A program made the position numbers and the translations under genes. Positions 1 through 61,764 of a DNA stretch of 61,764 nt are shown piece after piece (positions within the stretch are counted from its first letter, which is position 1; each line of letters starts with the position of its first letter). The DNA lies in contig JAGBSH010000013.1 of NCBI GenBank assembly GCA_017631885.1, positions 1 to 61,764 of the forward strand, written 5' to 3'. The notes below the pieces were generated by a model. That model made no database searches, was not told the origin of the DNA, and saw only the letters and a program-made list of their open reading frames with translations. Source of the stretch: Fibrobacteraceae bacterium. GTDB lineage: Bacteria; Fibrobacterota; Fibrobacteria; Fibrobacterales; Fibrobacteraceae.

Positions 1-363
1 GAGCAGCTTCAGCTTTAGGAGCTTCAGCAACAGGAGCAGCTTCAGCCTTAGGGGCTTCAGCAACAGGAGCAGCTTCAGCTTTAGGAGCTTCAGCAACAGG
101 AGCAGCTTCAGCCTTAGGGGCTTCAGCAACAGGAGCAGCTTCAGCTTTAGGAGCTTCAGCAACAGGAGCAGCTTCGGCCTTAGGGGCTTCAGCAACAGGA
201 GCGGCTTCGGCCTTAGGGGCTTCAGCAACAGGAGCGGCTTCGGCTTTAGGAGTTTCAGCAACAGGAGCGGCTTCGGCCTTAGGGGCTTCAGCAACAGGAG
301 CGGCTTCAGCTTTAGGAGCTTCAGCAACAGGAGCGGCTTCAGCTTTAGGAGCTTCAGCAACAG
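1..363 (-). repeat. 33-bp in-frame tandem repeat, 11 units
   Basis: Eleven contiguous 33-bp units fill positions 1-363 and continue past the window edge. A degenerate twelfth unit begins at 364. Units differ only at synonymous or near-synonymous sites, and for the first six units two versions (CTTTAGGAGC and CCTTAGGGGC on the plus strand) alternate, which points to duplication of a 66-bp double unit. There are no spacers, so this is a coding minisatellite. Confidence 0.95.
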
Positions 364-460
364 GAGCAGGTTTGGCTACTTCTTGTGCTTTAGGAGTTTC
401 AGCAGGAGCAGCAAAAATTGCTGATGCTAAAACGAGAGATGTTAGAAAAATTTTTTTCAT
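1..460 (-). CDS. Exported Ala/Pro/Glu-rich repeat protein, N-terminal part (cut by window edge)
   Basis: The minus-strand frame opens at the ATG at 460-458, preceded by a GGAGA ribosome site, and runs off the left edge without a stop, so only about 153 codons are seen. The first 18 or so residues (MKKIFLTSLVLASAIFAAP) form a signal peptide. A short linker follows, then an 11-residue unit, AEAAPVAEAPK, is repeated at least 11 times with almost no change. The composition (Ala, Pro, Glu, Lys) is typical of extended periplasmic or cell-wall spacer segments such as those in TonB-like or OmpA-linked proteins. The functional domain, if any, lies outside the window, so no function can be given. Confidence 0.8.
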   Translation of the reverse strand, partial: MKKIFLTSLVLASAIFAAPAETPKAQEVAKPAPVAEAPKAEAAPVAEAPKAEAAPVAEAPKAEAAPVAETPKAEAAPVAEAPKAEAAPVAEAPKAEAAPVAEAPKAEAAPVAEAPKAEAAPVAEAPKAEAAPVAEAPKAEAAPVAEAPKAEAA

Positions 461-610
461 AAGATTCTCCGTAAATGAACTATTTGAAATGTAAAAAAAA
501 TATAAGTTCGTGGGAATTATCACACTTTTTTTTATTGTGAAAAGGATTTTTGGTGAAATTTTATTCAAAAAAAAACTAAACCTTATTACGAATAGGTTGT
601 AGTAGTTTTA

Positions 611-647
611 TAAACAAAAATCCCTAGAAGTGATTTGCTTCTAGGGA
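611..647 (-). terminator. Intrinsic terminator of ilvBN
   Basis: A perfect 10-bp stem (621-630 with 638-647, 7-nt loop) is followed on the minus strand by a T-rich tract (620-611). It lies 31 bp after the ilvN stop. Confidence 0.8.
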
Positions 648-678
648 AATTTGATAAAAGTTTTAAAGTAAAGAAAGC

Positions 679-1182
679 TTAGGTTTTATCTTTACCGCGC
701 AACATAATAACCTTACCTGTTCTAATATATTCAACAATTTCGAATTTAGAACAGAGGTTTTTCATAGCGTCAATTTTATCAGTGTTTCCTGTAATCTGGA
801 TAATCATAGAATTTTCAGTCATATCCACAGTACTTGCTTTGAAATGTTCGCAGAGTTGCAGAATTTCTGTACGTTCTTCAGAAGAACAGCTAAGCTTAAT
901 CAATGCGAGTTCTTTTTCAACAACATTCATGTTGGTGTGATCTTTAGCGTGAACCACATCAACAAGTTTTTCAAGTTGTTTAATGATTTGCATCAGAATT
1001 TCTGGATTGCCTCTAGCAACAATGTTCATGCGGCTGAACTCTGGATTAAGTGTCGGTGAAACAACAAGAGAATCAATGTTGTAACCGCGGCGAGAAAATA
1101 CAAGAGCTATACGAACAAGCACACCAGGACGGTTAGCTACCAAAAGACTTATAGAATGTGCAAAATCTTTATTCTGGTTCAT
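679..1182 (-). CDS. ilvN: Acetolactate synthase small (regulatory) subunit
   Basis: Regulatory subunit of acetohydroxyacid synthase, which makes acetolactate or acetohydroxybutyrate in branched-chain amino-acid synthesis; this subunit binds valine and stimulates the catalytic subunit. The 167-aa length is normal. The N-terminal ACT domain is clear (LLVANRPGVLVRIALVFSRR, then GYNIDSL, residues 13-39), followed by the second ACT-like half around residues 90-160. It starts 2 nt after the ilvB stop, so the two are translated as one operon. A terminator follows at 611-647. Confidence 0.95.
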   Translation of the reverse strand: MNQNKDFAHSISLLVANRPGVLVRIALVFSRRGYNIDSLVVSPTLNPEFSRMNIVARGNPEILMQIIKQLEKLVDVVHAKDHTNMNVVEKELALIKLSCSSEERTEILQLCEHFKASTVDMTENSMIIQITGNTDKIDAMKNLCSKFEIVEYIRTGKVIMLRGKDKT

Positions 1183-1184
1183 AA

Positions 1185-2903
1185 TTAGGTACTCCCTGTT
1201 GGCTTTTCAAGTTGAGTTTTTGGTGGCTCTGTAATCATAGAAGATATAGGAGCACCAGCTGGAATCATTGGGAAAACGTTGTCTTCTTTTTCGCATTCAC
1301 AATGGATAAGAACTGGCCCGTCATTGTATTCAAGAGCCTTGCGGATAATGCGTTCTGCATCAGCAGGGCGTTTAATACGTAACCCAAGAGCGCCATAAGC
1401 TTCGGCAAATTTCACAAAGTCTGGGTTACCGACCATATCTACGGCAGAATAGCGTTTGTCGTAGAAAAGGTCTTGCCATTGGCGCACCATTCCAAGATAT
1501 TTATTATCCATAACAAAAATCTTGATAGGGAGTTTATGAATGCAAGCAGTAGCCATTTCAGCCATGGTCATTTGGAAACCGCCATCACCAGCAAAGCAGC
1601 ATACCGGCCAACCTGTTTTGTTGCCAAAAGCTGCCCCGATAGCTCCAGGGAAGCCAAAGCCCATTGTGCCGGCACCACCAGAATTGTGTAATTGTCTTGG
1701 GTAATCTGTTTTAAAGAACTGAGCAACCCACATTTGGTGTTGGCCAACGTCAGATGTAACAACAGCTTTACCTTGAGTTGTTTCCCAGAGAGTATGAACA
1801 ATGTGCTGCATGCGTAACCCACCCTGTTTTGGGTAAGTTAATGGGTAGCGTTTTTTCCAGTTCATGCAGGTTTTTACCCATTCAGCCGTGTCTAATTTAG
1901 AAACGAGAGGTAAAAGTTGTTCTAAAACGAGTTTCGCATCGCCGCAGAGGAAAACATCTGGTTGGAGAACTTTATTTTCTTCGGCCGGGTCAATGTCAAC
2001 GTGGATTTTGACAGCGTCTTTACAGAATACTTCGAGCTTACCTGTAATGCGGTCATCCCAGCGAGAACCAATGCTCATGATTAAATCGCAGTCAAGAACG
2101 GCTTTGTTTGCATAAACGGTGCCGTGCATGCCAAGCATTCCAAGAGACAAATCATGGCTAGAAGGGAATGTACCAAGGCCAAGAAGTGTACTTGTTACAG
2201 GAGCGTTTAATTTTTCTGCAAATTCTTTTACTTGTCTGCAGGCATCAGAAATCATAGCGCCATGGCCAACAAGCAATAATGGACGTTTGGCTTTGTTAAT
2301 AAGAGCGGCGGCTTTTTCAATAGCTTCTGCAGGAGCAGCACCTGGAATTTTATAACCAGGAAGGTTCATTTCATCTGTAAATGGGGCAGTGCATACGCCA
2401 GCGGTAACGTCTTTTGGTAAGTCAATTAAAACAGGCCCTGGTCTTCCGGTACGTGCAATGTGGAAAGCTTCTTTCATAACACGTGGGAGTTCGTTTGGGT
2501 CTTTTACCAAATAAGAATGTTTAACTGCAGCAAAAGTCATGCCACTTGTATCGCATTCCTGGAAAGCGTCTTTACCGAGATTTGGGGTAGTGGTTTGTGC
2601 TGTAAGAACTACAAGAGGGATAGAATCCATCATAGCAGTATAAATACCAGTAAATGTATTTGTTGCACCAGGACCACTAGTAACAAGAGCAACACCAACT
2701 TTGCCGGTTTCTCTTGCATAGCCGTCTGCCATGTGGGTTGCCCCTTGTTCATGGCGTGAAAGTACCATTTTTATAGTAGAATCTAAAAGAGCATCAAACA
2801 TTGGAATGGCAGAACCGCCAGGGTAGCCAAAAATAATGTCAACACCTTCTCTTTTGAGGCATTCGATCACTACTTGAGCACCGCTTAAATTATTTTGTGA
2901 CAT
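1185..2903 (-). CDS. ilvB: Acetolactate synthase large (catalytic) subunit
   Basis: Thiamine-diphosphate enzyme condensing two pyruvates, or pyruvate with 2-ketobutyrate, in Ile/Val/Leu synthesis. At 572 aa it matches the family. The catalytic glutamate is in RHEQGA (E52), the FAD/central domain spans about residues 190-340, and the ThDP motif begins GDGGFQM (439-445) and closes at N467 in MDNKYLG. It is the first gene of ilvBN on the minus strand. Upstream lies a 700-bp gap shared with the divergent rpsO. No leader peptide rich in branched-chain residues and no T-box is evident, so its control is not visible here. Confidence 0.96.
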   Translation of the reverse strand: MSQNNLSGAQVVIECLKREGVDIIFGYPGGSAIPMFDALLDSTIKMVLSRHEQGATHMADGYARETGKVGVALVTSGPGATNTFTGIYTAMMDSIPLVVLTAQTTTPNLGKDAFQECDTSGMTFAAVKHSYLVKDPNELPRVMKEAFHIARTGRPGPVLIDLPKDVTAGVCTAPFTDEMNLPGYKIPGAAPAEAIEKAAALINKAKRPLLLVGHGAMISDACRQVKEFAEKLNAPVTSTLLGLGTFPSSHDLSLGMLGMHGTVYANKAVLDCDLIMSIGSRWDDRITGKLEVFCKDAVKIHVDIDPAEENKVLQPDVFLCGDAKLVLEQLLPLVSKLDTAEWVKTCMNWKKRYPLTYPKQGGLRMQHIVHTLWETTQGKAVVTSDVGQHQMWVAQFFKTDYPRQLHNSGGAGTMGFGFPGAIGAAFGNKTGWPVCCFAGDGGFQMTMAEMATACIHKLPIKIFVMDNKYLGMVRQWQDLFYDKRYSAVDMVGNPDFVKFAEAYGALGLRIKRPADAERIIRKALEYNDGPVLIHCECEKEDNVFPMIPAGAPISSMITEPPKTQLEKPTGST

Positions 2904-3609
2904 AAATAGTTCTCTTTGGTTAAAGGATTTATTTATTTTGCAGAAAAATATAGCATTGTAAAATAGTTTTTCAATGGCAAAATGTTAGTTAATAGTAAAA
3001 ATGCGTGGATTTTGAGTAAATTTTTATAAACAATCATTTATTTTGTTTTAAAAATCTTTTCTTTTTGGAAAAGTTAAGACTTTGTTTTGTGTATTTTTGT
3101 TATAAAATGAATGTTTTTATTTTGAAATAATGGAATTGAAAGTTTGTTTTGTGTTAAAAATTTGAATTTTTTTGTTGAGTTTGTTTTGTTGAATATAGTA
3201 GTTTTCTTAAAAATTAGGCTCTTTTTATTTTGTTTTTAGTTTGTTGTGGTTTGTTGTTGTAAAAATGTTGTTTAATTTGTGAGAAGTTTGGGATTGGTGA
3301 ATCTTTTTTTTAGAATTCTTTTTCTTGAAGTTAAAAGCAAAGTTGAAAATCTTGAAATTTTGGGGCGAAAAATAAAATTCATCTTTTCGAAAACAAAATA
3401 ATTCTTCATTAAAATCAAAAATGCCATAAAAGAGGCTCAAAAAAGTGTTTTTTTTAAAGACTACTCAATATTTTTACTACATTTGTTGCCAAGTAGTTGC
3501 ATTTTGTCTGATTTTTTGCTCTCTGGTCGCCAACAGAGTGTGCGGCAAAAAGGAAGATTTAAAAGTAATTGTTTCACAAATAAAACCAAAAAAGGAAATG
3601 GATAGTAAT
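2904..3609. other. Long non-coding, cytosine-poor divergent intergenic region
   Basis: About 700 bp between ilvB (minus) and rpsO (plus) with no convincing gene. Positions 2941-3300 have a strong strand bias on the plus strand: by direct count 13 C against 66 G in 360 bases, with runs of TTTG/TTGT motifs. The ORF here encodes only low-complexity Lys/Asn/Phe sequence. The promoters of both neighbours must lie in it. Confidence 0.7.
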
Positions 3610-3882
3610 ATGGCTACCATTACGAAAGAAAAATCTGCTGAACTCATCGCCAAATTTGGCGGAAACGAAAAAAATTCTGGCAACATTTGTGTGCAAGTTG
3701 CCATCTTGACAGAAAAAATCAAGAATTTGACTGAACACGCTAAGCAACATCGCAAAGATTTCCATTCACTTCGTGGTTTGACCGCTATGGTTGCAAAACG
3801 CAAAACTTTGCTCAAGTACTACGCTTCCCGTGATATCGAAGGCTATCGTGCTTTGATTAAGGAACTTGGCCTTCGCGGCTAA
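3610..3882 (+). CDS. rpsO: 30S ribosomal protein S15
   Basis: Primary rRNA-binding protein of the small-subunit platform. Starting at ATG 3610 gives MATITKEKSAELIAKFG and 90 aa, matching the normal S15 length of about 89. The open frame extends upstream to 3445 but that part has no S15 homology. An AAGGA ribosome site lies at 3592-3596, rather far (13 nt) from this ATG; an in-frame ATG at 3598 would be too close to it. The core motif HRKDFHSLRGL is intact. It is followed 16 bp later by pnp, the classic rpsO-pnp order. Confidence 0.95.
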   Translation: MATITKEKSAELIAKFGGNEKNSGNICVQVAILTEKIKNLTEHAKQHRKDFHSLRGLTAMVAKRKTLLKYYASRDIEGYRALIKELGLRG

Positions 3883-3898
3883 TCGGCTGAGGTAAGAT

Positions 3899-6130
3899 AT
3901 GTCCGGTTATAAAAAAATGCTAGACCCGAAGGAAGTGTCTGTTACACTTCCTGATGGCCGTACGATTCGTTTGGAAACGGGGCGTCTGGCAAAACAAGCT
4001 GCAGGTTCTGCTGTTGTTCAAATGAACGATGCTTTCTTGCTTGCAACCGTTTGCTTTGGTCCAGAAAAAGATGCAGACTTTTTCCCGTTAACTGTTGAAT
4101 ATCGTGAAAAGGCTTACGCTGCTGGTCGCTTGCCTGGTGGTTACAATAAGCGTGAATCTGGTCGTCCTAGCGATGAAGAAACTCTTTCTGCTCGCATTAT
4201 TGACCGTCCAATTCGCCCAATGTTCCCAGACAACTTCAATCGCGAAGTTCAAGTGATTGTTCAAGCTCTTTCTGCTGATAAAAAATTTGCACCAGACGTT
4301 TTAGGTGTAAGTGCGGCATCTTTAGCTATCGGACTTTCTGAACTTCCATTTGAAGAACAAGTAGCTGCAGTTCGAGTTGCTGTTCTTGATGGTCAGCCAG
4401 TTGTTTTACCTTCTTATGATCAAGTAGCAGTTGCTGATTTGGATTTAGTCGTTGCTGGTACAGAAAATTCTGTTTGCATGGTGGAAGGCGGTGCTTATGA
4501 AGTTTCCGAAGAAACTATGATTCAGGCTATTCTTGCTGGTCACGAAGTTATCAAGTTGCTTTGCCGTGCTCAACAAGAATTAGTTGATCGTTGCTCTAAG
4601 CCAAAAATGGTTTTGACTCCAAAGAATGCTGGCGAAGCTCATGAACAGCTCGAAGCTACAATTAAGGAAGTTATTTTCCAAGAACTTTCTGATACTTTGC
4701 ATACTCCAATGGTTAAGACAGAACATTATCCAGCAATGGCAGCTCTTGAAGAAAAAGCTCTTGCCGATGAACGTGTTCTTGCAATTATTGGTGAAGATGA
4801 AGCTCTCCTTTCTGATGCAAAGAAAATTTTCCATGATCTTGAACGCGATACCATGCGTAAAATGATTTTGGATGAAGGCGTTCGTATTGATGGTCGTAAG
4901 ACTACAGAAGTTCGCCCAATTGAAATTGAACTTGGTGTCTTGCCTCGTGCTCACGGCTCTGCTGTATTCCAGAGAGGCGAAACTCAAGGTCTTGTTGTTT
5001 GTACGCTTGGTACAAAAGCTGATGAACAACGTTTTGAAAACTTGCAAGGTGAAGGCTCTAAGAGTTACATGCTTCATTACAACTTCCCTCCATTCTCTGT
5101 AGGTGAATGTAAGAAGCTTGGAATTTCGCGCCGCGAAATTGGTCATGGTCATTTGGCAGAACGTTCACTCTGTGCCGTATTGCCTTTGCCAGAAGATTTC
5201 CCATACACCATTCGCATTGTTTCTGAAATTCTTGAATCCAATGGTTCTTCTTCTATGGCTTCTGTTTGCGGTGGCTGCCTTTCTTTGATGGACGCTGGTG
5301 TGCCTATTAAGGCTCCGGTGGCAGGTATTGCTATGGGCTTGATTTCAGAAAAAGGTTCTGTAGATGAAGGTGGAAAAATTGAAATTCTTTCCGACATTAC
5401 TGGGACTGAAGACCATCTTGGTGATATGGATTTCAAGGTAACAGGAACTGCAGAAGGCATTACTGCATTCCAGATGGATATCAAAATTAAAGGTATCACT
5501 CCGGAACTTATGCGTAAAGCTTTGGATCAGGCTCGTGAAGGTCGTTTGCACATTTTGAATAAAATGACAACTCTTGGCCTTGCTGAACCACGCCCACAAG
5601 TTTCTGAAAAAGCGCCAACTATGTTGAAAATGCGTATCCCAACCAACAAGATTCGTGATGTTATCGGATCTGGTGGTTCTGTTATCAAGGGTATGCAAGC
5701 TCAGACAGGTTGCTTAATCAATATTGATGACAATGGTAATATTGAAATTGCAGCTCCTACAGGTAAAGCAGGTGAAGTTTGCCGTCGTATGATTGAAGAA
5801 CTTACTGCTGAACCAGAACCAGGTCGTGTTTACAAAGGTAAAGTAAAAACTATCCAACCATTTGGTGCCTTTGTTGAAATTCTTCCTGGTCGTGATGGCT
5901 TGGTGCACATTTCTGAATTGGCTCATCATCGTGTAGAACGCGTTGAAGATGTTGTTCAGGTTGGTAGCGAAGTGACAGTTCTTTGCCTTGGAGTAGATCC
6001 AAAGGGTAAAGTAAAGCTTTCTATTAAAGCTTTGATTGAAAACAAAGAAGAGGCTCCTGCTCCTCAAGAAGAAGCAGCTGCTGAACCTGTTGCTGAAGCT
6101 CCTAGTGCTCCTGAATCTACAGAAGCTTAA
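3899..6130 (+). CDS. pnp: Polyribonucleotide nucleotidyltransferase (PNPase)
   Basis: Phosphorolytic 3'-5' exoribonuclease acting in mRNA turnover. The 743-aa protein has two RNase PH-like domains (about residues 10-240 and 310-540), then a KH domain with the GSGGSVIKG loop, and an S1 domain (GRVYKGKVKTIQPFGAFVEI). The last 30 residues are an Ala/Glu/Pro-rich tail ending PESTEA, a lineage-specific extension. A GAGG ribosome site precedes the ATG. Cotranscribed with rpsO, and closed by a strong terminator. Confidence 0.97.
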   Translation: MSGYKKMLDPKEVSVTLPDGRTIRLETGRLAKQAAGSAVVQMNDAFLLATVCFGPEKDADFFPLTVEYREKAYAAGRLPGGYNKRESGRPSDEETLSARIIDRPIRPMFPDNFNREVQVIVQALSADKKFAPDVLGVSAASLAIGLSELPFEEQVAAVRVAVLDGQPVVLPSYDQVAVADLDLVVAGTENSVCMVEGGAYEVSEETMIQAILAGHEVIKLLCRAQQELVDRCSKPKMVLTPKNAGEAHEQLEATIKEVIFQELSDTLHTPMVKTEHYPAMAALEEKALADERVLAIIGEDEALLSDAKKIFHDLERDTMRKMILDEGVRIDGRKTTEVRPIEIELGVLPRAHGSAVFQRGETQGLVVCTLGTKADEQRFENLQGEGSKSYMLHYNFPPFSVGECKKLGISRREIGHGHLAERSLCAVLPLPEDFPYTIRIVSEILESNGSSSMASVCGGCLSLMDAGVPIKAPVAGIAMGLISEKGSVDEGGKIEILSDITGTEDHLGDMDFKVTGTAEGITAFQMDIKIKGITPELMRKALDQAREGRLHILNKMTTLGLAEPRPQVSEKAPTMLKMRIPTNKIRDVIGSGGSVIKGMQAQTGCLINIDDNGNIEIAAPTGKAGEVCRRMIEELTAEPEPGRVYKGKVKTIQPFGAFVEILPGRDGLVHISELAHHRVERVEDVVQVGSEVTVLCLGVDPKGKVKLSIKALIENKEEAPAPQEEAAAEPVAEAPSAPESTEA

Positions 6131-6148
6131 TTTGAATAGCTTTTAGCA

Positions 6149-6185
6149 AAAATCGCACCGAGGAACTCGGTGCGATTTTCTTTTT
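6149..6185 (+). terminator. Intrinsic terminator of rpsO-pnp
   Basis: A perfect 14-bp stem (6149-6162 with 6166-6179) with a GAA loop runs into a T-rich tract at 6176-6185. Confidence 0.9.
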
Positions 6186-6357
6186 GTAGAAAATATTATT
6201 GAATAAAATATCATTCTTTTTTAGGATTGGAATTTTATAAAGCTGATACAGTTAATACAGTATAGAAAACAAATGCTTAAACTTTTATTGAATACTTCAG
6301 AAAAAGAGATTATTATTTAGAATGTTGTTTGGATAATACAACAAAAAGAGAGGCTTT

Positions 6358-7446
6358 ATGTGCTTGAAAAAAATTCTATCCCTTGCAATGTTAACGGTGG
6401 TTCCTTTGCTTGCTAAAGATTATTCTGGAGCTGAATTGTATACAAACGAAACTTACCAATATGGTAAATTCGAAGCTCGTATGTATATGGCAGCAGGTTC
6501 TGGTCTTGTAAGTTCTATGTTCCTTTACCATAACGATTCGTATATGGGTGATCCAGAACCTTGGGTAGAAGTAGATATTGAAGTTTTGGGTAAAAAGCCA
6601 GAAAGTTTCCAATCCAATATTATTACTGGTAACGCGGCTAAAAAAGTGACAAGTGAAAAGCACCATTCTGTTTCTCCGGCAGCAAATGCAGCTTACCACA
6701 CTTATGGTTTAGAATGGAGCCCAACTCATGTCTCTTGGTTTTTAGATGGAGTAGAAGTCCGCCGTACAGAAACTGGTGTAAGCGATTCTAAAAATCAAGT
6801 AGCTGCTCTTATTCGTGAACAAGGACTTCGTTTTAATTTGTGGTCTTCAGAAGTTGCAGCTTGGGTTGGTGAATGGGACGAAAGCATTTTGCCTGTTTAC
6901 CAGTACATTAACTGGGTAAAAGTTTATGATTATACACCGGGTGCTGGTGAAAATGGTTCTGACTGGACTTTAAAATGGGTTGATGATTTTGATACTTTCG
7001 ATGATTCTCGCTGGAGTTGTGGAAATTGGACATTTGACGAAAACCGTGTTGATATGCACCCAGATAACATTCAGGTAAGTAATGGCACTTTGATTTTGGC
7101 AATTACAAAATCAGGTCAAGAAGGTTTTTCCGGAACAGTTCCTGTAGATGACGCTGCTTCTCCAGAACAACCTCCTGTAGAAGATCCAAATGCAATTTCT
7201 GTTGTTAAACCAGCAACTCCGTTCCATTTAAATAGCCAAGAAAATGGAGTTCTTTTAAGTTCTAAACTTTCAGGCACTTTGTCTTACGAAATTTATTCTA
7301 TGGCTGGTGTTCGCTTGCTCAATGGAAGTATTTCTGGGAACGCTGGCTCTTATTACATTTCAACAGATGCTTTATCGACAGGCCGTTATTTGTTGAAAGT
7401 AAATCAAGGCTCTATGGGGTATTCATTCCATATTAATAAGAATTAA
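6358..7446 (+). CDS. Secreted GH16 beta-1,3-1,4-glucanase (lichenase), circularly permuted, with sorting-type C-terminus
   Basis: Hydrolyses mixed-linkage beta-glucan outside the cell. Residues 1-19 are a signal peptide ending LLA before KDYSGAELYT. The GH16 catalytic motif WVEVDIEVLG (residues 69-78) has nucleophile E71, D73 and acid/base E75. The strand that precedes this motif in ordinary GH16 enzymes lies after it here (WTLKWVDDFDTFDDSRW, about 202-218, to NGTLILAIT), the same circular permutation as the F. succinogenes lichenase. Instead of that enzyme's Ser-rich linker there is a PPVEDP linker and a roughly 75-residue C-terminal module (YEIYSMAGVRLLNG ... GRYLLKVNQG) like type IX secretion sorting domains. 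A GAGAGG ribosome site precedes the ATG. Confidence 0.93.
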   Translation: MCLKKILSLAMLTVVPLLAKDYSGAELYTNETYQYGKFEARMYMAAGSGLVSSMFLYHNDSYMGDPEPWVEVDIEVLGKKPESFQSNIITGNAAKKVTSEKHHSVSPAANAAYHTYGLEWSPTHVSWFLDGVEVRRTETGVSDSKNQVAALIREQGLRFNLWSSEVAAWVGEWDESILPVYQYINWVKVYDYTPGAGENGSDWTLKWVDDFDTFDDSRWSCGNWTFDENRVDMHPDNIQVSNGTLILAITKSGQEGFSGTVPVDDAASPEQPPVEDPNAISVVKPATPFHLNSQENGVLLSSKLSGTLSYEIYSMAGVRLLNGSISGNAGSYYISTDALSTGRYLLKVNQGSMGYSFHINKN

Positions 7447-7719
7447 ATTGTTGATTCTCTCCTGCGAAAACGATTTCCGAAGGGCTGCGCCCTTCGGAAA
7501 TTCATTTGTACAGTGAACGATACTGTCCAAGTTGTTTTCCGTGTAGTGATATTTCATTGAGGCATAATAACTAAAGTCGGAACCATAATTTTCAATGTAA
7601 GCACTATCTAGGTGATAGTTATTTGTAGAACTATAAAGTGTTGCTTGAATCATATCAAGGCAATTTATTGCATACACGTTTATTGCGGTAAGGGAGAAAA
7701 TAAAGAGAACTTTTTTCAT
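7423..7719 (-). CDS. Small exported protein of unknown function, possibly C-terminally damaged
   Basis: 98-aa frame starting with a plausible signal peptide (MKKVLFIFSLTAINVYA). The mature part is Tyr/Asn/Ser-rich (SAYIENYGSDFSYYASMKYHY) with no family I recognise. Its 3' end runs through a perfect GC-rich hairpin at 7474-7500 and overlaps the end of the GH16 gene by 24 bp, so the last 30 or so residues may be read-through of non-coding DNA. No Shine-Dalgarno sequence is visible. It may be a real small secreted protein or a decaying gene. Confidence 0.4.
   Translation of the reverse strand: MKKVLFIFSLTAINVYAINCLDMIQATLYSSTNNYHLDSAYIENYGSDFSYYASMKYHYTENNLDSIVHCTNEFPKGAALRKSFSQERINNLILINME
7474..7500. 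terminator. Perfect 12-bp hairpin after the glucanase gene
   Basis: TTTCCGAAGGGC (7474-7485) pairs perfectly with 7489-7500 around a TGC loop, 27 bp after the GH16 stop. Only a short T-rich stretch follows, so it may be a terminator or an isolated palindromic repeat. Confidence 0.5.
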
Positions 7720-7843
7720 ATTGAAAATTAAAAAAAAAACTAGCAGTTGAAGAAAAAACGCCCTCTTTTGAAAAGTTTTTTGTTTTTTTAGCTGAATTTT
7801 AGGTTATATTCAAAGGGTGAAATAGAGAGTTTAGTTCTTGCCC

Positions 7844-8075
7844 TCATCTTGGAAATCTAGACAATTTTCACTAACCGAAGGCAAGGCGAACGCTCACGTA
7901 GATACGTTTACCGGGCTGCCACGCGCAGCTCCTTTGGGCGTGTCTCGACAAGTTGTTGTCATTGCGAATCCCGAATAGAGGTGACGCAATCTCAATTCAG
8001 CAGCATTGTTGCTCGTTTTGGGGCGTGGGTCGTTTGCATTTATCGGTTAGTGGCAGTCTAGGGCCCCCAAGATGA
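7844..8075. repeat. Inverted-repeat-bounded element (MITE-like) or long leader hairpin
   Basis: The roughly 33-bp arm 7844-7877 (TCATCTTGG ... TCTAGAC ... CACTAACCG) recurs as an imperfect inverted copy at 8044-8075 (CGGTTAGTG ... GTCTAG ... CCAAGATGA). The 232-bp element lies between the small exported ORF and the FISUMP gene. Its interior contains a GTCATTGCG ... CGCAATCTC palindrome of the dispersed type also seen near 24.6 and 61.0 kb. No transposase is present and no target-site duplication was recognised. Confidence 0.5.
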
Positions 8076-8104
8076 TAAATGCATCGAACCCGCACCCCTT
8101 TTTT
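8020..8104 (+). terminator. Terminator-like hairpin in the FISUMP gene leader
   Basis: GGGGCGTGGGT (8020-8030) plus GCATTTATC (8036-8044) pair with GATAAATGC (8074-8082) and ACCCGCACCCC (8088-8098), with a small internal loop and some mismatches. Six T follow (8099-8104). It lies 78 nt before the FISUMP start. Its apical loop is the right arm of the 7844-8075 inverted repeat, so the two pairings could compete. Confidence 0.6.
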
Positions 8105-8181
8105 GGTGTTTTCATCTAACAAAAAGTGCGTGTTATGCAGGCAGGGGCAAACTCCAGAAGTTTAAACTGATGGAGAGCGTT

Positions 8182-11100
8182 ATGACGACAAAACAGCCTA
8201 TTAAGATATTTTCACGCCTGTCTTTCTGGAGTGTAGCGATAGGAACCATGGCAATTCTCGCCGCCTGCGGTGGTGATAGCGGGAGCAAGTCCAGCGGAGC
8301 AGAAGATGTCCCCGTCCGCGAAGTTTCCACCATCTACGACCTAGGAGCTTGTACCCCCGACCGTGAGGGGGATACCGTGTATGTTACGGCACAAGCCATC
8401 GATTATTTGTGTTCAAACAACAATTGGATCGATATCACGACCCTGTCGGAAAATCTCGACGTAAACCTTTCTTCGGGAGGTGTTTCTGGCAACGGTCCAG
8501 AATCCAGCAGTTCCACCATGGACGACCCGCTGAACGGCAGTTCCAGTTCTTCGGTTCGCGCGTCCTACATTGAAGTTTCTACAAAGGAGCAGCTCGGCAC
8601 CTGCGATTCCAGTGCCATTGGCCTACGCGCTTTGGTGTTAGCCGATTCTTCTTACTTTACGTGCAAGGCAAATGGCTGGGCAAAGGACGAAGCATTCCTA
8701 GGTTACGACATCGTTCCTACCAAGGAAGATTTGCCCCAGTGCCACGCAGGCAACGCCAAGCAGCGCGTTTTGGTCAAGAAGGATTCCATTTTCTTCAAAT
8801 GCGATTCAGTAAAGTGGGTGCCCGAGACCGCCGACGGCTATATCGTGAAGAACGCGTCCATCTTAGGAGCGGCGCAGAAGGGTCCCTTCAAGTTCGATTC
8901 TCCTCTGACACTCCGTGAAGTCCTTTTGCACGACGACACACTGACCTACACGGGCCGCGAATACATAGACGAGATTTCTAGTAACAAGGGCGATTTCGTG
9001 ATTCCGAAGGTGAACCTGGTTTACCCCTACGCGGTGCTTGAAGTTCGTGGCCTGTGGCGCAACGAAGTGACCGGCGAATGGAGCAAGGATTCCATGACGC
9101 TCCGCGCCCTGACCGATTTGACCAGCCGCACCGAGGTGAACATCAACCTGCTGACCCACCTGGAATACGACCGCGCCGTACAGCTGGTGAACAAGGGCTA
9201 CAGCATGTTCGCCGCCAAGAAGCAGGCCGAATACGAAATCATGACGGCATTCGGGTTTGCGACCACGGTGGAATATTCCGAAGACCTGAAATCATTCGTG
9301 CCATCCACCAGCACGAACCACGATGTCAACGCCACCCTGATGGCGATTTCGCTGCTTTTCATTGGCGACAGGAGCGAAGCCGAAATCCAGAAGGCAATTG
9401 CCGACTTCAAGCAGGACATGGCCGGTGACGGCGAGTGGAACGACGCCCAGACCAAGGCCGATATGGCGGACTGGGCGGAAAGTTTTGACGACGGTTCCGT
9501 GCGGGCCAACGTGAAGAGCTGGAACATCCTGGACATTCCCGCTTACGAGAACTACCTGACCATTTACTGGAACAACGCCTACGAACTGGGCGGCTGCGCC
9601 TCGACCCGCTACGACGTGGTGGCACAGAACAGAAACGCCAAGAGCAAGAACTACAATGTCCACTACATCTGCAAGGCTACAGGTTGGCAGAAGGCTACCG
9701 ATTACGAGAAGGACACCTACCAGTGGGCAGAAGGTGAAGAAGGCGAATTCAAGAAGGGCGACGTGACCGAGATCTATTATGTGTTCGAAAACGGGTCGTG
9801 GACTGTGGCGAAAAACGAAACGGCCCTGGGACTATGTACCGAGGCACGTAATGACGAAATAGGTAAAATCGACACCATGTACTTTATTTGCGACAGCAAG
9901 AACTGGCGCAAGGCCACCATGCTGGAATACGACACCTACCAGTTCGGCGCGGGCAACGACGGCGAAGTCCGCACAGGCAAGGTGAACGAAGACAAGTATT
10001 ATGTCTATGAAAACGGGGTATGGCGAGCATCTGCAAGTGAAATCGAAAACAACCTGGGTGCGTGCGTCACAAGCCGCGAAGGCGAAGTCGGCAAGTCCGG
10101 CAGCACCTACTATACCTGCAAGACAAGCGGCTGGACAAAATCGACGGCTTTGGAATACGACACCTACGGCTGGGAACCCGGAACGGAAGGAGCCGTTAAG
10201 CCAGGCAGCGTAAATACTTCGAACCACTATGTGTTTGAAAACGGGGCGTGGCGGGCATCTGCAAGTGAAATCGAAAACAACCTGGGTGCGTGCGTCAGCA
10301 TTCGCGAAGGTGAAAAGCACCCGCTGAACAGCAAGTACTACATCTGCGAAAATAAGGTTTGGAAAGAAATCACCGCTACAGAATATGAACTAGGATATTG
10401 CACCACCGCAAAGAACGGTACCGTCGAAAAACTGAACGACGTGTATTACATCTGCAAGACAAATTCCTGGAAAACAGCAACCGTGCTGGAGTATGATACT
10501 TATGGATGGACTGCAGGAACGGAAGGTGAGATAAAGGCAGGAAGTGTAAACACAAGCAATTACTACATCTACAAAGACAGCAAATGGCAAGAGACTTCAA
10601 TTGGCACAGATTTAGGAATCTGTAACTCTGATCAAGAAGGCTTTGTCGAAAAACTGAACGACGTGTATTACATCTGCAAGACAAATTCCTGGAAAACAGC
10701 AACCGTGCTGGAGTATGATACATACGGTTGGACTGTAGGAACTGAAGGTGAAGTGAAAGCCGGAAATGTAAATACAGGCAATTACTACATCTATAAAGAC
10801 AGCGAGTGGCAAGCGGCCAGTAGTGTTGAAAAAAACTTGGGCGGATGCACAACCGCTCGTGAAGGCGAAGTTGATAAATCAGAAGACATCTATTATATCT
10901 GCAAATCTAAAACCTGGAAAACGGCAACTGTTTTGGAATATGATACATACGGAAAGGCTTGCCTTACAGATGGTTCAATAGTCTCTGGAGAAGTTACTTC
11001 AACAAACAAATATGTCTGCGATGCAGGGGCGTTTAGAGCAGCAAATGAACAAGAAATTTCCCTGAATAAAGGGTGTGTCAGCTATACAGAAGGGGGGATG

Positions 11101-11802
11101 TATGAAATAAGAAAACAATTATCATCCGTTACAGACGCCGTATATCTATGCGATGGTGTTTTGTGGGAAATACATATCGAATTTGCTAGGGAATATGGAA
11201 CACTGACAGATGAAAGAGACGGCAAAACTTATAAAACTGTTACCATAGGAACTCAAACATGGATGGCTGAAAACCTGAACTACTCGGATACTACAAATTA
11301 CCCCAGTATGAAAGGCCGGAATTGGTGTAACAGCGGTATAGAAGACAGCTGTGCGAAATATGGTCGCCTATACACCTGGTCTGCCGCCATGGATAGTGTT
11401 GGTACATTTAGCTCCAATGGAAAAGGTTGTGGTAATGGGGATACTTGCTCTCCAACATTCCCAGTACGCGGAATTTGTCCTGAAGGTTGGCACTTGCCAA
11501 CCAAGGCTGAATTTGAAACCCTTTTCACAACCGTAGGAGGAAAATCAACGGCAGGAAGAATGCTTAAATCAACAGACGGTTGGTACGGCACCGATGACTT
11601 CGGCTTTTCCGCTCACCCAGCGGGCTATAGCAACGAAAGTGGCTATTTCCTCCGCGAGGGTAACTCCGCGTATTTCTGGAGTGCTAAAGAGTACGATGAG
11701 CGCTACGCTTACAGCTTGTACTTGTATTACTACAACGAGTCTGCGGACCTGGACTACGGCAGCAAGATCTTCGGGGTCTCGGTTCGTTGTGTAAAGGATT
11801 AA
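8182..11802 (+). CDS. Large FISUMP-domain surface lipoprotein with internal repeats
   Basis: The start at ATG 8182 is chosen because GGAG lies just upstream; an earlier ATG at 8170 has no ribosome site. A lipoprotein signal ends AILAAC (C29). After Ser-rich linkers, a central region (about 225-470) has the GPF ... LREV ... LTHLEYDRA pattern I associate with Fibrobacter surface lipoproteins. Residues 470-925 carry about six repeats of roughly 70 aa (YYICK..SWKTAT.LEYDTYGW..G.EG). Residues 1006-1206 are a FISUMP domain: DERDGKTYKTVTIGTQTWMA, then LPTKAEF and GVSVRCVKD. The 5' two-thirds is much more GC-rich than the rest. Probably an envelope or adhesion protein; the function is not known. Confidence 0.85.
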   Translation: MTTKQPIKIFSRLSFWSVAIGTMAILAACGGDSGSKSSGAEDVPVREVSTIYDLGACTPDREGDTVYVTAQAIDYLCSNNNWIDITTLSENLDVNLSSGGVSGNGPESSSSTMDDPLNGSSSSSVRASYIEVSTKEQLGTCDSSAIGLRALVLADSSYFTCKANGWAKDEAFLGYDIVPTKEDLPQCHAGNAKQRVLVKKDSIFFKCDSVKWVPETADGYIVKNASILGAAQKGPFKFDSPLTLREVLLHDDTLTYTGREYIDEISSNKGDFVIPKVNLVYPYAVLEVRGLWRNEVTGEWSKDSMTLRALTDLTSRTEVNINLLTHLEYDRAVQLVNKGYSMFAAKKQAEYEIMTAFGFATTVEYSEDLKSFVPSTSTNHDVNATLMAISLLFIGDRSEAEIQKAIADFKQDMAGDGEWNDAQTKADMADWAESFDDGSVRANVKSWNILDIPAYENYLTIYWNNAYELGGCASTRYDVVAQNRNAKSKNYNVHYICKATGWQKATDYEKDTYQWAEGEEGEFKKGDVTEIYYVFENGSWTVAKNETALGLCTEARNDEIGKIDTMYFICDSKNWRKATMLEYDTYQFGAGNDGEVRTGKVNEDKYYVYENGVWRASASEIENNLGACVTSREGEVGKSGSTYYTCKTSGWTKSTALEYDTYGWEPGTEGAVKPGSVNTSNHYVFENGAWRASASEIENNLGACVSIREGEKHPLNSKYYICENKVWKEITATEYELGYCTTAKNGTVEKLNDVYYICKTNSWKTATVLEYDTYGWTAGTEGEIKAGSVNTSNYYIYKDSKWQETSIGTDLGICNSDQEGFVEKLNDVYYICKTNSWKTATVLEYDTYGWTVGTEGEVKAGNVNTGNYYIYKDSEWQAASSVEKNLGGCTTAREGEVDKSEDIYYICKSKTWKTATVLEYDTYGKACLTDGSIVSGEVTSTNKYVCDAGAFRAANEQEISLNKGCVSYTEGGMYEIRKQLSSVTDAVYLCDGVLWEIHIEFAREYGTLTDERDGKTYKTVTIGTQTWMAENLNYSDTTNYPSMKGRNWCNSGIEDSCAKYGRLYTWSAAMDSVGTFSSNGKGCGNGDTCSPTFPVRGICPEGWHLPTKAEFETLFTTVGGKSTAGRMLKSTDGWYGTDDFGFSAHPAGYSNESGYFLREGNSAYFWSAKEYDERYAYSLYLYYYNESADLDYGSKIFGVSVRCVKD
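10027..10297 (+). repeat. 43-bp direct repeat inside the FISUMP gene
   Basis: 10027-10069 and 10255-10297 are identical over 43 bp. They code the junction between two neighbouring protein repeats and indicate recent duplication. Confidence 0.85.
10423..10721 (+). repeat. 77-bp perfect direct repeat inside the FISUMP gene
   Basis: 10423-10499 and 10645-10721 are identical over 77 bp, while the flanking codons of the same two protein repeats differ. The offset is 222 bp (74 codons), so the frame is kept. Confidence 0.9.
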
Positions 11803-11829
11803 ATTCTAACACATTTATACATAGGGACT

Positions 11830-12456
11830 ATGGAAATGACTTGTAAAGAATGTAATGTGTGTAAACAGATTTCAGCAGAAACTAACTCTACGGAGAGAGT
11901 TACCACTGAATTGGCACAGTCTACTACAAATAATGATCCAGCAAAAATAGAGCTTCTCATTGTAGGCGAATCGCCTTACCCAACTTCTCTTGTTCCAAAA
12001 TTTGCCTTTTGCAAACCAACATGGATTGAACAAGTTGAATATAATTGTTGCGGAAGATTCGTTTTGTGTTCTTTGGGAATAAAGCTGGAGAAAGTATCTA
12101 ACAAATATCCTTACCCTAAAAACATGTTTGAAGACCTCACAAACAAAGGAATTAAGTTCCAAAACTTGTACTTGGAACTTAATAAGGACAAAAGTCCGTC
12201 AAGGAAGCACAAGAATCCTGACATAGATAATTTCACCAGCAAAGCTTCAAAAGTTGTTCTATGCGGTCGCAAAACACACATTATAGCACAGGAAAAAAGT
12301 GATTTTATATGCGCAATTCACCCTGCAGCTCGCTGTAGAGACTATTGCCAAGAATGGAAAAAGTTTTGGGGTGGCAAAGGCAACTTATTGAACTTACTTG
12401 AACCATCTGGTTCTGGTCCAATTCACACCATCATCAACAACATTAATTCTTTGTGA
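11830..12456 (+). CDS. Uracil-DNA-glycosylase-superfamily-like protein 1
   Basis: 208 aa, no exact family recognised. IELLIVGESPYP (about 40-51) resembles motif 1 of UDG-fold enzymes, GIKFQNLYL (107-115) fits the strand that carries a conserved Asn, KVVLCGRKTH (141-150) matches the following core strand, and AIHPAAR (162-168) is the motif-2 HP[SA] loop with H164. The N-terminus has C5-x2-C8-x2-C11 and there is a CC at 73-74, so a metal or Fe-S site is possible. It ends within the start region of a second UDG-like gene. Base excision or nucleic-acid binding is inferred from fold motifs only. Confidence 0.55.
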   Translation: MEMTCKECNVCKQISAETNSTERVTTELAQSTTNNDPAKIELLIVGESPYPTSLVPKFAFCKPTWIEQVEYNCCGRFVLCSLGIKLEKVSNKYPYPKNMFEDLTNKGIKFQNLYLELNKDKSPSRKHKNPDIDNFTSKASKVVLCGRKTHIIAQEKSDFICAIHPAARCRDYCQEWKKFWGGKGNLLNLLEPSGSGPIHTIINNINSL

Positions 12457-12461
12457 TAAAT

Positions 12462-13070
12462 ATGGATAGACTGCCAAAACACTTATACTTTTCCAATGGA
12501 TCGGAAAACGATGTGGAAATACTTTTCATCTTGGAATCTCCATATAAGGAAGAACTTTATTGGGGTTTTCCTTGTATAGGTAACACCGGTAAGAAAATGT
12601 CCGAGGTTCTTGTAAATGACAAGAATATCGCTATTGGTGATTTGATTCAACATAACAATCCACAAACAAGAAAATACGCCCTTTTTGAAACCTTCAAATT
12701 TCCTTTGGACAAATCATTAACGCATGGGCTAGATGCAGACGAACTATTCTGGAAAAAGCTTAAAAACAAGGGCGACAAAGATCAAATCAAGATGTTTTTC
12801 GAACAAAACAGGCAGTTCTTTTCGTACTCATACAAATACAACTTAGAATGCGCTCTAAAGATATTCCAAAGAAAATTGAAGGAAATCGTAGTCTGCGGCG
12901 ACATCGCACAAAGTATATTCGAAGTAGCCTTTGAAGATAAGCTCAAACAAGAAAAAACGCAAAAATCAGTCAATGTCGTTTTTGTCGAACATCCTGCAAA
13001 AAATTTACGCAACAGCAGACCATGGACATACAAGTCCAACACGAAAGCTAGCTTGTTCTTTTCCAGATAA
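12462..13070 (+). CDS. Uracil-DNA-glycosylase-superfamily-like protein 2
   Basis: 202 aa from ATG 12462; a GTG at 12453 overlapping the previous stop is an alternative start. VEILFILESPY (18-28) followed by GFPCIGNTGKKMSEVL (35-50) matches the GExPG ... GxPFxGxxG pattern of family 4/5-type UDGs, KEIVVCGDIAQ fits the next core strand, and VEHPAKN (H177) is the motif-2 loop. The usual catalytic Asp or Asn positions are not obvious, so activity is uncertain. Coupled to the preceding, very divergent UDG-like gene; the two may form a complex or act in sequence. A 134-bp repeat starts 49 bp downstream. Confidence 0.6.
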   Translation: MDRLPKHLYFSNGSENDVEILFILESPYKEELYWGFPCIGNTGKKMSEVLVNDKNIAIGDLIQHNNPQTRKYALFETFKFPLDKSLTHGLDADELFWKKLKNKGDKDQIKMFFEQNRQFFSYSYKYNLECALKIFQRKLKEIVVCGDIAQSIFEVAFEDKLKQEKTQKSVNVVFVEHPAKNLRNSRPWTYKSNTKASLFFSR

Positions 13071-13118
13071 GACCAAGAAAAGAGGAAAAATGAAGATCTT
13101 TTCAACTTTCGCGTTAGG

Positions 13119-13252
13119 GATGGAAGTGGCGAAGCCATTCGGACTCGCGAAGCGAGGCTGAACGGACGCACGGCGACCTTATTGTTATTTGTAAAATGGC
13201 CGTGCGATACCGCGACAGCCCGACCCGCGCCAGCGGGGAACGCTCAAACGGC
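13119..13252 (+). repeat. GC-rich structured repeat, copy A (134 bp)
   Basis: 134-bp sequence almost identical to copy B at 14525-14658 (six substitutions, no indel). Its last 46 bp recur as copy C at 15484. It can fold into at least three hairpins: CTCGC-GAA-GCGAG; CGCACGGC (13167-13174) with GCCGTGCG (13199-13206); and CCCGC with GCGGG. Much more GC-rich than the flanking genes. Confidence 0.9.
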
Positions 13253-13254
13253 AC

Positions 13255-13425
13255 TCAGGCGTTCCATTCCGTTCGCATCAAAAAATCCAGTAAACCGACA
13301 ACAAGAATTCCGTCGTCGTAATGCGGCTTGACAATATCCTTTACGACGATAATCCGCTTAAATCCGTCCGTCAGGTTCACCAGAGGGATTTCTTCTCTTG
13401 CTCGCGTTTTTCGGCGGTCGATATA
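13255..13425 (-). pseudogene. C-terminal remnant of an AAA ATPase (DUF4143-type)
   Basis: Reading the minus strand from 13425 to the stop at 13257-13255 gives a 56-residue tail including IPLVNLTDGFKRIIVVKDIV and GILVVGLLDFLMR. This matches the C-terminal end of the common AAA/DUF4143 family of ATP-binding proteins (typically RE..L ... yPK.iit.D ... GI..i.l.dFL). An in-frame stop lies just upstream at codon level and there is no ATPase core, so only a fragment remains. It abuts repeat A within 3 bp. Confidence 0.5.
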
Positions 13426-13459
13426 TCAAAGGCGGATTGAATGAAATTCAATTCTCTTC

Positions 13460-13485
13460 AAAAGGATGCCTCGATGCATCCTTTT
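13460..13485 (-). terminator. Intrinsic terminator of the DUF3990/DUF3791 operon
   Basis: AAAAGGATGC (13460-13469) pairs perfectly with 13476-13485; an A-tract on the plus strand gives the T-tract for minus-strand transcripts. Lies 25 bp after the DUF3791 stop. Confidence 0.75.
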
Positions 13486-13509
13486 CTGTAAATTCTTTTT
13501 TGTGACAAA

Positions 13510-13950
13510 TTACAGTAGCTTCCCTGCCTTGAAGGATTCTTCAAGGTAGCTCGGATTCTGATAATAGCAATCCGAATTGAAGTTGGAGATGTAGTCGCTA
13601 ATGGGGGAGGTGAAAATCTTGATGGCAGTCTCGATTTCGTTGCCGTTCTTTGCGCAGTCGAGAACCATGATGCAATACAGGTTGCCGATGTCCGTATAGG
13701 AGGGAATATCGTATTTGCAGTTCTCTACAGATTCAAAATCGCCCTGCGGGATTTTGTACTGGTCCACAACTTCTTCACCGACCTGCTCGAAACTTAGGCA
13801 ATGGTTCACCTGGGCGTCTTTCAGTTGTTTGGCAAAACCGTCAATTCCAAGCCTGTTTGCGACCACCCCGCGCTTGTTCTTTGTCTTGCGGGCAATAAAT
13901 TCAACCAGCGAACACACGTAGAACAAATCGTCTTTATCTGCTTCCGTCAT
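13510..13950 (-). CDS. DUF3791-like protein, partner of the DUF3990 gene
   Basis: 146 aa. The N-terminal half (DDLFYVCSLVEFIARKTKNK and a following RLG ... GFAKQL) resembles DUF3791, a small domain commonly encoded next to DUF3990. The C-terminal half, with CYYQNPSYLEESF, is not recognised. Translation is coupled: its start overlaps the end of the DUF3990 gene by 17 bp. In such pairs one member is thought to neutralise the other, so this is a candidate antitoxin; that is inference from pairing. A terminator follows. Confidence 0.6.
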   Translation of the reverse strand: MTEADKDDLFYVCSLVEFIARKTKNKRGVVANRLGIDGFAKQLKDAQVNHCLSFEQVGEEVVDQYKIPQGDFESVENCKYDIPSYTDIGNLYCIMVLDCAKNGNEIETAIKIFTSPISDYISNFNSDCYYQNPSYLEESFKAGKLL

Positions 13951-14401
13951 GTTTGACCTCGAATTTCAAGAACTTCAGGCATGCTAGAGCCGAAAGCGTG
14001 TGAAAACTAATTTGGTGTGTAGGGTATTTGAATTCTGCCAATGCCCAGAACTGCTTGCGATTAATCCGCCCTGTCAAGAAATCGTTCACAAAATTCCAAA
14101 CAGTATCGTCTGCCATAGGACCTTCGACAACATCGTATTGATGGGTGCTTCCATTACGGCAGGCTGCTATAAAATCGAGCCATTCGTCGGTCATCCTTTC
14201 GAATTTCAGGATTTTTAGTGAGCCTGAATCCGTAAATTCATAGTGATTGACGTATGGGGAGCCCTCACCACGATTTGCCCACCGTATCGCTTGCCTAAAA
14301 TCATTCGTGCAATAGAAACCCCAAGAAAAGTCCTTGGTGAACTTTGTCTTTCGAATTTCGGGCAATTCCACGATTTGTTTGCTTGCATGGTAAATGAGCA
14401 T
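13934..14401 (-). CDS. DUF3990 protein, ADP-ribosyltransferase-like candidate toxin
   Basis: 155 aa, full length for DUF3990. Visible motifs: LIYHAS (2-7), equivalent to the LYHGS opening of the family; DFSWGFYCTNDFRQAIRWA; EWLDFIAACRN; YDVVEGPMADD; and QISFHT near the C-terminus. The YH[GA]S and GFY.T elements resemble ADP-ribosyltransferase folds, so an NAD-using toxin is plausible but unproven. First gene of a two-gene minus-strand operon with the DUF3791 gene, opposite in direction to the flanking cassettes. Confidence 0.7.
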   Translation of the reverse strand: MLIYHASKQIVELPEIRKTKFTKDFSWGFYCTNDFRQAIRWANRGEGSPYVNHYEFTDSGSLKILKFERMTDEWLDFIAACRNGSTHQYDVVEGPMADDTVWNFVNDFLTGRINRKQFWALAEFKYPTHQISFHTLSALACLKFLKFEVKHDGSR

Positions 14402-14524
14402 GACTTTAATATAATAAAATGTCCCGAAGAAATCAAAAATTCAAAGTGAAAGCAGTTTGAATGCGTTAGGCCTCCAGCCACTTGGCAACTCAATGCCTTA
14501 GTGGTTATGGTCCCCTTTAGGGGA

Positions 14525-14658
14525 GATGGAAGTGGCGAAGCCATTCGGACTCGCGAAGCGAGGCTGAACGGGCGCACGGCGACCTTGTTGTTGTTTGTAA
14601 AATGGCCGTGCGATACCGCGACAGCCCGATCCGCGTCAGCGGGGAACGCCCAAACGGC
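14525..14658 (+). repeat. GC-rich structured repeat, copy B (134 bp)
   Basis: Same length as copy A with six substitutions (about 95% identity) and the same hairpins. It lies between the divergent starts of the DUF3990 operon and the 60-aa/GNAT pair. Both A and B are preceded by GCGTTAGG, directly in A and about 53 bp upstream in B, so B has an extra insert at that point. Confidence 0.9.
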
Positions 14659-14725
14659 TTAAACAGGAACTTGTCAAGTTGCTTTCCGCAGGAATTATGT
14701 GTATATTTATAGGCGGAGGTCTAGT

Positions 14726-14908
14726 ATGCGCGTAATATCTCAAGAATTCAAGCAACTATTGAAAAAAAGCGATGCGTTCGCTCTTTTTTCTAAATCCCAT
14801 AGACCCGATCATTCCAAACTTGACCGAGAGGTCGAAGAATTCGAAAAATGGATTGCCGAGGAGCATGCGAAGGATCGTCGTATGCTGCTGGAGGCTTCCA
14901 GCAAATGA
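14726..14908 (+). CDS. 60-aa protein, candidate antitoxin of the GNAT gene
   Basis: Start at ATG 14726 is fixed by a GGAGGT ribosome site at 14715-14720; the longer frame from 14699 has none. The product is 60 aa, highly charged and probably helical (KLDREVEEFEKWIAEEHAKD). No DNA-binding fold is evident. The stop overlaps the start of the GNAT gene as ATGA, the usual coupling in toxin-antitoxin pairs. The antitoxin role is inferred from size, order and overlap only. Confidence 0.65.
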   Translation: MRVISQEFKQLLKKSDAFALFSKSHRPDHSKLDREVEEFEKWIAEEHAKDRRMLLEASSK

Positions 14909-15480
14909 TTATCGAATTTTCCGTCGTCGATACCAAAGATTTCACTATTGAGCATTTGTTTGACAATCCTGAAAATCTTGACCTAATTGCAAATTTTCAG
15001 GCGACTAATGGCGCTGCGGGGTTAGAATATTACCTTAAAAATCAATCTGTAGATGACGAGGAAAATAATTGCAGCAGAACATACCTCGTCAAAGATGCCT
15101 TGTCCGCTGAATTAGTTGCATACTTTTCTTTGAAGACAGGTCTTATCACTATTCAGCTTGATGGAGAGAAATTTGACTCTGTTCCCGCCATTGAACTTGC
15201 AAATTTTGCAATAAACAAGAAGTACAAGGATACACATCCCGAATCACAGAAGCTGGGTTTCTATACATTCAAGAAATTCGTGCTTCCCATTGTTCAAAGA
15301 ATGTCCGTGTATATTGGTGTGAACGCGTTGTATATTTACGCATTGCCAGAAGAAAAATTGATTGATCATTACCAGACCATGGGATTCGAACGCCTTCCGG
15401 AGCCTCAAGAAAAATTTGTCCAACGCCATGTAAAGCCAGAGTATGACGAGGGCTGCATTTTCATGTATCAGACAATCTGA
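14905..15480 (+). CDS. GNAT-family N-acetyltransferase-like protein, candidate toxin
   Basis: Start at ATG 14905, overlapping the previous stop (ATGA), with GAGG upstream; 191 aa. The order of motifs fits the GNAT fold: LVAYFSLKTGLI (beta strands), VPAIELANFAINKKY (the strand before the acetyl-CoA loop), KLGFYTFKKFVLPIVQ (helix after the loop), LYIYALPEEKLIDHYQTMGF (the typical final strand and Y..MGF). The acetyl-CoA loop reads HPESQKLG rather than the canonical Q/R-x-x-G-x-G/A, so it is degenerate. Resembles tRNA-acetylating TacT-type toxins in architecture; the substrate is unknown. Repeat copy C begins 4 bp after the stop. Confidence 0.6.
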   Translation: MIIEFSVVDTKDFTIEHLFDNPENLDLIANFQATNGAAGLEYYLKNQSVDDEENNCSRTYLVKDALSAELVAYFSLKTGLITIQLDGEKFDSVPAIELANFAINKKYKDTHPESQKLGFYTFKKFVLPIVQRMSVYIGVNALYIYALPEEKLIDHYQTMGFERLPEPQEKFVQRHVKPEYDEGCIFMYQTI

Positions 15481-15483
15481 TTC

Positions 15484-15529
15484 GCAATACCGCGACAGCC
15501 CGACCCGCGCCAGCGGGGAACGCTCAAAC
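15484..15529 (+). repeat. GC-rich structured repeat, truncated copy C (46 bp)
   Basis: Matches the last part of copies A and B (from the ATACCGCGACAGCCCG segment to GCTCAAAC) with one difference from A. It starts 4 bp after the GNAT stop and marks the right end of the cassette-like block. Confidence 0.85.
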
Positions 15530-15647
15530 TAAATTAGGGCGATAAAATGACATTTTGTCGATTCTTCGCCCCCGAAAATAAAAAAATTATTCAGTATTCA
15601 AAAGAGCAATCCAAACATAGGATGACGTAGGGCCGGGGAACACCCAA

Positions 15648-15684
15648 TAAAAAAACTCTCGCAAGGCAAATGCTTACGAGAGTT
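15648..15684 (-). terminator. Intrinsic terminator of the activase gene
   Basis: Stem AACTCTCG/CGAGAGTT (15654-15661 with 15677-15684), with further pairing towards the loop, followed on the minus strand by a T-run. Confidence 0.85.
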
Positions 15685-15701
15685 AAAGATTTGTTGGTTT
15701 A

Positions 15702-18700
15702 TTAGTGCTTGGATTTCTCTAATTCACGAGCGTTAATAATCAACATTTGCAAACGGTTTTCAATATTTGCAAAGCTAGTATCTGGGTCGTAGTCAAGGCT
15801 TAATACCTGAATATGTGGGTAGCGCTCTTTCACTGCCTTTGTTAAACCGCGGCCAGAAATGTGGTTTGCTAAGCAAGCGAAAGGCTGCACAATAATAAAG
15901 CTATTCACGCCTTGTTTTGCGTTGTAGAGGATTTCGCCAGGGATTAGCCAACCTTCGCCGGTGTTGTAAGAAACGTCAATAATGTCGCCTACAAGCCCCT
16001 TTAATTCATAACAATCAGCATGGTGTTCGTAGAACTTGAACTTTTCAATGCGCTTGTAAATCTGGTTAACTGCAAAGGTGTAAACTTTTGCTGTTAAGCC
16101 GCCGACAAGCCATTCCATTGTTGGGTTTTGTATAAAGCCGCGTTGGATTTTTTCTGCACGAACGACTTCATCGACTCGGAAGAAATCCATCATAAATGGA
16201 AGCACCACTTCCATGCCGTTGTTCATTAAGTATTCTTCAATAAAGCCGTTTGCACTTGGGTGGTAGTTCATAAGAATTTCACCAAGGAGCGAAACACGAG
16301 GCTTGCGAACACTTCTGTCTGCTTCTACGCCGTTAAATGCTTCAATACACTTTTCAAGTTCTGTAAGCATTGCTTTTGGATAAGCAAGCTTTGACTTTGG
16401 TAAGTGAGCTATCATGTGCATTAATTTAGGCATCCATTCGTCGTAGACTTTTTGGGTGTCGCCTTTGTGGATTTCGTATGGGCGAAGCGCTCTGTAGATG
16501 GTTTCAATACAATCCATTACAGAAAGCCCCCAAAGCATGTGTAATTTGAAATCTAACCCTAAGCGGAAACCAGGGTGCATGTTTTTTTCGTCGGTCCCTG
16601 TTGTGATGATAGAAACCTTTGTGTAGCCTGCTTCGTCAAGAGCTTTTCTAGCAAGAACAGCGTATTGCACAGCACGACAGTTTTCACAGTTTTTAGCAAG
16701 GCCTACAGAAACTTCTTCTTGTGGAATTTCTGGGTGTTCTTCTAACCAACGTAAGTTTTCACCAATGTTGACTTGAGCAGGGAAACAAATATCGTTGTGA
16801 ACGTATTTTTTACCAAGTTCAATGGCACGAGCGTCTGCTAAAGGCAAGCATTCTGCTTTAAATCCTAGCGTGCGGAAATATTCTGATGCAAGAATACTGA
16901 ATGGATGTGAAAGGTTTGGAACCAAAATGTGACGCAATTTTTTGTCTTTCTTTTCGAAAGGCGCAGTGAAAAGCGGTTCTTTAGATTCTTCTTTTTCTGG
17001 TAAGTTTGCAGCTCTACGAGAACGCACTGTTTCAATAAAACTTTTTACACGAATTCCTACAGGACCTCTAGCATCACCTTCGTCAAGTTTTAGCATCAGG
17101 AGTTCTTTTATAGAACGAGTGTGCAGTATGCGACTCATTTCGTCGGTCAAAATGGAATCATGGCCGCAACCAAAGCTTACAATTTGTACGAGTTCAAGAG
17201 CCGGGTCTTTGGCTGTAATCATTGTAGCGCCAAGCATACGCATGTGGAATGTATTTTTGATTTCCATGCGAGTTGCTTTTGGGATGTCTTGATCGTAAAC
17301 GCCTGGTAAAGATTCTGTTGTTAAAACAGGAATGCCAAGTGCTGTAAAATGTGTTGCTACATTGTGGTTGACAAGAGTGTCGGCGTGGTAAGGACGCCCT
17401 GCAATTACAACAGCAAAAGAATTGTTTTTACGGACATCTTCTAAAATTTTTGCACCTTCAGCTACAAGAGTATCGCGATAGGTTTGGAGTGCTTTTTCAC
17501 CTTCGGCAACTGCTTTAGCTAAAATCTTTTTAGGCAAGTTCCAGTTTTCATGGAACCAGGTTACGGTCTGGCTTTTACGGAGCTTGGCGTCAAACCAGTG
17601 GAATACTGGTTGGTCCATAGGAATGTTGTAATTGAGTTCTGGGTTATCTGTGTTTTTACAAACGTTTGGATAACCTTGGACAACTGGGCAAACTGCCGTT
17701 GCAGAGAATTTTGTGTGGTCACTAGGAACAGCAACCATCATCGGGAAGAAAATTCGGTCTACTTTTTTGGCGGCTAAGTACTTGATGTGGCCATGGACTA
17801 ATTTTGCCGGGAAGCAAACGGTATCAGATGGTACACTATGAAGCCCTGATTCAAACAAGTCATAATCACTTTGTTTACTGATAACGACATTGTAACCGAT
17901 AGAAGTAAAGAACGCTTTCCAGAAAGGCATGCTTGACCAGAATTCCAACACGCGCGGGATACCAATTGTTTTTCCGGTTTGTGGGATAAGTTTTGCTGGC
18001 GCGTAATCTTTGACCAAAAGTTGATTGGTGCGTTTAATCATATCAGGAACGGCGAGCATTTTCCTGTTGATTTCTGCAACAAGTTTTTTGGTTTCTGGGT
18101 CATTTGGGTCTGCAGTAACTTCACCACGTTCACAACGGTTGCCAGTTACATAACTTGTGCCATCGCTGAATGTTACAATGGTTCTTGAGCAATGGTTGGT
18201 GCAATATTGGCAAATCTGTCCGGGTTTATTGTCCCAACTGAAATTTCTAGCGGCATCAAGCCCGATAAATGAAGATTGATAATCTGGGTTTTCAGCGCGT
18301 TTGCTTTCCATAAAGCGCTTGGTTAAAAGAGCAATACCAATGGCCCCCATTTCACCAGGGCGTTCCGGTCTGATTGGAGTTAAACCAGTGTGTTGTTCGA
18401 AAGCTCTTAAAACAGCATTGTTTTTAAATGTTCCGCCTTGTACAACAACTTTTTTACCCAAAGTATCCAGGTTACGAATGCGAATCACTTTTGTGAAAAC
18501 GTTTTCGATAATAGAGCGACAAATACCGGCGATAATGTCTTCAGGTTGTTTACCATCTCTTTGTTCTGTAATAATAGAACTGTTCATAAAGACGGTGCAA
18601 CGGCTTCCTAGTTTTGAAGGGTTCTTTGCATTGAACGCAAGCTCTGCAATTTTTTCCATTGGAATGCCTAAAGAGCGTGCGTAGGTTTCAATAAAGGAAC

Positions 18701-20114
18701 CGCAGCCCGAAGAACAAGCTTCGTTCAGAATAATTCCGGTGACAATACCATCTTGCACCGAAATGGCTTTCATGTCTTGACCACCGATGTCAAGAATAAA
18801 AGAAACATCAGGGCAGAGGTGTTGGGCGGCATTAGCGTGAGCGACTGTTTCTACGGTATGGTAATCAGCGTGAACGGCTTTTGCGATAAGTTGTTCACCA
18901 TAACCAGTTGTGCCAACGCCAAGAATATTTAATTTACAACCAAATTCTTCGTATCTGTCAGCAAGTTCGACTAAAGCGCGTTTTAAAACGGCCAAAGGTT
19001 CGCCATCGTTACTTGCATAAAAACCATCGAGAACTTGTTCGTCTTCTGACATTAAAACAAGTTTTGTTGTTGTAGAACCAGCATCAATACCTAAATAAAC
19101 ATTTAACTCTGAACCAGAAGTCGGTTGCGGGTAAAAAGCCGGAGCCATTGGATGGCGTTTTAAAAATTCTTCACGTTCATTAGCGTCTTTAAAGAATGGG
19201 TTCCCGTTTTCGCGGTGTTCTGCCTGGCGTTTTTCATTAAAATGACGCAAGGCTTCTAAAGAACCTTCTTCTCTGTAATCACAAGGTTTGTCATTGAACA
19301 TAGAACCAAGTGAAAGAGCTGCCCCCCAAGCAACCAAAACTTCAGAACGTTCCGGAACAATGGTTTGTTCTTCTGATATGCCAAGACGTTCTTTAAAAAC
19401 ACGGACAAGTGTTGGGTTAAATGTTAAAGGTCCGCCTTCAAAAATAACTGGCGGTTTGATTTCCATACCCTGAGCAAGTCCACCAATGGTTTGCTTTGCA
19501 ATCGCATGGAAACTAGAAAGTGCGATATCTTCTTTTGCAATGCCTTGGTTGAGCATTGGTTGGATATCGGTTTTTGCAAAAACACCACAACGGCCAGAGA
19601 TTTCGTAAACTTTTTGACCTCTTGCCGCATAAGATTCAAAATTTTCTGTTTTTATACGTAATAATTCAGCAACTTGATCAATGAATGCACCAGTACCGCC
19701 GGCACAAACACCATTCATGCGCATGTCACTGGCAATAAGTTTACCAGTAGTTCTGTCTTTTTCAAAGAAAACGACTTTCGCGTCTTGGCCACCAAGTTCA
19801 ATGGCTACGCGAGTTTCTGGGTGAGTTGCTCTGACAGCAAGAGCATTTGCTACAACTTCTTGAACGAAAAAAGCCCGGGTAGCTTCTGCAAAAGGTTGGC
19901 CACCGCTACCGCAAAAAGCTACGCCAAAAGTTTTACCTGGAAATAAAGCGTGAGCTTGTGAAAGCAATTCCATAACCTTAGCGGCTTGCATTGCATTGTG
20001 TCTTTGGTAGGAGTAGTGTAATAATTTAGAGGTAGCAGGGTCAACAACGGCTATTTTTACAGTTGTAGAACCAACATCAACGCCGACCCATAAATCTTCA
20101 TTCGTTTTCTTCAT
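15702..20114 (-). CDS. Acyl-CoA dehydratase activase-related protein (tandem BcrAD/BadFG ATPase domains)
   Basis: 1470 aa. Two ASKHA-type ATPase domains of the BcrAD/BadFG (HgdC) family: the first opens VGVDVGSTTVKIAVVD near residue 9 and has NGVCAGGTGAF; the second opens YLGIDAGSTTTKLVLM near 345 and has EACSSGCGSF. A Cys-rich stretch (QICQYCTNHCS) and a long C-terminal half of the DUF2229/HgdB-like type follow. Single-domain relatives are Fe-S, ATP-using activators of 2-hydroxyacyl-CoA dehydratases; the large fused form is widespread in anaerobes with unknown substrate. No dehydratase subunits are nearby. TATCTT lies 10 nt before the ATG and no ribosome site is seen. Confidence 0.88.
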   Translation of the reverse strand: MKKTNEDLWVGVDVGSTTVKIAVVDPATSKLLHYSYQRHNAMQAAKVMELLSQAHALFPGKTFGVAFCGSGGQPFAEATRAFFVQEVVANALAVRATHPETRVAIELGGQDAKVVFFEKDRTTGKLIASDMRMNGVCAGGTGAFIDQVAELLRIKTENFESYAARGQKVYEISGRCGVFAKTDIQPMLNQGIAKEDIALSSFHAIAKQTIGGLAQGMEIKPPVIFEGGPLTFNPTLVRVFKERLGISEEQTIVPERSEVLVAWGAALSLGSMFNDKPCDYREEGSLEALRHFNEKRQAEHRENGNPFFKDANEREEFLKRHPMAPAFYPQPTSGSELNVYLGIDAGSTTTKLVLMSEDEQVLDGFYASNDGEPLAVLKRALVELADRYEEFGCKLNILGVGTTGYGEQLIAKAVHADYHTVETVAHANAAQHLCPDVSFILDIGGQDMKAISVQDGIVTGIILNEACSSGCGSFIETYARSLGIPMEKIAELAFNAKNPSKLGSRCTVFMNSSIITEQRDGKQPEDIIAGICRSIIENVFTKVIRIRNLDTLGKKVVVQGGTFKNNAVLRAFEQHTGLTPIRPERPGEMGAIGIALLTKRFMESKRAENPDYQSSFIGLDAARNFSWDNKPGQICQYCTNHCSRTIVTFSDGTSYVTGNRCERGEVTADPNDPETKKLVAEINRKMLAVPDMIKRTNQLLVKDYAPAKLIPQTGKTIGIPRVLEFWSSMPFWKAFFTSIGYNVVISKQSDYDLFESGLHSVPSDTVCFPAKLVHGHIKYLAAKKVDRIFFPMMVAVPSDHTKFSATAVCPVVQGYPNVCKNTDNPELNYNIPMDQPVFHWFDAKLRKSQTVTWFHENWNLPKKILAKAVAEGEKALQTYRDTLVAEGAKILEDVRKNNSFAVVIAGRPYHADTLVNHNVATHFTALGIPVLTTESLPGVYDQDIPKATRMEIKNTFHMRMLGATMITAKDPALELVQIVSFGCGHDSILTDEMSRILHTRSIKELLMLKLDEGDARGPVGIRVKSFIETVRSRRAANLPEKEESKEPLFTAPFEKKDKKLRHILVPNLSHPFSILASEYFRTLGFKAECLPLADARAIELGKKYVHNDICFPAQVNIGENLRWLEEHPEIPQEEVSVGLAKNCENCRAVQYAVLARKALDEAGYTKVSIITTGTDEKNMHPGFRLGLDFKLHMLWGLSVMDCIETIYRALRPYEIHKGDTQKVYDEWMPKLMHMIAHLPKSKLAYPKAMLTELEKCIEAFNGVEADRSVRKPRVSLLGEILMNYHPSANGFIEEYLMNNGMEVVLPFMMDFFRVDEVVRAEKIQRGFIQNPTMEWLVGGLTAKVYTFAVNQIYKRIEKFKFYEHHADCYELKGLVGDIIDVSYNTGEGWLIPGEILYNAKQGVNSFIIVQPFACLANHISGRGLTKAVKERYPHIQVLSLDYDPDTSFANIENRLQMLIINARELEKSKH

Positions 20115-20367
20115 AGTGCGGCAAAAGATAGAAAAATCATTCTTTTTTAGATTGAAAGGTGTTTACAAAAATGGAAGAGAAATCGAAAAATTTAAGTTTT
20201 TTTGTAAAAAATAAGGATATTTGAACGTAAACAGCGATGATTGTATTATATCTAAAGTTATTTTGTAAGTAAATTGTGTAAAACTTACAAAAACATTGCA
20301 AAAAATTGTTTAAAATGTGTTCCTCACCATAAGATATTGTTATTTTTGGTGCAAAATCGGAGGAATT

Positions 20368-20709
20368 ATGAAAAAATGGCTCGTTGTTTTATCTTTTTTG
20401 CTTTTCGGTTGTGTTTCCGATAAAAGCGAAACTTCTTATTATTTTCAATCAGGTGATTTGTCTGCGCATGTAGCAGAATCATCTTGCGCAAAAATGTCAA
20501 GTGTTTCTTGTTTTGATATGGTTTCTAGAATTCGTGGTGCCGATTTCTTTTCTACAAGCGAGTTTTCTCTTTCAAAAATTGAAAAATATATGCGTGAAAC
20601 AGTTGGGTTGACAGATACAGAAATCAATCTTGTTCTTAAAGCTTTAGATAAAGAAGGTGAAGCTTATTACCCGACAGCGACGCATTACGTTTATATAAGA
20701 GAAGAATAA
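20368..20709 (+). CDS. Small lipoprotein of unknown function
   Basis: Start at ATG 20368 is set by a GGAGGAATT ribosome site; the longer frame from 20317 adds an implausible extension. The 113-aa product has a lipoprotein signal (MKKWLVVLSFLLFGC, C15). The mature part is a mixed Ser-rich and helical domain ending in YPTATHYVYIREE, which I do not recognise. It is divergent from the activase gene and shares a terminator with the convergent DUF4416 gene. Confidence 0.7.
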   Translation: MKKWLVVLSFLLFGCVSDKSETSYYFQSGDLSAHVAESSCAKMSSVSCFDMVSRIRGADFFSTSEFSLSKIEKYMRETVGLTDTEINLVLKALDKEGEAYYPTATHYVYIREE

Positions 20710-20741
20710 TTCTTTGAAAATTTCATAACCTACCTACCCAA

Positions 20742-20782
20742 AAATAAAAATCCCTTAGGCTTTTGCTTAAGGGATTTCTTTT
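20742..20782. terminator. Bidirectional terminator between lipoprotein and DUF4416 genes
   Basis: AAATCCCTTA (20748-20757) pairs with 20768-20777; T-tracts lie on both sides, serving the two convergent genes. Confidence 0.85.
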
Positions 20783-21302
20783 ACATATTTTTTTTGAATT
20801 TTTCACGGATAAGCAATAAATCGTGTTCGTAAAAACCGGATTTGAAATCTTCAAAAGCCCAAGAAGTGGGGTGAAATTTCCCTTTGGCATAAGTAAGCAA
20901 CATATCTAACCAGATTCCGTTGCCAGCATAAAGTTTGAAAGGACCGCGCTTAAAGGAGGGGAGAACAACTTTATCTAAATCCATATAGCCAATATCAATA
21001 TTGATTTTTCTGTTTTCACTTTTTGAAAAAGAAAATTCTATTTCATTGGAACGAATTTTTTCGTTGGTGATTTCTTCTGGAAAGATTGTGCTTTCAAAAG
21101 AAACAACACCTCGGAACAAGCCTTCTCCCATTTCATTTTTATAATAAGTGGTTCTATTGAATGGAAAAAGTTTTCCAAGATGTCTGATTTTTCCCCAAGA
21201 AGTTTCTAAAACATTCAATAAATCAGAGTCCCAATCAGGAGAGTTTTGCAAAACAAAAGCTAAAAGTTGGGCTTTTTCTGAAAAATGATGTGCGATGGCC
21301 AT
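20781..21302 (-). CDS. DUF4416 family protein
   Basis: 173 aa, the usual size of DUF4416. Recognisable elements: LFPFNRTTYYKNEMGEGLFR, then KIRSNEIEF, INIDIGYMDLDKVVLPSFKR and a C-terminal FYEHDLLLIREKF. The family is found in many anaerobes and has no established function. It follows a 65-aa gene by 17 bp on the same strand and probably shares its transcript. Confidence 0.8.
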   Translation of the reverse strand: MAIAHHFSEKAQLLAFVLQNSPDWDSDLLNVLETSWGKIRHLGKLFPFNRTTYYKNEMGEGLFRGVVSFESTIFPEEITNEKIRSNEIEFSFSKSENRKINIDIGYMDLDKVVLPSFKRGPFKLYAGNGIWLDMLLTYAKGKFHPTSWAFEDFKSGFYEHDLLLIREKFKKNM

Positions 21303-21319
21303 TTTATAAACAGAATTTG

Positions 21320-21517
21320 TTAAAGACCACGACGTTCTGCATCAAGAAGCATACTTTGCAAAGTTTCTTCAACTGATTCAGAAAAACTGCCAACGCCTAG
21401 AGAACAATTGGATACAACTTGGTTATTACGCAAAAGACGAATTATAGAAAAGCCTCCTTCTTCAGAAAAAGAGAGTGTAAATCCCATTTTTAAAGCTTTT
21501 TCAATTAAATCGCGCAT
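21320..21517 (-). CDS. Small protein of unknown function upstream of DUF4416 gene
   Basis: 65 aa with an AGGAG ribosome site before the ATG, so it is likely translated. It begins with a short helix (MRDLIEKALKMGF), then strands (GGFSIIRLLRNNQVVSNCSL) and a C-terminal helix; a compact alpha/beta fold is suggested. No family recognised. Its only context is the DUF4416 gene directly downstream. Confidence 0.6.
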   Translation of the reverse strand: MRDLIEKALKMGFTLSFSEEGGFSIIRLLRNNQVVSNCSLGVGSFSESVEETLQSMLLDAERRGL

Positions 21518-21607
21518 AAATAGACTCCTAAAAGTTCAAAGTTTTAGGCATAAACTAGGCTTTTTTATTAAAAAAAGCAAGAGCGTTTTGAAAAAATAGG
21601 GATATTG

Positions 21608-21642
21608 TCAGAAAAGACTGGCGAAAAACCAGTCTTTTCTGA
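21608..21642 (-). terminator. Hairpin after the pectate lyase gene
   Basis: A perfect 14-bp stem (21608-21621 with 21629-21642, 7-nt loop) begins 4 bp after the pectate lyase stop. The T-tract beyond it is weak, though the stem itself is rich in A:T pairs. Confidence 0.75.
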
Positions 21643-21645
21643 ATC

Positions 21646-24189
21646 TTACCAAGAAGTTTGAATGTAACGGCTTTTTATTTTGCCCGCTGTGGTGAATTCT
21701 ATCACCACTGCCCGTGAAACGGGCAGTTTCAAAGGCTTTGTTTTGCCTTTGAACAGCGGCCTGCCTTGCAAGTCAAAAATACGATAAAAAGCTGTTTTTT
21801 CATTAGAAAGATTAAAAGACTGTGAAATAAAAGAAGATTCTTCAGAAGAACTGCTCTGGATTTCACTACTAGAAGATTCTATCAGTAGCGTATCTTTAAC
21901 TGTTAAACGCCCGCCTTTTGAAAAAGTTGAATCTCCGTTTGTTGCTGAAACTTTGAAATTAAAAACGCCTGCTTCTGTCGGAGTCCCACTAATAGAAATT
22001 TTTTGATTGATTTTGTCAACAATCGTTTCAATTCCTTTTGGAAATCCTACTGGGATAACTGTTTCGGCTCCAGTCCAGGTGTAACAAAAATCAACAATAG
22101 GTTCGCCTAAATTGATAGCTTGGCTACTAGAACCAGCGCCGCATTTTACTACTTCAGGGAAAGAATTTCCCTGAACCGTAAAAACAACTGATTCTGACAT
22201 TGACGAAAGTCCGGAATTGTCTGTCACAACAGCTACGGCAGAATATGTTCCTGAAAGCAGATTTTCAGTTGTAATTTGGTATGGAGAAGAAGAAACAGTT
22301 CCAATTAAAGTGTTGCCTAAATAAAAAGAAACACTTTTAATGGTTCCATCATTATCACTAGCATTGGCTGTTAATAAAATCGATGAATTGGCGTTTAGAA
22401 TGTCATTCATTTTAGGTGATGTAATTGAAACAGAAGCGGCTTTATTACTTTGTCCAAAAGCCTGGTTGTATTCGGGCATTTTTCCGTACCTGCCACCAAC
22501 ACCTGCTAAATTAGGAATATCTTTTGGTAAGTCAGAAACAGATCTTTTTTCAAAATTATAGTTAGGTGTAAAAGTCTCTGCTTGAGGAATTCCGCTTTTA
22601 ACAGAGCCATTATAGCGGTGTTGCTGCTTGGTTGAATTCCCAAATGAAATGCCACTGAAATAGACATAACCATAATCGCCCCATTCAGCAAGATAACCTT
22701 GTCCGTTATCTATGTAACTGTTTTCATAGCGGACATAAGCTTTTGCATTTGCACTTTTTCCATTTGCTCCTGCAATAAAGAAACGATTGGAATTTACATA
22801 TTGGTTGTAAAGGTGAACTTGAGAACCATGAGTTTCGCCTGTTACTTTTGGAACACGACCATAAGTATTGTGCCAATAATTATTGGCATAAGTTAAATGA
22901 GCATCTTCGACTAAAGCCATATAAGGGTCTGTTCCCCAGCAATTAAAATCATTCGCCCCATCAAAATCTAAGTAACTGATTGTTGCGTTATCTAAAAATT
23001 CCATATCCATTCCGTCAGAAATCCATTTGTAACTAATGTGATCGGCCCAGAAATTTTTAACATGGTTTGAAGAATTTCCGACTGTTTCAAGACCATCGCC
23101 TCCTTCAATAAGGTGAGGGTTTACGTCGTAAATGGCCAGGTTTCTGTAAATGTGATTCCCTGAACCTTCATTGGCACGAACTACAATAGATGCGCCGCGT
23201 AAATTTGCGCCACGTCCCATTCCTATAAGAGTCTTATTAGGTTTTGTGGTAATCCAATTACTCCAGGCTTGTAGATTTTCATTTTCTTGTACAATTTGTA
23301 CCCCAGGTTCGCTTAAATCACTGCAGTCATTTGCTTTGAATGTGATGCGGTAAAAAGTGTTGTATTTACCTGTTATGCTATTTTTTTCTGAGCAAGTGGT
23401 TTTACACCAAGTTCTGCCTTGTTTTTTCGCTTCTGTGACGGCATTACGCATTTGTCTAAAATCATAAGTTCCTTCAGGAACCAGAATAGTTACAGGTGAA
23501 TTGCTTTGTAAATGTTTCCGGATAGAAAGAGAATCACTTGCGATAACGATTTCTCCAGCGTCACCACCTGTTGTAGAGTTTCCAAAACCTTCGGCTTTAA
23601 TAAAAAAAGTGTAGAGTAGAACGGCTATAGAATCGTTTTCGCTGCCAGACCAAATCCATTTTGCTTGTGTGTTTGGAGCAAAACCAGTTAATGTGTTTCC
23701 GCTTGGTAATTTTGTGTTTGTATAGTTTAGGGTTGTGGCGTTTCCCCAGACAGAAAGGTCTCTGCCTTTATTTTTCCAAGAATCATTGCTGACGGCAGGT
23801 TTTGCTTTCCATTCACTGTTTGAATAGTAGGATTTGTCTAAATCATCAATTTGTACCATAATACCAGGAGCATTTTGTTTGTTTATGGAAACAACAGAAA
23901 TTGCATTTTCTCCAGGTAAAAATGTCATAGGGATAAAACGTGTGCGGCCTGCCTGGTGTTCTTCGGCGAGAAGATTACCATTGTGGAATAGTCTATAACC
24001 GCCATCGGCGACTATCCATATTCCAGGCCCTTCACCGGCATTATAAGTGGCTGCAATTAAAGGTGAGTTTATTGATGTTTCTCCACCATAAGCTTTTTCA
24101 GATGGAAGTGAAACGACTTCGGTTAAAGGAATAGCCGCATAAGTAAGCGATGTTCCTAATAATGCAAGAATGCTAAAAATTTTACCCAT
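21646..24189 (-). CDS. Secreted pectate lyase (PL1-type) with Ig-like modules and Fibrobacter C-terminal domain
   Basis: Start at ATG 24189, behind a GAGGA site and opening a signal peptide (MGKIFSILALLGTSLTYA), is preferred over 24213; product 847 aa. An N-terminal beta-sandwich-like region (about 20-190) is followed by a right-handed beta-helix with PL1 motifs: LIGMGRGANLRG, WADHISYKWISDGMDMEF, YANNYWHNTYGRVPKV. An Ig-like module (SILLTANASDNDGTIKSVSF), a second Ig-like segment (KISISGTPTEAGVFNFKVSA), a Ser-rich linker and a C-terminal module (YRIFDLQGRPLFKGKTK) complete it. It cleaves pectin or polygalacturonate outside the cell and complements the GH16 glucanase in plant-wall attack. Confidence 0.87.
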   Translation of the reverse strand: MGKIFSILALLGTSLTYAAIPLTEVVSLPSEKAYGGETSINSPLIAATYNAGEGPGIWIVADGGYRLFHNGNLLAEEHQAGRTRFIPMTFLPGENAISVVSINKQNAPGIMVQIDDLDKSYYSNSEWKAKPAVSNDSWKNKGRDLSVWGNATTLNYTNTKLPSGNTLTGFAPNTQAKWIWSGSENDSIAVLLYTFFIKAEGFGNSTTGGDAGEIVIASDSLSIRKHLQSNSPVTILVPEGTYDFRQMRNAVTEAKKQGRTWCKTTCSEKNSITGKYNTFYRITFKANDCSDLSEPGVQIVQENENLQAWSNWITTKPNKTLIGMGRGANLRGASIVVRANEGSGNHIYRNLAIYDVNPHLIEGGDGLETVGNSSNHVKNFWADHISYKWISDGMDMEFLDNATISYLDFDGANDFNCWGTDPYMALVEDAHLTYANNYWHNTYGRVPKVTGETHGSQVHLYNQYVNSNRFFIAGANGKSANAKAYVRYENSYIDNGQGYLAEWGDYGYVYFSGISFGNSTKQQHRYNGSVKSGIPQAETFTPNYNFEKRSVSDLPKDIPNLAGVGGRYGKMPEYNQAFGQSNKAASVSITSPKMNDILNANSSILLTANASDNDGTIKSVSFYLGNTLIGTVSSSPYQITTENLLSGTYSAVAVVTDNSGLSSMSESVVFTVQGNSFPEVVKCGAGSSSQAINLGEPIVDFCYTWTGAETVIPVGFPKGIETIVDKINQKISISGTPTEAGVFNFKVSATNGDSTFSKGGRLTVKDTLLIESSSSEIQSSSSEESSFISQSFNLSNEKTAFYRIFDLQGRPLFKGKTKPLKLPVSRAVVIEFTTAGKIKSRYIQTSW

Positions 24190-24509
24190 ACAATCCTCAT
24201 TCATACTTGTCAAATATGTTGAAAGTACCTGAAGGAATTTAGTTCATTCATTGGATTATTTTTGGATTTTTCAGGAAAAATGATTTTTTTCGTTGTTTAT
24301 GGACAACGAGAAAAATTATTGAAATGTTTTTTGAAAAACCATTAAAGAATAAAAGAGATGACATTGAAATGTGGTATTTTTTTTGGGGGGGGGAGGATAG
24401 AAAGCTCATGCCACGCGCCACTTGTTATTGCGCTGCGAACTAGCGCTCGGTTTTTGTCACTCGCGAAGAAACGTAGTGAGTGAAGCAATCTACTTGCTAG
24501 CAAAACTTA

Positions 24510-24712
24510 TTTTGGATTACTTCGCTACGCTCGTAATGACAAAAGCCAAGATGGCCATGAGGCACAAGGCCTCTCGCCATGACAACCCTACACTTGCCAC
24601 AAGCTTCATGTCATTGCGAGACGTGCTGAATGCACGGCGCGGCAATCTACTCACGATGACAAGTTGCTAACAGATGGCCGCGTCGTCTTAAAAGACTCCT
24701 CGCCATGACAAG
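24510..24712. repeat. Dispersed palindromic repeats, copy near 24.6 kb
   Basis: 24510-24540 is an exact 31-bp inverted match to 61070-61100. 24674-24712 matches the inverse of 61024-61062 with one mismatch. The block TTGCGAGACGTGCTGAAT ... GGCAATCTA near 24613-24653 has an inverted counterpart near 60970-61015. It looks like a family of non-autonomous intergenic repeats. Confidence 0.8.
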
Positions 24713-24747
24713 TTGTTTTTCCGCGACTCTCGCTTGTGGGGTGTTGA

Positions 24748-24974
24748 AGAAACCCATTTCGCTCGGTCATGTCAGATTGCAAACAAGTTTGCATCTGCCG
24801 CGACGCTCGCTTGTGGGGTTTTACAGAAACCCTCTGCGCTCGGCAATGCCAACACGCACAAGTGCGGTTGTCGCTGCTCTCGCTTGCTTAAGTTTTACAG
24901 AAACCCATTTCGCTCGGTCATGTCAGATTGCAAACAAGTTTGCATCTGCCGCGACTCTCGCTTGTGGGGTTTTA
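24748..24974 (+). repeat. 76-bp direct repeat
   Basis: 24748-24823 and 24899-24974 are identical but for one base (GACGCTC versus GACTCTC). A partial third copy (CCGCGACTCTCGCTTGTGGG) lies at 24721-24740, so the region is a partial tandem array with a spacing of about 151 bp. Confidence 0.85.
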
Positions 24975-25093
24975 GGGGCTTTTACCCCTAGGGGAGAGGG
25001 TGGAGAGCAACGGAGTGCGAACCAGGGAGAAACTTCTCCCTTTTTAATTTTCCTATATTTTAGCGGGAGTTCGGGTGAACTTTGGAATTTTTT

Positions 25094-26512
25094 ATGAAGT
25101 TTTTGCCTTTTTGGTTTGTTTTTCTTTTGTTTTGTTTTGGTTATGGCTATGCTCATTTGGAAAGAGAGCAGGGGCATTTTCGGATTGCAGATTCAAGTGG
25201 CTTGAGTTTTATTGCTTTTCGGGTAACAGCTTATGATTCTGTTTCGGTGACTTCTTTTGAAAATGCAGATACGCATGTGGATAATGAATTTGTTGGGCGT
25301 TTGCGTTATCTTGGAAAACTTGGTTCGGATTTTACTTTTAATGGTTTGATTCAAGTAGCGAACGATAAAACGAATCGAGATATTCCGCCGCATTTTTATG
25401 ACCCTTATGACGGGTTTCCTTATAATAGACAGTCTGGTTCAAATAGAACTTGGGATATTTTCCGCTTGTCAATGAAATATGATTTGCCGTTTGTGTCTTT
25501 AATGGCTGGTATTGATTATTTGCAGGTGGGAGTGGCTAAAAGGAATCATGTGATTTTGCGTGGCGATGAGTCGCGTTTCAGACCTTGGCAAGATTCTAGT
25601 TTCCGTTTGCAGATTCCGGCACCAACACCTTATTTTGGTTACGAGTTTAAAGTTGGGCCTTTGAGTTATAGCCAGTATGCGGCAAAACTTTATCACGAAA
25701 AAGATTTGGGTAAGTATATGCATACCCATAGGCTTGAATTTGATTTGCCTTTTGATATTCAATTCGGACTTTCTGAAGTTATTTTGTATGGTTCTACTAC
25801 AGAACCAGCTGGTTCAAACCTAAATCATGATGGGGATAGTACTGGGCGTGAGTTTGAATGGAGTTATGTGATTCCTTTTATCCCGTATGCGTTTGAAGAA
25901 CATTTTCATGGAGATAAGGATAATAACGCTTTGGCGTTTGATTTAAGCGTTAAAACGTTAAGGAATTGGGAGTTTTATGGTGAACTTCTTTGGGATGATA
26001 TGAAGTCACCAACGGATATGTTTGATGATTCTTGGTGGGGGAATAAATGGGCTTCTAGTGTCGGGGTTTTGACAAAGCAACGACTTGGGAATTTTTTTCT
26101 TACTTGGAATTTAGAATATACTCGTATTGAACCGTGGGTTTATTCTCACCATAAAGGGAGTGGTTATAATTACACAAGCTACGGAGAAGGTTTAGGAAGC
26201 GATCTTGGACCAAATGCTAGTGAAATATATTCTTCGCTTTTGTTAGAATGGAAAATTCTTGCATTTAAACTTCATGCTTCTAGTGTGGCTAAAGATTCTG
26301 CTTTTGGTTCTTCTTTCTTTGATATTCACATGCCGGATTCTCCTATTGATAAGGAATTTTTAAATGATTTAACGACAAAAAAATATTTAGAACTTGGGGT
26401 TGAATTGTCTGTTTTCCCAACGAGTTTTCTTTGGGCTAGAATGGCGGCAATGTTATATCGCAAAGATTATGAAGGCTACCGTTTAGAAGCAAGTGCTGGA
26501 TTGTCTTGGTAA
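25094..26512 (+). CDS. Outer-membrane beta-barrel protein, Wzi (capsule assembly)-like
   Basis: Start ATG 25094 opens a signal peptide (MKFLPFWFVFLLFCFGYGYA); 472 aa. The rest is alternating aromatic/polar strands typical of an outer-membrane barrel and ends in LEASAGLSW, a C-terminal aromatic as expected. Segments HTHRLEFDLPFDIQFGLSE and EFYGELLWDDMKSP fit the capsule-assembly Wzi family pattern (HRL.f ... fG.sE ... ELL.DD). A role in anchoring surface polysaccharide is therefore suggested. It precedes proA by 26 bp, perhaps only by chance. Confidence 0.6.
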   Translation: MKFLPFWFVFLLFCFGYGYAHLEREQGHFRIADSSGLSFIAFRVTAYDSVSVTSFENADTHVDNEFVGRLRYLGKLGSDFTFNGLIQVANDKTNRDIPPHFYDPYDGFPYNRQSGSNRTWDIFRLSMKYDLPFVSLMAGIDYLQVGVAKRNHVILRGDESRFRPWQDSSFRLQIPAPTPYFGYEFKVGPLSYSQYAAKLYHEKDLGKYMHTHRLEFDLPFDIQFGLSEVILYGSTTEPAGSNLNHDGDSTGREFEWSYVIPFIPYAFEEHFHGDKDNNALAFDLSVKTLRNWEFYGELLWDDMKSPTDMFDDSWWGNKWASSVGVLTKQRLGNFFLTWNLEYTRIEPWVYSHHKGSGYNYTSYGEGLGSDLGPNASEIYSSLLLEWKILAFKLHASSVAKDSAFGSSFFDIHMPDSPIDKEFLNDLTTKKYLELGVELSVFPTSFLWARMAAMLYRKDYEGYRLEASAGLSW

Positions 26513-26538
26513 AAATTGAAATTTTAAAAGGAACTTTT

Positions 26539-27798
26539 ATGGATTCATTACAGAATTTAGCGGATGTTTTGGCTAGTCAGGCAAGGAGTGCTTCCGGGAA
26601 TTTGCGGACTTTGTCTGAAAATTCTAGAAAGGCTGTTCTTCTTCGAACCGCAGAACTTTTGCGTGAAAAGAAATCTGAAATTTTTGAAAAGAATCGCTTG
26701 GATTTAGAAAATAACAAAGGGAAAATTTCAGATGCTATGCTAGATCGCCTGACTTTGAATGAAGCTAGGTTAGAAGCAATGGCTTGTGGAGTTGAAGAGA
26801 TTGCGGAGTTTCCTACTCCAATTGGTAAGGTGCTTGAAAAAAGAACTCTTGCTAATGGAATCGATATTTCTCGTGTGGCTGTTCCTATTGGTTCTGTTTT
26901 CTTTATTTATGAAAGTCGCCCGAATGTGACGATTGATGGAGCGGCTCTTTGCTTTAAGGCAGGGAATGCTGTTATTTTGCGCGGCGGTAAAGAATCTATT
27001 TATTCTTCTAGTATCTTGGCTGAAATTTTTAGAATGGCACTTCGTGAAAATGATGTTGATGAAAATGCGGTTCAGCTAGTTGAAAATCCAGACCATGCTT
27101 TAGTTTCGCTTTTACTGCAAAAGAATGATGAAATTGATTTGGTGATTCCGCGTGGCGGAGAACGCTTGATTCGGGCAGTTGTTGAACAGAGTAAAATCCC
27201 TGTAATTAAACATTTTAACGGGATTTGCCATGTTTATATAGATAAGTCTGCTGATATGGAAAAAGCACTTTCGATTGTAATGAATGCTAAAACCCAGAGA
27301 ACAGGTGTTTGTAATGCAATGGAATGCCTTTTGTTGCATAAGGAACTTTCTGATGAAAATGTGAATCGCATTGTAAGTTCTCTTCAAGAAAAAGGTGTTG
27401 AACTTTTTGGCGATGCTTATGCATGTGCGCGCGTGCCGGGCGTTCTTGATATTGGTGACGAATCGAATTATCGGACAGAATATTTAGCGTTAAAAGCGAG
27501 CGTTCGTTTTGTAGATTCCGTAGAGCAGGCTTGCGAACATATTGAAAAGTATTCAAGTCGCCATACAGAAGCGGTTGTCGCTGAAGATGTTTCTGTTCAA
27601 GATTATTTTGTTCAAAATGTAGATTCCTCTAGTGTGATGGTGAATGCTAGCACGCGTTTTGCCGATGGTGGAGAATATGGTCTTGGCGCAGAAGTCGGGA
27701 TTTCAACGGATAAACTTCACGCTCGTGGCCCAATGGGTGTTGAAAGTCTTTGCACTTACAAGTGGATTTTGCGTGGCAATGGACAAGTGAGAGGTTGA
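26539..27798 (+). CDS. proA: Glutamate-5-semialdehyde dehydrogenase
   Basis: NADPH-dependent reduction of gamma-glutamyl phosphate in proline synthesis. The start at ATG 26539 follows AAAGGAAC; the protein is 419 aa, against about 417 in E. coli. Typical motifs are present: [20 protein letters not shown], the catalytic Cys in [12 protein letters not shown], and [20 protein letters not shown] near the C-terminus. hisI starts 2 nt later, a compact operon. No proB is seen nearby. Confidence 0.95.
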
Positions 27799-27800
27799 TT

Positions 27801-28148
27801 GTGAACTTTGAAGAACTTATTAAAGAGATAAAGTTTGATGTAGAATTTGATGGCGTAAAACTAGCACCAGCGATTGTTCAAGATGCCGAAAAAGGCGATG
27901 TGCTGATGATGGCTTGGATGGATAAAGAGGCTTTACGCCGCACTCATGAATGTGGGGAAATGGTTTTTTGGAGTAGAAGCCGTAAAGAGTATTGGCATAA
28001 AGGCGATACGAGCGGCAATGTAATGACTGTTGTGCAATGGGCTGCTGATTGTGATAGCGATGCCTTATTATTCAAGGTAAAAATGCAAGGACCGCAGGTG
28101 GCTTGCCACACAGGAGCTAGAAGTTGCTTTTTTAAAAAGCCAGAATAG
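27801..28148 (+). CDS. hisI: Phosphoribosyl-AMP cyclohydrolase
   Basis: Zn-dependent opening of the PR-AMP ring in histidine synthesis. A GTG start at 27801 with GAGAGG upstream, 2 nt after proA, gives 115 aa, the usual single-domain size (no HisE fusion). Motifs: [41 protein letters not shown] and [11 protein letters not shown], including the metal-binding Cys residues. The longer frame from 27750 overlaps proA and has no homology. Confidence 0.94.
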
Positions 28149-28251
28149 TTGATTTTAAAGGTTTTTTATAGAAAAGAATGTTTTCTCTTTTTTTTGAAAA
28201 TTCAATCTTTTCTATATTTCGGACGCAAATTTTATTTTGAGGTTTTCTGTT

Positions 28252-30036
28252 ATGAAGAAACGTACGCACAATTGTGGCGCTTTGCGCTTAGAAAATGTGG
28301 GTGAAAAAGTTACTCTTTCAGGTTGGGTTGACCGTCGTCGTGATTTAGGTGGCGTTATTTTTGTCGATTTGCGTGATAAGTATGGCAAGACTCAAGTGGT
28401 GTTTGACCCAGAACGTAATGCTGAAGTTCATAAAATTGCTGACCAGCTTCGCAACGAATATGTGATTACCGTTTGTGGCGAAGTTCAAAAACGCCCAGAA
28501 GGCATGACAAACGATAAGCTTGCTACAGGCCAGATTGATGTGAAAATTGACGAAATCGAAATTTTGAATGCGTCAGAAAACCCTCCGCTTGCTATCAATG
28601 ACCCGAAGGAAGAATGTAAAGAAAATGATGATTTGCGTTTGCGTTATCGTTATTTGGATCTTCGTCGCCCATGGATTCAGAAGAATTTGATTTTGAAAAG
28701 CAAGTTCTTGAAAGAAGTTTATGCGTTCTTTTATGATAATGAATTTGAAAACGTAGAAACCCCAGTTCTTTGTAAAAGTACGCCAGAAGGTGCTCGCGAT
28801 TACTTGGTCCCAAGCCGTGTGAACGCTGGTAAGTTCTATGCTTTGCCTCAAAGCCCGCAACAGTATAAGCAGCTTTTGATGATTGCAGGCATGGATCGTT
28901 ATTTCCAAGTGGCAAAGTGTTTCCGCGATGAAGATTTGCGTGCAGACCGCCAACCAGAATTTACTCAAATTGACGTTGAAATGTCTTTTGTAGAACAAGA
29001 CGATGTGATGGGACTTTTCGATAAGTTTGTTACAGAAGTTCTTGGTAAGGTTTGGAACTTTGAACCACCTAAAAACATCCGCCGTATGCAGTATGCTGAA
29101 GCTATGTTAAAATATGGTTCCGATAAACCAGACTTACGCTTTGATTTGGAAATTCATGATGTTTCTGAAATTGGCGCTCAAAGTGAATTTGGCGTATTTA
29201 AAAATGTGGTAAATGCTGGTGGTAAAATCCGCGGTATTGCTGCTAAAGGTTGCTTAGATTTTACTCGCAAGCAAATTGATGATTTGACTAATTATGTCGG
29301 TCGTTATGGCGCTAAAGGCCTTGTCTGGATGCGCGTAAAAGAAAACAATGAAGTGGAAACACAAGTAGGTAAGTTCTTTACTACAGAACAACTCAATGCT
29401 TTGCGTGATGCCGTTCATGCTGAAAATGGCGACATGATGTTCTTTATTGCTGGCCCAGAAAAAACAGCTGCAACTGCAATGGGACAACTTCGTTTAGAAA
29501 TTGCTCGCATTAAAGGTCTTTTAGATCCAAACCGTCGTGAATTTGTATGGATTACTGAATTCCCAATGTTTGAATACAGCGAAACAGAAGGCCGCTACAT
29601 GGCAATGCACCACCCATTTACAAGTCCTATGCCAGAACATTTGGAAATGATGCTTTCTGGTAATTTAAAGGATTGTAAAGCTCAGGCTTATGACCTTGTT
29701 TTAAATGGTGTTGAAATCGGTGGTGGTTCTATCCGTATTCATAATCCAGAAGTTCAAGAAAAGGTTTTCCGCTTGCTTGGCTTAACAGAAGAACAAGTTC
29801 AAGAAAAGTTTGGCTTCTTTGTAGATGCGTTTAAGTTCGGCGCTCCTCCACATGGCGGTCTTGCTTTTGGTTTAGACCGTATTGTAGCTACAATGGAAGG
29901 TCAAGAATCTATTCGTGACTTTATCGCATTCCCGAAAAACACAAGTGCTTCTAGTCCAATGGACCAGAGCCCAAGTGAAGTGGATTTGCAGCAATTGCAA
30001 GATATTCACATTTCGGTGAACTTAGGCAAAAAGTAA
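28252..30036 (+). CDS. aspS: Aspartyl-tRNA synthetase
   Basis: Class II synthetase charging tRNA-Asp (possibly also tRNA-Asn). Start at ATG 28252, with GAGG 10 nt upstream; 594 aa, the long bacterial form. OB-fold anticodon domain at residues 1-100, motif 2 in FRDEDLRADRQPEFTQID, a GAD insertion domain around 300-420, and motif 3 GLAFGLDRIV near 550. A TATATT -10-like box at 28213-28218 probably drives it. A terminator follows. Confidence 0.96.
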   Translation: MKKRTHNCGALRLENVGEKVTLSGWVDRRRDLGGVIFVDLRDKYGKTQVVFDPERNAEVHKIADQLRNEYVITVCGEVQKRPEGMTNDKLATGQIDVKIDEIEILNASENPPLAINDPKEECKENDDLRLRYRYLDLRRPWIQKNLILKSKFLKEVYAFFYDNEFENVETPVLCKSTPEGARDYLVPSRVNAGKFYALPQSPQQYKQLLMIAGMDRYFQVAKCFRDEDLRADRQPEFTQIDVEMSFVEQDDVMGLFDKFVTEVLGKVWNFEPPKNIRRMQYAEAMLKYGSDKPDLRFDLEIHDVSEIGAQSEFGVFKNVVNAGGKIRGIAAKGCLDFTRKQIDDLTNYVGRYGAKGLVWMRVKENNEVETQVGKFFTTEQLNALRDAVHAENGDMMFFIAGPEKTAATAMGQLRLEIARIKGLLDPNRREFVWITEFPMFEYSETEGRYMAMHHPFTSPMPEHLEMMLSGNLKDCKAQAYDLVLNGVEIGGGSIRIHNPEVQEKVFRLLGLTEEQVQEKFGFFVDAFKFGAPPHGGLAFGLDRIVATMEGQESIRDFIAFPKNTSASSPMDQSPSEVDLQQLQDIHISVNLGKK

Positions 30037-30041
30037 AATCA

Positions 30042-30068
30042 AAAATCTCCCGAAAGGGAGATTTTTTT
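30042..30068 (+). terminator. Intrinsic terminator of aspS
   Basis: AAAATCTCCC (30042-30051) pairs with GGGAGATTTT (30056-30065) around a GAAA loop; the T-run reaches 30068. Confidence 0.9.
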
Positions 30069-30200
30069 GTGGATGCTTTTTAGAAATTAAAAAGTTTCAT
30101 ATTTAATTTTTTGCGGATTGAATAAAAATTGAGTGTGTACGGCATTAGAGTAAACATTTCTTTACACAATCTCTTTGCGAATTTTAAGTGTTTTTGATTG

Positions 30201-30206
30201 TATATT
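30201..30206 (+). promoter_or_regulatory. -10-like TATATT 6 nt before the phosphatase ATG
   Basis: TATATT ends 6 nt before ATG 30213. With normal spacing the transcript would begin at or near the A of the ATG. No ribosome site is present, which fits a leaderless mRNA. Confidence 0.45.
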
Positions 30207-30212
30207 CAAGTT

Positions 30213-31196
30213 ATGCAACTTTCTTCTGGGCTTGATTTTATTGGTGATATCCATGGGCATGTAGAATGCCTTTCTCGTTTACTATTGAAAATGGGGTATA
30301 AAGAAAGTAAAACCGGATTTTTTCACCCAGAAGGTAGGCAAGTTATTTTTCTTGGTGACTATATAGATAGAGGTCCGGATTCTAAAGCAGTTTATCGTTT
30401 GGTGCGTTCAATGGTAGAAGCAGAAAATGCTATCGCTTTACTTGGAAACCATGAATTGAACGCACTTGCTTTTTGGACAAAGCGTCGTGAATTAAAACCA
30501 GAGAAAGACTTTTATTATAGAGAACATTCTTTTAATAAAGTGATGATTCATGCAGAAACGATAACTTCGTTTCACACGGCAAACGGCGGTAAAGGAAAAG
30601 CGGAATTCGAAGAAATGCTTGAATTTTTTAAAACGTTACCGCTTTATTTAGAAACAGAAAAATTCAGGGCAATGCATGCTTGTGCTGATTTAGAATGCTT
30701 AGAAATGCTAAAGAAAGCAGGTGTTCATAATTTATCAGATGAAAATATTTTGCATAGAGCACTAGATGAAGCGGGCGATTTATTTTTACCGGTTGATATG
30801 TTATTGAAAGGCCCAGAAATGGAACTTCCTGAAGGCATAACATTTAGAGATAGTGAAAATGTTTTGCGTTATAAAACAAGAATTACTTGGTGGAAAAATC
30901 CATTGTTGGCTTCATTAGATGAACTTTCTTTACAACCAGGTATTAAATTGCCAGAAGCTCCTGTTCCGGAATCTGTCCGGCAAAGGAAATTTTATGGTGA
31001 AAATGAACGGCCCGTATTTTTTGGACATTATTGGTTAGAAGGTTCTCCCTATTTATTTAGAGAAAATGTTTGTTGTTTGGATTTTAGCGTAGCCTCTCGT
31101 TATCGCAGAGGAAAGTTAGCTGCTTATCGCTTTGATGGTGAACAAAAACTTTCTGCTGCTAAAATAGTGTATTTTGACCCACTTGAAGAATATTGA
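30213..31196 (+). CDS. PPP-family metallophosphatase (ApaH/PrpE-like)
   Basis: 327 aa from ATG 30213. The three phosphoesterase motifs are intact near the N-terminus: GDIHGH, GDYIDRGPDS and GNHE, which bind the two-metal centre. The C-terminal half has a Trp/Tyr-rich segment (FFGHYWLEG) carrying the last metal-binding His. Related enzymes hydrolyse diadenosine tetraphosphate or phosphoproteins; the exact substrate cannot be read. Transcribed from a TATATT box immediately before the ATG; pyrD follows from its own start 36 bp later. Confidence 0.85.
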   Translation: MQLSSGLDFIGDIHGHVECLSRLLLKMGYKESKTGFFHPEGRQVIFLGDYIDRGPDSKAVYRLVRSMVEAENAIALLGNHELNALAFWTKRRELKPEKDFYYREHSFNKVMIHAETITSFHTANGGKGKAEFEEMLEFFKTLPLYLETEKFRAMHACADLECLEMLKKAGVHNLSDENILHRALDEAGDLFLPVDMLLKGPEMELPEGITFRDSENVLRYKTRITWWKNPLLASLDELSLQPGIKLPEAPVPESVRQRKFYGENERPVFFGHYWLEGSPYLFRENVCCLDFSVASRYRRGKLAAYRFDGEQKLSAAKIVYFDPLEEY

Positions 31197-31220
31197 TTTT
31201 TTAAGAAACATTCTTTTTAC

Positions 31221-31226
31221 TAATTT
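31221..31226 (+). promoter_or_regulatory. -10-like TAATTT 6 nt before pyrD
   Basis: TAATTT ends exactly 6 nt before ATG 31233 and there is no ribosome site, the same arrangement as at 30201, 38858 and 59259. Confidence 0.35.
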
Positions 31227-31232
31227 ATTGCT

Positions 31233-32399
31233 ATGATTTTTTCTTGTGTAGATTATGATTATACTTTATCGCAAGGCGATAAATTGCTTGCTTTGATTCG
31301 TCGAATTTTTCACAATTCGCCAGAGTTTCGTCACGATAGTTTAAAACATGTAGCTCGTTATGCTCCTTATATTCCGTTTTTCGGAGCAAAAGCCAATCTT
31401 TCTAATTCTTTGCAACGCGTAGTGAGTTTTGCTGATCACAGTAATTCTCTTTATTTTGGAAACCCGATTATACTTGCAGCTGGCGCGAATAAAACGGCAA
31501 AACGAATTGCAGATTATGCCAATTTAGGTTTTGGCGGTATTACAGTCGGGACGGCAACAAGAAACAAACGTGAAGGTAATACTCATAAACCCAGGATAGG
31601 GTTTCTTGAAGAAGATAGAGCTATTCACAATAGCATGGGCTTAAATAATGAAGGCGTAGATGTTATTGCAAAGCGAGTGGATGAACAATTGATTCATGCG
31701 CATAAAAAAGGGCTTTGTGTTGGTGTTTCTGTAGCTGAAACTCCAGGGTTAACAGATGAAAATGATAAAATCCAGGATATTTTAGATTGTTTTACTAGAG
31801 CTTATAAGGCCGGGGATTATATTGAAATTAATGTGAGTTGCCCAAATACCGGAGAGAATCGTTTAGATTTAGATACGCGTTTTTTTGAAACTATTTTTTC
31901 TGAAATTATGCACTTGAGAAATACTCTTGGTGTGCGTAAAGCTGTTTTTGCTAAGCTTAGTCCTGATTTGTCTTTGAGTGGTTTACAGACACTTTTAGAT
32001 GTGGTTTCTAGGTATGGTGTGAATGGGGTAGTTCTTGGGAATACATACCCAACGGCAAAAATGGAATCTTTACCGGTAAATGCAACTTGGGATTCTTTGA
32101 CAACATTAAGAGCTGACGGCGATAAAGGCGGTCTTTCTGGGCGCCCTCTTTATGAAAATATGTTCCAGAATGTAGCTTTTGTCCGTAAAAATTACCCGCA
32201 TTTAAAAGTGATGGCCTGTGGTGGTATAGATCACGGTTATAAAATTTTTGATCTTTTGCAGTTAGGTGTTTGCGCTGTGCAATGTTATTCTGTAGTGGCT
32301 TTCCGTTGGATGGCAGCTCATGCTATGCGCCGAGAACTTTTAGCCGCTTTGCAAGGAAACGGTTATAAGTCTTTGCGAGATTACGATGTGGCTTATTAA
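31233..32399 (+). CDS. pyrD: Dihydroorotate dehydrogenase (class 2-like)
   Basis: FMN enzyme oxidising dihydroorotate to orotate in pyrimidine synthesis. 388 aa, with an N-terminal helical extension (residues 1-60) as in membrane-associated, quinone-dependent class 2 enzymes. The TIM-barrel motifs are clear: NPIILAAGANKTAKRI, SMGLNNEG, EINVSCPNTGENR (with the class-2 Ser as base), GGLSGRPLYENM and VMACGGIDHGY. It heads a run of same-strand genes to 34131; its last codons overlap the next gene by 14 bp. Confidence 0.92.
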   Translation: MIFSCVDYDYTLSQGDKLLALIRRIFHNSPEFRHDSLKHVARYAPYIPFFGAKANLSNSLQRVVSFADHSNSLYFGNPIILAAGANKTAKRIADYANLGFGGITVGTATRNKREGNTHKPRIGFLEEDRAIHNSMGLNNEGVDVIAKRVDEQLIHAHKKGLCVGVSVAETPGLTDENDKIQDILDCFTRAYKAGDYIEINVSCPNTGENRLDLDTRFFETIFSEIMHLRNTLGVRKAVFAKLSPDLSLSGLQTLLDVVSRYGVNGVVLGNTYPTAKMESLPVNATWDSLTTLRADGDKGGLSGRPLYENMFQNVAFVRKNYPHLKVMACGGIDHGYKIFDLLQLGVCAVQCYSVVAFRWMAAHAMRRELLAALQGNGYKSLRDYDVAY

Positions 32400-32964
32400 A
32401 AAGCAAAATTCTTTTTTTAAAACTTTTTTGTTCTTTTTATTGTTGCCATTTCAGGTAATGGCTTCGGGCTTTTTTTTAGAAATGGAAGCGCCGGAAACTC
32501 CAGAGCAACCAATTTCTCCATTTTATTTCGGGGGCCATATTGGTGGTGTTTATTATTTAAAAGGGGTTGAAGCTTTACTTGAAGGAAACGTTCAATATCG
32601 TTTTTTAGAAAAGCATGCGTTTGGTTTATATACTAGTTTCGTGTTTCCCGATACCCAATGGGATGTTGGGCTAGATTACCGCTTTTATATGTTTAATTCT
32701 TTTTCGAATCTTTCAGAAGATTTTTTAAAAGTTGGTTTTGCTTTTTCTTATTTTGATAAGTTAAATGAAAATTATTTTGTTCCAAAAATTTCTTTGGCTT
32801 ATGGCAAAGATTTGAAATTGATTTCAAAAGCGCCATTTGTTTTGCGTTTTAGTATCGGCGGTAGTTATTTACTCGGCGAACCTTTAGCAAAAAAAATAAA
32901 TGCGTATTCTTTACAAGAATCACACATGGTACTTTATGTTAAAACAGGTATTCTCTTTTTCTAA
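32386..32964 (+). CDS. Predicted outer-membrane beta-barrel protein of unknown function
   Basis: 192 aa beginning inside the end of pyrD (14-bp overlap). Residues 1-25 are a signal peptide (FFKTFLFFLLLPFQVMASG). The rest is a series of short amphipathic strands (FYFGGHIGGVYYLKG, FGLYTSFVF, WDVGLDYRFYMF, FVLRFSIGGSYLLG) ending in a C-terminal LFF, as in small outer-membrane barrels. No family recognised. Translationally linked to pyrD and overlapping the thioredoxin gene by 29 bp. Confidence 0.65.
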   Translation: MWLIKKQNSFFKTFLFFLLLPFQVMASGFFLEMEAPETPEQPISPFYFGGHIGGVYYLKGVEALLEGNVQYRFLEKHAFGLYTSFVFPDTQWDVGLDYRFYMFNSFSNLSEDFLKVGFAFSYFDKLNENYFVPKISLAYGKDLKLISKAPFVLRFSIGGSYLLGEPLAKKINAYSLQESHMVLYVKTGILFF

Positions 32965-33712
32965 AATAATTTTTTGTTTTTTCTTTTTTGCAAGTTCTCT
33001 TTATGCCAATCCTTGGCTTGGTGTTTCTTTTAACAAACAAGCATACCCAGACAAGTTAGAACTTTTGGTCCGAGGTGTTCACCCGACTTCGGATGCGATT
33101 CGTGCTGGTCTAGAAGCTGGAGATATAATTGAAAAAATAAACGGGAAAATTTTAAAAGATAATGAAGATTTAAAGTTAGCGTTTCAAGGAAAAAAAGTCG
33201 GTGATAAAATCCAGATTACTTTTCGACGAAATGGTAAAGAAAAGAAAGTGCAGGTTGCAATGACAAAGCGCCCTGATGATATTTCAGCATTAATGGGTTC
33301 TGCTATTGGTAGTAAAGCATTGGAATTTGGAAAAAATTTTTATGCCAATGGAGAAAAAAGAAAAGCAAAACCTAAAGCAACGCTTTTAGATTTTTGGGCA
33401 ACATGGTGTGGGCCTTGTAGAAATACGCTCCCGATGTTAGACAGGCTTTATAAAAAACATAGTGGAAACGGCCTTGAAATTATAGGGGTTTCTTCTGAAA
33501 CAACAGATGTTTTAAATAAGTTCCAGCAGAAATTTGTTTCACCTTATCCACTTTATCAAGATGTGGGGCAAAAAATGTGGAGCCATTATAATATTCGTTC
33601 GGTACCTACATTGATTTTGTTAGATGAAAATGGTTATATTCTAAAAGTATGGCATGGCGTTCGCTCGGAAAGTGCTTTACAAAAAGCTGTTGAAACCGTT
33701 TTAGGAAAATAA
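32936..33712 (+). CDS. Exported PDZ-thioredoxin (TlpA-like) fusion protein
   Basis: Start at ATG 32936, inside the previous gene, gives a signal peptide (SKIIFCFFFFASSLYA) and 258 aa. Residues about 25-105 are a PDZ domain (WLGVSFNK ... AGLEAGDIIEKINGK ... GDKIQITFRRNGK). Residues about 125-258 are a TlpA/ResA-type thioredoxin domain with DFWATWCGPCRNT (CGPC redox pair) and the cis-Pro loop SVPTLILLDENG. It should act as a periplasmic disulfide reductase whose PDZ part recruits or binds a partner. The domain pairing is uncommon. Confidence 0.88.
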   Translation: MLKQVFSFSKIIFCFFFFASSLYANPWLGVSFNKQAYPDKLELLVRGVHPTSDAIRAGLEAGDIIEKINGKILKDNEDLKLAFQGKKVGDKIQITFRRNGKEKKVQVAMTKRPDDISALMGSAIGSKALEFGKNFYANGEKRKAKPKATLLDFWATWCGPCRNTLPMLDRLYKKHSGNGLEIIGVSSETTDVLNKFQQKFVSPYPLYQDVGQKMWSHYNIRSVPTLILLDENGYILKVWHGVRSESALQKAVETVLGK

Positions 33713-33714
33713 AA

Positions 33715-34131
33715 ATGAAACAAGAAATTAACTGGAATGAACCGCAGATTATTGATATTCCAATCGTTCACGACCAACGCGGAAACTTGAGCGTTGTGGA
33801 AGGTGGTGATTTGGTCCCTTTTGATATAAAACGGCTTTATTATTTATATGACGTCCCTGGTGGAGCTACTCGTGGTGGGCATGCCCACAAAAATTTGAGG
33901 CAGTTAATTATTGCTGCTAGTGGTAGTTTTGATGTTGTTTTAGATAATGGTAAAACCCGGCAGAAGTTTTCATTAAATCGCTCTTATAAAGGGCTTTATA
34001 TTCCAACTATGATTTGGCGAGAAATTGAAAATTTTTCTTCGGGTGCAGTTTGTATGGTTCTTGCTTCAGAGCATTATGACGAATCCGATTACATTTATGA
34101 TTACAATGATTTTTTAAAAGAAGTCTTGTAA
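33715..34131 (+). CDS. FdtA/WxcM-like sugar 3,4-ketoisomerase (cupin)
   Basis: 138 aa, starting 2 nt after the thioredoxin gene. Cupin motifs: DQRGNLSVVEGG at the start, YYLYDVPGGATRGGHAHKNL with the active-site His pair, and LYIPTMIWREIENFS. Family members convert dTDP-4-keto-6-deoxyglucose to the 3-keto sugar for O-antigen or S-layer glycans. No aminotransferase or acetyltransferase partner is adjacent, so it may serve a pathway elsewhere. It ends directly against the convergent gene at 34132. Confidence 0.85.
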   Translation: MKQEINWNEPQIIDIPIVHDQRGNLSVVEGGDLVPFDIKRLYYLYDVPGGATRGGHAHKNLRQLIIAASGSFDVVLDNGKTRQKFSLNRSYKGLYIPTMIWREIENFSSGAVCMVLASEHYDESDYIYDYNDFLKEVL

Positions 34132-35118
34132 TTAGCGCATTTTAGAAACTTCATTTAAAAGTTCTGTTTCTGACAAACCATATTTTTCTAAAGCTTTTTC
34201 AATGCCGTTTTTGCCTGTTTCTTGAATGATATTTTTAAGATTTTCAAAAGGAACTTTTTCAAGAATTTTCTTTACCATAGCAAGCGAATACCAATAAAGT
34301 TTTTTCGCGTTTTCTGTGTTTTTTTCTTTGATAAAAGATTCTCTTAAAGTTTGTATTGAGGAAATATTCCCTTGAGGAAATGGTTCTAAAGAACTTCCAT
34401 CAACAGTTTGTGCAATCCCTTCATTTAACCAAAGAGGAATATTTGCTCGAGAAATAGAATGGACAAATGCGTGAGTTAATTCGTGAAGTAACATAGGACG
34501 GTAAAGTTCTCGGTATTGCATAACATTTAAAGAAACGCGCAACTTTCCATCAAAAATAGCACCCACCCATTCAGGTCTATTCGCACTTCCTTGAAATTCT
34601 TTAGATTGGTACAACACAAGATGGATTCTTTCTTCTGGATAAAAATTAAAAAGCCGGCAAAGTGAATCATAAGCGACTTCTAAAACGGTTAAGGCTTCAT
34701 AAATATCGGTTTTAGAAGGAGAAGAATCAAATTCCAGCCTAAAATGTCTTGAATCTTCTGAAGAAAGCTCGTGACTTTCTTTTAAAAGTTGTTCTGCTTT
34801 TTGTTCAATGATTTTAGCAGTTTCTGAATTAAAAGAAAATGTCGCAATATATTCTTTGCATTCAGTGTATTTTCCTTGCTCTAAAAGAATGCCGGCAAGG
34901 TGTAATTGGAGATTGGTATCATTAGGTTCTTCTTTGAGTAAAGTGCGGATATTTTTTTCGGCACAAATCCAATCGCTTTGTTTTAAGCAGTTATTTGTTT
35001 CTTGAACGAGTTGTTCTTGTTTTTGAAATAAAGCTTTTTCTTCGGATTTCTTTTTAAGAAAAGAAATACTAAATAAAACAAGAATAAAAGTCAAAAAAAT
35101 GAGAAGAATTTTTTTCAT
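34132..35118 (-). CDS. Membrane-anchored peptidase MA-like metalloprotease with TPR region
   Basis: 328 aa. An N-terminal transmembrane anchor (ILLIFLTFILVLFSISFL) is followed by TPR-like helices (about 35-105: NCLKQSDWICAEKNIRTLL, LAGILLEQGKYTECKEY). A gluzincin-type protease domain has LLHELTHAFVH (HExxH) and WLNEGIAQ, where the Glu is the third zinc ligand. Predicted to act in the periplasm or at the membrane. Single gene, end-to-end with the ketoisomerase gene and divergent from radC. Confidence 0.82.
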   Translation of the reverse strand: MKKILLIFLTFILVLFSISFLKKKSEEKALFQKQEQLVQETNNCLKQSDWICAEKNIRTLLKEEPNDTNLQLHLAGILLEQGKYTECKEYIATFSFNSETAKIIEQKAEQLLKESHELSSEDSRHFRLEFDSSPSKTDIYEALTVLEVAYDSLCRLFNFYPEERIHLVLYQSKEFQGSANRPEWVGAIFDGKLRVSLNVMQYRELYRPMLLHELTHAFVHSISRANIPLWLNEGIAQTVDGSSLEPFPQGNISSIQTLRESFIKEKNTENAKKLYWYSLAMVKKILEKVPFENLKNIIQETGKNGIEKALEKYGLSETELLNEVSKMR

Positions 35119-35234
35119 AGAAGAAAAATAATTTTTTTTGTCACTTTTTTCTTTTGTTAAGCGTTATAGATAAGTAGAAGGGCATATAAGTGTTTTTCTA
35201 AAAATATGTTTAACTAAAAATTAAAGGAGAAAAT

Positions 35235-35906
35235 GTGAATTTAAAAGAAACAGGGATTTTGCCAAGAGAAAAATTGTTACAACAAGGTGCGTCTTATTTA
35301 AATAAAGAAGAACTTTTGGCAATTATTTTAGGACGTGGAATTCGAGGCAAAGATGTTTTGGAATTAGCTTTGGAAGTAAGTCATTTTTTAGAAAAATCAG
35401 TGCGTTTGCCTACGGTAGAAGAAATATCAAAAATTAAAGGGTTAGGTTTTGCTAAAGCTTGTCAAATTGTAGCTTGTTTAGAACTTTCAGCGAGATTTTT
35501 GATAGCTACAAATTCGCAGGCAATTTGTACGCCCGAAGAATCAGTCAGGCGCTTTTCTTTTATGAAATATGAAAAACAAGAAGTTTTTGCAATGATTTCT
35601 TTGAATTCGGCAAATAAGGTTTTGAAAACTCATGTTTTAACTCGTGGCACGGCAACACAAACACCCATTCACCCACGAGAAGCTTTTATAAAAGCTATTG
35701 AAGATGGAGCTGTTTCCGTTTTATTTGCTCACAATCACCCGTCTTCTTCGTTAAAGCCTAGTTCAGAAGATATTCAAGTGACAACAACACTTTGTAGAGC
35801 AGGAGAACTTCTTGGAATAACTGTATTAGATCATCTTGTAATAGGGGCTTCTGGTTATAAAAGTATCAGGCGAGAATACCCTTATATTTTTGAAAAAGGA
35901 ATTTAA
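35235..35906 (+). CDS. radC: RadC family JAB/MPN-domain protein
   Basis: 223 aa from a GTG start at 35235 with AAAGGAG upstream. The N-terminal helix-hairpin-helix region (LPREKLLQQGASYLNKEE, KIKGLGFAKACQI) and C-terminal JAMM motif (FAHNHPSSSLKPSSEDI) are complete. The family was long called DNA-repair protein RadC, but that role is doubtful; the JAMM site suggests a metal-dependent hydrolase. No mobile-element genes adjoin it, so it looks like the chromosomal copy. Confidence 0.92.
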   Translation: MNLKETGILPREKLLQQGASYLNKEELLAIILGRGIRGKDVLELALEVSHFLEKSVRLPTVEEISKIKGLGFAKACQIVACLELSARFLIATNSQAICTPEESVRRFSFMKYEKQEVFAMISLNSANKVLKTHVLTRGTATQTPIHPREAFIKAIEDGAVSVLFAHNHPSSSLKPSSEDIQVTTTLCRAGELLGITVLDHLVIGASGYKSIRREYPYIFEKGI

Positions 35907-36135
35907 AAAAAAGAAAAATGGGGAAAGTTTTCTGTAAAGGATTTTTTACCCAGGTTATTTATCGAGAATTTGCAAAAAATAATTTTAAAAAAGAAACAAC
36001 TATTTGTGATTTGTATACAAAAAGGTATTTAAAAAGAAAAGAGTTTCCTACAAATTTTATGAAAATAGGTATATTTTATATTAGATTGTTCCATATTGTA
36101 ATAACCGATTTTAAAATTGGTACGAAGGAGAACCA

Positions 36136-38652
36136 ATGAATAAATACATTAAGTGCCTAGCTGTTCTTGGCTTATCGGTTTCTATGGCTTTTGCTCATGA
36201 AACAATGAATAAGACAGGTCTTTTAGGTGTCAATAAGACCCATTCTGCAAAGTCTATGAAGCATGGGCAACTCGGGATTTCCGTCCTTGGTGATATCAAC
36301 AATGATGGTGGTATTATCAGCGGTGAATTTCAGAATGTAACTACAGGAGAACGAGTTCCGACTCCAGATGCGCAAAGAGATAAATACTTAGGTCTCAGCG
36401 GTTACATTGGCATGTCATTTGGTATGTTTGAAATTGTGGACTTGGCTGTTATGTTGCCAGTCTTTTATGATCAACAAACTTTCAAGCATGCTGACGCATC
36501 AAAGAAGGGCGGTTTGGGAAACCTTCGTGCGAACTTGAAATTAAGAGCACCACTTCCAGAAGATCAACTTTTTGATATTGCTTTAATTCTTGGTGGTGAT
36601 TTTGGTACTGCTAATACAGATGAACGTGGTATTTGGCTCAGAGAACCTGATTATTACAATGTGGAAAAGGGTTCTGCTTATACTTTCGGTCATCGTCAAA
36701 CATTGTTCCGTGCAGTGCTTGCTGCAACAATGGACTTGCGTAAAATTGATGCCGCACCACTTCTTGTTCACTTGAATGGTGGTTATCGTATGCCTCTTGA
36801 AGGTGATGGTTATAACCGTTTCTACCATTTCAGTGCTGGGGTGGAACTCTATCCTCTACCAGTGGTCTCCATCTTTGGTGAATACTATATGGATATCCCA
36901 GATGGTAAGGTGAAAGATTACTTAGATCTTTCTGAAGCTTCTGTTGGTCTTGTATTCCATATTGGTAGCCATCTTGACCTCCAGGTTGGTGGGCACTTCT
37001 ACATTGGTGGCGATAAGTATGCTCCAATGACTGGTGCTTTTGGTCATGATTCTTGGGCTTATAATGGTCGCATTGGTGCAAGTGCTTCTGGCTTTGGCGG
37101 AATTACTTGGTCTGGTTTCCTTATTGACCCAGACCGTGATGGTGATACCGTTCCAGATGAAAATGATAAATGTCCTGAAGAAGCCGGTTCTCCTCAAAAC
37201 GATGGTTGCCCATGGTCTAATCCTGACTTAGACGAAGATGGTATTTGCGATGCTTGGGTTGCTGAAAAAGGCTTGTTTGGTGAATTTGCTTCTATTTGTG
37301 AAGGTATTGATAATTGCCCGAACGAAGCTGGTGAAGGTGAAGATGGTTGCCCACTTGATGATCCAGATGCTGATAAAGATGGTGTTTGCGATGCTTGGGT
37401 TGCTCAGAAAAATTACCAAGATCACTTCAGTGATATTTGCGGTGGCATTGATAACTGCCCAGCACAACCTGGTCCAGAAACCAACATGGGTTGCCCAGAA
37501 GACAATCCAGATGCGGATGGCGACGGAATGTGTGATCCTTGGGTTTCTCAGAAAAACCGTTTGAATGACTTTGCTAAAGTATGTAAGGGTTATGATAACT
37601 GCCCTGGTGAAGCTGGTCCAGATGCTAACAAGGGTTGTCCATGGCCAGATCCAGATACCGATGGTGACGGTCTTTGTGATGAATGGGTAACAGCTAAGAA
37701 GATGGGTTACTTCTTTGAAAATGCTGCTACTTTGAATGACCCTTATGTAACTAAGTCTTGTAAAGGTCTTGACAAGTGTCCGTATGAATATGGTCCGCTC
37801 TTTACTGATGGTTGCCCAGCTGAAGACCCAGACCCAGATAAAGATGGTGTTTGCGATGCTTGGGTAACACAACAGAAAGTTCTTGACCAGTTTGCAGAAG
37901 TTTGCTCTGGCCTCGATAAGTGCCCACTTGATTCTGGTTCAGTTGAAAACCACGGTTGTAAACTCGATGACCCAGATGGTGATAAAGACGGAATTTGCGA
38001 TGCTTGGGTAACAGAAAAGAAAATGCAAGACAAGTATCTTGAAGTTTGCTCTGGCTTTGACAAGTGCCCATACGATGCTGGTGATAAGGACAACAATGGC
38101 TGCCCACTTGATGACCCAGATACCGATAAAGACGGCGTCTGCGATCCATGGGTAACTCAGAAGAAGATGAGTTCTAAGTTCCAAGATGTATGTATTGGCG
38201 TGGATAACTGCCCACTTGAAGCTGGTGACAAGAACAACAATGGTTGCGAAATCAAGCTTAAAGTGATGAAACTTGATGGAGTTACTTTCGCAAGTGGTAA
38301 ATCTGTCTTGAATTCTAACGCTAAGAAGGCATTGAAGGGAACTATTCGTGAACTCAAGTTGCCTGAAAACGAAGGAACGAACATTGTTATTCAAGGCCAT
38401 ACCGATAATACTGGTAACGCTAAGAAAAACAAGAAACTTTCCTTACAGCGTGCTGAATCTGTTATGAAGTATCTCATTTCTCAAGGCATTGCTAAGAGTC
38501 GTGTAAAAGCAATTGGTTGCGGTTCTGAAGCTCCTATTGCAAGTAACAAGACTGCTGACGGCCGTGAAGAAAACCGTCGTATTGAAATGCACCCAGCTAC
38601 CCCAGAAGGTACTGAAGAACAGTGTATTGCAACCTATACTGAAGAAGAATAA
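36136..38652 (+). CDS. OmpA-family outer-membrane protein with expanded TSP3-like repeats
   Basis: 838 aa behind an AAGGAG site. Signal peptide (LAVLGLSVSMAFA), then a roughly 310-residue N-terminal beta-barrel. A linker of one canonical thrombospondin-type-3 repeat (DPDRDGDTVPDENDKCP) is followed by seven longer units of about 44-58 aa. Each has a calcium-binding-type DPDxDxDGxCD start, then WV, about 12 residues, VCxGxDxCP and GCP, so four or more Cys per unit. The C-terminal OmpA domain (VIQGHTDNTGNAKKN, GREENRRIEM) should bind peptidoglycan. Probably an abundant structural protein linking envelope layers. A terminator follows. Confidence 0.92.
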   Translation: MNKYIKCLAVLGLSVSMAFAHETMNKTGLLGVNKTHSAKSMKHGQLGISVLGDINNDGGIISGEFQNVTTGERVPTPDAQRDKYLGLSGYIGMSFGMFEIVDLAVMLPVFYDQQTFKHADASKKGGLGNLRANLKLRAPLPEDQLFDIALILGGDFGTANTDERGIWLREPDYYNVEKGSAYTFGHRQTLFRAVLAATMDLRKIDAAPLLVHLNGGYRMPLEGDGYNRFYHFSAGVELYPLPVVSIFGEYYMDIPDGKVKDYLDLSEASVGLVFHIGSHLDLQVGGHFYIGGDKYAPMTGAFGHDSWAYNGRIGASASGFGGITWSGFLIDPDRDGDTVPDENDKCPEEAGSPQNDGCPWSNPDLDEDGICDAWVAEKGLFGEFASICEGIDNCPNEAGEGEDGCPLDDPDADKDGVCDAWVAQKNYQDHFSDICGGIDNCPAQPGPETNMGCPEDNPDADGDGMCDPWVSQKNRLNDFAKVCKGYDNCPGEAGPDANKGCPWPDPDTDGDGLCDEWVTAKKMGYFFENAATLNDPYVTKSCKGLDKCPYEYGPLFTDGCPAEDPDPDKDGVCDAWVTQQKVLDQFAEVCSGLDKCPLDSGSVENHGCKLDDPDGDKDGICDAWVTEKKMQDKYLEVCSGFDKCPYDAGDKDNNGCPLDDPDTDKDGVCDPWVTQKKMSSKFQDVCIGVDNCPLEAGDKNNNGCEIKLKVMKLDGVTFASGKSVLNSNAKKALKGTIRELKLPENEGTNIVIQGHTDNTGNAKKNKKLSLQRAESVMKYLISQGIAKSRVKAIGCGSEAPIASNKTADGREENRRIEMHPATPEGTEEQCIATYTEEE

Positions 38653-38676
38653 TTTAAGCTTCAAAGATTAGGAAAT

Positions 38677-38712
38677 AAAACTCCTGGAACGAATGTTCCA
38701 GGAGTTTTTGTT
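38677..38712 (+). terminator. Intrinsic terminator of the OmpA gene
   Basis: AAAACTCCTGGAAC (38677-38690) pairs perfectly with 38695-38708 around a GAAT loop; T-rich tail to 38712. Confidence 0.9.
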
Positions 38713-38834
38713 TTCAGGGTTTTATTTTAATTGGCTTTATATGCTTGTATCATAAAAAATTTTTGTTTTAAGGTAGAATTTCAAATAAATTCATTAGAAT
38801 AAAAGAAAAAATGATATTTTGTATCTTAAAAAAG

Positions 38835-38863
38835 TTGTTTTTGAATGAAAAAATGTCTATATT
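38835..38863 (+). promoter_or_regulatory. Promoter of the TIGR02147 operon (leaderless arrangement)
   Basis: TTGTTT (38835-38840), a 17-nt spacer, TATATT (38858-38863), then 6 nt to ATG 38870. The expected transcription start falls on or next to the start codon; no ribosome site is present. Confidence 0.55.
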
Positions 38864-38869
38864 ATAGGT

Positions 38870-39703
38870 ATGAAACCGATTTTAGAATATTCTTCTTTTC
38901 GGACGTTCCTTTTGGATTATTACAAGGAACGCCATGAATTCGGTTTCACTTGGCGAGATTTTGCCAAAATAGCGGGGTATTCTTCTCCTGTTTTTTTGAA
39001 ATTGGTTTGCGATGCTAAGGCAAATCTGAGTGAATTAGGGGTTGAGCGTGTCGCTTCGGCGATTGGTTTAGTTGGTGTGGATTTGCAATATTTTAGAGCT
39101 CTTGTTCGCTATGAACAAGAAAAAGATTCTAAAAAGCGTGAAACTTTCTGGAAAGAACTTAGGTGTTTAGCCAAAGAAAATTCTTTCCATTTAGTAGGTG
39201 AAGAACAATACGATTATTATGCTTCTTGGCGTCATCCGGTTTTAAGAGAATTGGTTTCTGTTTTGCCTTCTGCAAAGCCAGTAGAATTGGCTAACCTTTT
39301 TGTTGAAGAAACTTCTGCTGCTGAAGTGCGTAAGGCTCTTTCAGTTTTATTGCAGACAGGTTTTTTAAAAGAACAAAATGGAAAATTTTCGGTGGTTGAA
39401 AAATCGGTTTCAACAGGGATTTTAGAGCCAGGGAAATTAGCTATTCGCAATATGCACCACCAGATGGGAGAACTTGCATTAAAAGCTTTAGAAAATGTAG
39501 AACCTTCAGAACGCGATGTCTCTGGTTTAACAATGGGCATTTCTAAAAATGCTTACCAACGAATTGTCGAAGAAACCGCAGCCTTCAGGCGTCGTTTAGC
39601 GGCAATAGCTATGGAATCAGAAGGCGAAGAACGCGTTTATAGAATGAATTTGCAGTTTTTCCCGTTGACTAAAGCAAATAGGAGAAAGTCAAATGAAAAT
39701 TAG
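38870..39703 (+). CDS. TIGR02147-family (Fibrobacter paralogous family) probable transcription regulator
   Basis: 277 aa. The opening PILEYSSFRTFLLDYYKERH and FTWRDFAKIAGYSSPVFLKL fit the TIGR02147/DUF4423 family, expanded in Fibrobacter. Residues about 25-75 look like a helix-turn-helix (WRDFAKIAGYSSPVFLKLV), and a second winged-helix-like part (EVRKALSVLLQTGFLKEQNGKF) lies near residues 155-185. It overlaps the next gene, a surface lipoprotein, by 11 bp. The family's ligand and targets are unknown; regulation of its own operon is a reasonable guess. Confidence 0.85.
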   Translation: MKPILEYSSFRTFLLDYYKERHEFGFTWRDFAKIAGYSSPVFLKLVCDAKANLSELGVERVASAIGLVGVDLQYFRALVRYEQEKDSKKRETFWKELRCLAKENSFHLVGEEQYDYYASWRHPVLRELVSVLPSAKPVELANLFVEETSAAEVRKALSVLLQTGFLKEQNGKFSVVEKSVSTGILEPGKLAIRNMHHQMGELALKALENVEPSERDVSGLTMGISKNAYQRIVEETAAFRRRLAAIAMESEGEERVYRMNLQFFPLTKANRRKSNEN

Positions 39704-41024
39704 ACTTCTTTTATTTTGCTTTTTAAGCTTTTTGCTTGGTTGTTCAGAAGAACGCTTTGCTGGCGGTGTTAGCGAAGAAACTAATACACTTGCTGGAGTT
39801 CTTGAAAATAGTTCTGGCATGGCTTCTGGTGTTTCTGTTTTAGCTCGTTCTCTTTCAACTTCATTTGAAGTGACTTGTGTTTCAGATTCTTCGGGCCGTT
39901 TTCGTATGGATTTACCGTATGGTATTTATGCACTTTCTGCAACAGAAAAGAATTCATCTTTCTATGAATTGGTGCGTATTTCTGGCGAAGATGTTGAAAT
40001 TTCAGCAAAGTTGTTAAAAGGTTTTGATATAAGTGTGCGCGTATTGTTTGCAGATTCTTCTAGTGCAGAAGGCGTTGTGGTTTCATTACCAGGAACAAAT
40101 GTAAAATCAACAGTCGGCGAAAATGGTGTTTTAGAATTTGAAAATCTTCCTCGCGGGAACTATGTTTTAAATCTTAAATCACCAAGTACAACGGAATTTG
40201 AAAATGTGTATTATCGCATTAGTGATTCGCTTTTCTATGGTCCTTACCCAGATGGAATACCTTTAGATTCTTTGAGTTCTTTAGAAATTTCTTCTCGACA
40301 AACACAAGATTCTGTTTGGATTTTACCTTTTGCGACAGAAAGAAATTTGTTGGGGTATTGGAATTTTAATCGTAGTGATTCAATTAGCCAAAGAGTTTCT
40401 ATCGCCAATGTCCGCGAAAAAGAATTGCCATTTTTTGTTTATGGAAATACTGAATTTGTTTCTGGTGTGGAAAATAAATCTTTAGCTTTAAAAGATTCTA
40501 CAGGTTTTGCTGTGTTAGAAATGGATTCTGGAATTTTTAATAGAACACAAACTTTTAGTGTTGAAACTTGGGTGCGTTTAAAAGATATTCCTGTAGAAAA
40601 AGAATATCGGAAAAATATTGTTGGAAAAGTTGGTTTTGGAGGCAACACAGATAATAGTGTGTTTAGTTTAGCTTTGATTCAAGGAGTTTGTTCTGTAACA
40701 GCACCATCTTTAGCATTTTTTGTTGCCGATGGAGAAGGTAAAGATTTTAATTGTGAAAACGCAGTTATAGATTCTTCTTTTATTGATACTTTTGAATGGG
40801 TGCATGTAGTTGCTAGTTTTGATAAAGGAACTTTGAAACTTTTCCGTAATGGTTTTTTAATGGCTAAAAAAGAAACTTCTGTTTTTGAAATAGGTAATTC
40901 AATAGAATCTATTTATATTGGAAAAGAAACGCTTTTATTAGACATAGATGCTTTACGTTTTTATAGAGAACCTATTGATGAAACGGGAGCATTTATTCGA
41001 TTTTATAAACATGGAGGTCGCTAA
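39693..41024 (+). CDS. Lipoprotein with carboxypeptidase-regulatory-like domains and a LamG-type lectin fold
   Basis: 443 aa with an AGGAGAAAG site. Lipoprotein signal LLLFCFLSFLLGC (C17). Two carboxypeptidase-regulatory-like beta domains follow (about 35-110: VTCVSDSSGRFRMDLPYGIY; 115-165: VVVSLPGTNVKSTVGENG). Residues about 215-440 form a LamG/concanavalin-like jelly roll (LLGYWNFNRSDS, FSVETWVRLKDI, WVHVVASFDKGTLKLFRNG, DIDALRFYREPI). Suggests carbohydrate binding at the cell surface. Middle gene of a tightly overlapping operon: TIGR02147 regulator, this lipoprotein, PAS protein. Confidence 0.82.
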   Translation: MKIRLLLFCFLSFLLGCSEERFAGGVSEETNTLAGVLENSSGMASGVSVLARSLSTSFEVTCVSDSSGRFRMDLPYGIYALSATEKNSSFYELVRISGEDVEISAKLLKGFDISVRVLFADSSSAEGVVVSLPGTNVKSTVGENGVLEFENLPRGNYVLNLKSPSTTEFENVYYRISDSLFYGPYPDGIPLDSLSSLEISSRQTQDSVWILPFATERNLLGYWNFNRSDSISQRVSIANVREKELPFFVYGNTEFVSGVENKSLALKDSTGFAVLEMDSGIFNRTQTFSVETWVRLKDIPVEKEYRKNIVGKVGFGGNTDNSVFSLALIQGVCSVTAPSLAFFVADGEGKDFNCENAVIDSSFIDTFEWVHVVASFDKGTLKLFRNGFLMAKKETSVFEIGNSIESIYIGKETLLLDIDALRFYREPIDETGAFIRFYKHGGR

Positions 41025-41452
41025 TGTCAAGTGAAAAAAAAGATAAAGTGGCTCGTTGCGAAATCAATGAAACCGGCCGCATTTTAAATGCAAATAAGAA
41101 GTTTTGCAAAATGTTTGGCTTTGCGCTTGATGAACCGATGTGGCATTATATTTGCGATTTATATCGTTACCCAAAAGATTGGGAAACTTTTCGCTTGATG
41201 ACTCAAGAAGGATTAGATAACCAGACTTTTCTTGTGCGCATGAAAAACCGCCGAGGTCGTAGTTTTAAGTGTAGTATTTTAAGAACTACTCGTATTGATG
41301 AAAATGGTTCGTTAATTTATAGTAATGAAATCACTCGTTTAAGTGATGATTTGAAGGAGGAAACCGACGATCAAGTCGGTAACTTTCGATATTTGACAAT
41401 TAGCATTGCAGATTCTAGAGAACGGAATTTATCTGCAGTTGCTTTAGGTTGA
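41024..41452 (+). CDS. Single PAS-domain sensor protein
   Basis: 142 aa, start overlapping the lipoprotein stop by one base (TAATG). A single PAS domain covers most of it (INETGRILNANKKFCKMFGF, then WETFRLMTQEGLDNQTFLVRMKNR and FKCSILRTTRIDENG). There is no kinase, cyclase or DNA-binding output domain, so it must act through a partner. Coupling to a TIGR02147 regulator and a lectin-like lipoprotein suggests one sensing unit. A terminator follows. Confidence 0.78.
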   Translation: MSSEKKDKVARCEINETGRILNANKKFCKMFGFALDEPMWHYICDLYRYPKDWETFRLMTQEGLDNQTFLVRMKNRRGRSFKCSILRTTRIDENGSLIYSNEITRLSDDLKEETDDQVGNFRYLTISIADSRERNLSAVALG

Positions 41453-41471
41453 CTCTCCATAGAACACATCT

Positions 41472-41501
41472 AAAGTCGGAGCCTTTGGCTCCGACTTTTT
41501 C
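41472..41501 (+). terminator. Intrinsic terminator of the TIGR02147 operon
   Basis: AAAGTCGGAGCC (41472-41483) pairs perfectly with 41487-41498 around a TTT loop; T-run to 41500. Confidence 0.9.
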
Positions 41502-41516
41502 TATTAAAAGAAATGT

Positions 41517-43949
41517 TTATTTCTTTCTATCTTCCCAGATAGAATCGTTGAAAAGTTGGCCTTCGGAAACACCGTATTTTTCTTCGGCATTAATTTGCCC
41601 GATGGCTTCTTGTAAAGGCAAGGTTCCGTTTAACGCAGAAGCGTAAATTTCGATTTTTCGGCGAACCATTTCTGGAGAGTCATCAAGCATTTCTAAACGG
41701 AAATGAGTAATGCCTGTATTTTTTAATTTTGGAAGTAATCTTAAGGCAGAACGTGGTGTGCCTAAATAAAGAGTGTTACGGCATTCAGAATCGGATTGTA
41801 AGAAATGTTTTTTCCCTTTGTGATCAAGAATTTCCACTTTGTGTTTTGTACAGAATTTATCGCATTCAGGGAAACGTTTTGCTTTTGCGCCAAAAGCGGC
41901 AAAAGCACAATATTCAGAATGGAATGCAGGCAAATATTGGTGTAAAGCTATTTCAACTTTATTTGGTGCAATATTTTGTAAAAGGTCAAAAAGTTCGTTC
42001 GCATTTAAATCTAAAGAAGGGTGAAATGTTTGTAACCCTAAAGAAAGTAAATAATCTGCGGCAATAGAATTCGATAAATTTAAACTGTAATCGCCAACAA
42101 GATAAAGAGGCGTTTCACGTAAAAGAGAAAGAGCTCCGGTGTTTCGGACTAAAACTTTTTCTGGAGCAAGTTTTGCAATTTTTCTCAAATAATGATTTTC
42201 ACCTGGTTTATGGACTCGAAGTGTTGCAATACCTGCTTCAAAACCGAGAAGGTGAATTTTTTCAAGCGGTTTTTCGTAATCTACACCCCAATCAAAATCC
42301 ATATAAACGGTTTTAAGCGGAAGACCTTTTAATAAATTAATTTGTTCTGGATTTCTGACTAAAACAGAAAGTTCTGAAATTGTATTTGTGCTTGCTTTTG
42401 AATAATCTTTCTTTAAGAAATCAATGCCAGCTTCTTTTGAAATTTTAATAAGCGGAAGTTTTTGGGCTCGGAGTTTGTCAAGTTCTAAAACGGCTTGTTG
42501 GCGTAATTTTCTTAAAACTTTTTGAGATAGGTATAAATTGCTTTCACAAGAAATTTCTGAGTTTTGAACAAAATAAGCAGTGCCAGAAAGTGCTGAAATT
42601 TCTTTTAAAATAAAGGGCTCTGGGTGAGCATTTTGTTGTAAGGCTTTTTCGGGAATTTCTCCTTTAACAGTTACTGAATGGTTGTCATTGTCTGTAAATG
42701 TTAATGAAATTGGAGTATTTTCTTTTGCTAGAAACTGAATGTTGATTGGAATTATCCGGGTGGCGTCGCGAATAGAAAAAGTGTTTTTTAATTCTTTTTC
42801 CATTGTAGGCGAATCATTGCGGAAAACCGAAAAGCCTGTTTTTATTTTATCAAGACGGAAATCGTTTTTAAAAATGAGCTTTAGGTAATTTTTTTCTGTT
42901 TCTATTGCGTAAAGCCTACCACCAATTCCGATTGGTTCAAAGAAAATGCCATCGCCTAAAGAAGGTTTGATTTGGGTTTTGATAAAGATGGCGTTTTTAG
43001 AAACTTTTTCAACTAAACCTAAAAATTCACCATGATGATTTGAAAAAGAGCCTTCAACAAGTTCTGTATGGTTTACGCCTTTCAAAAATCCGGGAGAAAG
43101 TCCGCGAGAAAAGAGTGTTTCTAAAGCAGATTGCATAAAAGGCGTTGTGTCTTTTTTGTCAATAACTGTGCGGTAAGCTTTTGAAACGGCGGCAACGTAT
43201 TCTGGTGTTTTTAAACGGCCTTCTACTTTGTAAGAAGCAATGCCGATTTTTTCTAATTCACTTAAAAGAGAAAGTGCCGAAAGGTCGCGAGGGCTAAAGA
43301 GATAAGGCGTTTTTGATAAAGGCTTTTCTTTGCCATCTATGAACATTTTATAGGGGAGTCTGCAACTTTGCGCGCATTGTCCGCGGTTTCCCGAGCGACC
43401 GCCAAAATTTTCACTTGTTAAACATTGGCCAGAATACGAAACACATAAAGCACCATGAATAAAAACTTCAAGTTCTAAATCAGTGGCTTTTGCAATGTCT
43501 TGAATTTGTCGTAAAGAAAGTTCTCTTGCAAGAACAACGCGATTAAAACCAAGAGGCTTTAAAAAGTTGGCTGCTTCGGCACTTGCAATAGTTTGTTGGG
43601 TCGAAGCGTGAATTTCTTGTTCCGGAGCGATAGCACGAATTAAACGAGCTAGCCCCAAATCTTGGATAATAAAAGCATCCGGGCGTAATGAAATAAGTTT
43701 TGATAAGTAACTGGGAAGCGTTTGCAATTCTTTTTCAAAAACAAGAATGTTCATAGCGATGTAAGTTTTTACACCGTGAATTCTTGCAAATGAAATCATT
43801 TCTTCGACTTCGTCAAAAGAAAAATCTTCTGTCCTGCCACGAGCGTTCCAACCAGGAGCCCCTAAGTAAACAGCATCTGCTCCATTTGCAATAGCTGAAA
43901 GGAGCATGTCTCTTGTACCGACAGGAAGCAGAAGTTCTGGCTTTTTCAT
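41517..43949 (-). CDS. U32-family peptidase / RlhA-like rRNA hydroxylation protein
   Basis: 810 aa. The N-terminal U32 domain is clear: PELLLPVGTRDMLLSAIANG, GADAVYLGAPGWNARG, FIHGALCVSYSGQCLTSENF, then GNRGQCAQSCRLPY with the Cys set thought to bind an Fe-S cluster. A DUF3656-type central region and a long C-terminal extension follow. Long U32 proteins of this type (E. coli RlhA/YdcP) act in 23S rRNA C2501 hydroxylation; a peptidase activity is doubtful. It follows metG by 8 bp, so the pair is probably an operon with translation-related roles. Confidence 0.85.
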   Translation of the reverse strand: MKKPELLLPVGTRDMLLSAIANGADAVYLGAPGWNARGRTEDFSFDEVEEMISFARIHGVKTYIAMNILVFEKELQTLPSYLSKLISLRPDAFIIQDLGLARLIRAIAPEQEIHASTQQTIASAEAANFLKPLGFNRVVLARELSLRQIQDIAKATDLELEVFIHGALCVSYSGQCLTSENFGGRSGNRGQCAQSCRLPYKMFIDGKEKPLSKTPYLFSPRDLSALSLLSELEKIGIASYKVEGRLKTPEYVAAVSKAYRTVIDKKDTTPFMQSALETLFSRGLSPGFLKGVNHTELVEGSFSNHHGEFLGLVEKVSKNAIFIKTQIKPSLGDGIFFEPIGIGGRLYAIETEKNYLKLIFKNDFRLDKIKTGFSVFRNDSPTMEKELKNTFSIRDATRIIPINIQFLAKENTPISLTFTDNDNHSVTVKGEIPEKALQQNAHPEPFILKEISALSGTAYFVQNSEISCESNLYLSQKVLRKLRQQAVLELDKLRAQKLPLIKISKEAGIDFLKKDYSKASTNTISELSVLVRNPEQINLLKGLPLKTVYMDFDWGVDYEKPLEKIHLLGFEAGIATLRVHKPGENHYLRKIAKLAPEKVLVRNTGALSLLRETPLYLVGDYSLNLSNSIAADYLLSLGLQTFHPSLDLNANELFDLLQNIAPNKVEIALHQYLPAFHSEYCAFAAFGAKAKRFPECDKFCTKHKVEILDHKGKKHFLQSDSECRNTLYLGTPRSALRLLPKLKNTGITHFRLEMLDDSPEMVRRKIEIYASALNGTLPLQEAIGQINAEEKYGVSEGQLFNDSIWEDRKK

Positions 43950-43957
43950 TTTAAGAA

Positions 43958-46012
43958 TTAATGAATGCCTGCTCCGTCAGGGATAGCACAAGTTACAGAA
44001 TTGCCGTTTACTTCTAAAGCAGATTCGCCTACATAAACAACGGAATTTTTAGCGAACAATTCAATTTTTTCAAAATCTTTGCGTTTAAGTTCTCTTGTTT
44101 CTTCGCTAGGAGTAATTCCTTTGAAAGAGGCTCTGTCACCAGGTTTTGCACCTTCTGGTGGAGCAACTAAAACGCATTTTTCTTCGGTTAAATCGCCAGC
44201 TAAAAGCATCCCGTAGCTAACAATACCACGCAAAGGAGCTGGTTTTAAATTAGCGAAAAGAATAATCAATTTGTCTTGCAATTCTTCAGCAGAATAGCTT
44301 GCTTTTAAGCCAGAACAAATGGTGCGAAGTTCTGTTTCTCCGGCATCTACTTTTAAAACATAAAGAGAATCAGCATCTGGATGATTTTCTACAGAAACGA
44401 TTTTAGCAACGCGTAAATCCATTGCGCTTGGTACATCTTCTTTTGTCAAAGGCTTATTTTGTTTAGGCTTTTGAACTTCAACAGGTTTCTTTTCCATTTC
44501 AATTCTTGGGAAAAGAGGCTTGCCTTCACCAAAAGATTCTCCGCCAACTAAAACGCCCCAACGCAAATCTTTTTCATCTGTGAAAGTAGAGCCAATCATA
44601 GCAAGGCCTTCAATGGCTTTAGTCGGAATAACTGGCCACAAGAAACAGAGAGAAAGTCGAACAGCTTCTGCTGAAATATAAAGAACAGTAGCAAGTTCGT
44701 CTTTTGCATTTGGATCTTTGGCAAGTTTCCATGGAGCTTTGATTTCAAGGTAACGATTGATGGCTCTTACAAGAGACATGATTTCTTCAATCACTTGAGA
44801 AAGCTTTACTTGTGGAATCCAAGCAAGAACATTTTCGCGAACGCGATTTGCTGTTTCAATAAGTTCGTTTTCTGCATCTCCTAAAGCAGTTGGCTTTGGA
44901 AGTTTACCTTCGAAGTTTGTTAAAACAAGGCGATGAACGCGGTTTAAAACGTTTCCTAAATCATTTGCCAAGTCGCTGTTTATACGGCGGACAAAAGCAT
45001 CGTGACTAAAGCTACCATCTTGACCCACAACCATTTCACGGGCAAGGAAATAGCGGAAAGCATCAACGCCATATTTTTCCATGTATTCCATTGGGTTTAC
45101 AACATTACCCGTTGTTTTACTCATTTTGTCATTGTTGACAAGCCACCAGCCATGAGCAAGAATATGCTGAGGCAGCGGTATGTCTAAAGCCATAAGCATT
45201 GTGGGCCAATAAACACTATGTGTTGTTAAAATGTCTTTTCCAATTAAGTGATAAGTCGCTGGCCAAATTTTGGAACCATCTGGATAAGTTTTATTTCTAA
45301 CAGCGCTCACATAATTGATTAACGCGTCAAACCAAACATAAGTCACATAATCTTCGTCAAAAGGAAGAGGAATCCCCCAAGAAAGCCGGGCTTTTGGACG
45401 GCTTATGCAAAGGTCATTTAATGGTTGGCGTAAAAAACCAAGAATTTCATTTTTTCTAAAATCAGGAACGATCCAATCAGGATTTTCTTGAATGTAATCA
45501 ATGAGCTGTTGTTGGTATTTGCTCATTTTGAAGAAGTAGTTTTTTTCTTTAAGCCATTCAACAGGGCGGTGGCTTATAGGGTCACATTTGTTTTCGTCTA
45601 ATTCATCTTCAGAAAAGAAACGTTCTTCACCAACAGAATACCAACCTTCATATTCTTTGGAATAAATTTCACCTTTATCAAAAAGTTTCTGCAAACATTC
45701 ACGAACAAAATTTTTGTGGTCTTCATCTGTAGTTCTGATGAAATAATCGTATTGAATGTCCATTTTTTCCCACAAGTTACGGAATCGCAAATTGTATTCG
45801 TCAACATGTTCTTGTGGAGAAACGCCTCTTGCTGCCGCAGCACGCTGGACTTTTTGGCCGTGTTCGTCGGTGCCTGTTAAAAAGAATGTTTGGCAACCGA
45901 TAATTTTATGAAAGCGAGTTAGAACATCGGCTAAAACAGTTGTGTAGGAATGCCCAATGTGTGGGGCATCATTAACATAATAAATTGGGGTAGTTACATA
46001 AAAATTTTTCAT
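43958..46012 (-). CDS. metG: Methionyl-tRNA synthetase
   Basis: Class I synthetase, 684 aa. The HIGH motif is in TPIYYVNDAPHIGHSYT, and KMSKTTGN is the KMSKS loop. The connective peptide (WYSVGEERFFSEDELDENKC) has only one Cys, so it appears to lack the zinc knuckle, as in the Bacillus/Thermus type. The C-terminal 110 residues are a tRNA-binding OB domain (DLRVAKIVSVENHPDADSLY). Upstream partner of the U32 gene. Confidence 0.96.
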   Translation of the reverse strand: MKNFYVTTPIYYVNDAPHIGHSYTTVLADVLTRFHKIIGCQTFFLTGTDEHGQKVQRAAAARGVSPQEHVDEYNLRFRNLWEKMDIQYDYFIRTTDEDHKNFVRECLQKLFDKGEIYSKEYEGWYSVGEERFFSEDELDENKCDPISHRPVEWLKEKNYFFKMSKYQQQLIDYIQENPDWIVPDFRKNEILGFLRQPLNDLCISRPKARLSWGIPLPFDEDYVTYVWFDALINYVSAVRNKTYPDGSKIWPATYHLIGKDILTTHSVYWPTMLMALDIPLPQHILAHGWWLVNNDKMSKTTGNVVNPMEYMEKYGVDAFRYFLAREMVVGQDGSFSHDAFVRRINSDLANDLGNVLNRVHRLVLTNFEGKLPKPTALGDAENELIETANRVRENVLAWIPQVKLSQVIEEIMSLVRAINRYLEIKAPWKLAKDPNAKDELATVLYISAEAVRLSLCFLWPVIPTKAIEGLAMIGSTFTDEKDLRWGVLVGGESFGEGKPLFPRIEMEKKPVEVQKPKQNKPLTKEDVPSAMDLRVAKIVSVENHPDADSLYVLKVDAGETELRTICSGLKASYSAEELQDKLIILFANLKPAPLRGIVSYGMLLAGDLTEEKCVLVAPPEGAKPGDRASFKGITPSEETRELKRKDFEKIELFAKNSVVYVGESALEVNGNSVTCAIPDGAGIH

Positions 46013-46081
46013 GCGAGCAAAAATAAAAATTTATAGAAAACTTGTAATCTGAAAATGAATTAGAATTAGATAAATAGCTAC

Positions 46082-46113
46082 TAAAAAAAGCCAACTTTAG
46101 ACAAGTCGGCTTA
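46082..46113 (-). terminator. Intrinsic terminator of the minus-strand operon ending in obg
   Basis: A 10-bp stem with one G-U pair (46088-46097 with 46103-46112) runs on the minus strand into seven T. Confidence 0.8.
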
Positions 46114-46152
46114 AAAGTTTTATTGATTTTTTTTAGAAAATAAAGAGTTGTT

Positions 46153-47154
46153 TTACTTTTTACTAGCCCAACCAGAAGATTTTTTTTGTTTTGGAATAAC
46201 CAATTTATCTAAAGCAAGTTTTAGAGTTTCACAACCTTCACCTGTGATAGCAGAAGTAACGATAGGGTTTTCTCCATTTTCTTTAAAAGTTTTTAAAGCC
46301 TCTTCGTTGCCAAGGTCTGCTTTGTTAAGGGCGATAACGTAAGGCTTTTCGGCAAGTTTTGGGTGGAATTCTTTTAATTCTTGTTTTAAAATAAGGAATT
46401 TTTGATAAGCATCTTCTTCGAAACTATCAATTACAAAAAGCAAAGAATGGGTGCGTTCAATGTGTTTTAAAAATTGATGTCCAAGCCCACGGCCTTCGCT
46501 TGCGCCTTCAATTAAGCCAGGAATATCGGCTAGAACAAAGCTTTTATTGTGAACGCTTACAATGCCAAGAACCGGTTCTAAAGTGGTAAAAGGGTAGTCA
46601 CCAATAGCCGGGCGTCCGCTAGAAATTTTATTGACCAAAGAAGATTTGCCCGCGTTTGGAAACCCGACAAGCCCTACATCAGCCATGAGTTTTAATTCTA
46701 AAAATAATTCGCGTTTTTCGCCAGGTTGACCAGGAATTGTTTTACGAGGGGCTTGCAAAGTAGGGGTAGCAAAATGACAATTACCAAGACCGCCTTTACC
46801 ACCACGAGCAGCAACCCAACGCTGGCCCGGTTCTGTCAAATCGGCTAAAATGTGTCCTTGAGAATCTTTAACTAAAGTACCGCAAGGAACAGAAATAATA
46901 AGGTCTTTGCCACTAGCGCCTGTACAACGGTTTGTGCCTCCGGGTTGACCATTTGGAGCTCTGTAAATTTTTGTGTGCCCCATATCAAGGAGCGTTGTGT
47001 ACTGTTCATTGACTTCTAAAATGACACTTGCCCCTTTACCGCCATCACCACCATCAGGGCCACCTAATGGAACGTATTTTTCACGGCGAAAACTGCAAAG
47101 GCCATCTCCACCTTTTCCGGAGCGGACTTCTATAACTTTTTCATCTAGAAACAT
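46153..47154 (-). CDS. obg: GTPase Obg (CgtA)
   Basis: 333 aa. Glycine-rich N-terminal Obg fold (VRSGKGGDGLCSFRREKYVP, GGPDGGDGGKGASVIL) and a GTPase domain with G1 GFPNAGKSSL, switch II DIPGLIEGASEG and G4 NKAD. It acts in 50S assembly and stress signalling. The protein ends soon after the GTPase domain, so the optional C-terminal OCT domain is absent. A GGAG site precedes the ATG; argC is 24 bp upstream on the same strand. Confidence 0.96.
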   Translation of the reverse strand: MFLDEKVIEVRSGKGGDGLCSFRREKYVPLGGPDGGDGGKGASVILEVNEQYTTLLDMGHTKIYRAPNGQPGGTNRCTGASGKDLIISVPCGTLVKDSQGHILADLTEPGQRWVAARGGKGGLGNCHFATPTLQAPRKTIPGQPGEKRELFLELKLMADVGLVGFPNAGKSSLVNKISSGRPAIGDYPFTTLEPVLGIVSVHNKSFVLADIPGLIEGASEGRGLGHQFLKHIERTHSLLFVIDSFEEDAYQKFLILKQELKEFHPKLAEKPYVIALNKADLGNEEALKTFKENGENPIVTSAITGEGCETLKLALDKLVIPKQKKSSGWASKK

Positions 47155-47178
47155 AAAAACTCCGAACTTTCAATTTGC

Positions 47179-48144
47179 TTAAAGGCCTGTGTCTTCAGCA
47201 AGTCCTAAAGCAATATTCATATTTTGTACTGCAGCTCCACTTGCGCCTTTTCCAAGGTTATCAATGATAGTTGTCACTTGGAAAGATTCTTCGTTACCAA
47301 ATACATAAACTTTAGCTTCGTTTGTGTCATTACAAAGTGTAGCATCAAGACGGCCAGACGGTAAATCTGGAGTTTCTGCATAAGGCATTACTTTTACAAA
47401 ACGAGAATTTTCATAATGAGTAGCGAGAATTTCTTGAATGTCTTTTGGTGAAACTTTTTTAGTAAACATTTCAGGAAATAAAGCTACAGAAACAGCCATG
47501 CCTTTATAAAAAGGTCCAAGAACCGGGTTAAATAAAGGGGCTTTTTCTAAGTCGGCATAAAGTTTCATTTCGGGCAAGTGCTTATGTTTTAAAGCTAAAG
47601 CATAAGGAGAAGGAGCAAATAAACTAAGAGAAGCTCCTGGAGTTGAAACTTGAGCGCCTTCGGCTTCGTATTCGGCAATGAGCTTTTTCCCACCACCAGA
47701 ATAACCAGTGATGCTATAGCAAGCAAGGCGAGACGAAGAAGGTAAAATGCCAACTTGTCTTAAAGGAGATACGCCAAGGAGAAACCCGGTGGCGTGACAA
47801 CCAGGGTTTGCAATTCTTGTGCTTGTTTTAAGTTTTTCGCGAAGGACATTAGATAATTCAGGAAGCCCGTAAGCAAATTCAGGATTTGTCCTGTGCGCTG
47901 TAGAAGCATCAATTATCTTGGTAGAAGTGTTAGAACAAAGACTTACACTTTCTTTTGCAGCAACATCTGGCAAACAAAGAAAAGTAATATCTGAAGCGTT
48001 TATGAGTTTAGCTCTTTCGCTAGGCTCTTTACGTTTTTCTGGATCTATAACAAGGATTTCAATATCATTACGCTTAGCGAGGCGTTCATGAATTTGAAGT
48101 CCTGTTGTACCTTCTTGTCCATCAACGAAAACTTTATAAGTCAT
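47179..48144 (-). CDS. argC: N-acetyl-gamma-glutamyl-phosphate reductase (type 2)
   Basis: NADPH-dependent step in arginine synthesis. At 321 aa it is the short, type-2 form: VFVDGQEGTTGLQIHERL at the nucleotide-binding N-terminus and catalytic Cys in RIANPGCHATGFLL. The C-terminal IDNLGKGASGAAVQNMNIAL is diagnostic of ArgC. An AAAGGG site precedes the ATG. No other arg gene is nearby. Confidence 0.94.
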   Translation of the reverse strand: MTYKVFVDGQEGTTGLQIHERLAKRNDIEILVIDPEKRKEPSERAKLINASDITFLCLPDVAAKESVSLCSNTSTKIIDASTAHRTNPEFAYGLPELSNVLREKLKTSTRIANPGCHATGFLLGVSPLRQVGILPSSSRLACYSITGYSGGGKKLIAEYEAEGAQVSTPGASLSLFAPSPYALALKHKHLPEMKLYADLEKAPLFNPVLGPFYKGMAVSVALFPEMFTKKVSPKDIQEILATHYENSRFVKVMPYAETPDLPSGRLDATLCNDTNEAKVYVFGNEESFQVTTIIDNLGKGASGAAVQNMNIALGLAEDTGL

Positions 48145-48164
48145 TTTTTCCCTTTAAGCCAAAA

Positions 48165-48656
48165 TTATTGACCGCAGCATTTCTTGTATTTTTTACCAGA
48201 ACCGCATGGGCAAGGATCGTTACGACCAACATCAGGAGTGGTTTTCTTTACGGTTTCTTGCTTTATACCACGACCATCGTAAAAGAACCAAGCGCCATTG
48301 ACTTTATGGAATTCACCTAATTCATGATGGTTTCTAGTGACGTTTCCTTGTTTAAAGCGAGCAATGAATTCAACCCAACCGATATTTTTTTCTTCTTCGG
48401 TTTTTGTCTGGCGAATTTCAATGCCGAGCCATTCAGATTCACGGCTCCATGCTTCAACGCTAGGTTCATCAAAATCAGTGCGTTGTGTAGCTTCAAGAGA
48501 ATCTTTCAACCAACGGATTTCGTGTTTAGCGTAAGCTGTGTAACGGGAACGCATCAATTCTTCAGGGGAAGCAGCTAAGCGCGCGCCTTTGATGATGCCT
48601 TCACAACATTCAGCGTATGATTTTCCTGAACCACAGGGACAAAGTTCTTCGGACAT
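48165..48656 (-). CDS. ychJ: YchJ-family SEC-C motif protein
   Basis: 163 aa. SEC-C zinc motifs at both ends: [16 protein letters not shown] near residue 5 and [16 protein letters not shown] at the C-terminus, with the YchJ core between ([31 protein letters not shown]). The function is unknown. AAGGAAC lies before the ATG. Part of the minus-strand gene row around argC. Confidence 0.9.
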
Positions 48657-48676
48657 AAGAGTTCCTTTTTTTCAAG

Positions 48677-49297
48677 TTAAAGTGTCTTTTTTAATAACCA
48701 GAATTCTTCTTTACCTTCACGGCCTGGCAAGCTATTTTTGACAGGAATACGTTCTACAATTTCAAAAATGCCATCAAGTCTTGCCATCAATTCGCCCGCA
48801 GAAGTCGCATGCGGTGGACCTTGCATTGTACTTGCATTTGAAAGTGGGTAAAGCAAGAGAATTAAAAGAGCGTCATCTTTCATCATTTTGTAGCAAACTT
48901 CAAAGAATTCGTCCCTACGACCCGGATGAATAGCTGTAAAAGTTCCATAATCATAAATGATGTCGAAAGTTTCGCCACCTTTCTTTGGGTCTTTTGGTGA
49001 AAGTGAAAAAAGATCTAAATCTAAAGAACGGAAATTCTTATTTGATCTAGAAATTTTATCCAAAGCATCAACAGATGTTGGGCAAAAATCAACAGCAAGA
49101 ACATTATGTCCTTTATTAGCCCAGGCTTCTGCATCTAATCCAACACCAGCACCAGGAATGAGAACATTCCCTGTTTTAGGGCAAGAAGGGTGTTCAAAAA
49201 ATTCCAAAAGAGCAGGAGTCGGTTTCCCTGAATTCCAATAGTCTTTTTTGTTGTTATAAAGGGATTCCCAAAAATCAGGTAAGTTCTGTGTCAGCAT
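48677..49297 (-). CDS. Thiopurine-methyltransferase-like SAM methyltransferase
   Basis: 206 aa, TPMT-like class I fold. DFWESLYNNKKDYWNSGKPT is the family opening, VLIPGAGVGLDAEAWANKG the SAM-binding loop, VDFCP the acidic end of strand 2, and FDIIYDYGTFTAIHPGRR motif IV. Such enzymes methylate thiol, selenium or tellurium compounds; the substrate here is unknown. It overlaps the end of rlmN by 23 bp, so the two are coupled. Confidence 0.88.
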   Translation of the reverse strand: MLTQNLPDFWESLYNNKKDYWNSGKPTPALLEFFEHPSCPKTGNVLIPGAGVGLDAEAWANKGHNVLAVDFCPTSVDALDKISRSNKNFRSLDLDLFSLSPKDPKKGGETFDIIYDYGTFTAIHPGRRDEFFEVCYKMMKDDALLILLLYPLSNASTMQGPPHATSAGELMARLDGIFEIVERIPVKNSLPGREGKEEFWLLKKTL

Positions 49298-50369
49298 TGG
49301 TTTTTCCTTGTTGTGTGTTATAGGCGAGTTGTCCGCAAGCAGCTAAAATGTCTCTACCACGAGGGTTACGTATAGTTATTTGGACTTCGGCTTTGCGAAC
49401 GATTTCTAAAAAATGGTCGATTTCTTCTAAAGAAGGAGCTTCTAATGTTGGGTCATCTCCATCATTTAAAACAATCGCATTGACTTTGCAACGTCGTGGT
49501 GCACAAATGCGAATCAATTCCTTAGCCGCTTCTTCGGAACAAGTAATGCCCTTCATTAAAACAAATTCAAAAGTAACGTAATTACCAGTACGTTTAGTAT
49601 ATTCATCGGTCGCTTCTAATAATTTGGCTATATTCCAAACTTTATTCACAGGCATTACAGCAGAACGCCGCTCGTCATTTGTGCTATTCAAAGAAACTGC
49701 TAAACAACAAGGTGTATTTCTGTCAACAAGCTCTTTGATTTTTGGAACTACACCAGACGTGCTGATTGTCATTCGTTTGCGCCCAAGATTAAATAATTTT
49801 TGATGGTGGAGTGTGCAACATACCCGGTGAACTTGTTCTAAGTTATTAAGCGGTTCACCCATTCCCATAAAAATAATATTGGTCACTTTCGCTAACGAAC
49901 CATCAGAATGTTTTGTGCCTGTTTCTTCTAAATACCAATTGACTCGAATAATTTCTTCTAAAATTTCGCCAGCTTCTAGGTTTCTGATAAAGCCCATTTT
50001 GGCGGTTCTACAAAAAGCACAATTTTGTGCACAACCAATTTGAGTAGAAACGCAAACAGAAAATCGATCGTTGGTTGGAATAAGAACCGTTTCAATATGG
50101 TGACCATCATGAGTTTGGTAAAGCCATTTAACGGTACCATCTACCGAAATAAGTCTTTTAGCTTCTTCTAAAGAAGTTATGCGAAAATTTGCAGAAAGTT
50201 TTTCTCGCAAAGCCGCGGGAATCGTTTCCATTTCATTAAACGATTTGACTTGACCGCAAAAAAGACGATTACGAATCTGGTCAGCACGGAAAGGCTTTTC
50301 GCCAACTTCCTTCAACCAGTTCTTGAGTTCTTCTTCTGTTAAGGTTTTGATGTCGCTAATCTTTTCCAC
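49275..50369 (-). CDS. rlmN: Dual-specificity 23S rRNA/tRNA adenine C2-methyltransferase RlmN
   Basis: Radical-SAM enzyme methylating A2503 of 23S rRNA and A37 of some tRNAs. 364 aa from a GTG start. The Fe-S triad is in CAQNCAFC; N-terminal helical domain about 1-80; FMGMGEPLNN is the SAM-binding GEP motif; a Cys near the C-terminus (ILAACGQLAY) fits the methyl-carrying Cys. TATCTT lies 10 nt before the start codon, a short-leader arrangement. Confidence 0.95.
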   Translation of the reverse strand: MEKISDIKTLTEEELKNWLKEVGEKPFRADQIRNRLFCGQVKSFNEMETIPAALREKLSANFRITSLEEAKRLISVDGTVKWLYQTHDGHHIETVLIPTNDRFSVCVSTQIGCAQNCAFCRTAKMGFIRNLEAGEILEEIIRVNWYLEETGTKHSDGSLAKVTNIIFMGMGEPLNNLEQVHRVCCTLHHQKLFNLGRKRMTISTSGVVPKIKELVDRNTPCCLAVSLNSTNDERRSAVMPVNKVWNIAKLLEATDEYTKRTGNYVTFEFVLMKGITCSEEAAKELIRICAPRRCKVNAIVLNDGDDPTLEAPSLEEIDHFLEIVRKAEVQITIRNPRGRDILAACGQLAYNTQQGKTNADTELT

Positions 50370-50420
50370 AGCACTCGCAAAGATAGAAAAATTTCAAAAA
50401 TTTTAAATTGAAAAAAATTC

Positions 50421-52721
50421 TTAGAACATTCTCCTTGGCTTTTTAGGAGCAGGAGTTTCACCTTTTTTAGGTTCAGGACGAGCTTCTTCAGCGCCTTTAG
50501 AACTAAAGAGAGTGGCGTCGTTTACATTCCTTGTTGAAGTAGCAATGTGGTTACCATCGCATGTTTCTTCTGGAGCGTATTGCGATGAATAAAGACAATA
50601 AGTTGTCGAAGAACAGAATTCGCCAGCTTTTTTACCTGTATAATTACAAACGCTTCGGCTAGAAACGCCTGCTGGAACAGGGAATTGCAATTTAGGAAGG
50701 TCTTTATGAATTTCTTTCATCACATTGAACCAGATAGGAAGCGCGTCTTCTGTCCCTGTGTGGCCAGCTCCCATAGAACCTGGAGAATCTGGGCCTATCC
50801 ACACTCCCATCGTATATTGCTTTGTAAAACCAATGTACCAAGCATCGGTATAATCGTTTGTTGTGCCTGTTTTTCCGCCACTTGGGTGTTGAAAACCATT
50901 AGCCCAAACTCTTGCGGCAGTGCCTCGAACGTTTACATCTTTAAGCATATCAACCATTAAATATGCAGAAGCAGGGCGCAAAACTTCATGTTCTACTAAA
51001 GTTCTTTTTTCCATGAGTTCGCCACTCTTATCGACAATGGAATCAATGAGAAACGGCTCGATACGCGTTCCGCCATTTGGGAACACCGTATAAGCAGAAG
51101 TCATTTCCATAAGTGTTGCCCCGACAGAACCAAGAGCAAGGCTTGGAACAGCTTGCAAAGGAGCTCGTTGTATGCCGAACTTGCGAGCGTAGTTGACTAC
51201 GTTATTTAATCCATATTTCATTCCAGTGACGATTGCTGGTAGGTTTTTAGAAAGGTAAAGAGCACGCCTTAAAGTCATCATTCCTTCAAAATCATGGCCA
51301 AAGTTTGCTGGTCTCCAAGTTTTAGAAGGGTCTTCAGGGTCTTCAATAGTTATTGGTTGGTCGTTCACTGAATCGCATGGGCTAGCTCCATTATCCATAG
51401 CAGTAGCATAAACAAATGGTTTAAAAGAAGAACCTGGTTGGCGTAAAGATTGAATGGTTCTATTCCAACGAGATTTTTCAAAGTCACTACCGCCAACCAT
51501 AGCACGAACAGCCCCGGTTTCGTTTTCAATCACAATGGCGGCAACTTCTGCATGGTGGTAACGGATACTATCAGGAAAACGCCATTTTGATGGGTCTTTT
51601 GCTGTATCAAGAGCAAGGTATTCCTTTTTGAAAAGGGCGTAAATGCTATCAAAATGAGCTACAACAGAATCTTCAGGCAAATTGTATTTTTGAGTGAGCT
51701 TTAAACGCCTTGTAGCTCTGTATTGGATTCGACGGCGGATTTTTTTGATTTGTTCTACAGCAGCGTTTTCAGCAATAGTTTGGATTTCAGGGTCAATTGT
51801 ACTGTAAATTTGGACACCATCAGCGTAAAGAGAACTTTCGCCATATTTCTTTTCCATATATTTACGGATTTCTTCGTAAAAGTAAAGTCCGGCTTTCTTG
51901 GCATTTTTACCAGAACGAACTGTTTCAAGTGGCGTTTCAATGTATTTTCTATAATCTTCTTTAGATATTACTCCAGCATCGTACATTGCAAATAAAACAG
52001 TATTTCTGCGTTCAAGGCCTAAATCGGGGTGTTTATCTGGGCGGTAAGCTTCTGGGCGTTGGAGCATACCAGCAAGCATTGCATATTCAGGAATAGAAAG
52101 GCTATCAAGAGGTTTGCCAAAATAAAATTTACCAGCGGCTTGGAATCCGTAGTTTCCGCCCCCAAGATAAACTTCGTTCATGTAAAATTCAAGGATTTCT
52201 TCTTTTGTGTAAGTTTGTTCAATACGAATAGCTGTAATAGCTTCTTTGATTTTTCTTGAAATAGAACGTTCTGGAGTTAAAAAAAGCAATTTGGTAAGCT
52301 GTTGGGTGAGAGTAGAGGCCCCGCGTAGTTTTTTCCCGCTAAAAACGGTTTCCATAACTGCTTTTGGAATTGCCCAGACATTTACGCCCCAATGGGTATA
52401 GAATTTGCGGTCTTCGGTGGCGATAATAGCAGCTTTAGCCATTTCTGGCAAAGAATCAAAAGGAGTCCATTCACGGCGTTCAACAAAATATTCATGAGAT
52501 ATTTCGCCGTTTTTGTCGTAAATATTTGTAACCAGTTGTGGTGAAATGTTTTCTAGTTGAGAAAGTGGAGGAATTTCTGGCAAAAAATAGTTGTACACAC
52601 TCAATGCAATAATGAATATGGCAAGAGGTGGAATACAAAAGATTATGGTCCAAAAACGCACTTTCTTATCTGAAAGCAAATTTTTGAAAAAAGGTAAAAT
52701 GTGGGCTTTTATAAAATTCAT
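50421..52721 (-). CDS. Penicillin-binding protein 1A (bifunctional glycosyltransferase/transpeptidase)
   Basis: 766 aa. An N-terminal membrane anchor (FWTIIFCIPPLAIFIIALSV) is followed by a GT51 glycosyltransferase domain (AAIIATEDRKFYTHWG, RGASTLTQQLTKLL, NEVYLGGGNYG). The transpeptidase domain has the SxxK motif in RQPGSSFKPFVYA, SKN in LSKNLPA, and KTGTTNDYTDAW. The C-terminal tail has four Cys (CNYTGKKAGEFC, TTYC, EETC) and a Lys/Pro-rich end, a lineage feature. It polymerises and cross-links peptidoglycan at the inner membrane. Confidence 0.94.
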   Translation of the reverse strand: MNFIKAHILPFFKNLLSDKKVRFWTIIFCIPPLAIFIIALSVYNYFLPEIPPLSQLENISPQLVTNIYDKNGEISHEYFVERREWTPFDSLPEMAKAAIIATEDRKFYTHWGVNVWAIPKAVMETVFSGKKLRGASTLTQQLTKLLFLTPERSISRKIKEAITAIRIEQTYTKEEILEFYMNEVYLGGGNYGFQAAGKFYFGKPLDSLSIPEYAMLAGMLQRPEAYRPDKHPDLGLERRNTVLFAMYDAGVISKEDYRKYIETPLETVRSGKNAKKAGLYFYEEIRKYMEKKYGESSLYADGVQIYSTIDPEIQTIAENAAVEQIKKIRRRIQYRATRRLKLTQKYNLPEDSVVAHFDSIYALFKKEYLALDTAKDPSKWRFPDSIRYHHAEVAAIVIENETGAVRAMVGGSDFEKSRWNRTIQSLRQPGSSFKPFVYATAMDNGASPCDSVNDQPITIEDPEDPSKTWRPANFGHDFEGMMTLRRALYLSKNLPAIVTGMKYGLNNVVNYARKFGIQRAPLQAVPSLALGSVGATLMEMTSAYTVFPNGGTRIEPFLIDSIVDKSGELMEKRTLVEHEVLRPASAYLMVDMLKDVNVRGTAARVWANGFQHPSGGKTGTTNDYTDAWYIGFTKQYTMGVWIGPDSPGSMGAGHTGTEDALPIWFNVMKEIHKDLPKLQFPVPAGVSSRSVCNYTGKKAGEFCSSTTYCLYSSQYAPEETCDGNHIATSTRNVNDATLFSSKGAEEARPEPKKGETPAPKKPRRMF

Positions 52722-52812
52722 ACTTATTGCAAAAAATAATGAAAACTGGGTAAAATTTAGTTTTTTTTGAAAAGCTTATTTTAGGAATTCATAAAAAAGT
52801 CAGCTTTAACCC

Positions 52813-52840
52813 TTGCCAAACGTTTAACTTAATCTATATT
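52813..52840 (+). promoter_or_regulatory. Promoter of tRNA-Arg
   Basis: TTGCCA (52813-52818), 16-nt spacer and TATATT (52835-52840); the tRNA starts 13 nt after the -10 box. Confidence 0.75.
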
Positions 52841-52853
52841 TGGGGCACACCAA

Positions 52854-52927
52854 GCAGGTGTGGCCAAACTGGATAAGGCATCTGGCTACGAACCAGAAGA
52901 TTCCAGGTTCGAGTCCTGGCACCTGTA
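52854..52927 (+). tRNA. tRNA-Arg (anticodon ACG)
   Basis: A 74-nt cloverleaf: acceptor GCAGGTG with CACCTGT (first pair G-U), D arm GCC/GGC, anticodon stem TCTGG/CCAGA with loop CTACGAA (anticodon ACG, read as ICG for CGU/CGC/CGA), T arm CCAGG-TTCGAGT-CCTGG, discriminator A. CCA is not encoded. Its own promoter and terminator flank it. Confidence 0.95.
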
Positions 52928-52928
52928 T

Positions 52929-52957
52929 AAAATCCCCGACATTCGTCGGGGATTTTT
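52929..52957 (+). terminator. Intrinsic terminator of tRNA-Arg
   Basis: ATCCCCGAC (52932-52940) pairs with GTCGGGGAT around ATTC, followed by T5. Confidence 0.9.
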
Positions 52958-52968
52958 CATTTTTAAAA

Positions 52969-53931
52969 TTATTTCAAGTTCTGTAAAACAGAAAGCAATT
53001 CTTTAGGCAAAGCAGAATCAACAACAATATGTTTACCTTTCCAATCAAATTCAAGTCTTGTGCTATGCAAGAAAAGGCGATTCAAAGAACAGGATTTCTT
53101 GAGTTCTCTGTTTAAAGCAAAATCACCATAGCGTGTGTCTCCGGCAAGTGGGTGACCAAGAGCTGCAAAATGGGCTCTTATCTGGTGCATTTTTCCGGTT
53201 TCCAATTTGATTTTTACCAAATCAAAGTTTTGAAAATGTTGTTTTACTGAATAATGGGTAACGGCAGATAACCCTTCTTCTGTAACTTTCATTTTTGAAC
53301 CTTGAGGAGCATTCGTTCTAGAAAGAGATAAGCGAATAGAGCCACGTTCTTTCTTTAAATTTCCTTTGACTAAAGCTAAATAGTATTTATCTACCTTATG
53401 CTCGCGTATAAGTTTTGTTAATTCGCGCAAAGTATCACCGTGAAGGGCACAAACAAGAAGCCCTGAAGTTTCTTGGTCTAAACGGTGAGCGATAGTAGGC
53501 TTGAAATCTAAATCATTGTTCTTTCCCCATTCCCAAAGCATTTCAACAAGTGATTCACCTGGGCGAGTTCCTGAGCCTGGTTGGCTTGGAACTCCAGAAG
53601 GTTTATTGACTACAATGTAATCTTCTGATTCAAGAACAATATCCAAATTTTCTTTTAAATATTCTAGAGATGTGTAAGTGGGCTTTTTTCCCCAGAGAGG
53701 TTTTTGAGGAGTGTTTATGTTAGAATCAAGACTTTTAAAATTTTCATAAATCTGAACAAGGTCGCCTTCTGCAAGCATTAGATTTGCTTTTGCTACTTTT
53801 CCATTTACTCGAACTTTTTTCTTGCGTAATACAGCAAAAAATACAGAAAGCGGTTCATTTGGAAAAGCCTTTCTTAAAAAGCGATCCAAACGCATATTGC
53901 TGAAATTTCGGTCAATTGTTTTCGTTATCAT
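52969..53931 (-). CDS. RluA-family pseudouridine synthase
   Basis: 320 aa. N-terminal S4 RNA-binding domain (MRLDRFLRKAFPNEP, KKKVRVNGKVAKAN) and the catalytic domain with IAHRLDQETSGLLV, the Asp being the nucleophile, then KMHQIRAHFAALGHPLAGD. It modifies uridines in rRNA or tRNA; RluC and RluD are the nearest types, but the target cannot be read. It follows the FAD protein gene by 8 bp on the same strand. Confidence 0.92.
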   Translation of the reverse strand: MITKTIDRNFSNMRLDRFLRKAFPNEPLSVFFAVLRKKKVRVNGKVAKANLMLAEGDLVQIYENFKSLDSNINTPQKPLWGKKPTYTSLEYLKENLDIVLESEDYIVVNKPSGVPSQPGSGTRPGESLVEMLWEWGKNNDLDFKPTIAHRLDQETSGLLVCALHGDTLRELTKLIREHKVDKYYLALVKGNLKKERGSIRLSLSRTNAPQGSKMKVTEEGLSAVTHYSVKQHFQNFDLVKIKLETGKMHQIRAHFAALGHPLAGDTRYGDFALNRELKKSCSLNRLFLHSTRLEFDWKGKHIVVDSALPKELLSVLQNLK

Positions 53932-53939
53932 TTAAACTC

Positions 53940-55511
53940 TCAAAATTTTTCGGAAAGTTTTGCTCTATAAGCAAAACGCATTCCATCGGCTGCACTTGTG
54001 ACAATCCCTCCAGAATAACCAGCTCCTTCACCAAGAAGAAATAACCCACGAGTGTTCAGAGATTCTAAAGTGTCTGGGTGCCTGGGAATACGTAATGGAG
54101 AACTAGTTCTTGTTTCTGGCGCAATAATTAAACCTTCGTTGATAAAACCAGGAATCTTTTTTTCAAAGTTTAAAAAACCTTCTGCCAGAGATTCTGCAAT
54201 TTCTTTGTCAAACCATTCGTGTAAATTAGAAGGTAAAAGTCCACAAGGGTATGTGGTAGAAGATAGTGGGGAAGAATCTAGTTTACCTTCAATAAAAGCT
54301 TTTATACTCTGAGCTGGTGCGGTGTAATTTTTACCGCCACATTCAAAAGCGGCCTTTTCTAAAGAACGTTGTTTTTCAAGCCCACCAAATAAAGTTTCAG
54401 AAGCTTTCACAGGAACAACAATAGCACCATTAGCATAGGGCCCGCGCCTGTGGCTATGACTCATTCCATTTGTGGCAAGTGTTTCCGGTTCAGATGCACA
54501 AGGCACAAGAACGCCACCGGGGCACATGCAAAAACTATAAGCGGCAGATGTATTCTGAAGTGTTTTGGCTGTTAAAGCATATTCAGCACTCCCGGTAATT
54601 CTTGGGTCAACATTATTACCGAGTTGTCTTTCGTTAATTAGTTTTTGAGGGTGTTCTACGCGAACTCCCATAGCAAATGCTTTGGGCTCAAGCAATACAC
54701 CATGTCTTGCAAGCATTTCATAAATATCTCTTGCAGAGTGTCCTGTTGCTAAAACAAGAGCTGGTGTTTCTTCCCAAATGCCATTGAATTTTGCTTTTCT
54801 GATTTCACCACCAACAATTTCAATATCTTCTAAAAAAGAATTAAAACGAAATTCGCCATGGAGCATAGCTATGCGATTTCTTATTTCTTTTAATAGAATA
54901 GATAGTCTATCGGTTCCAAGATGTGGCTTTGCAAATGTCAAAATTTCACGTGGCATTTTACAATCAATCATGTCTTCAAGAACTTTGACTGTAAAAAAGT
55001 TTCTGGTCCGCGTATTTAATTTGCCATCAGAAAAAGCACCAGCTCCGCCTTCGCCAAATAAAACATTTGAATGTCTGTTGAATTCTCTATCTCGGAAAAA
55101 TTTTCGAATATCGCGGAATCGTTCAGCAACCGGTTTTCCTTGTTCGTGCAAAACAACTGAAAAACCTCGTCTTAAAAGAGTGTAAGCAGCAAAAAGTCCT
55201 GCAGGCCCAGCACCAACGACATGAATCTTTTTGGGGAGAGGTAACGTATTTTCTAATGGGTCGCGTTCATTTTCTGGTAATTCTGTAAAAGGAACGGCGC
55301 CGCTTTTTAGAGAAAGGCGTCTTGTGCAATCAAAAGAAACAGTGTAAGAATATTTTGGAAAATTGCGTTTTCTACAATCTAAAGAATAGCGTTCCACCAC
55401 TAAATTGCGTATTTCTTCTACATGAATTCTTAGAACTTTTGCTAAAAGCAAAGGCACATCGTCTTGTTTTGAAACAGGAACAGCAAGTTCACGAAATCGA
55501 TAACGCATCAT
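53940..55511 (-). CDS. FAD-dependent dehydrogenase (COG2509-type)
   Basis: 523 aa. An N-terminal RNA-binding-like or ferredoxin-like part (about 1-95) precedes the Rossmann dinucleotide motif IHVVGAGPAGLFAAYTLLRR. Further motifs: SNVLFGEGGAGAFSDGKLNT, LVLATGHSARDIYEML and a C-terminal LFLLGEGAGYSGGIVTSAAD. These fit uncharacterised FAD-dependent dehydrogenases common in anaerobes and plastids; the substrate is unknown. TATATT lies 7 nt before the first ATG and no ribosome site is present. Confidence 0.88.
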   Translation of the reverse strand: MMRYRFRELAVPVSKQDDVPLLLAKVLRIHVEEIRNLVVERYSLDCRKRNFPKYSYTVSFDCTRRLSLKSGAVPFTELPENERDPLENTLPLPKKIHVVGAGPAGLFAAYTLLRRGFSVVLHEQGKPVAERFRDIRKFFRDREFNRHSNVLFGEGGAGAFSDGKLNTRTRNFFTVKVLEDMIDCKMPREILTFAKPHLGTDRLSILLKEIRNRIAMLHGEFRFNSFLEDIEIVGGEIRKAKFNGIWEETPALVLATGHSARDIYEMLARHGVLLEPKAFAMGVRVEHPQKLINERQLGNNVDPRITGSAEYALTAKTLQNTSAAYSFCMCPGGVLVPCASEPETLATNGMSHSHRRGPYANGAIVVPVKASETLFGGLEKQRSLEKAAFECGGKNYTAPAQSIKAFIEGKLDSSPLSSTTYPCGLLPSNLHEWFDKEIAESLAEGFLNFEKKIPGFINEGLIIAPETRTSSPLRIPRHPDTLESLNTRGLFLLGEGAGYSGGIVTSAADGMRFAYRAKLSEKF

Positions 55512-55518
55512 AGGTGCA

Positions 55519-55524
55519 AATATA
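55519..55524 (-). promoter_or_regulatory. -10-like TATATT 7 nt before the FAD dehydrogenase ATG
   Basis: On the minus strand TATATT ends 7 nt before the ATG at 55511, with no Shine-Dalgarno sequence between; same pattern as 30201 and 59259. Confidence 0.45.
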
Positions 55525-55633
55525 GAAAGCAGAGATTGTTTTTTGTATTTTAAAGTGTAAATGGCTTATAAACTTGAAAGAAGAGTTGAAAGAAACCCTA
55601 TAATATTGTTATTTTTCTTGAACGAGGTAAAAA

Positions 55634-55930
55634 ATGGATATAGAAGAAACAAACGAAGCATCTTCTTCAATTGAAGATTTAACCATTGAACGTTACGAAG
55701 ATGGAGAACTTGTCCGCAAGCAAGTAGCTAAAGAAATTATTGCTAAAGGAACTTGGCCTATAATTCTTTTCTTGTACCAAGACCTTGGTGCAGAAGGTTT
55801 TTCAGAACCTAAAGTAGCTATTCGTCGTTTCCGCAAGTTCCGTGGTAGCTACAGAGCTCAACCTGTAAATATGACAAAAGCTCAGGCAGAAGCAGTTGCA
55901 GCAACTCTTTCTAAATGGTTTGAGGCTTAA
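55634..55930 (+). CDS. Conserved small protein of unknown function
   Basis: 98 aa with a GAGG site before the ATG. After an acidic N-terminus comes a domain with KEIIAKGTWPIILFLYQDLG, then KVAIRRFRKFRGSYRAQPV and a C-terminal helix KAQAEAVAATLSKWF. I recall similar short proteins in delta-proteobacteria, which also have the KGxWxxxxFLYQ and final WF pattern, but know no function. ybeY starts 4 bp after its stop, so it probably shares the ybeY-CBS transporter operon. Confidence 0.75.
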   Translation: MDIEETNEASSSIEDLTIERYEDGELVRKQVAKEIIAKGTWPIILFLYQDLGAEGFSEPKVAIRRFRKFRGSYRAQPVNMTKAQAEAVAATLSKWFEA

Positions 55931-55934
55931 TTCT

Positions 55935-56387
55935 ATGCCAGACCCCCTTGAGCCTAGTTTTGAAATTACATTTCTTACTGAAAATCCAAAGGAAACGTTT
56001 CCTTGGCAAAAGCGTTTAGAAGCGCTTGGTAAGCGTTTGTTGCAAGAAGAAAATTGCCTTTCAAATGTAAATGTTGTATTGTGTTCTGATAAAACGGTTC
56101 GTGAATTGAATCGCGATTACCGCCATTTAGATAAAGTCACAGATGTTTTATCTTTTGAATGGCATGAGCCTTATTTACTTGGTGAAATTTATATTGCTAA
56201 AGAGCAAGTTAAACGGCAAGCTCCACAATATGGTAATACTTTTTATGATGAACTAAAACGAGTATTTGTGCATGGCCTTTTCCACTTATGTGGTTATGAC
56301 CATATCAAGCCAAAAGACAGAGTGAAAATGCGTCGTCGGGAATGTGAATTTTTGAAAATCAATTATTATCGGGAAAATAATGGATAG
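55935..56387 (+). CDS. ybeY: Endoribonuclease YbeY (16S rRNA maturation)
   Basis: Start at ATG 55935, 4 bp after the previous stop; the upstream frame from 55896 lies inside the neighbouring gene. 150 aa. The zinc site HGLFHLCGYDH is intact, preceded by NRDYRHLDKVTDVLSF and LLGEIYIAKEQV. It functions in 16S rRNA 3'-end processing and ribosome quality control. Its last 8 bp overlap the CBS-domain gene, as often seen for ybeY and corC-type genes. Confidence 0.95.
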   Translation: MPDPLEPSFEITFLTENPKETFPWQKRLEALGKRLLQEENCLSNVNVVLCSDKTVRELNRDYRHLDKVTDVLSFEWHEPYLLGEIYIAKEQVKRQAPQYGNTFYDELKRVFVHGLFHLCGYDHIKPKDRVKMRRRECEFLKINYYRENNG

Positions 56388-57681
56388 TCTTTTATTTTAT
56401 TTTGTTGGCTTTTTAGTGTGTCTTACTTGTTCGGCTTGTTACTCATTAACCAAAGTGGTTTTCTTGAATCGTAAAGCCGTTCTTGAACCATCAGAACGAG
56501 ACGAAAAAATTGCAAAATTAGCAGGAAAGCCTGGGTTTATAGAAACAATTTCTATAGGTCGAATTTGTTTTAATCTTTCGGCGGGTGTTTTTGGCTTTTT
56601 ATTGTTGAAAAAATGTGCCGCGCTTTATTCACCAGTCCTTTTAACAGAAGAACTTCGCCTTTGGGTTGCTTTAGCTTATGTTATTGTAGCTGGATTTTTG
56701 ATTTATTTGTGGACGGTTCTTATCCCCAATATTTTAGGCAATTTAAAGCCAGGAATTTTCTCAGTTATTTTATTGCCTTTATTTTCGTTATTGCGTTTGC
56801 CAGTGGGCTTTGCTGCACGGTTTTTTAGTTTTATTTATGCTCGTATTTTGCGTGCTTGTGGTTATGATCCCAAATTGAATTTTTTGTCAGAAGAACAAAA
56901 AGAAGCTATTCAAGGGGATATGACATCACCAAGTGAAGATTCGCCTTTAGAAGAAGACGAACGCCAAATGATTTTAAACATTTTTGATTTTGTTGAAACT
57001 CCTGTGCGTGAAATCATGACTCCTAGAGTCGATATGTGCGCCATTGATGTTTCTACATCTCTTGAAAAAACGATTTCCATTTTAAATAATGAACGCCATT
57101 CTAGACTTCCGGTTTATAGAGATTCGATAGATAACATTGTAGGGATTCTTTCGAATCGTGATTTTTTAGAATGGTACACGAACCGAGAGGAAAATGAAAA
57201 TTTTGATTTAGAAAAATTGGTTATGCCGGCGATTTTTGTCCCGTACCATAAAAAAATAGATGACTTACTTACAGAACTGCGCCGTAATGGGAACCAGTTA
57301 GCTATTGTGGTTGATGAATATGGCGGAACAGCTGGCCTTGTTACAGTTGAAGATATTTTAGAAGAAATTGTGGGCGAAATCCGTGATGAAGATGATGACG
57401 AAGAAGACGAAGATGTCCAAAAGTTAAAAGATGGTCGTTATATTCTTGACCCGTTGATGACATTGTCTGATTTGGAATACGAACTTGGTGTAGCGCTTTC
57501 TGTACCAGAGCATTCCCATGTTGAAACGCTTTCTGGATTGATTCAAGCAACACTTGGAACTATTCCTATTGCAGGAACAGAAGTTGTAATAGATGGTTAT
57601 AAATTCCGCGTTTTAAAGGTAGATGGAACTCGTATGGAAAAAGTTCTAATGATTCTGCCTGAAACTCAAAGCAAAAAATAA
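56380..57681 (+). CDS. HlyC/CorC-family (CNNM-like) CBS-domain transporter
   Basis: 433 aa. An N-terminal membrane region with about four helices (FYFVGFLVCLTCSACYSL near 6; VALAYVIVAGFLIYLWTVLI near 105) precedes a CBS pair (about 200-325: REIMTPRVDMCAIDV, NERHSRLPVYRDSIDNIVGI). The CBS pair ends VDEYGGTAGLVTVEDILEEI, and the C-terminal CorC/HlyC domain covers 350-425. Likely a Mg/Co efflux or related ion protein. Overlaps ybeY by 8 bp. An acidic run (DEDDDEEDEDV) separates the CBS and CorC parts. Confidence 0.9.
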   Translation: MDSLLFYFVGFLVCLTCSACYSLTKVVFLNRKAVLEPSERDEKIAKLAGKPGFIETISIGRICFNLSAGVFGFLLLKKCAALYSPVLLTEELRLWVALAYVIVAGFLIYLWTVLIPNILGNLKPGIFSVILLPLFSLLRLPVGFAARFFSFIYARILRACGYDPKLNFLSEEQKEAIQGDMTSPSEDSPLEEDERQMILNIFDFVETPVREIMTPRVDMCAIDVSTSLEKTISILNNERHSRLPVYRDSIDNIVGILSNRDFLEWYTNREENENFDLEKLVMPAIFVPYHKKIDDLLTELRRNGNQLAIVVDEYGGTAGLVTVEDILEEIVGEIRDEDDDEEDEDVQKLKDGRYILDPLMTLSDLEYELGVALSVPEHSHVETLSGLIQATLGTIPIAGTEVVIDGYKFRVLKVDGTRMEKVLMILPETQSKK

Positions 57682-57691
57682 AAGTTTGAAT

Positions 57692-57726
57692 AAAAAAAAG
57701 ACCGAGCAAAGCTTGGCCTTTTTTTA
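57692..57726. terminator. Terminator after the CBS transporter gene
   Basis: The imperfect stem GACCGAGC/GCTTGGCC around an AAA loop is flanked by A8 on the left and T7 on the right, so it can act from both sides. Confidence 0.75.
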
Positions 57727-57729
57727 TAG

Positions 57730-57803
<74 letters not shown>

Positions 57804-57854
57804 TCGAGGTAACCCATATATAGCTATTTATTCATTTTTTGGCAAGGGCTATGG

Positions 57855-58541
57855 CTAAAATTCTTCTAAACCATTTTTGGTTGCTAGAATAACTTGTGTA
57901 GCCATATTAATAAATAAACCATGGCCAACCAAGCCAACGATACCATCAAGTTGTTTTGAAAGTTCTGCAGGATTTTCAATAGGAGCAAATTTTGCATCTG
58001 CAATAATGTTGCCAGAATCGCTGATTACAGGGCCGTCTTTACCGGGAGCACCCATGCGAACAGAAACTTTGCCACCAAGGGCTTCAACTTTTGCAGTTAC
58101 AACTCCAATAGCATTAGGTAAAATTTCTAAAGGAACTGCAAATTTTTCGCCGAGAGTGTTGACTTTTTTTCCGGAATCAGCAATGATTATGTAACGCTTT
58201 CCCATAGAAGCGACAATTTTTTCTAAAAGGTGTGCGGCTCCACGCCCTTTGATTAAGTTTTTGTTCTTATCAATTTCGTCAGCTCCGTCTATAACAATGT
58301 CAAGTTCAGAGACTTCTCCCATTTCTTTTAAAGGAATGCCTAATTTTCTGCATTGTAGAGTGGTACTCCAACTAGTGCTAACGCCTACCACATTTAGGTT
58401 TTCTTCTTTGATGCGTTTTGCTAGGTGTTCAACCATGTAAGCAGCGGTACTTCCTGTGCCAAGTCCAACAGTCATACCGTCTTGGATTTCATTTGCAGCT
58501 TTAATGCCGGCAGCTTTTTTTAATTCATCGAGTGTAGCCAT
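57855..58541 (-). CDS. rpiA: Ribose-5-phosphate isomerase A
   Basis: Interconverts ribose-5-P and ribulose-5-P. Starting at ATG 58541 (MATLDELKKAAGIKAAN), 2 nt after the slyD stop, gives 228 aa, the typical length; an earlier ATG at 58553 lies inside slyD. Motifs: GMTVGLGTGSTAAYMV, DIVIDGADEID, IKGRGAAHLLEK and DGIVGLVGHGLF. Coupled to slyD on the minus strand. Confidence 0.95.
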   Translation of the reverse strand: MATLDELKKAAGIKAANEIQDGMTVGLGTGSTAAYMVEHLAKRIKEENLNVVGVSTSWSTTLQCRKLGIPLKEMGEVSELDIVIDGADEIDKNKNLIKGRGAAHLLEKIVASMGKRYIIIADSGKKVNTLGEKFAVPLEILPNAIGVVTAKVEALGGKVSVRMGAPGKDGPVISDSGNIIADAKFAPIENPAELSKQLDGIVGLVGHGLFINMATQVILATKNGLEEF

Positions 58542-58543
58542 TT

Positions 58544-59137
58544 TTAGTACCATCGTTCTTGTGAGTTGTTTTCAAAATCATCGTTATCGTCACTTAAGTC
58601 TTCTTCAACTTCGTCAGGGTAACCTTGTTCTAGTTCTGTAAAAGAAGCTTCTTCAATATTTAAAATATGGACATCAAAAATCAGATCTTTCCCTGCAAAA
58701 GGGTGGTTGCCATCAAGAATAACAGAATTTTCTTTTATTGTTTTAACCACATAAACATCTGAGTTTTCCGAAATGTTGTCGTCAAAAAGTTCTTCAAGAT
58801 TTTCTGGAATCTGAAAATCGTTCAAATCTGGTTCTTTAAACATTTCAAGTTCCATGCCAAGCCAAAGTTCTCCGACATCTTTCAAATCATTTTTAGGAAC
58901 TTCAATAATTAAATCGCTTTTAAATGGTCCATAACCTTCATTGTAAGGGATAGTAACAGAAAATTTATCACCAATTTTACGGCCTTCTAAAGCATTTTCT
59001 AAACCAGAAATAATGTTTCTTGAACCATGAATGTAAGCAAAAGGGTGGTGGTCAGGGATTTCTTCTAGGATGTTTTTACCTAAATCCCTAACTGTGTAAG
59101 AAATGCTTACTTTTAAATTTTCTTCAACCAATAACAT
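58544..59137 (-). CDS. slyD: SlyD-type FKBP peptidyl-prolyl isomerase
   Basis: Start at ATG 59137 (MLLVEENLKVSISYTV) is chosen because a TATATT box lies 9 nt before it; ATG 59161 is the alternative. 197 aa. FKBP core with IHGSRNIISGLENALEG and VTIPYNEGYGPF, an inserted-flap region, then DGNHPFAGKDLIFDVHIL as in SlyD. The C-terminal tail is very acidic (DEVEEDLSDDNDDFENN) instead of the His-rich metal tail of E. coli SlyD. A folding chaperone of the cytoplasm. Confidence 0.9.
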   Translation of the reverse strand: MLLVEENLKVSISYTVRDLGKNILEEIPDHHPFAYIHGSRNIISGLENALEGRKIGDKFSVTIPYNEGYGPFKSDLIIEVPKNDLKDVGELWLGMELEMFKEPDLNDFQIPENLEELFDDNISENSDVYVVKTIKENSVILDGNHPFAGKDLIFDVHILNIEEASFTELEQGYPDEVEEDLSDDNDDFENNSQERWY

Positions 59138-59258
59138 TTGGGCTACAATATAGTAAACCAAAAGATTGCTGCAGCCTAACTTGTTTTTAAAAAAGCATAT
59201 AACCTCAATAGAAAAAGGATATTTTTTTTAGAAAAAAGATTTTATTGAAAATTTTGTG

Positions 59259-59264
59259 TATATT
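59259..59264 (+). promoter_or_regulatory. -10-like TATATT 6 nt before the phosphoesterase ATG
   Basis: TATATT ends exactly 6 nt before ATG 59271 and no ribosome site is present, predicting a leaderless transcript for the phosphoesterase-rlmH pair. Confidence 0.45.
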
Positions 59265-59270
59265 ACGGCT

Positions 59271-59999
59271 ATGCTTTATGGAATTTGTTCTGATATCCAC
59301 TCCAATGCGACTGCTTTAAAGGCTGTTCTTGCTTCTATGGACTCTTATGGAGTTGAACGGCGAGTTTGCCTTGGCGATTTAGTTGGGTATGGTCCTGATG
59401 TTAATGAAAGTGTTTCTTTAGCAGCATCTTCTATGGATATTTCAATTATTGGCAATCACGACAGTGTGGCTATGCGTTGGGAATCTTGCTTGGGGTTTAA
59501 TCCGTATGCCAAACAAGCAATAGAATGGACTCAGAATCAACTTTCTCCGGAATCGGTAAAATATTTAGATGGTTTGCCTTACATTTTTGAAGAAAATGAA
59601 ATTTGTTTTGTTCATGCTTCTCCTATGTCACCAGCCGATTGGGTTTATGTTACCGATTTAGAAGATGCTTTAGATGCATTTGATCATTTCTCTGGTAAAT
59701 ATTGTTTTGTCGGGCATACTCATAGTCCGGTTATTGTGGCTATGCGAGATGCTGCAATCCCCAAAGTGATAGAAGATGGTTCTTATGTCCTTGAAAAAGG
59801 CGAACGCCTTTTGGTAAATGTGGGGAGCGTAGGCCAGCCAAGAGACAGAGACCCTAGAGCTTGTTGGTGCTTGTTTGATTCTGAAAAAGAATCTGTGCAA
59901 TTGATTCGAGTTCCTTATGCAATAGAAGAAACGCAAAAGCGAATGCGAGAAGCAGGAATTTCAGATTTTTTAGTTGAACGTCTCGGAGTTGGGCGGTGA
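59271..59999 (+). CDS. Metallophosphoesterase (YfcE/MJ0936-like)
   Basis: 242 aa from ATG 59271. Calcineurin-like motifs: ICSDIHSNATAL, LGDLVGYGPDV, IGNHD, CFVHASPM and CFVGHTHSP, a complete two-metal set. A C-terminal GSVGQPRDRDPRACWCLFD fits the family of small phosphodiesterases and phosphatases of unknown natural substrate. Its stop overlaps the GTG start of rlmH by 4 bp. Confidence 0.9.
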   Translation: MLYGICSDIHSNATALKAVLASMDSYGVERRVCLGDLVGYGPDVNESVSLAASSMDISIIGNHDSVAMRWESCLGFNPYAKQAIEWTQNQLSPESVKYLDGLPYIFEENEICFVHASPMSPADWVYVTDLEDALDAFDHFSGKYCFVGHTHSPVIVAMRDAAIPKVIEDGSYVLEKGERLLVNVGSVGQPRDRDPRACWCLFDSEKESVQLIRVPYAIEETQKRMREAGISDFLVERLGVGR

Positions 60000-60457
60000 A
60001 ACTCTTTTTAGCGGTTTTTGGAAAAGCAGGTTCTCCATTTGTATCAGATGAAGTAGCTCGCTATGTAAAGCGTTTAAAGGGGTCTGCTTCGCCTTTAGAA
60101 ATTGTTGAATTAAAAGAAAGCAAGCGAGACGACAAATTAAAAGCACTTGCTGAAGAAGCGGAACTTTTTGAAAAACGCTTTCCTAAAAAAGATTTTGTTC
60201 GCGTCATTCTTTCTGAAGAAGGAAAGTTAATGGCAACAGTGCCTCTTGCCCGTTGGATAGAACAAAAAAGCGCGTCTAATATTGTTTTTTTAATTGGTTC
60301 TGCTTATGGGATTGATGAAAAATTAAAAGCCAGTGCTCATTTATTACTTTCTCTTTCTCCATTGACTTTTACTCATGACCACGCACGCGTTATCGCAGCA
60401 GAACAATTGTATCGCTGTGTGATGGTTTTAGCAGGTCACCCTTACCATCACGTTTAA
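59996..60457 (+). CDS. rlmH: 23S rRNA pseudouridine-1915 N3-methyltransferase
   Basis: SPOUT methyltransferase; 153 aa with a GTG start overlapping the previous stop (GTGA). The knot region is clear: VIFLIGSAYGIDEKLKA-type sequence (NIVFLIGSAYGID) and the C-terminal LTFTHDHARVIAAEQLYRC, then GHPYHH, diagnostic for RlmH. It converges with the TM2 gene with 8 bp between the stops. Confidence 0.95.
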   Translation: MKLFLAVFGKAGSPFVSDEVARYVKRLKGSASPLEIVELKESKRDDKLKALAEEAELFEKRFPKKDFVRVILSEEGKLMATVPLARWIEQKSASNIVFLIGSAYGIDEKLKASAHLLLSLSPLTFTHDHARVIAAEQLYRCVMVLAGHPYHHV

Positions 60458-60465
60458 TGGCTTGT

Positions 60466-60891
60466 TTAAAACGCTGTTAAAGTCGGCAAAAAGAAAAGAG
60501 AAGAAAAAGCAATTATTCCAAGAATGCCTAAAATAAAAAATACTAAGTAAATGATAGAAAGGGCTAAAGCAACAGAATCGTCGCCGGTTAATTTTTTGGT
60601 TTTGGTAGAGTAAGTTCCTTTCGTGATGTGGCGTAAATCCAGATAAATAAGGAGTGCACATACAAAAGCAGGAACAATTAAAAATCCAAAAATATTGAGA
60701 ACGATTTTTAAAACGCCACGAGTTGGGTTTCCTAAGACAAAATCATGGATTCCAAGACCGCCAAGAAAAAAAGCAAATAATGCGGCGTGTGTTTTTTCAA
60801 TTGGTGGAATAATATCAGAAAAAGGTTCGCCACATTGTGGACAAGAAATAGCACGTTCAGAACAATCATTACTGCAATTTGGACAAAGCAT
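60466..60891 (-). CDS. TM2-domain membrane protein with zinc ribbon
   Basis: ATG 60891 behind AGGAA is preferred; the longer frame to 61029 translates the dispersed repeat. 141 aa. Zinc ribbon at the N-terminus (MLCPNCSNDCSERAISCPQC), then a TM2 domain (ALFAFFLGGLGIHDFVLGN, then GVLKIVLNIFGFLIVPAFVC) and a third hydrophobic helix near the C-terminus (ALSIIYLVFFILGILGIIAF). Small integral membrane protein of unknown role. Confidence 0.85.
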   Translation of the reverse strand: MLCPNCSNDCSERAISCPQCGEPFSDIIPPIEKTHAALFAFFLGGLGIHDFVLGNPTRGVLKIVLNIFGFLIVPAFVCALLIYLDLRHITKGTYSTKTKKLTGDDSVALALSIIYLVFFILGILGIIAFSSLFFLPTLTAF

Positions 60892-61542
60892 AAAAATTCC
60901 TATTTGATAAATTTTTGAAACTCCACAAGAGAGTGTTGCAAAACCTGCTGTAAACAAGCTTGTCATGGCAACTAGATTGCCACGCCGTTTATTCTGCACG
61001 TCTCGCAACGACAAGTTCAGGCTTGTCATGGCGAGGAGTCTTTTAAGACGACGTGGCCATCTTGTTTTTTGTCATTACGAGCGTAGCGAAGTAATCCAAA
61101 AACAAGTGTTACTTGCGATGAGATTGCTTTTGTCACTACGTTCCATCGCGAGTGACAAGAACCTTAAACAAGAACCAAAATCCCTCGCAAAACAATATTT
61201 TCAAAAATAAAATTTCACTTAAAACTAAGTTGCAAGAGCGTCGGCCAGGGAAGCGGTGGCATGGAGGGGAGCGTGCTGCCTTCGTTATTCCGAGCCGAGT
61301 CCCCTCCCCAAAAATTTCTCATAGTTCAACTATTGAGGGATTCTTCGTTTATGAGTGTTTGAAATTAAAGCTTAATTTCGCAAGGCTTTGTATTCCAAAT
61401 TTCTTCAGCGTATCCTTTAATGGTTCTGTCAGAGCAGATTTTTTTTAATTTGGATGTAAAGATGGATAGGTTTACCATGTTGTGTATATTGAATCTTTGT
61501 GTTTTTTTACTAAATTCTTGCACACTTTTTGAGAGTTTTTCT
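60892..61542. other. Repeat-filled intergenic region before the second FISUMP gene
   Basis: About 650 bp with no credible gene. 60965-61160 carries inverted copies of the dispersed repeats found near 24.5-24.7 kb. The rest (61210-61540) is AT-rich with no clear structure. Confidence 0.65.
60965..61160. repeat. Dispersed palindromic repeats, copy near 61 kb
   Basis: 61070-61100 is an exact inverted match to 24510-24540. 61024-61062 matches the inverse of 24674-24712 with one mismatch. The GTCTCGCAACGACAAG segment is the counterpart of the TTGCGAGAC block at 24613. Confidence 0.8.
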
Positions 61543-61764
61543 ATGCAAAATAATCGTTTTTCTGCGTTATTGAAGTGCTTGGTTATGGGTGTATTATCCA
61601 TTGTTTTTATTGCTTGCTCTGAAAATAGTTCTAGTGCAAGTGAAGAGTTTGATGCCGCAAAAGTTTGCCCAGAAAGTGGTCGTGGAACATTTGTTGATGA
61701 GCGCGATGGACAAGAATACAAATACACAACTATTGGAGACCAAGTGTGGATGGCGGAGAATTTA
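61543..61764 (+). CDS. FISUMP-domain lipoprotein, N-terminal part (cut by window edge)
   Basis: ATG 61543 opens a frame that stays open to the right edge (74 codons). Lipoprotein signal VLSIVFIAC (C25), a Ser-rich linker (SENSSSASEEF), then the start of a FISUMP domain: FVDERDGQEYKYTTIGDQVW, then MAENL. In the 8182 gene the same signature lies about 1000 residues from the start; here it is near residue 52, so this is probably a short, single-domain member. A weak GAGAG site lies upstream. Confidence 0.85.
   Translation, partial: MQNNRFSALLKCLVMGVLSIVFIACSENSSSASEEFDAAKVCPESGRGTFVDERDGQEYKYTTIGDQVWMAENL

Follow-up and report, generated by a model that had tools for sequence, protein, structure and literature searches.

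Two tandem genes of a Fibrobacteraceae bacterium (GCA_017631885.1, contig JAGBSH010000013.1), here termed A and B, encode divergent proteins of two different families of the uracil-DNA glycosylase (UDG) superfamily and occupy a slot of swappable content directly behind the gene for a giant FISUMP-type lipoprotein. Both are accessory genes, and the block in which they lie has moved between genera. We consider A and B to be cargo of this FISUMP-linked slot and probably to encode either DNA glycosylases that act against phage or proteins that bind modified bases, with a probability of about 0.5 for this reading.

Gene layout

The window, i.e. the whole stretch of DNA analysed, comprises 61,764 nt and contains three units separated by a structured repeat: FISUMP-A-B, a DUF3990 pair and a GNAT pair.

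8170-11802, + strand: giant repetitive lipoprotein (lipobox ILAAC) whose C-terminal domain is Fib_succ_major (FISUMP; PF09603, E 9e-33)
11830-12456, + strand: gene A, 208 aa, divergent family-1 (Ung-like) UDG-superfamily protein
12462-13070, + strand: gene B, 202 aa, divergent family-4-like UDG-superfamily protein
13111-13252, + strand: structured repeat rich in G+C, GCGTTAGGGAT ... GGGGAACGCTC, lying 41 bp downstream of B
13510-14401, - strand: DUF3990 cassette, with the DUF3990 protein at 13934-14401 and a 146-aa partner at 13510-13950
14465-14658, + strand: second repeat copy, of which 14525-14658 is 96% identical to 13119-13252
14699-15480, + strand: GNAT cassette, with a small antitoxin-like ORF at 14699-14908 and a GNAT acetyltransferase ORF at 14848-15480, the likely true start of which is 14907
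15484-15529, + strand: partial third repeat copy, at the end of the accessory block

A and B are complete ORFs on the + strand, with 27 bp between the stop of the lipoprotein gene (11802) and the start of A, and a 5 bp gap between the stop of A and the start of B. For B, the ATG at 12462 is preferred to the listed GTG at 12453, which overlaps A, because the former agrees with the start of both B relatives (MDRLSKYL, MMCRLPDHL). The two genes are probably one operon; a search of 11500-13600 for sigma-70-like promoters gave none, and promoters of this lineage may differ.

A first-pass annotation, made from the sequence alone, had described two tandem, strongly diverged UDG-like genes beside toxin-antitoxin-like units. 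This description holds, in that the ORFs are complete, their landmark motifs are real, the similarity of A and B is limited to a local stretch of 26 residues (35% identity) and the DUF3990 pair corresponds to the PADLOC candidate PDC-M10 (E 2e-85 and 4e-56). A tandem duplication is ruled out, since profiles and folds place A and B in different UDG families and the stretch that they share is short. No Pfam family, PF03167 included, matched A or B above its curated cut-off, so the UDG assignment needed more sensitive profiles and folds; the PF03167 search proposed in the annotation as a check was in this respect negative. Structure prediction, also proposed, gave UDG-type folds as the best match for each protein, and together with the profile matches it bears out membership of the superfamily, A being family-1-like and B family-4-like.

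Gene A, a family-1-like protein with a replaced catalytic Asp

Gene A encodes the landmarks GESPYP, FAF.KPTW, G.KFQN, CGRK and HPAA, and gave no match in Pfam, NCBIfam or PADLOC; its relative L032 scored 20.5 bits against PF03167 (cut-off 24.3). When a profile of A and three relatives was searched through the genomes of the phylum, the next matches included canonical Ung genes (L109, E 3.6e-5; L110, E 0.003), and all 31 sequence matches of A in the PDB are uracil-DNA glycosylases (best E 5.5e-4). The AlphaFold model, of moderate confidence (pTM 0.66), has UNG-type proteins as its best structural matches (E about 0.02, probability up to 0.97).

Alignment to real Ung proteins reveals that Tyr50, Phe60, Asn112 and His164 are kept, Asn112 and His164 being the counterparts of the uracil-binding Asn and catalytic His of Ung, whereas the catalytic Asp of GQDPYH is replaced by Ser48. 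The residue preceding Ser48 is Glu47; a Glu at this place, in a GExPG motif, is a feature of family 4. Among the relatives, the motif at the catalytic Asp site is GESPYE in L030 (GESPYP in A of the window), and the Asp is kept in L031 and L032. Overall, A shares with family-1 Ung the GxxPYP, FAF, GIKFxN (Asn), LCG and HP motifs and the profile link; it differs in its Ser, in its accessory location, in an N-terminal CxxCxxC (present also in L030 and L031) and in that the leucine intercalation loop is not recognizable (HPAARC). No signal peptide was seen in A. An in-frame stop is present in two of the three A relatives, and A may therefore be in decay. The Ung protein L109 (G011:C78, 5562-6170, - strand) has GQDPYP and HPAAR in place of GQDPYH and HPSPLS, motifs that stand between those of housekeeping Ung and those of gene A.

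Gene B, a family-4-like protein with a probably altered pocket

The landmarks of B are LESPYKEE, GFPCIGNTG, FETFKFP, VVCGDIAQ and EHPAK. NCBIfam gave weak matches, to Arch_udg (E 2.4e-4) and UDG_fam4 (E 5.1e-4), far below cut-off; the score against TIGR00758 is 19.8 bits, not reaching the curated 125.3. The best PDB matches of the predicted structure (pTM 0.78, moderate) are the family-4 UDGs 1l9g (E 1.7e-4, probability 1.00) and 1ui1, followed by BdiUNG, TDG, UdgX and Mug. B is thus like family-4 UDGs (UDGa) and UdgX in its fold and in its ExP..GxPxxGxxG and HPA architecture, but unlike them in the Fe-S cysteine pattern and, apparently, in the pocket Phe and Asn. The four Fe-S cysteines of family 4 are absent, the only cysteines that all three known B proteins share being Cys38 and Cys145.

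By motif, Glu25 would correspond to the family-4 Glu and His177 to the HP loop, and Cys38 and Glu76 would take the places of the stacking Phe and of the uracil-selective Asn, respectively; Glu76 is placed by reading FETFKFP against the family-4 TN..K motif, with an insertion of ~12 residues before it. Glu25, Cys38, Glu76 and His177 are invariant in the three B proteins. Between B and L034, dN is 0.32 and dS is saturated, and B is under purifying selection.

The earlier statement that A and B lack obvious catalytic residues is partly right: it fits Ser48 of A and, on the motif reading, Cys38 and Glu76 in the uracil pocket of B, but not the Tyr, Phe, Asn and His kept in A or Glu25 and His177 kept in B.

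A variable slot behind a FISUMP subclass

The context considered in the first-pass annotation missed the recurring neighbor, namely the upstream FISUMP lipoprotein gene and its variable slot. The window lipoprotein (1210 aa) is encoded directly upstream of A, and four of the five clear relatives of A and B also lie directly behind a FISUMP gene (A: L030, L031; B: L034, L035); the fifth (L032, an A relative) has FISUMP genes nearby, without being in line with one. In a survey in which the linker of the window FISUMP protein was used as the query and the DNA following each match was read, 17 of the 23 evaluable close subclass members had a co-directional accessory gene within about 150 bp (spacing 3-150 bp), one of these slot genes (L141) being a degraded-looking copy; three of the others were followed by another FISUMP-type gene and three by no gene or a distant one only. 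None of 17 control FISUMP genes outside the subclass had such an accessory gene (Fisher p 1.5e-6, for loci chosen and judged by eye and with kinship among loci ignored).

The slot genes encode A, B, a third UDG-like protein, the STADKK membrane family, PD-(D/E)XK-like proteins (a 188-aa family, by motif; L177, PDDEXK_4 E 4e-4), DUF2971 proteins, an 8xMP membrane protein and a weak NERD-like protein, with one slot gene next to that of a protein which is FRG-like by motif; looser subclass members contribute some of these examples. PADLOC defence candidates among them are PDC-S31 (E 5.5e-13) and PDC-S57 (E 5.8e-11). The third UDG-like protein (L151, G056:C4:96962-97801; ILFVGINPNYGK, ILFVGINPNYGKN; PF03167 E 0.017), in the FISUMP slot of another species, is confined to one genome, no other relatives being present in the phylum. 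In the reciprocal direction, a FISUMP gene precedes five of five close STADKK relatives and five of eight close relatives of the 188-aa PD-(D/E)XK-like protein.

In L185, L186 and L188, the 188-aa PD-(D/E)XK-like gene lies ~20-24 bp behind the gene for a non-FISUMP secreted protein of 361-435 aa, which suggests a second carrier family. In a defence-like neighborhood remote from FISUMP, a distant STADKK membrane protein (L200, G098:C63) adjoins an FRG-like protein. Our literature search, which left subscription journals mostly outside its reach, found no paper using the name FISUMP and none on such a slot.

Exchange at shared sites and movement between genera

Slot content differs between species at the same chromosomal site. 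The loci L030 (A) and L035 (B) share a site beside acyl-CoA dehydrogenase, and this tsf/acyl-CoA-dehydrogenase site carries, depending on the species, A, B, a 179-aa gene or a PD-(D/E)XK gene; at a proB-side site the gene is STADKK or what remains of an 89-aa gene. Comparison of such loci gives mostly 80-97% protein identity for the N-terminal part of FISUMP and 38-52% for the last 60-80 residues; beyond the slot gene, which is not the same, the flanks return to 94-96% identity. In the window, the N-terminal part of the lipoprotein gene (8257-10506) has 85-87% DNA identity to FISUMP genes of another genus, and the C-terminal part (about 10885-11801) has about 70% in the same comparison.

The DUF3990 pair and the GNAT gene have 95-97% and 95% DNA identity, respectively, to copies in another genus; ung of the same genome has 63-66% to the genomes of that genus. 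The block has therefore been shared recently between genera, and on this sequence evidence it is horizontally acquired.

The structured repeat is about 130-190 nt long (GCGTTAGGGAT ... GGGGAACGC), has several hairpins and is intergenic, both in the window and in L005-L029; it matched no Rfam family. Most slot genes have a copy 5-54 bp behind them in the same orientation. Further copies lie scattered between core genes of the genome and in its relatives, and those of the window are closer to one in another genus (L083) than to native copies. Identification as integron attC sites (RYYYAAC...GTTRRRY) was rejected, as the order of the boxes is reversed (GCGTTAGGGAT at the start, GGGGAACGC at the end) and copies lie between core genes. 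Since the repeat is dispersed in this way and does not have the attC order, we regard it as at most a recombination substrate. In L221, a DNA cytosine-methyltransferase-like gene (445 aa; 13046-14383, - strand) has the structured repeat 8 bp behind it.

The repeated FISUMP sequence upstream and the structured repeat downstream could supply homology for recombination, with the cargo being read from the FISUMP promoter. The slot might then be a hot spot of recombination and expression only, its cargo being unrelated in function to FISUMP. We rate this as possible, at a level well short of our preferred reading: it accounts for the 80-98% identity of the FISUMP N-terminal halves in most comparison windows across loci and genera, for the repeat directly behind most cargo and also between core genes, and for cargo of many unrelated folds, but does not readily explain why the 17 other FISUMP genes carry no such cargo. 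As it is silent on the function of A and B, it is also compatible with their being glycosylases or binders directed at invading DNA.

The FISUMP lipoproteins (8170-11802 in the window; L219-L225) have a highly conserved N-terminal stalk and a hypervariable end of 60-80 residues, and diversity-generating retroelements are reported to target Fib_succ_major domains (PMC4159848). The loci resemble Rhs/CDI-type polymorphic loci in having a long conserved N-terminal core, a variable C-terminal tip, conserved flanks and a variable small gene behind; they differ in that the FISUMP tip keeps one lectin-like fold, with no toxin, and in that the products of the genes behind it, unrelated in fold, are implausible as immunity proteins. 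A toxin-immunity relationship of tip and cargo was rejected, given the unrelated cargo folds and tip identity that does not clearly track cargo identity. Tip identity is a poor guide to cargo identity, rising to 78% between loci with non-homologous cargo, and these comparisons do not establish tip and cargo as matched pairs.

A looser partnership, a two-part module in which a lectin-like lipoprotein on the surface, its tip hypervariable, works together with an effector in the cytosol, e.g. for surface sensing and intracellular response, is rather doubtful in our view. The tight co-directional adjacency in 17 of 23 loci, its recurrence across unrelated cargo folds and the contrast between conserved stalk and diverging tip (down to 38-52% identity), in a domain type reportedly subject to retroelement diversification, are consistent with it; there is, however, no obvious signal route from an outer-surface lipoprotein to the cytosol, the relation between tip similarity and cargo is unclear and three PD-(D/E)XK relatives have another secreted protein in front of them. 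Equally tentative is the extension of this idea to a Fibrobacter modular system, spread as cassettes between genera, in which a FISUMP-tip lipoprotein is combined with one swappable cytosolic effector (three kinds of UDG fold, PD-(D/E)XK-like nucleases, DUF2971 and membrane proteins); A and B might then be two effectors stacked behind one lipoprotein.

Distribution of A and B

Counting its own genome, A occurs in four and B in two of the 168 genomes of the phylum. The A relatives are in G032, G073 and G035, each without B, and the B relatives are two copies in G019, without A; A and B occur together in no other of the 168 genomes. A scan of a bacterial genome collection found a B relative only in the MAG Fibro_02, and neither gene had a relative in the viral, phage or plasmid collections, on which grounds a phage or plasmid origin was rejected. 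The genome has a canonical Ung elsewhere, which confirms the redundancy with a housekeeping UDG implied by the annotation, and one further UDG-superfamily match, so that A and B are extra.

It is unlikely that A and B serve DNA repair, as ordinary or relic glycosylases for the additional removal of uracil or deaminated bases. Their superfamily and the residues kept in A (Asn112, Tyr50, Phe60 and His164) agree with such a role, but the canonical Ung, the sporadic distribution, the catalytic substitutions, the horizontal acquisition and a slot common to nuclease-like proteins and defence candidates argue against it. The annotation had treated the genes as a pair and proposed a survey of co-occurrence, which they do not withstand, being of different families with relatives that occur singly and never together; an obligate pair is rejected, and even a heteromeric pair, which the 5 bp spacing and probable common operon might suggest, is very improbable given that relatives of each occur without the other.

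Proposed function

Our preferred reading, i.e. anti-phage glycosylases or modified-base binders carried as slot cargo, follows from the altered active sites, the redundancy with Ung, the horizontal movement and the defence-like company in the slot, which together make A and B most likely weapons against foreign DNA. The two genes would be co-transcribed with the FISUMP lipoprotein gene, and their products would act on DNA in the cytosol, excising or tightly binding a non-canonical base in the DNA of phages or other invaders. In the case of excision, the resulting abasic sites would stop replication, as with Brig1-type glycosylases. With a Glu that by motif reading falls at the uracil-selective Asn position, where Brig1 also has Glu, B may favor a modified cytosine; A, with the Asn kept, may act on a uracil-like base, or may only bind, given that its catalytic Asp is replaced by Ser.

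In Brig1, an anti-phage glycosylase with a family-4-like fold, Glu147 takes the place of an Asn that is common in uracil enzymes (PMC11078745). B has this fold in common with Brig1, and Glu147 would, by motif reading, be matched by Glu76 at the uracil-selective position. Like Brig1, Brig2 and Brig3 (PMC11078745, PMC13160076), A and B are accessory UDG-superfamily proteins that are separate from Ung and lie in regions with defence candidates. They differ from the Brig proteins in that A is family-1-like and in their context, a FISUMP slot versus an ADP-ribosyl-glycohydrolase/defence island; A and B are known from genes alone, and a sequence link between them and the Brig proteins is not shown. 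PADLOC has no model matching A or B themselves; this result, the absence of relatives from phages, plasmids and viral contigs, the in-frame stops among the A relatives, the moderate structure models, the motif-based placement of the B active site and the slot counts made by eye weigh against our preferred reading.

Implications

If our preferred reading is correct, the position behind one FISUMP subclass would be a catalogue of defence-type effectors that can be found by position alone, in a lineage of rumen fibre degraders. A and B would also add two branches to the small set of glycosylases with a known action against invading DNA, one Ung-like with an altered catalytic residue and the other family-4-like with a putatively Brig1-like pocket.
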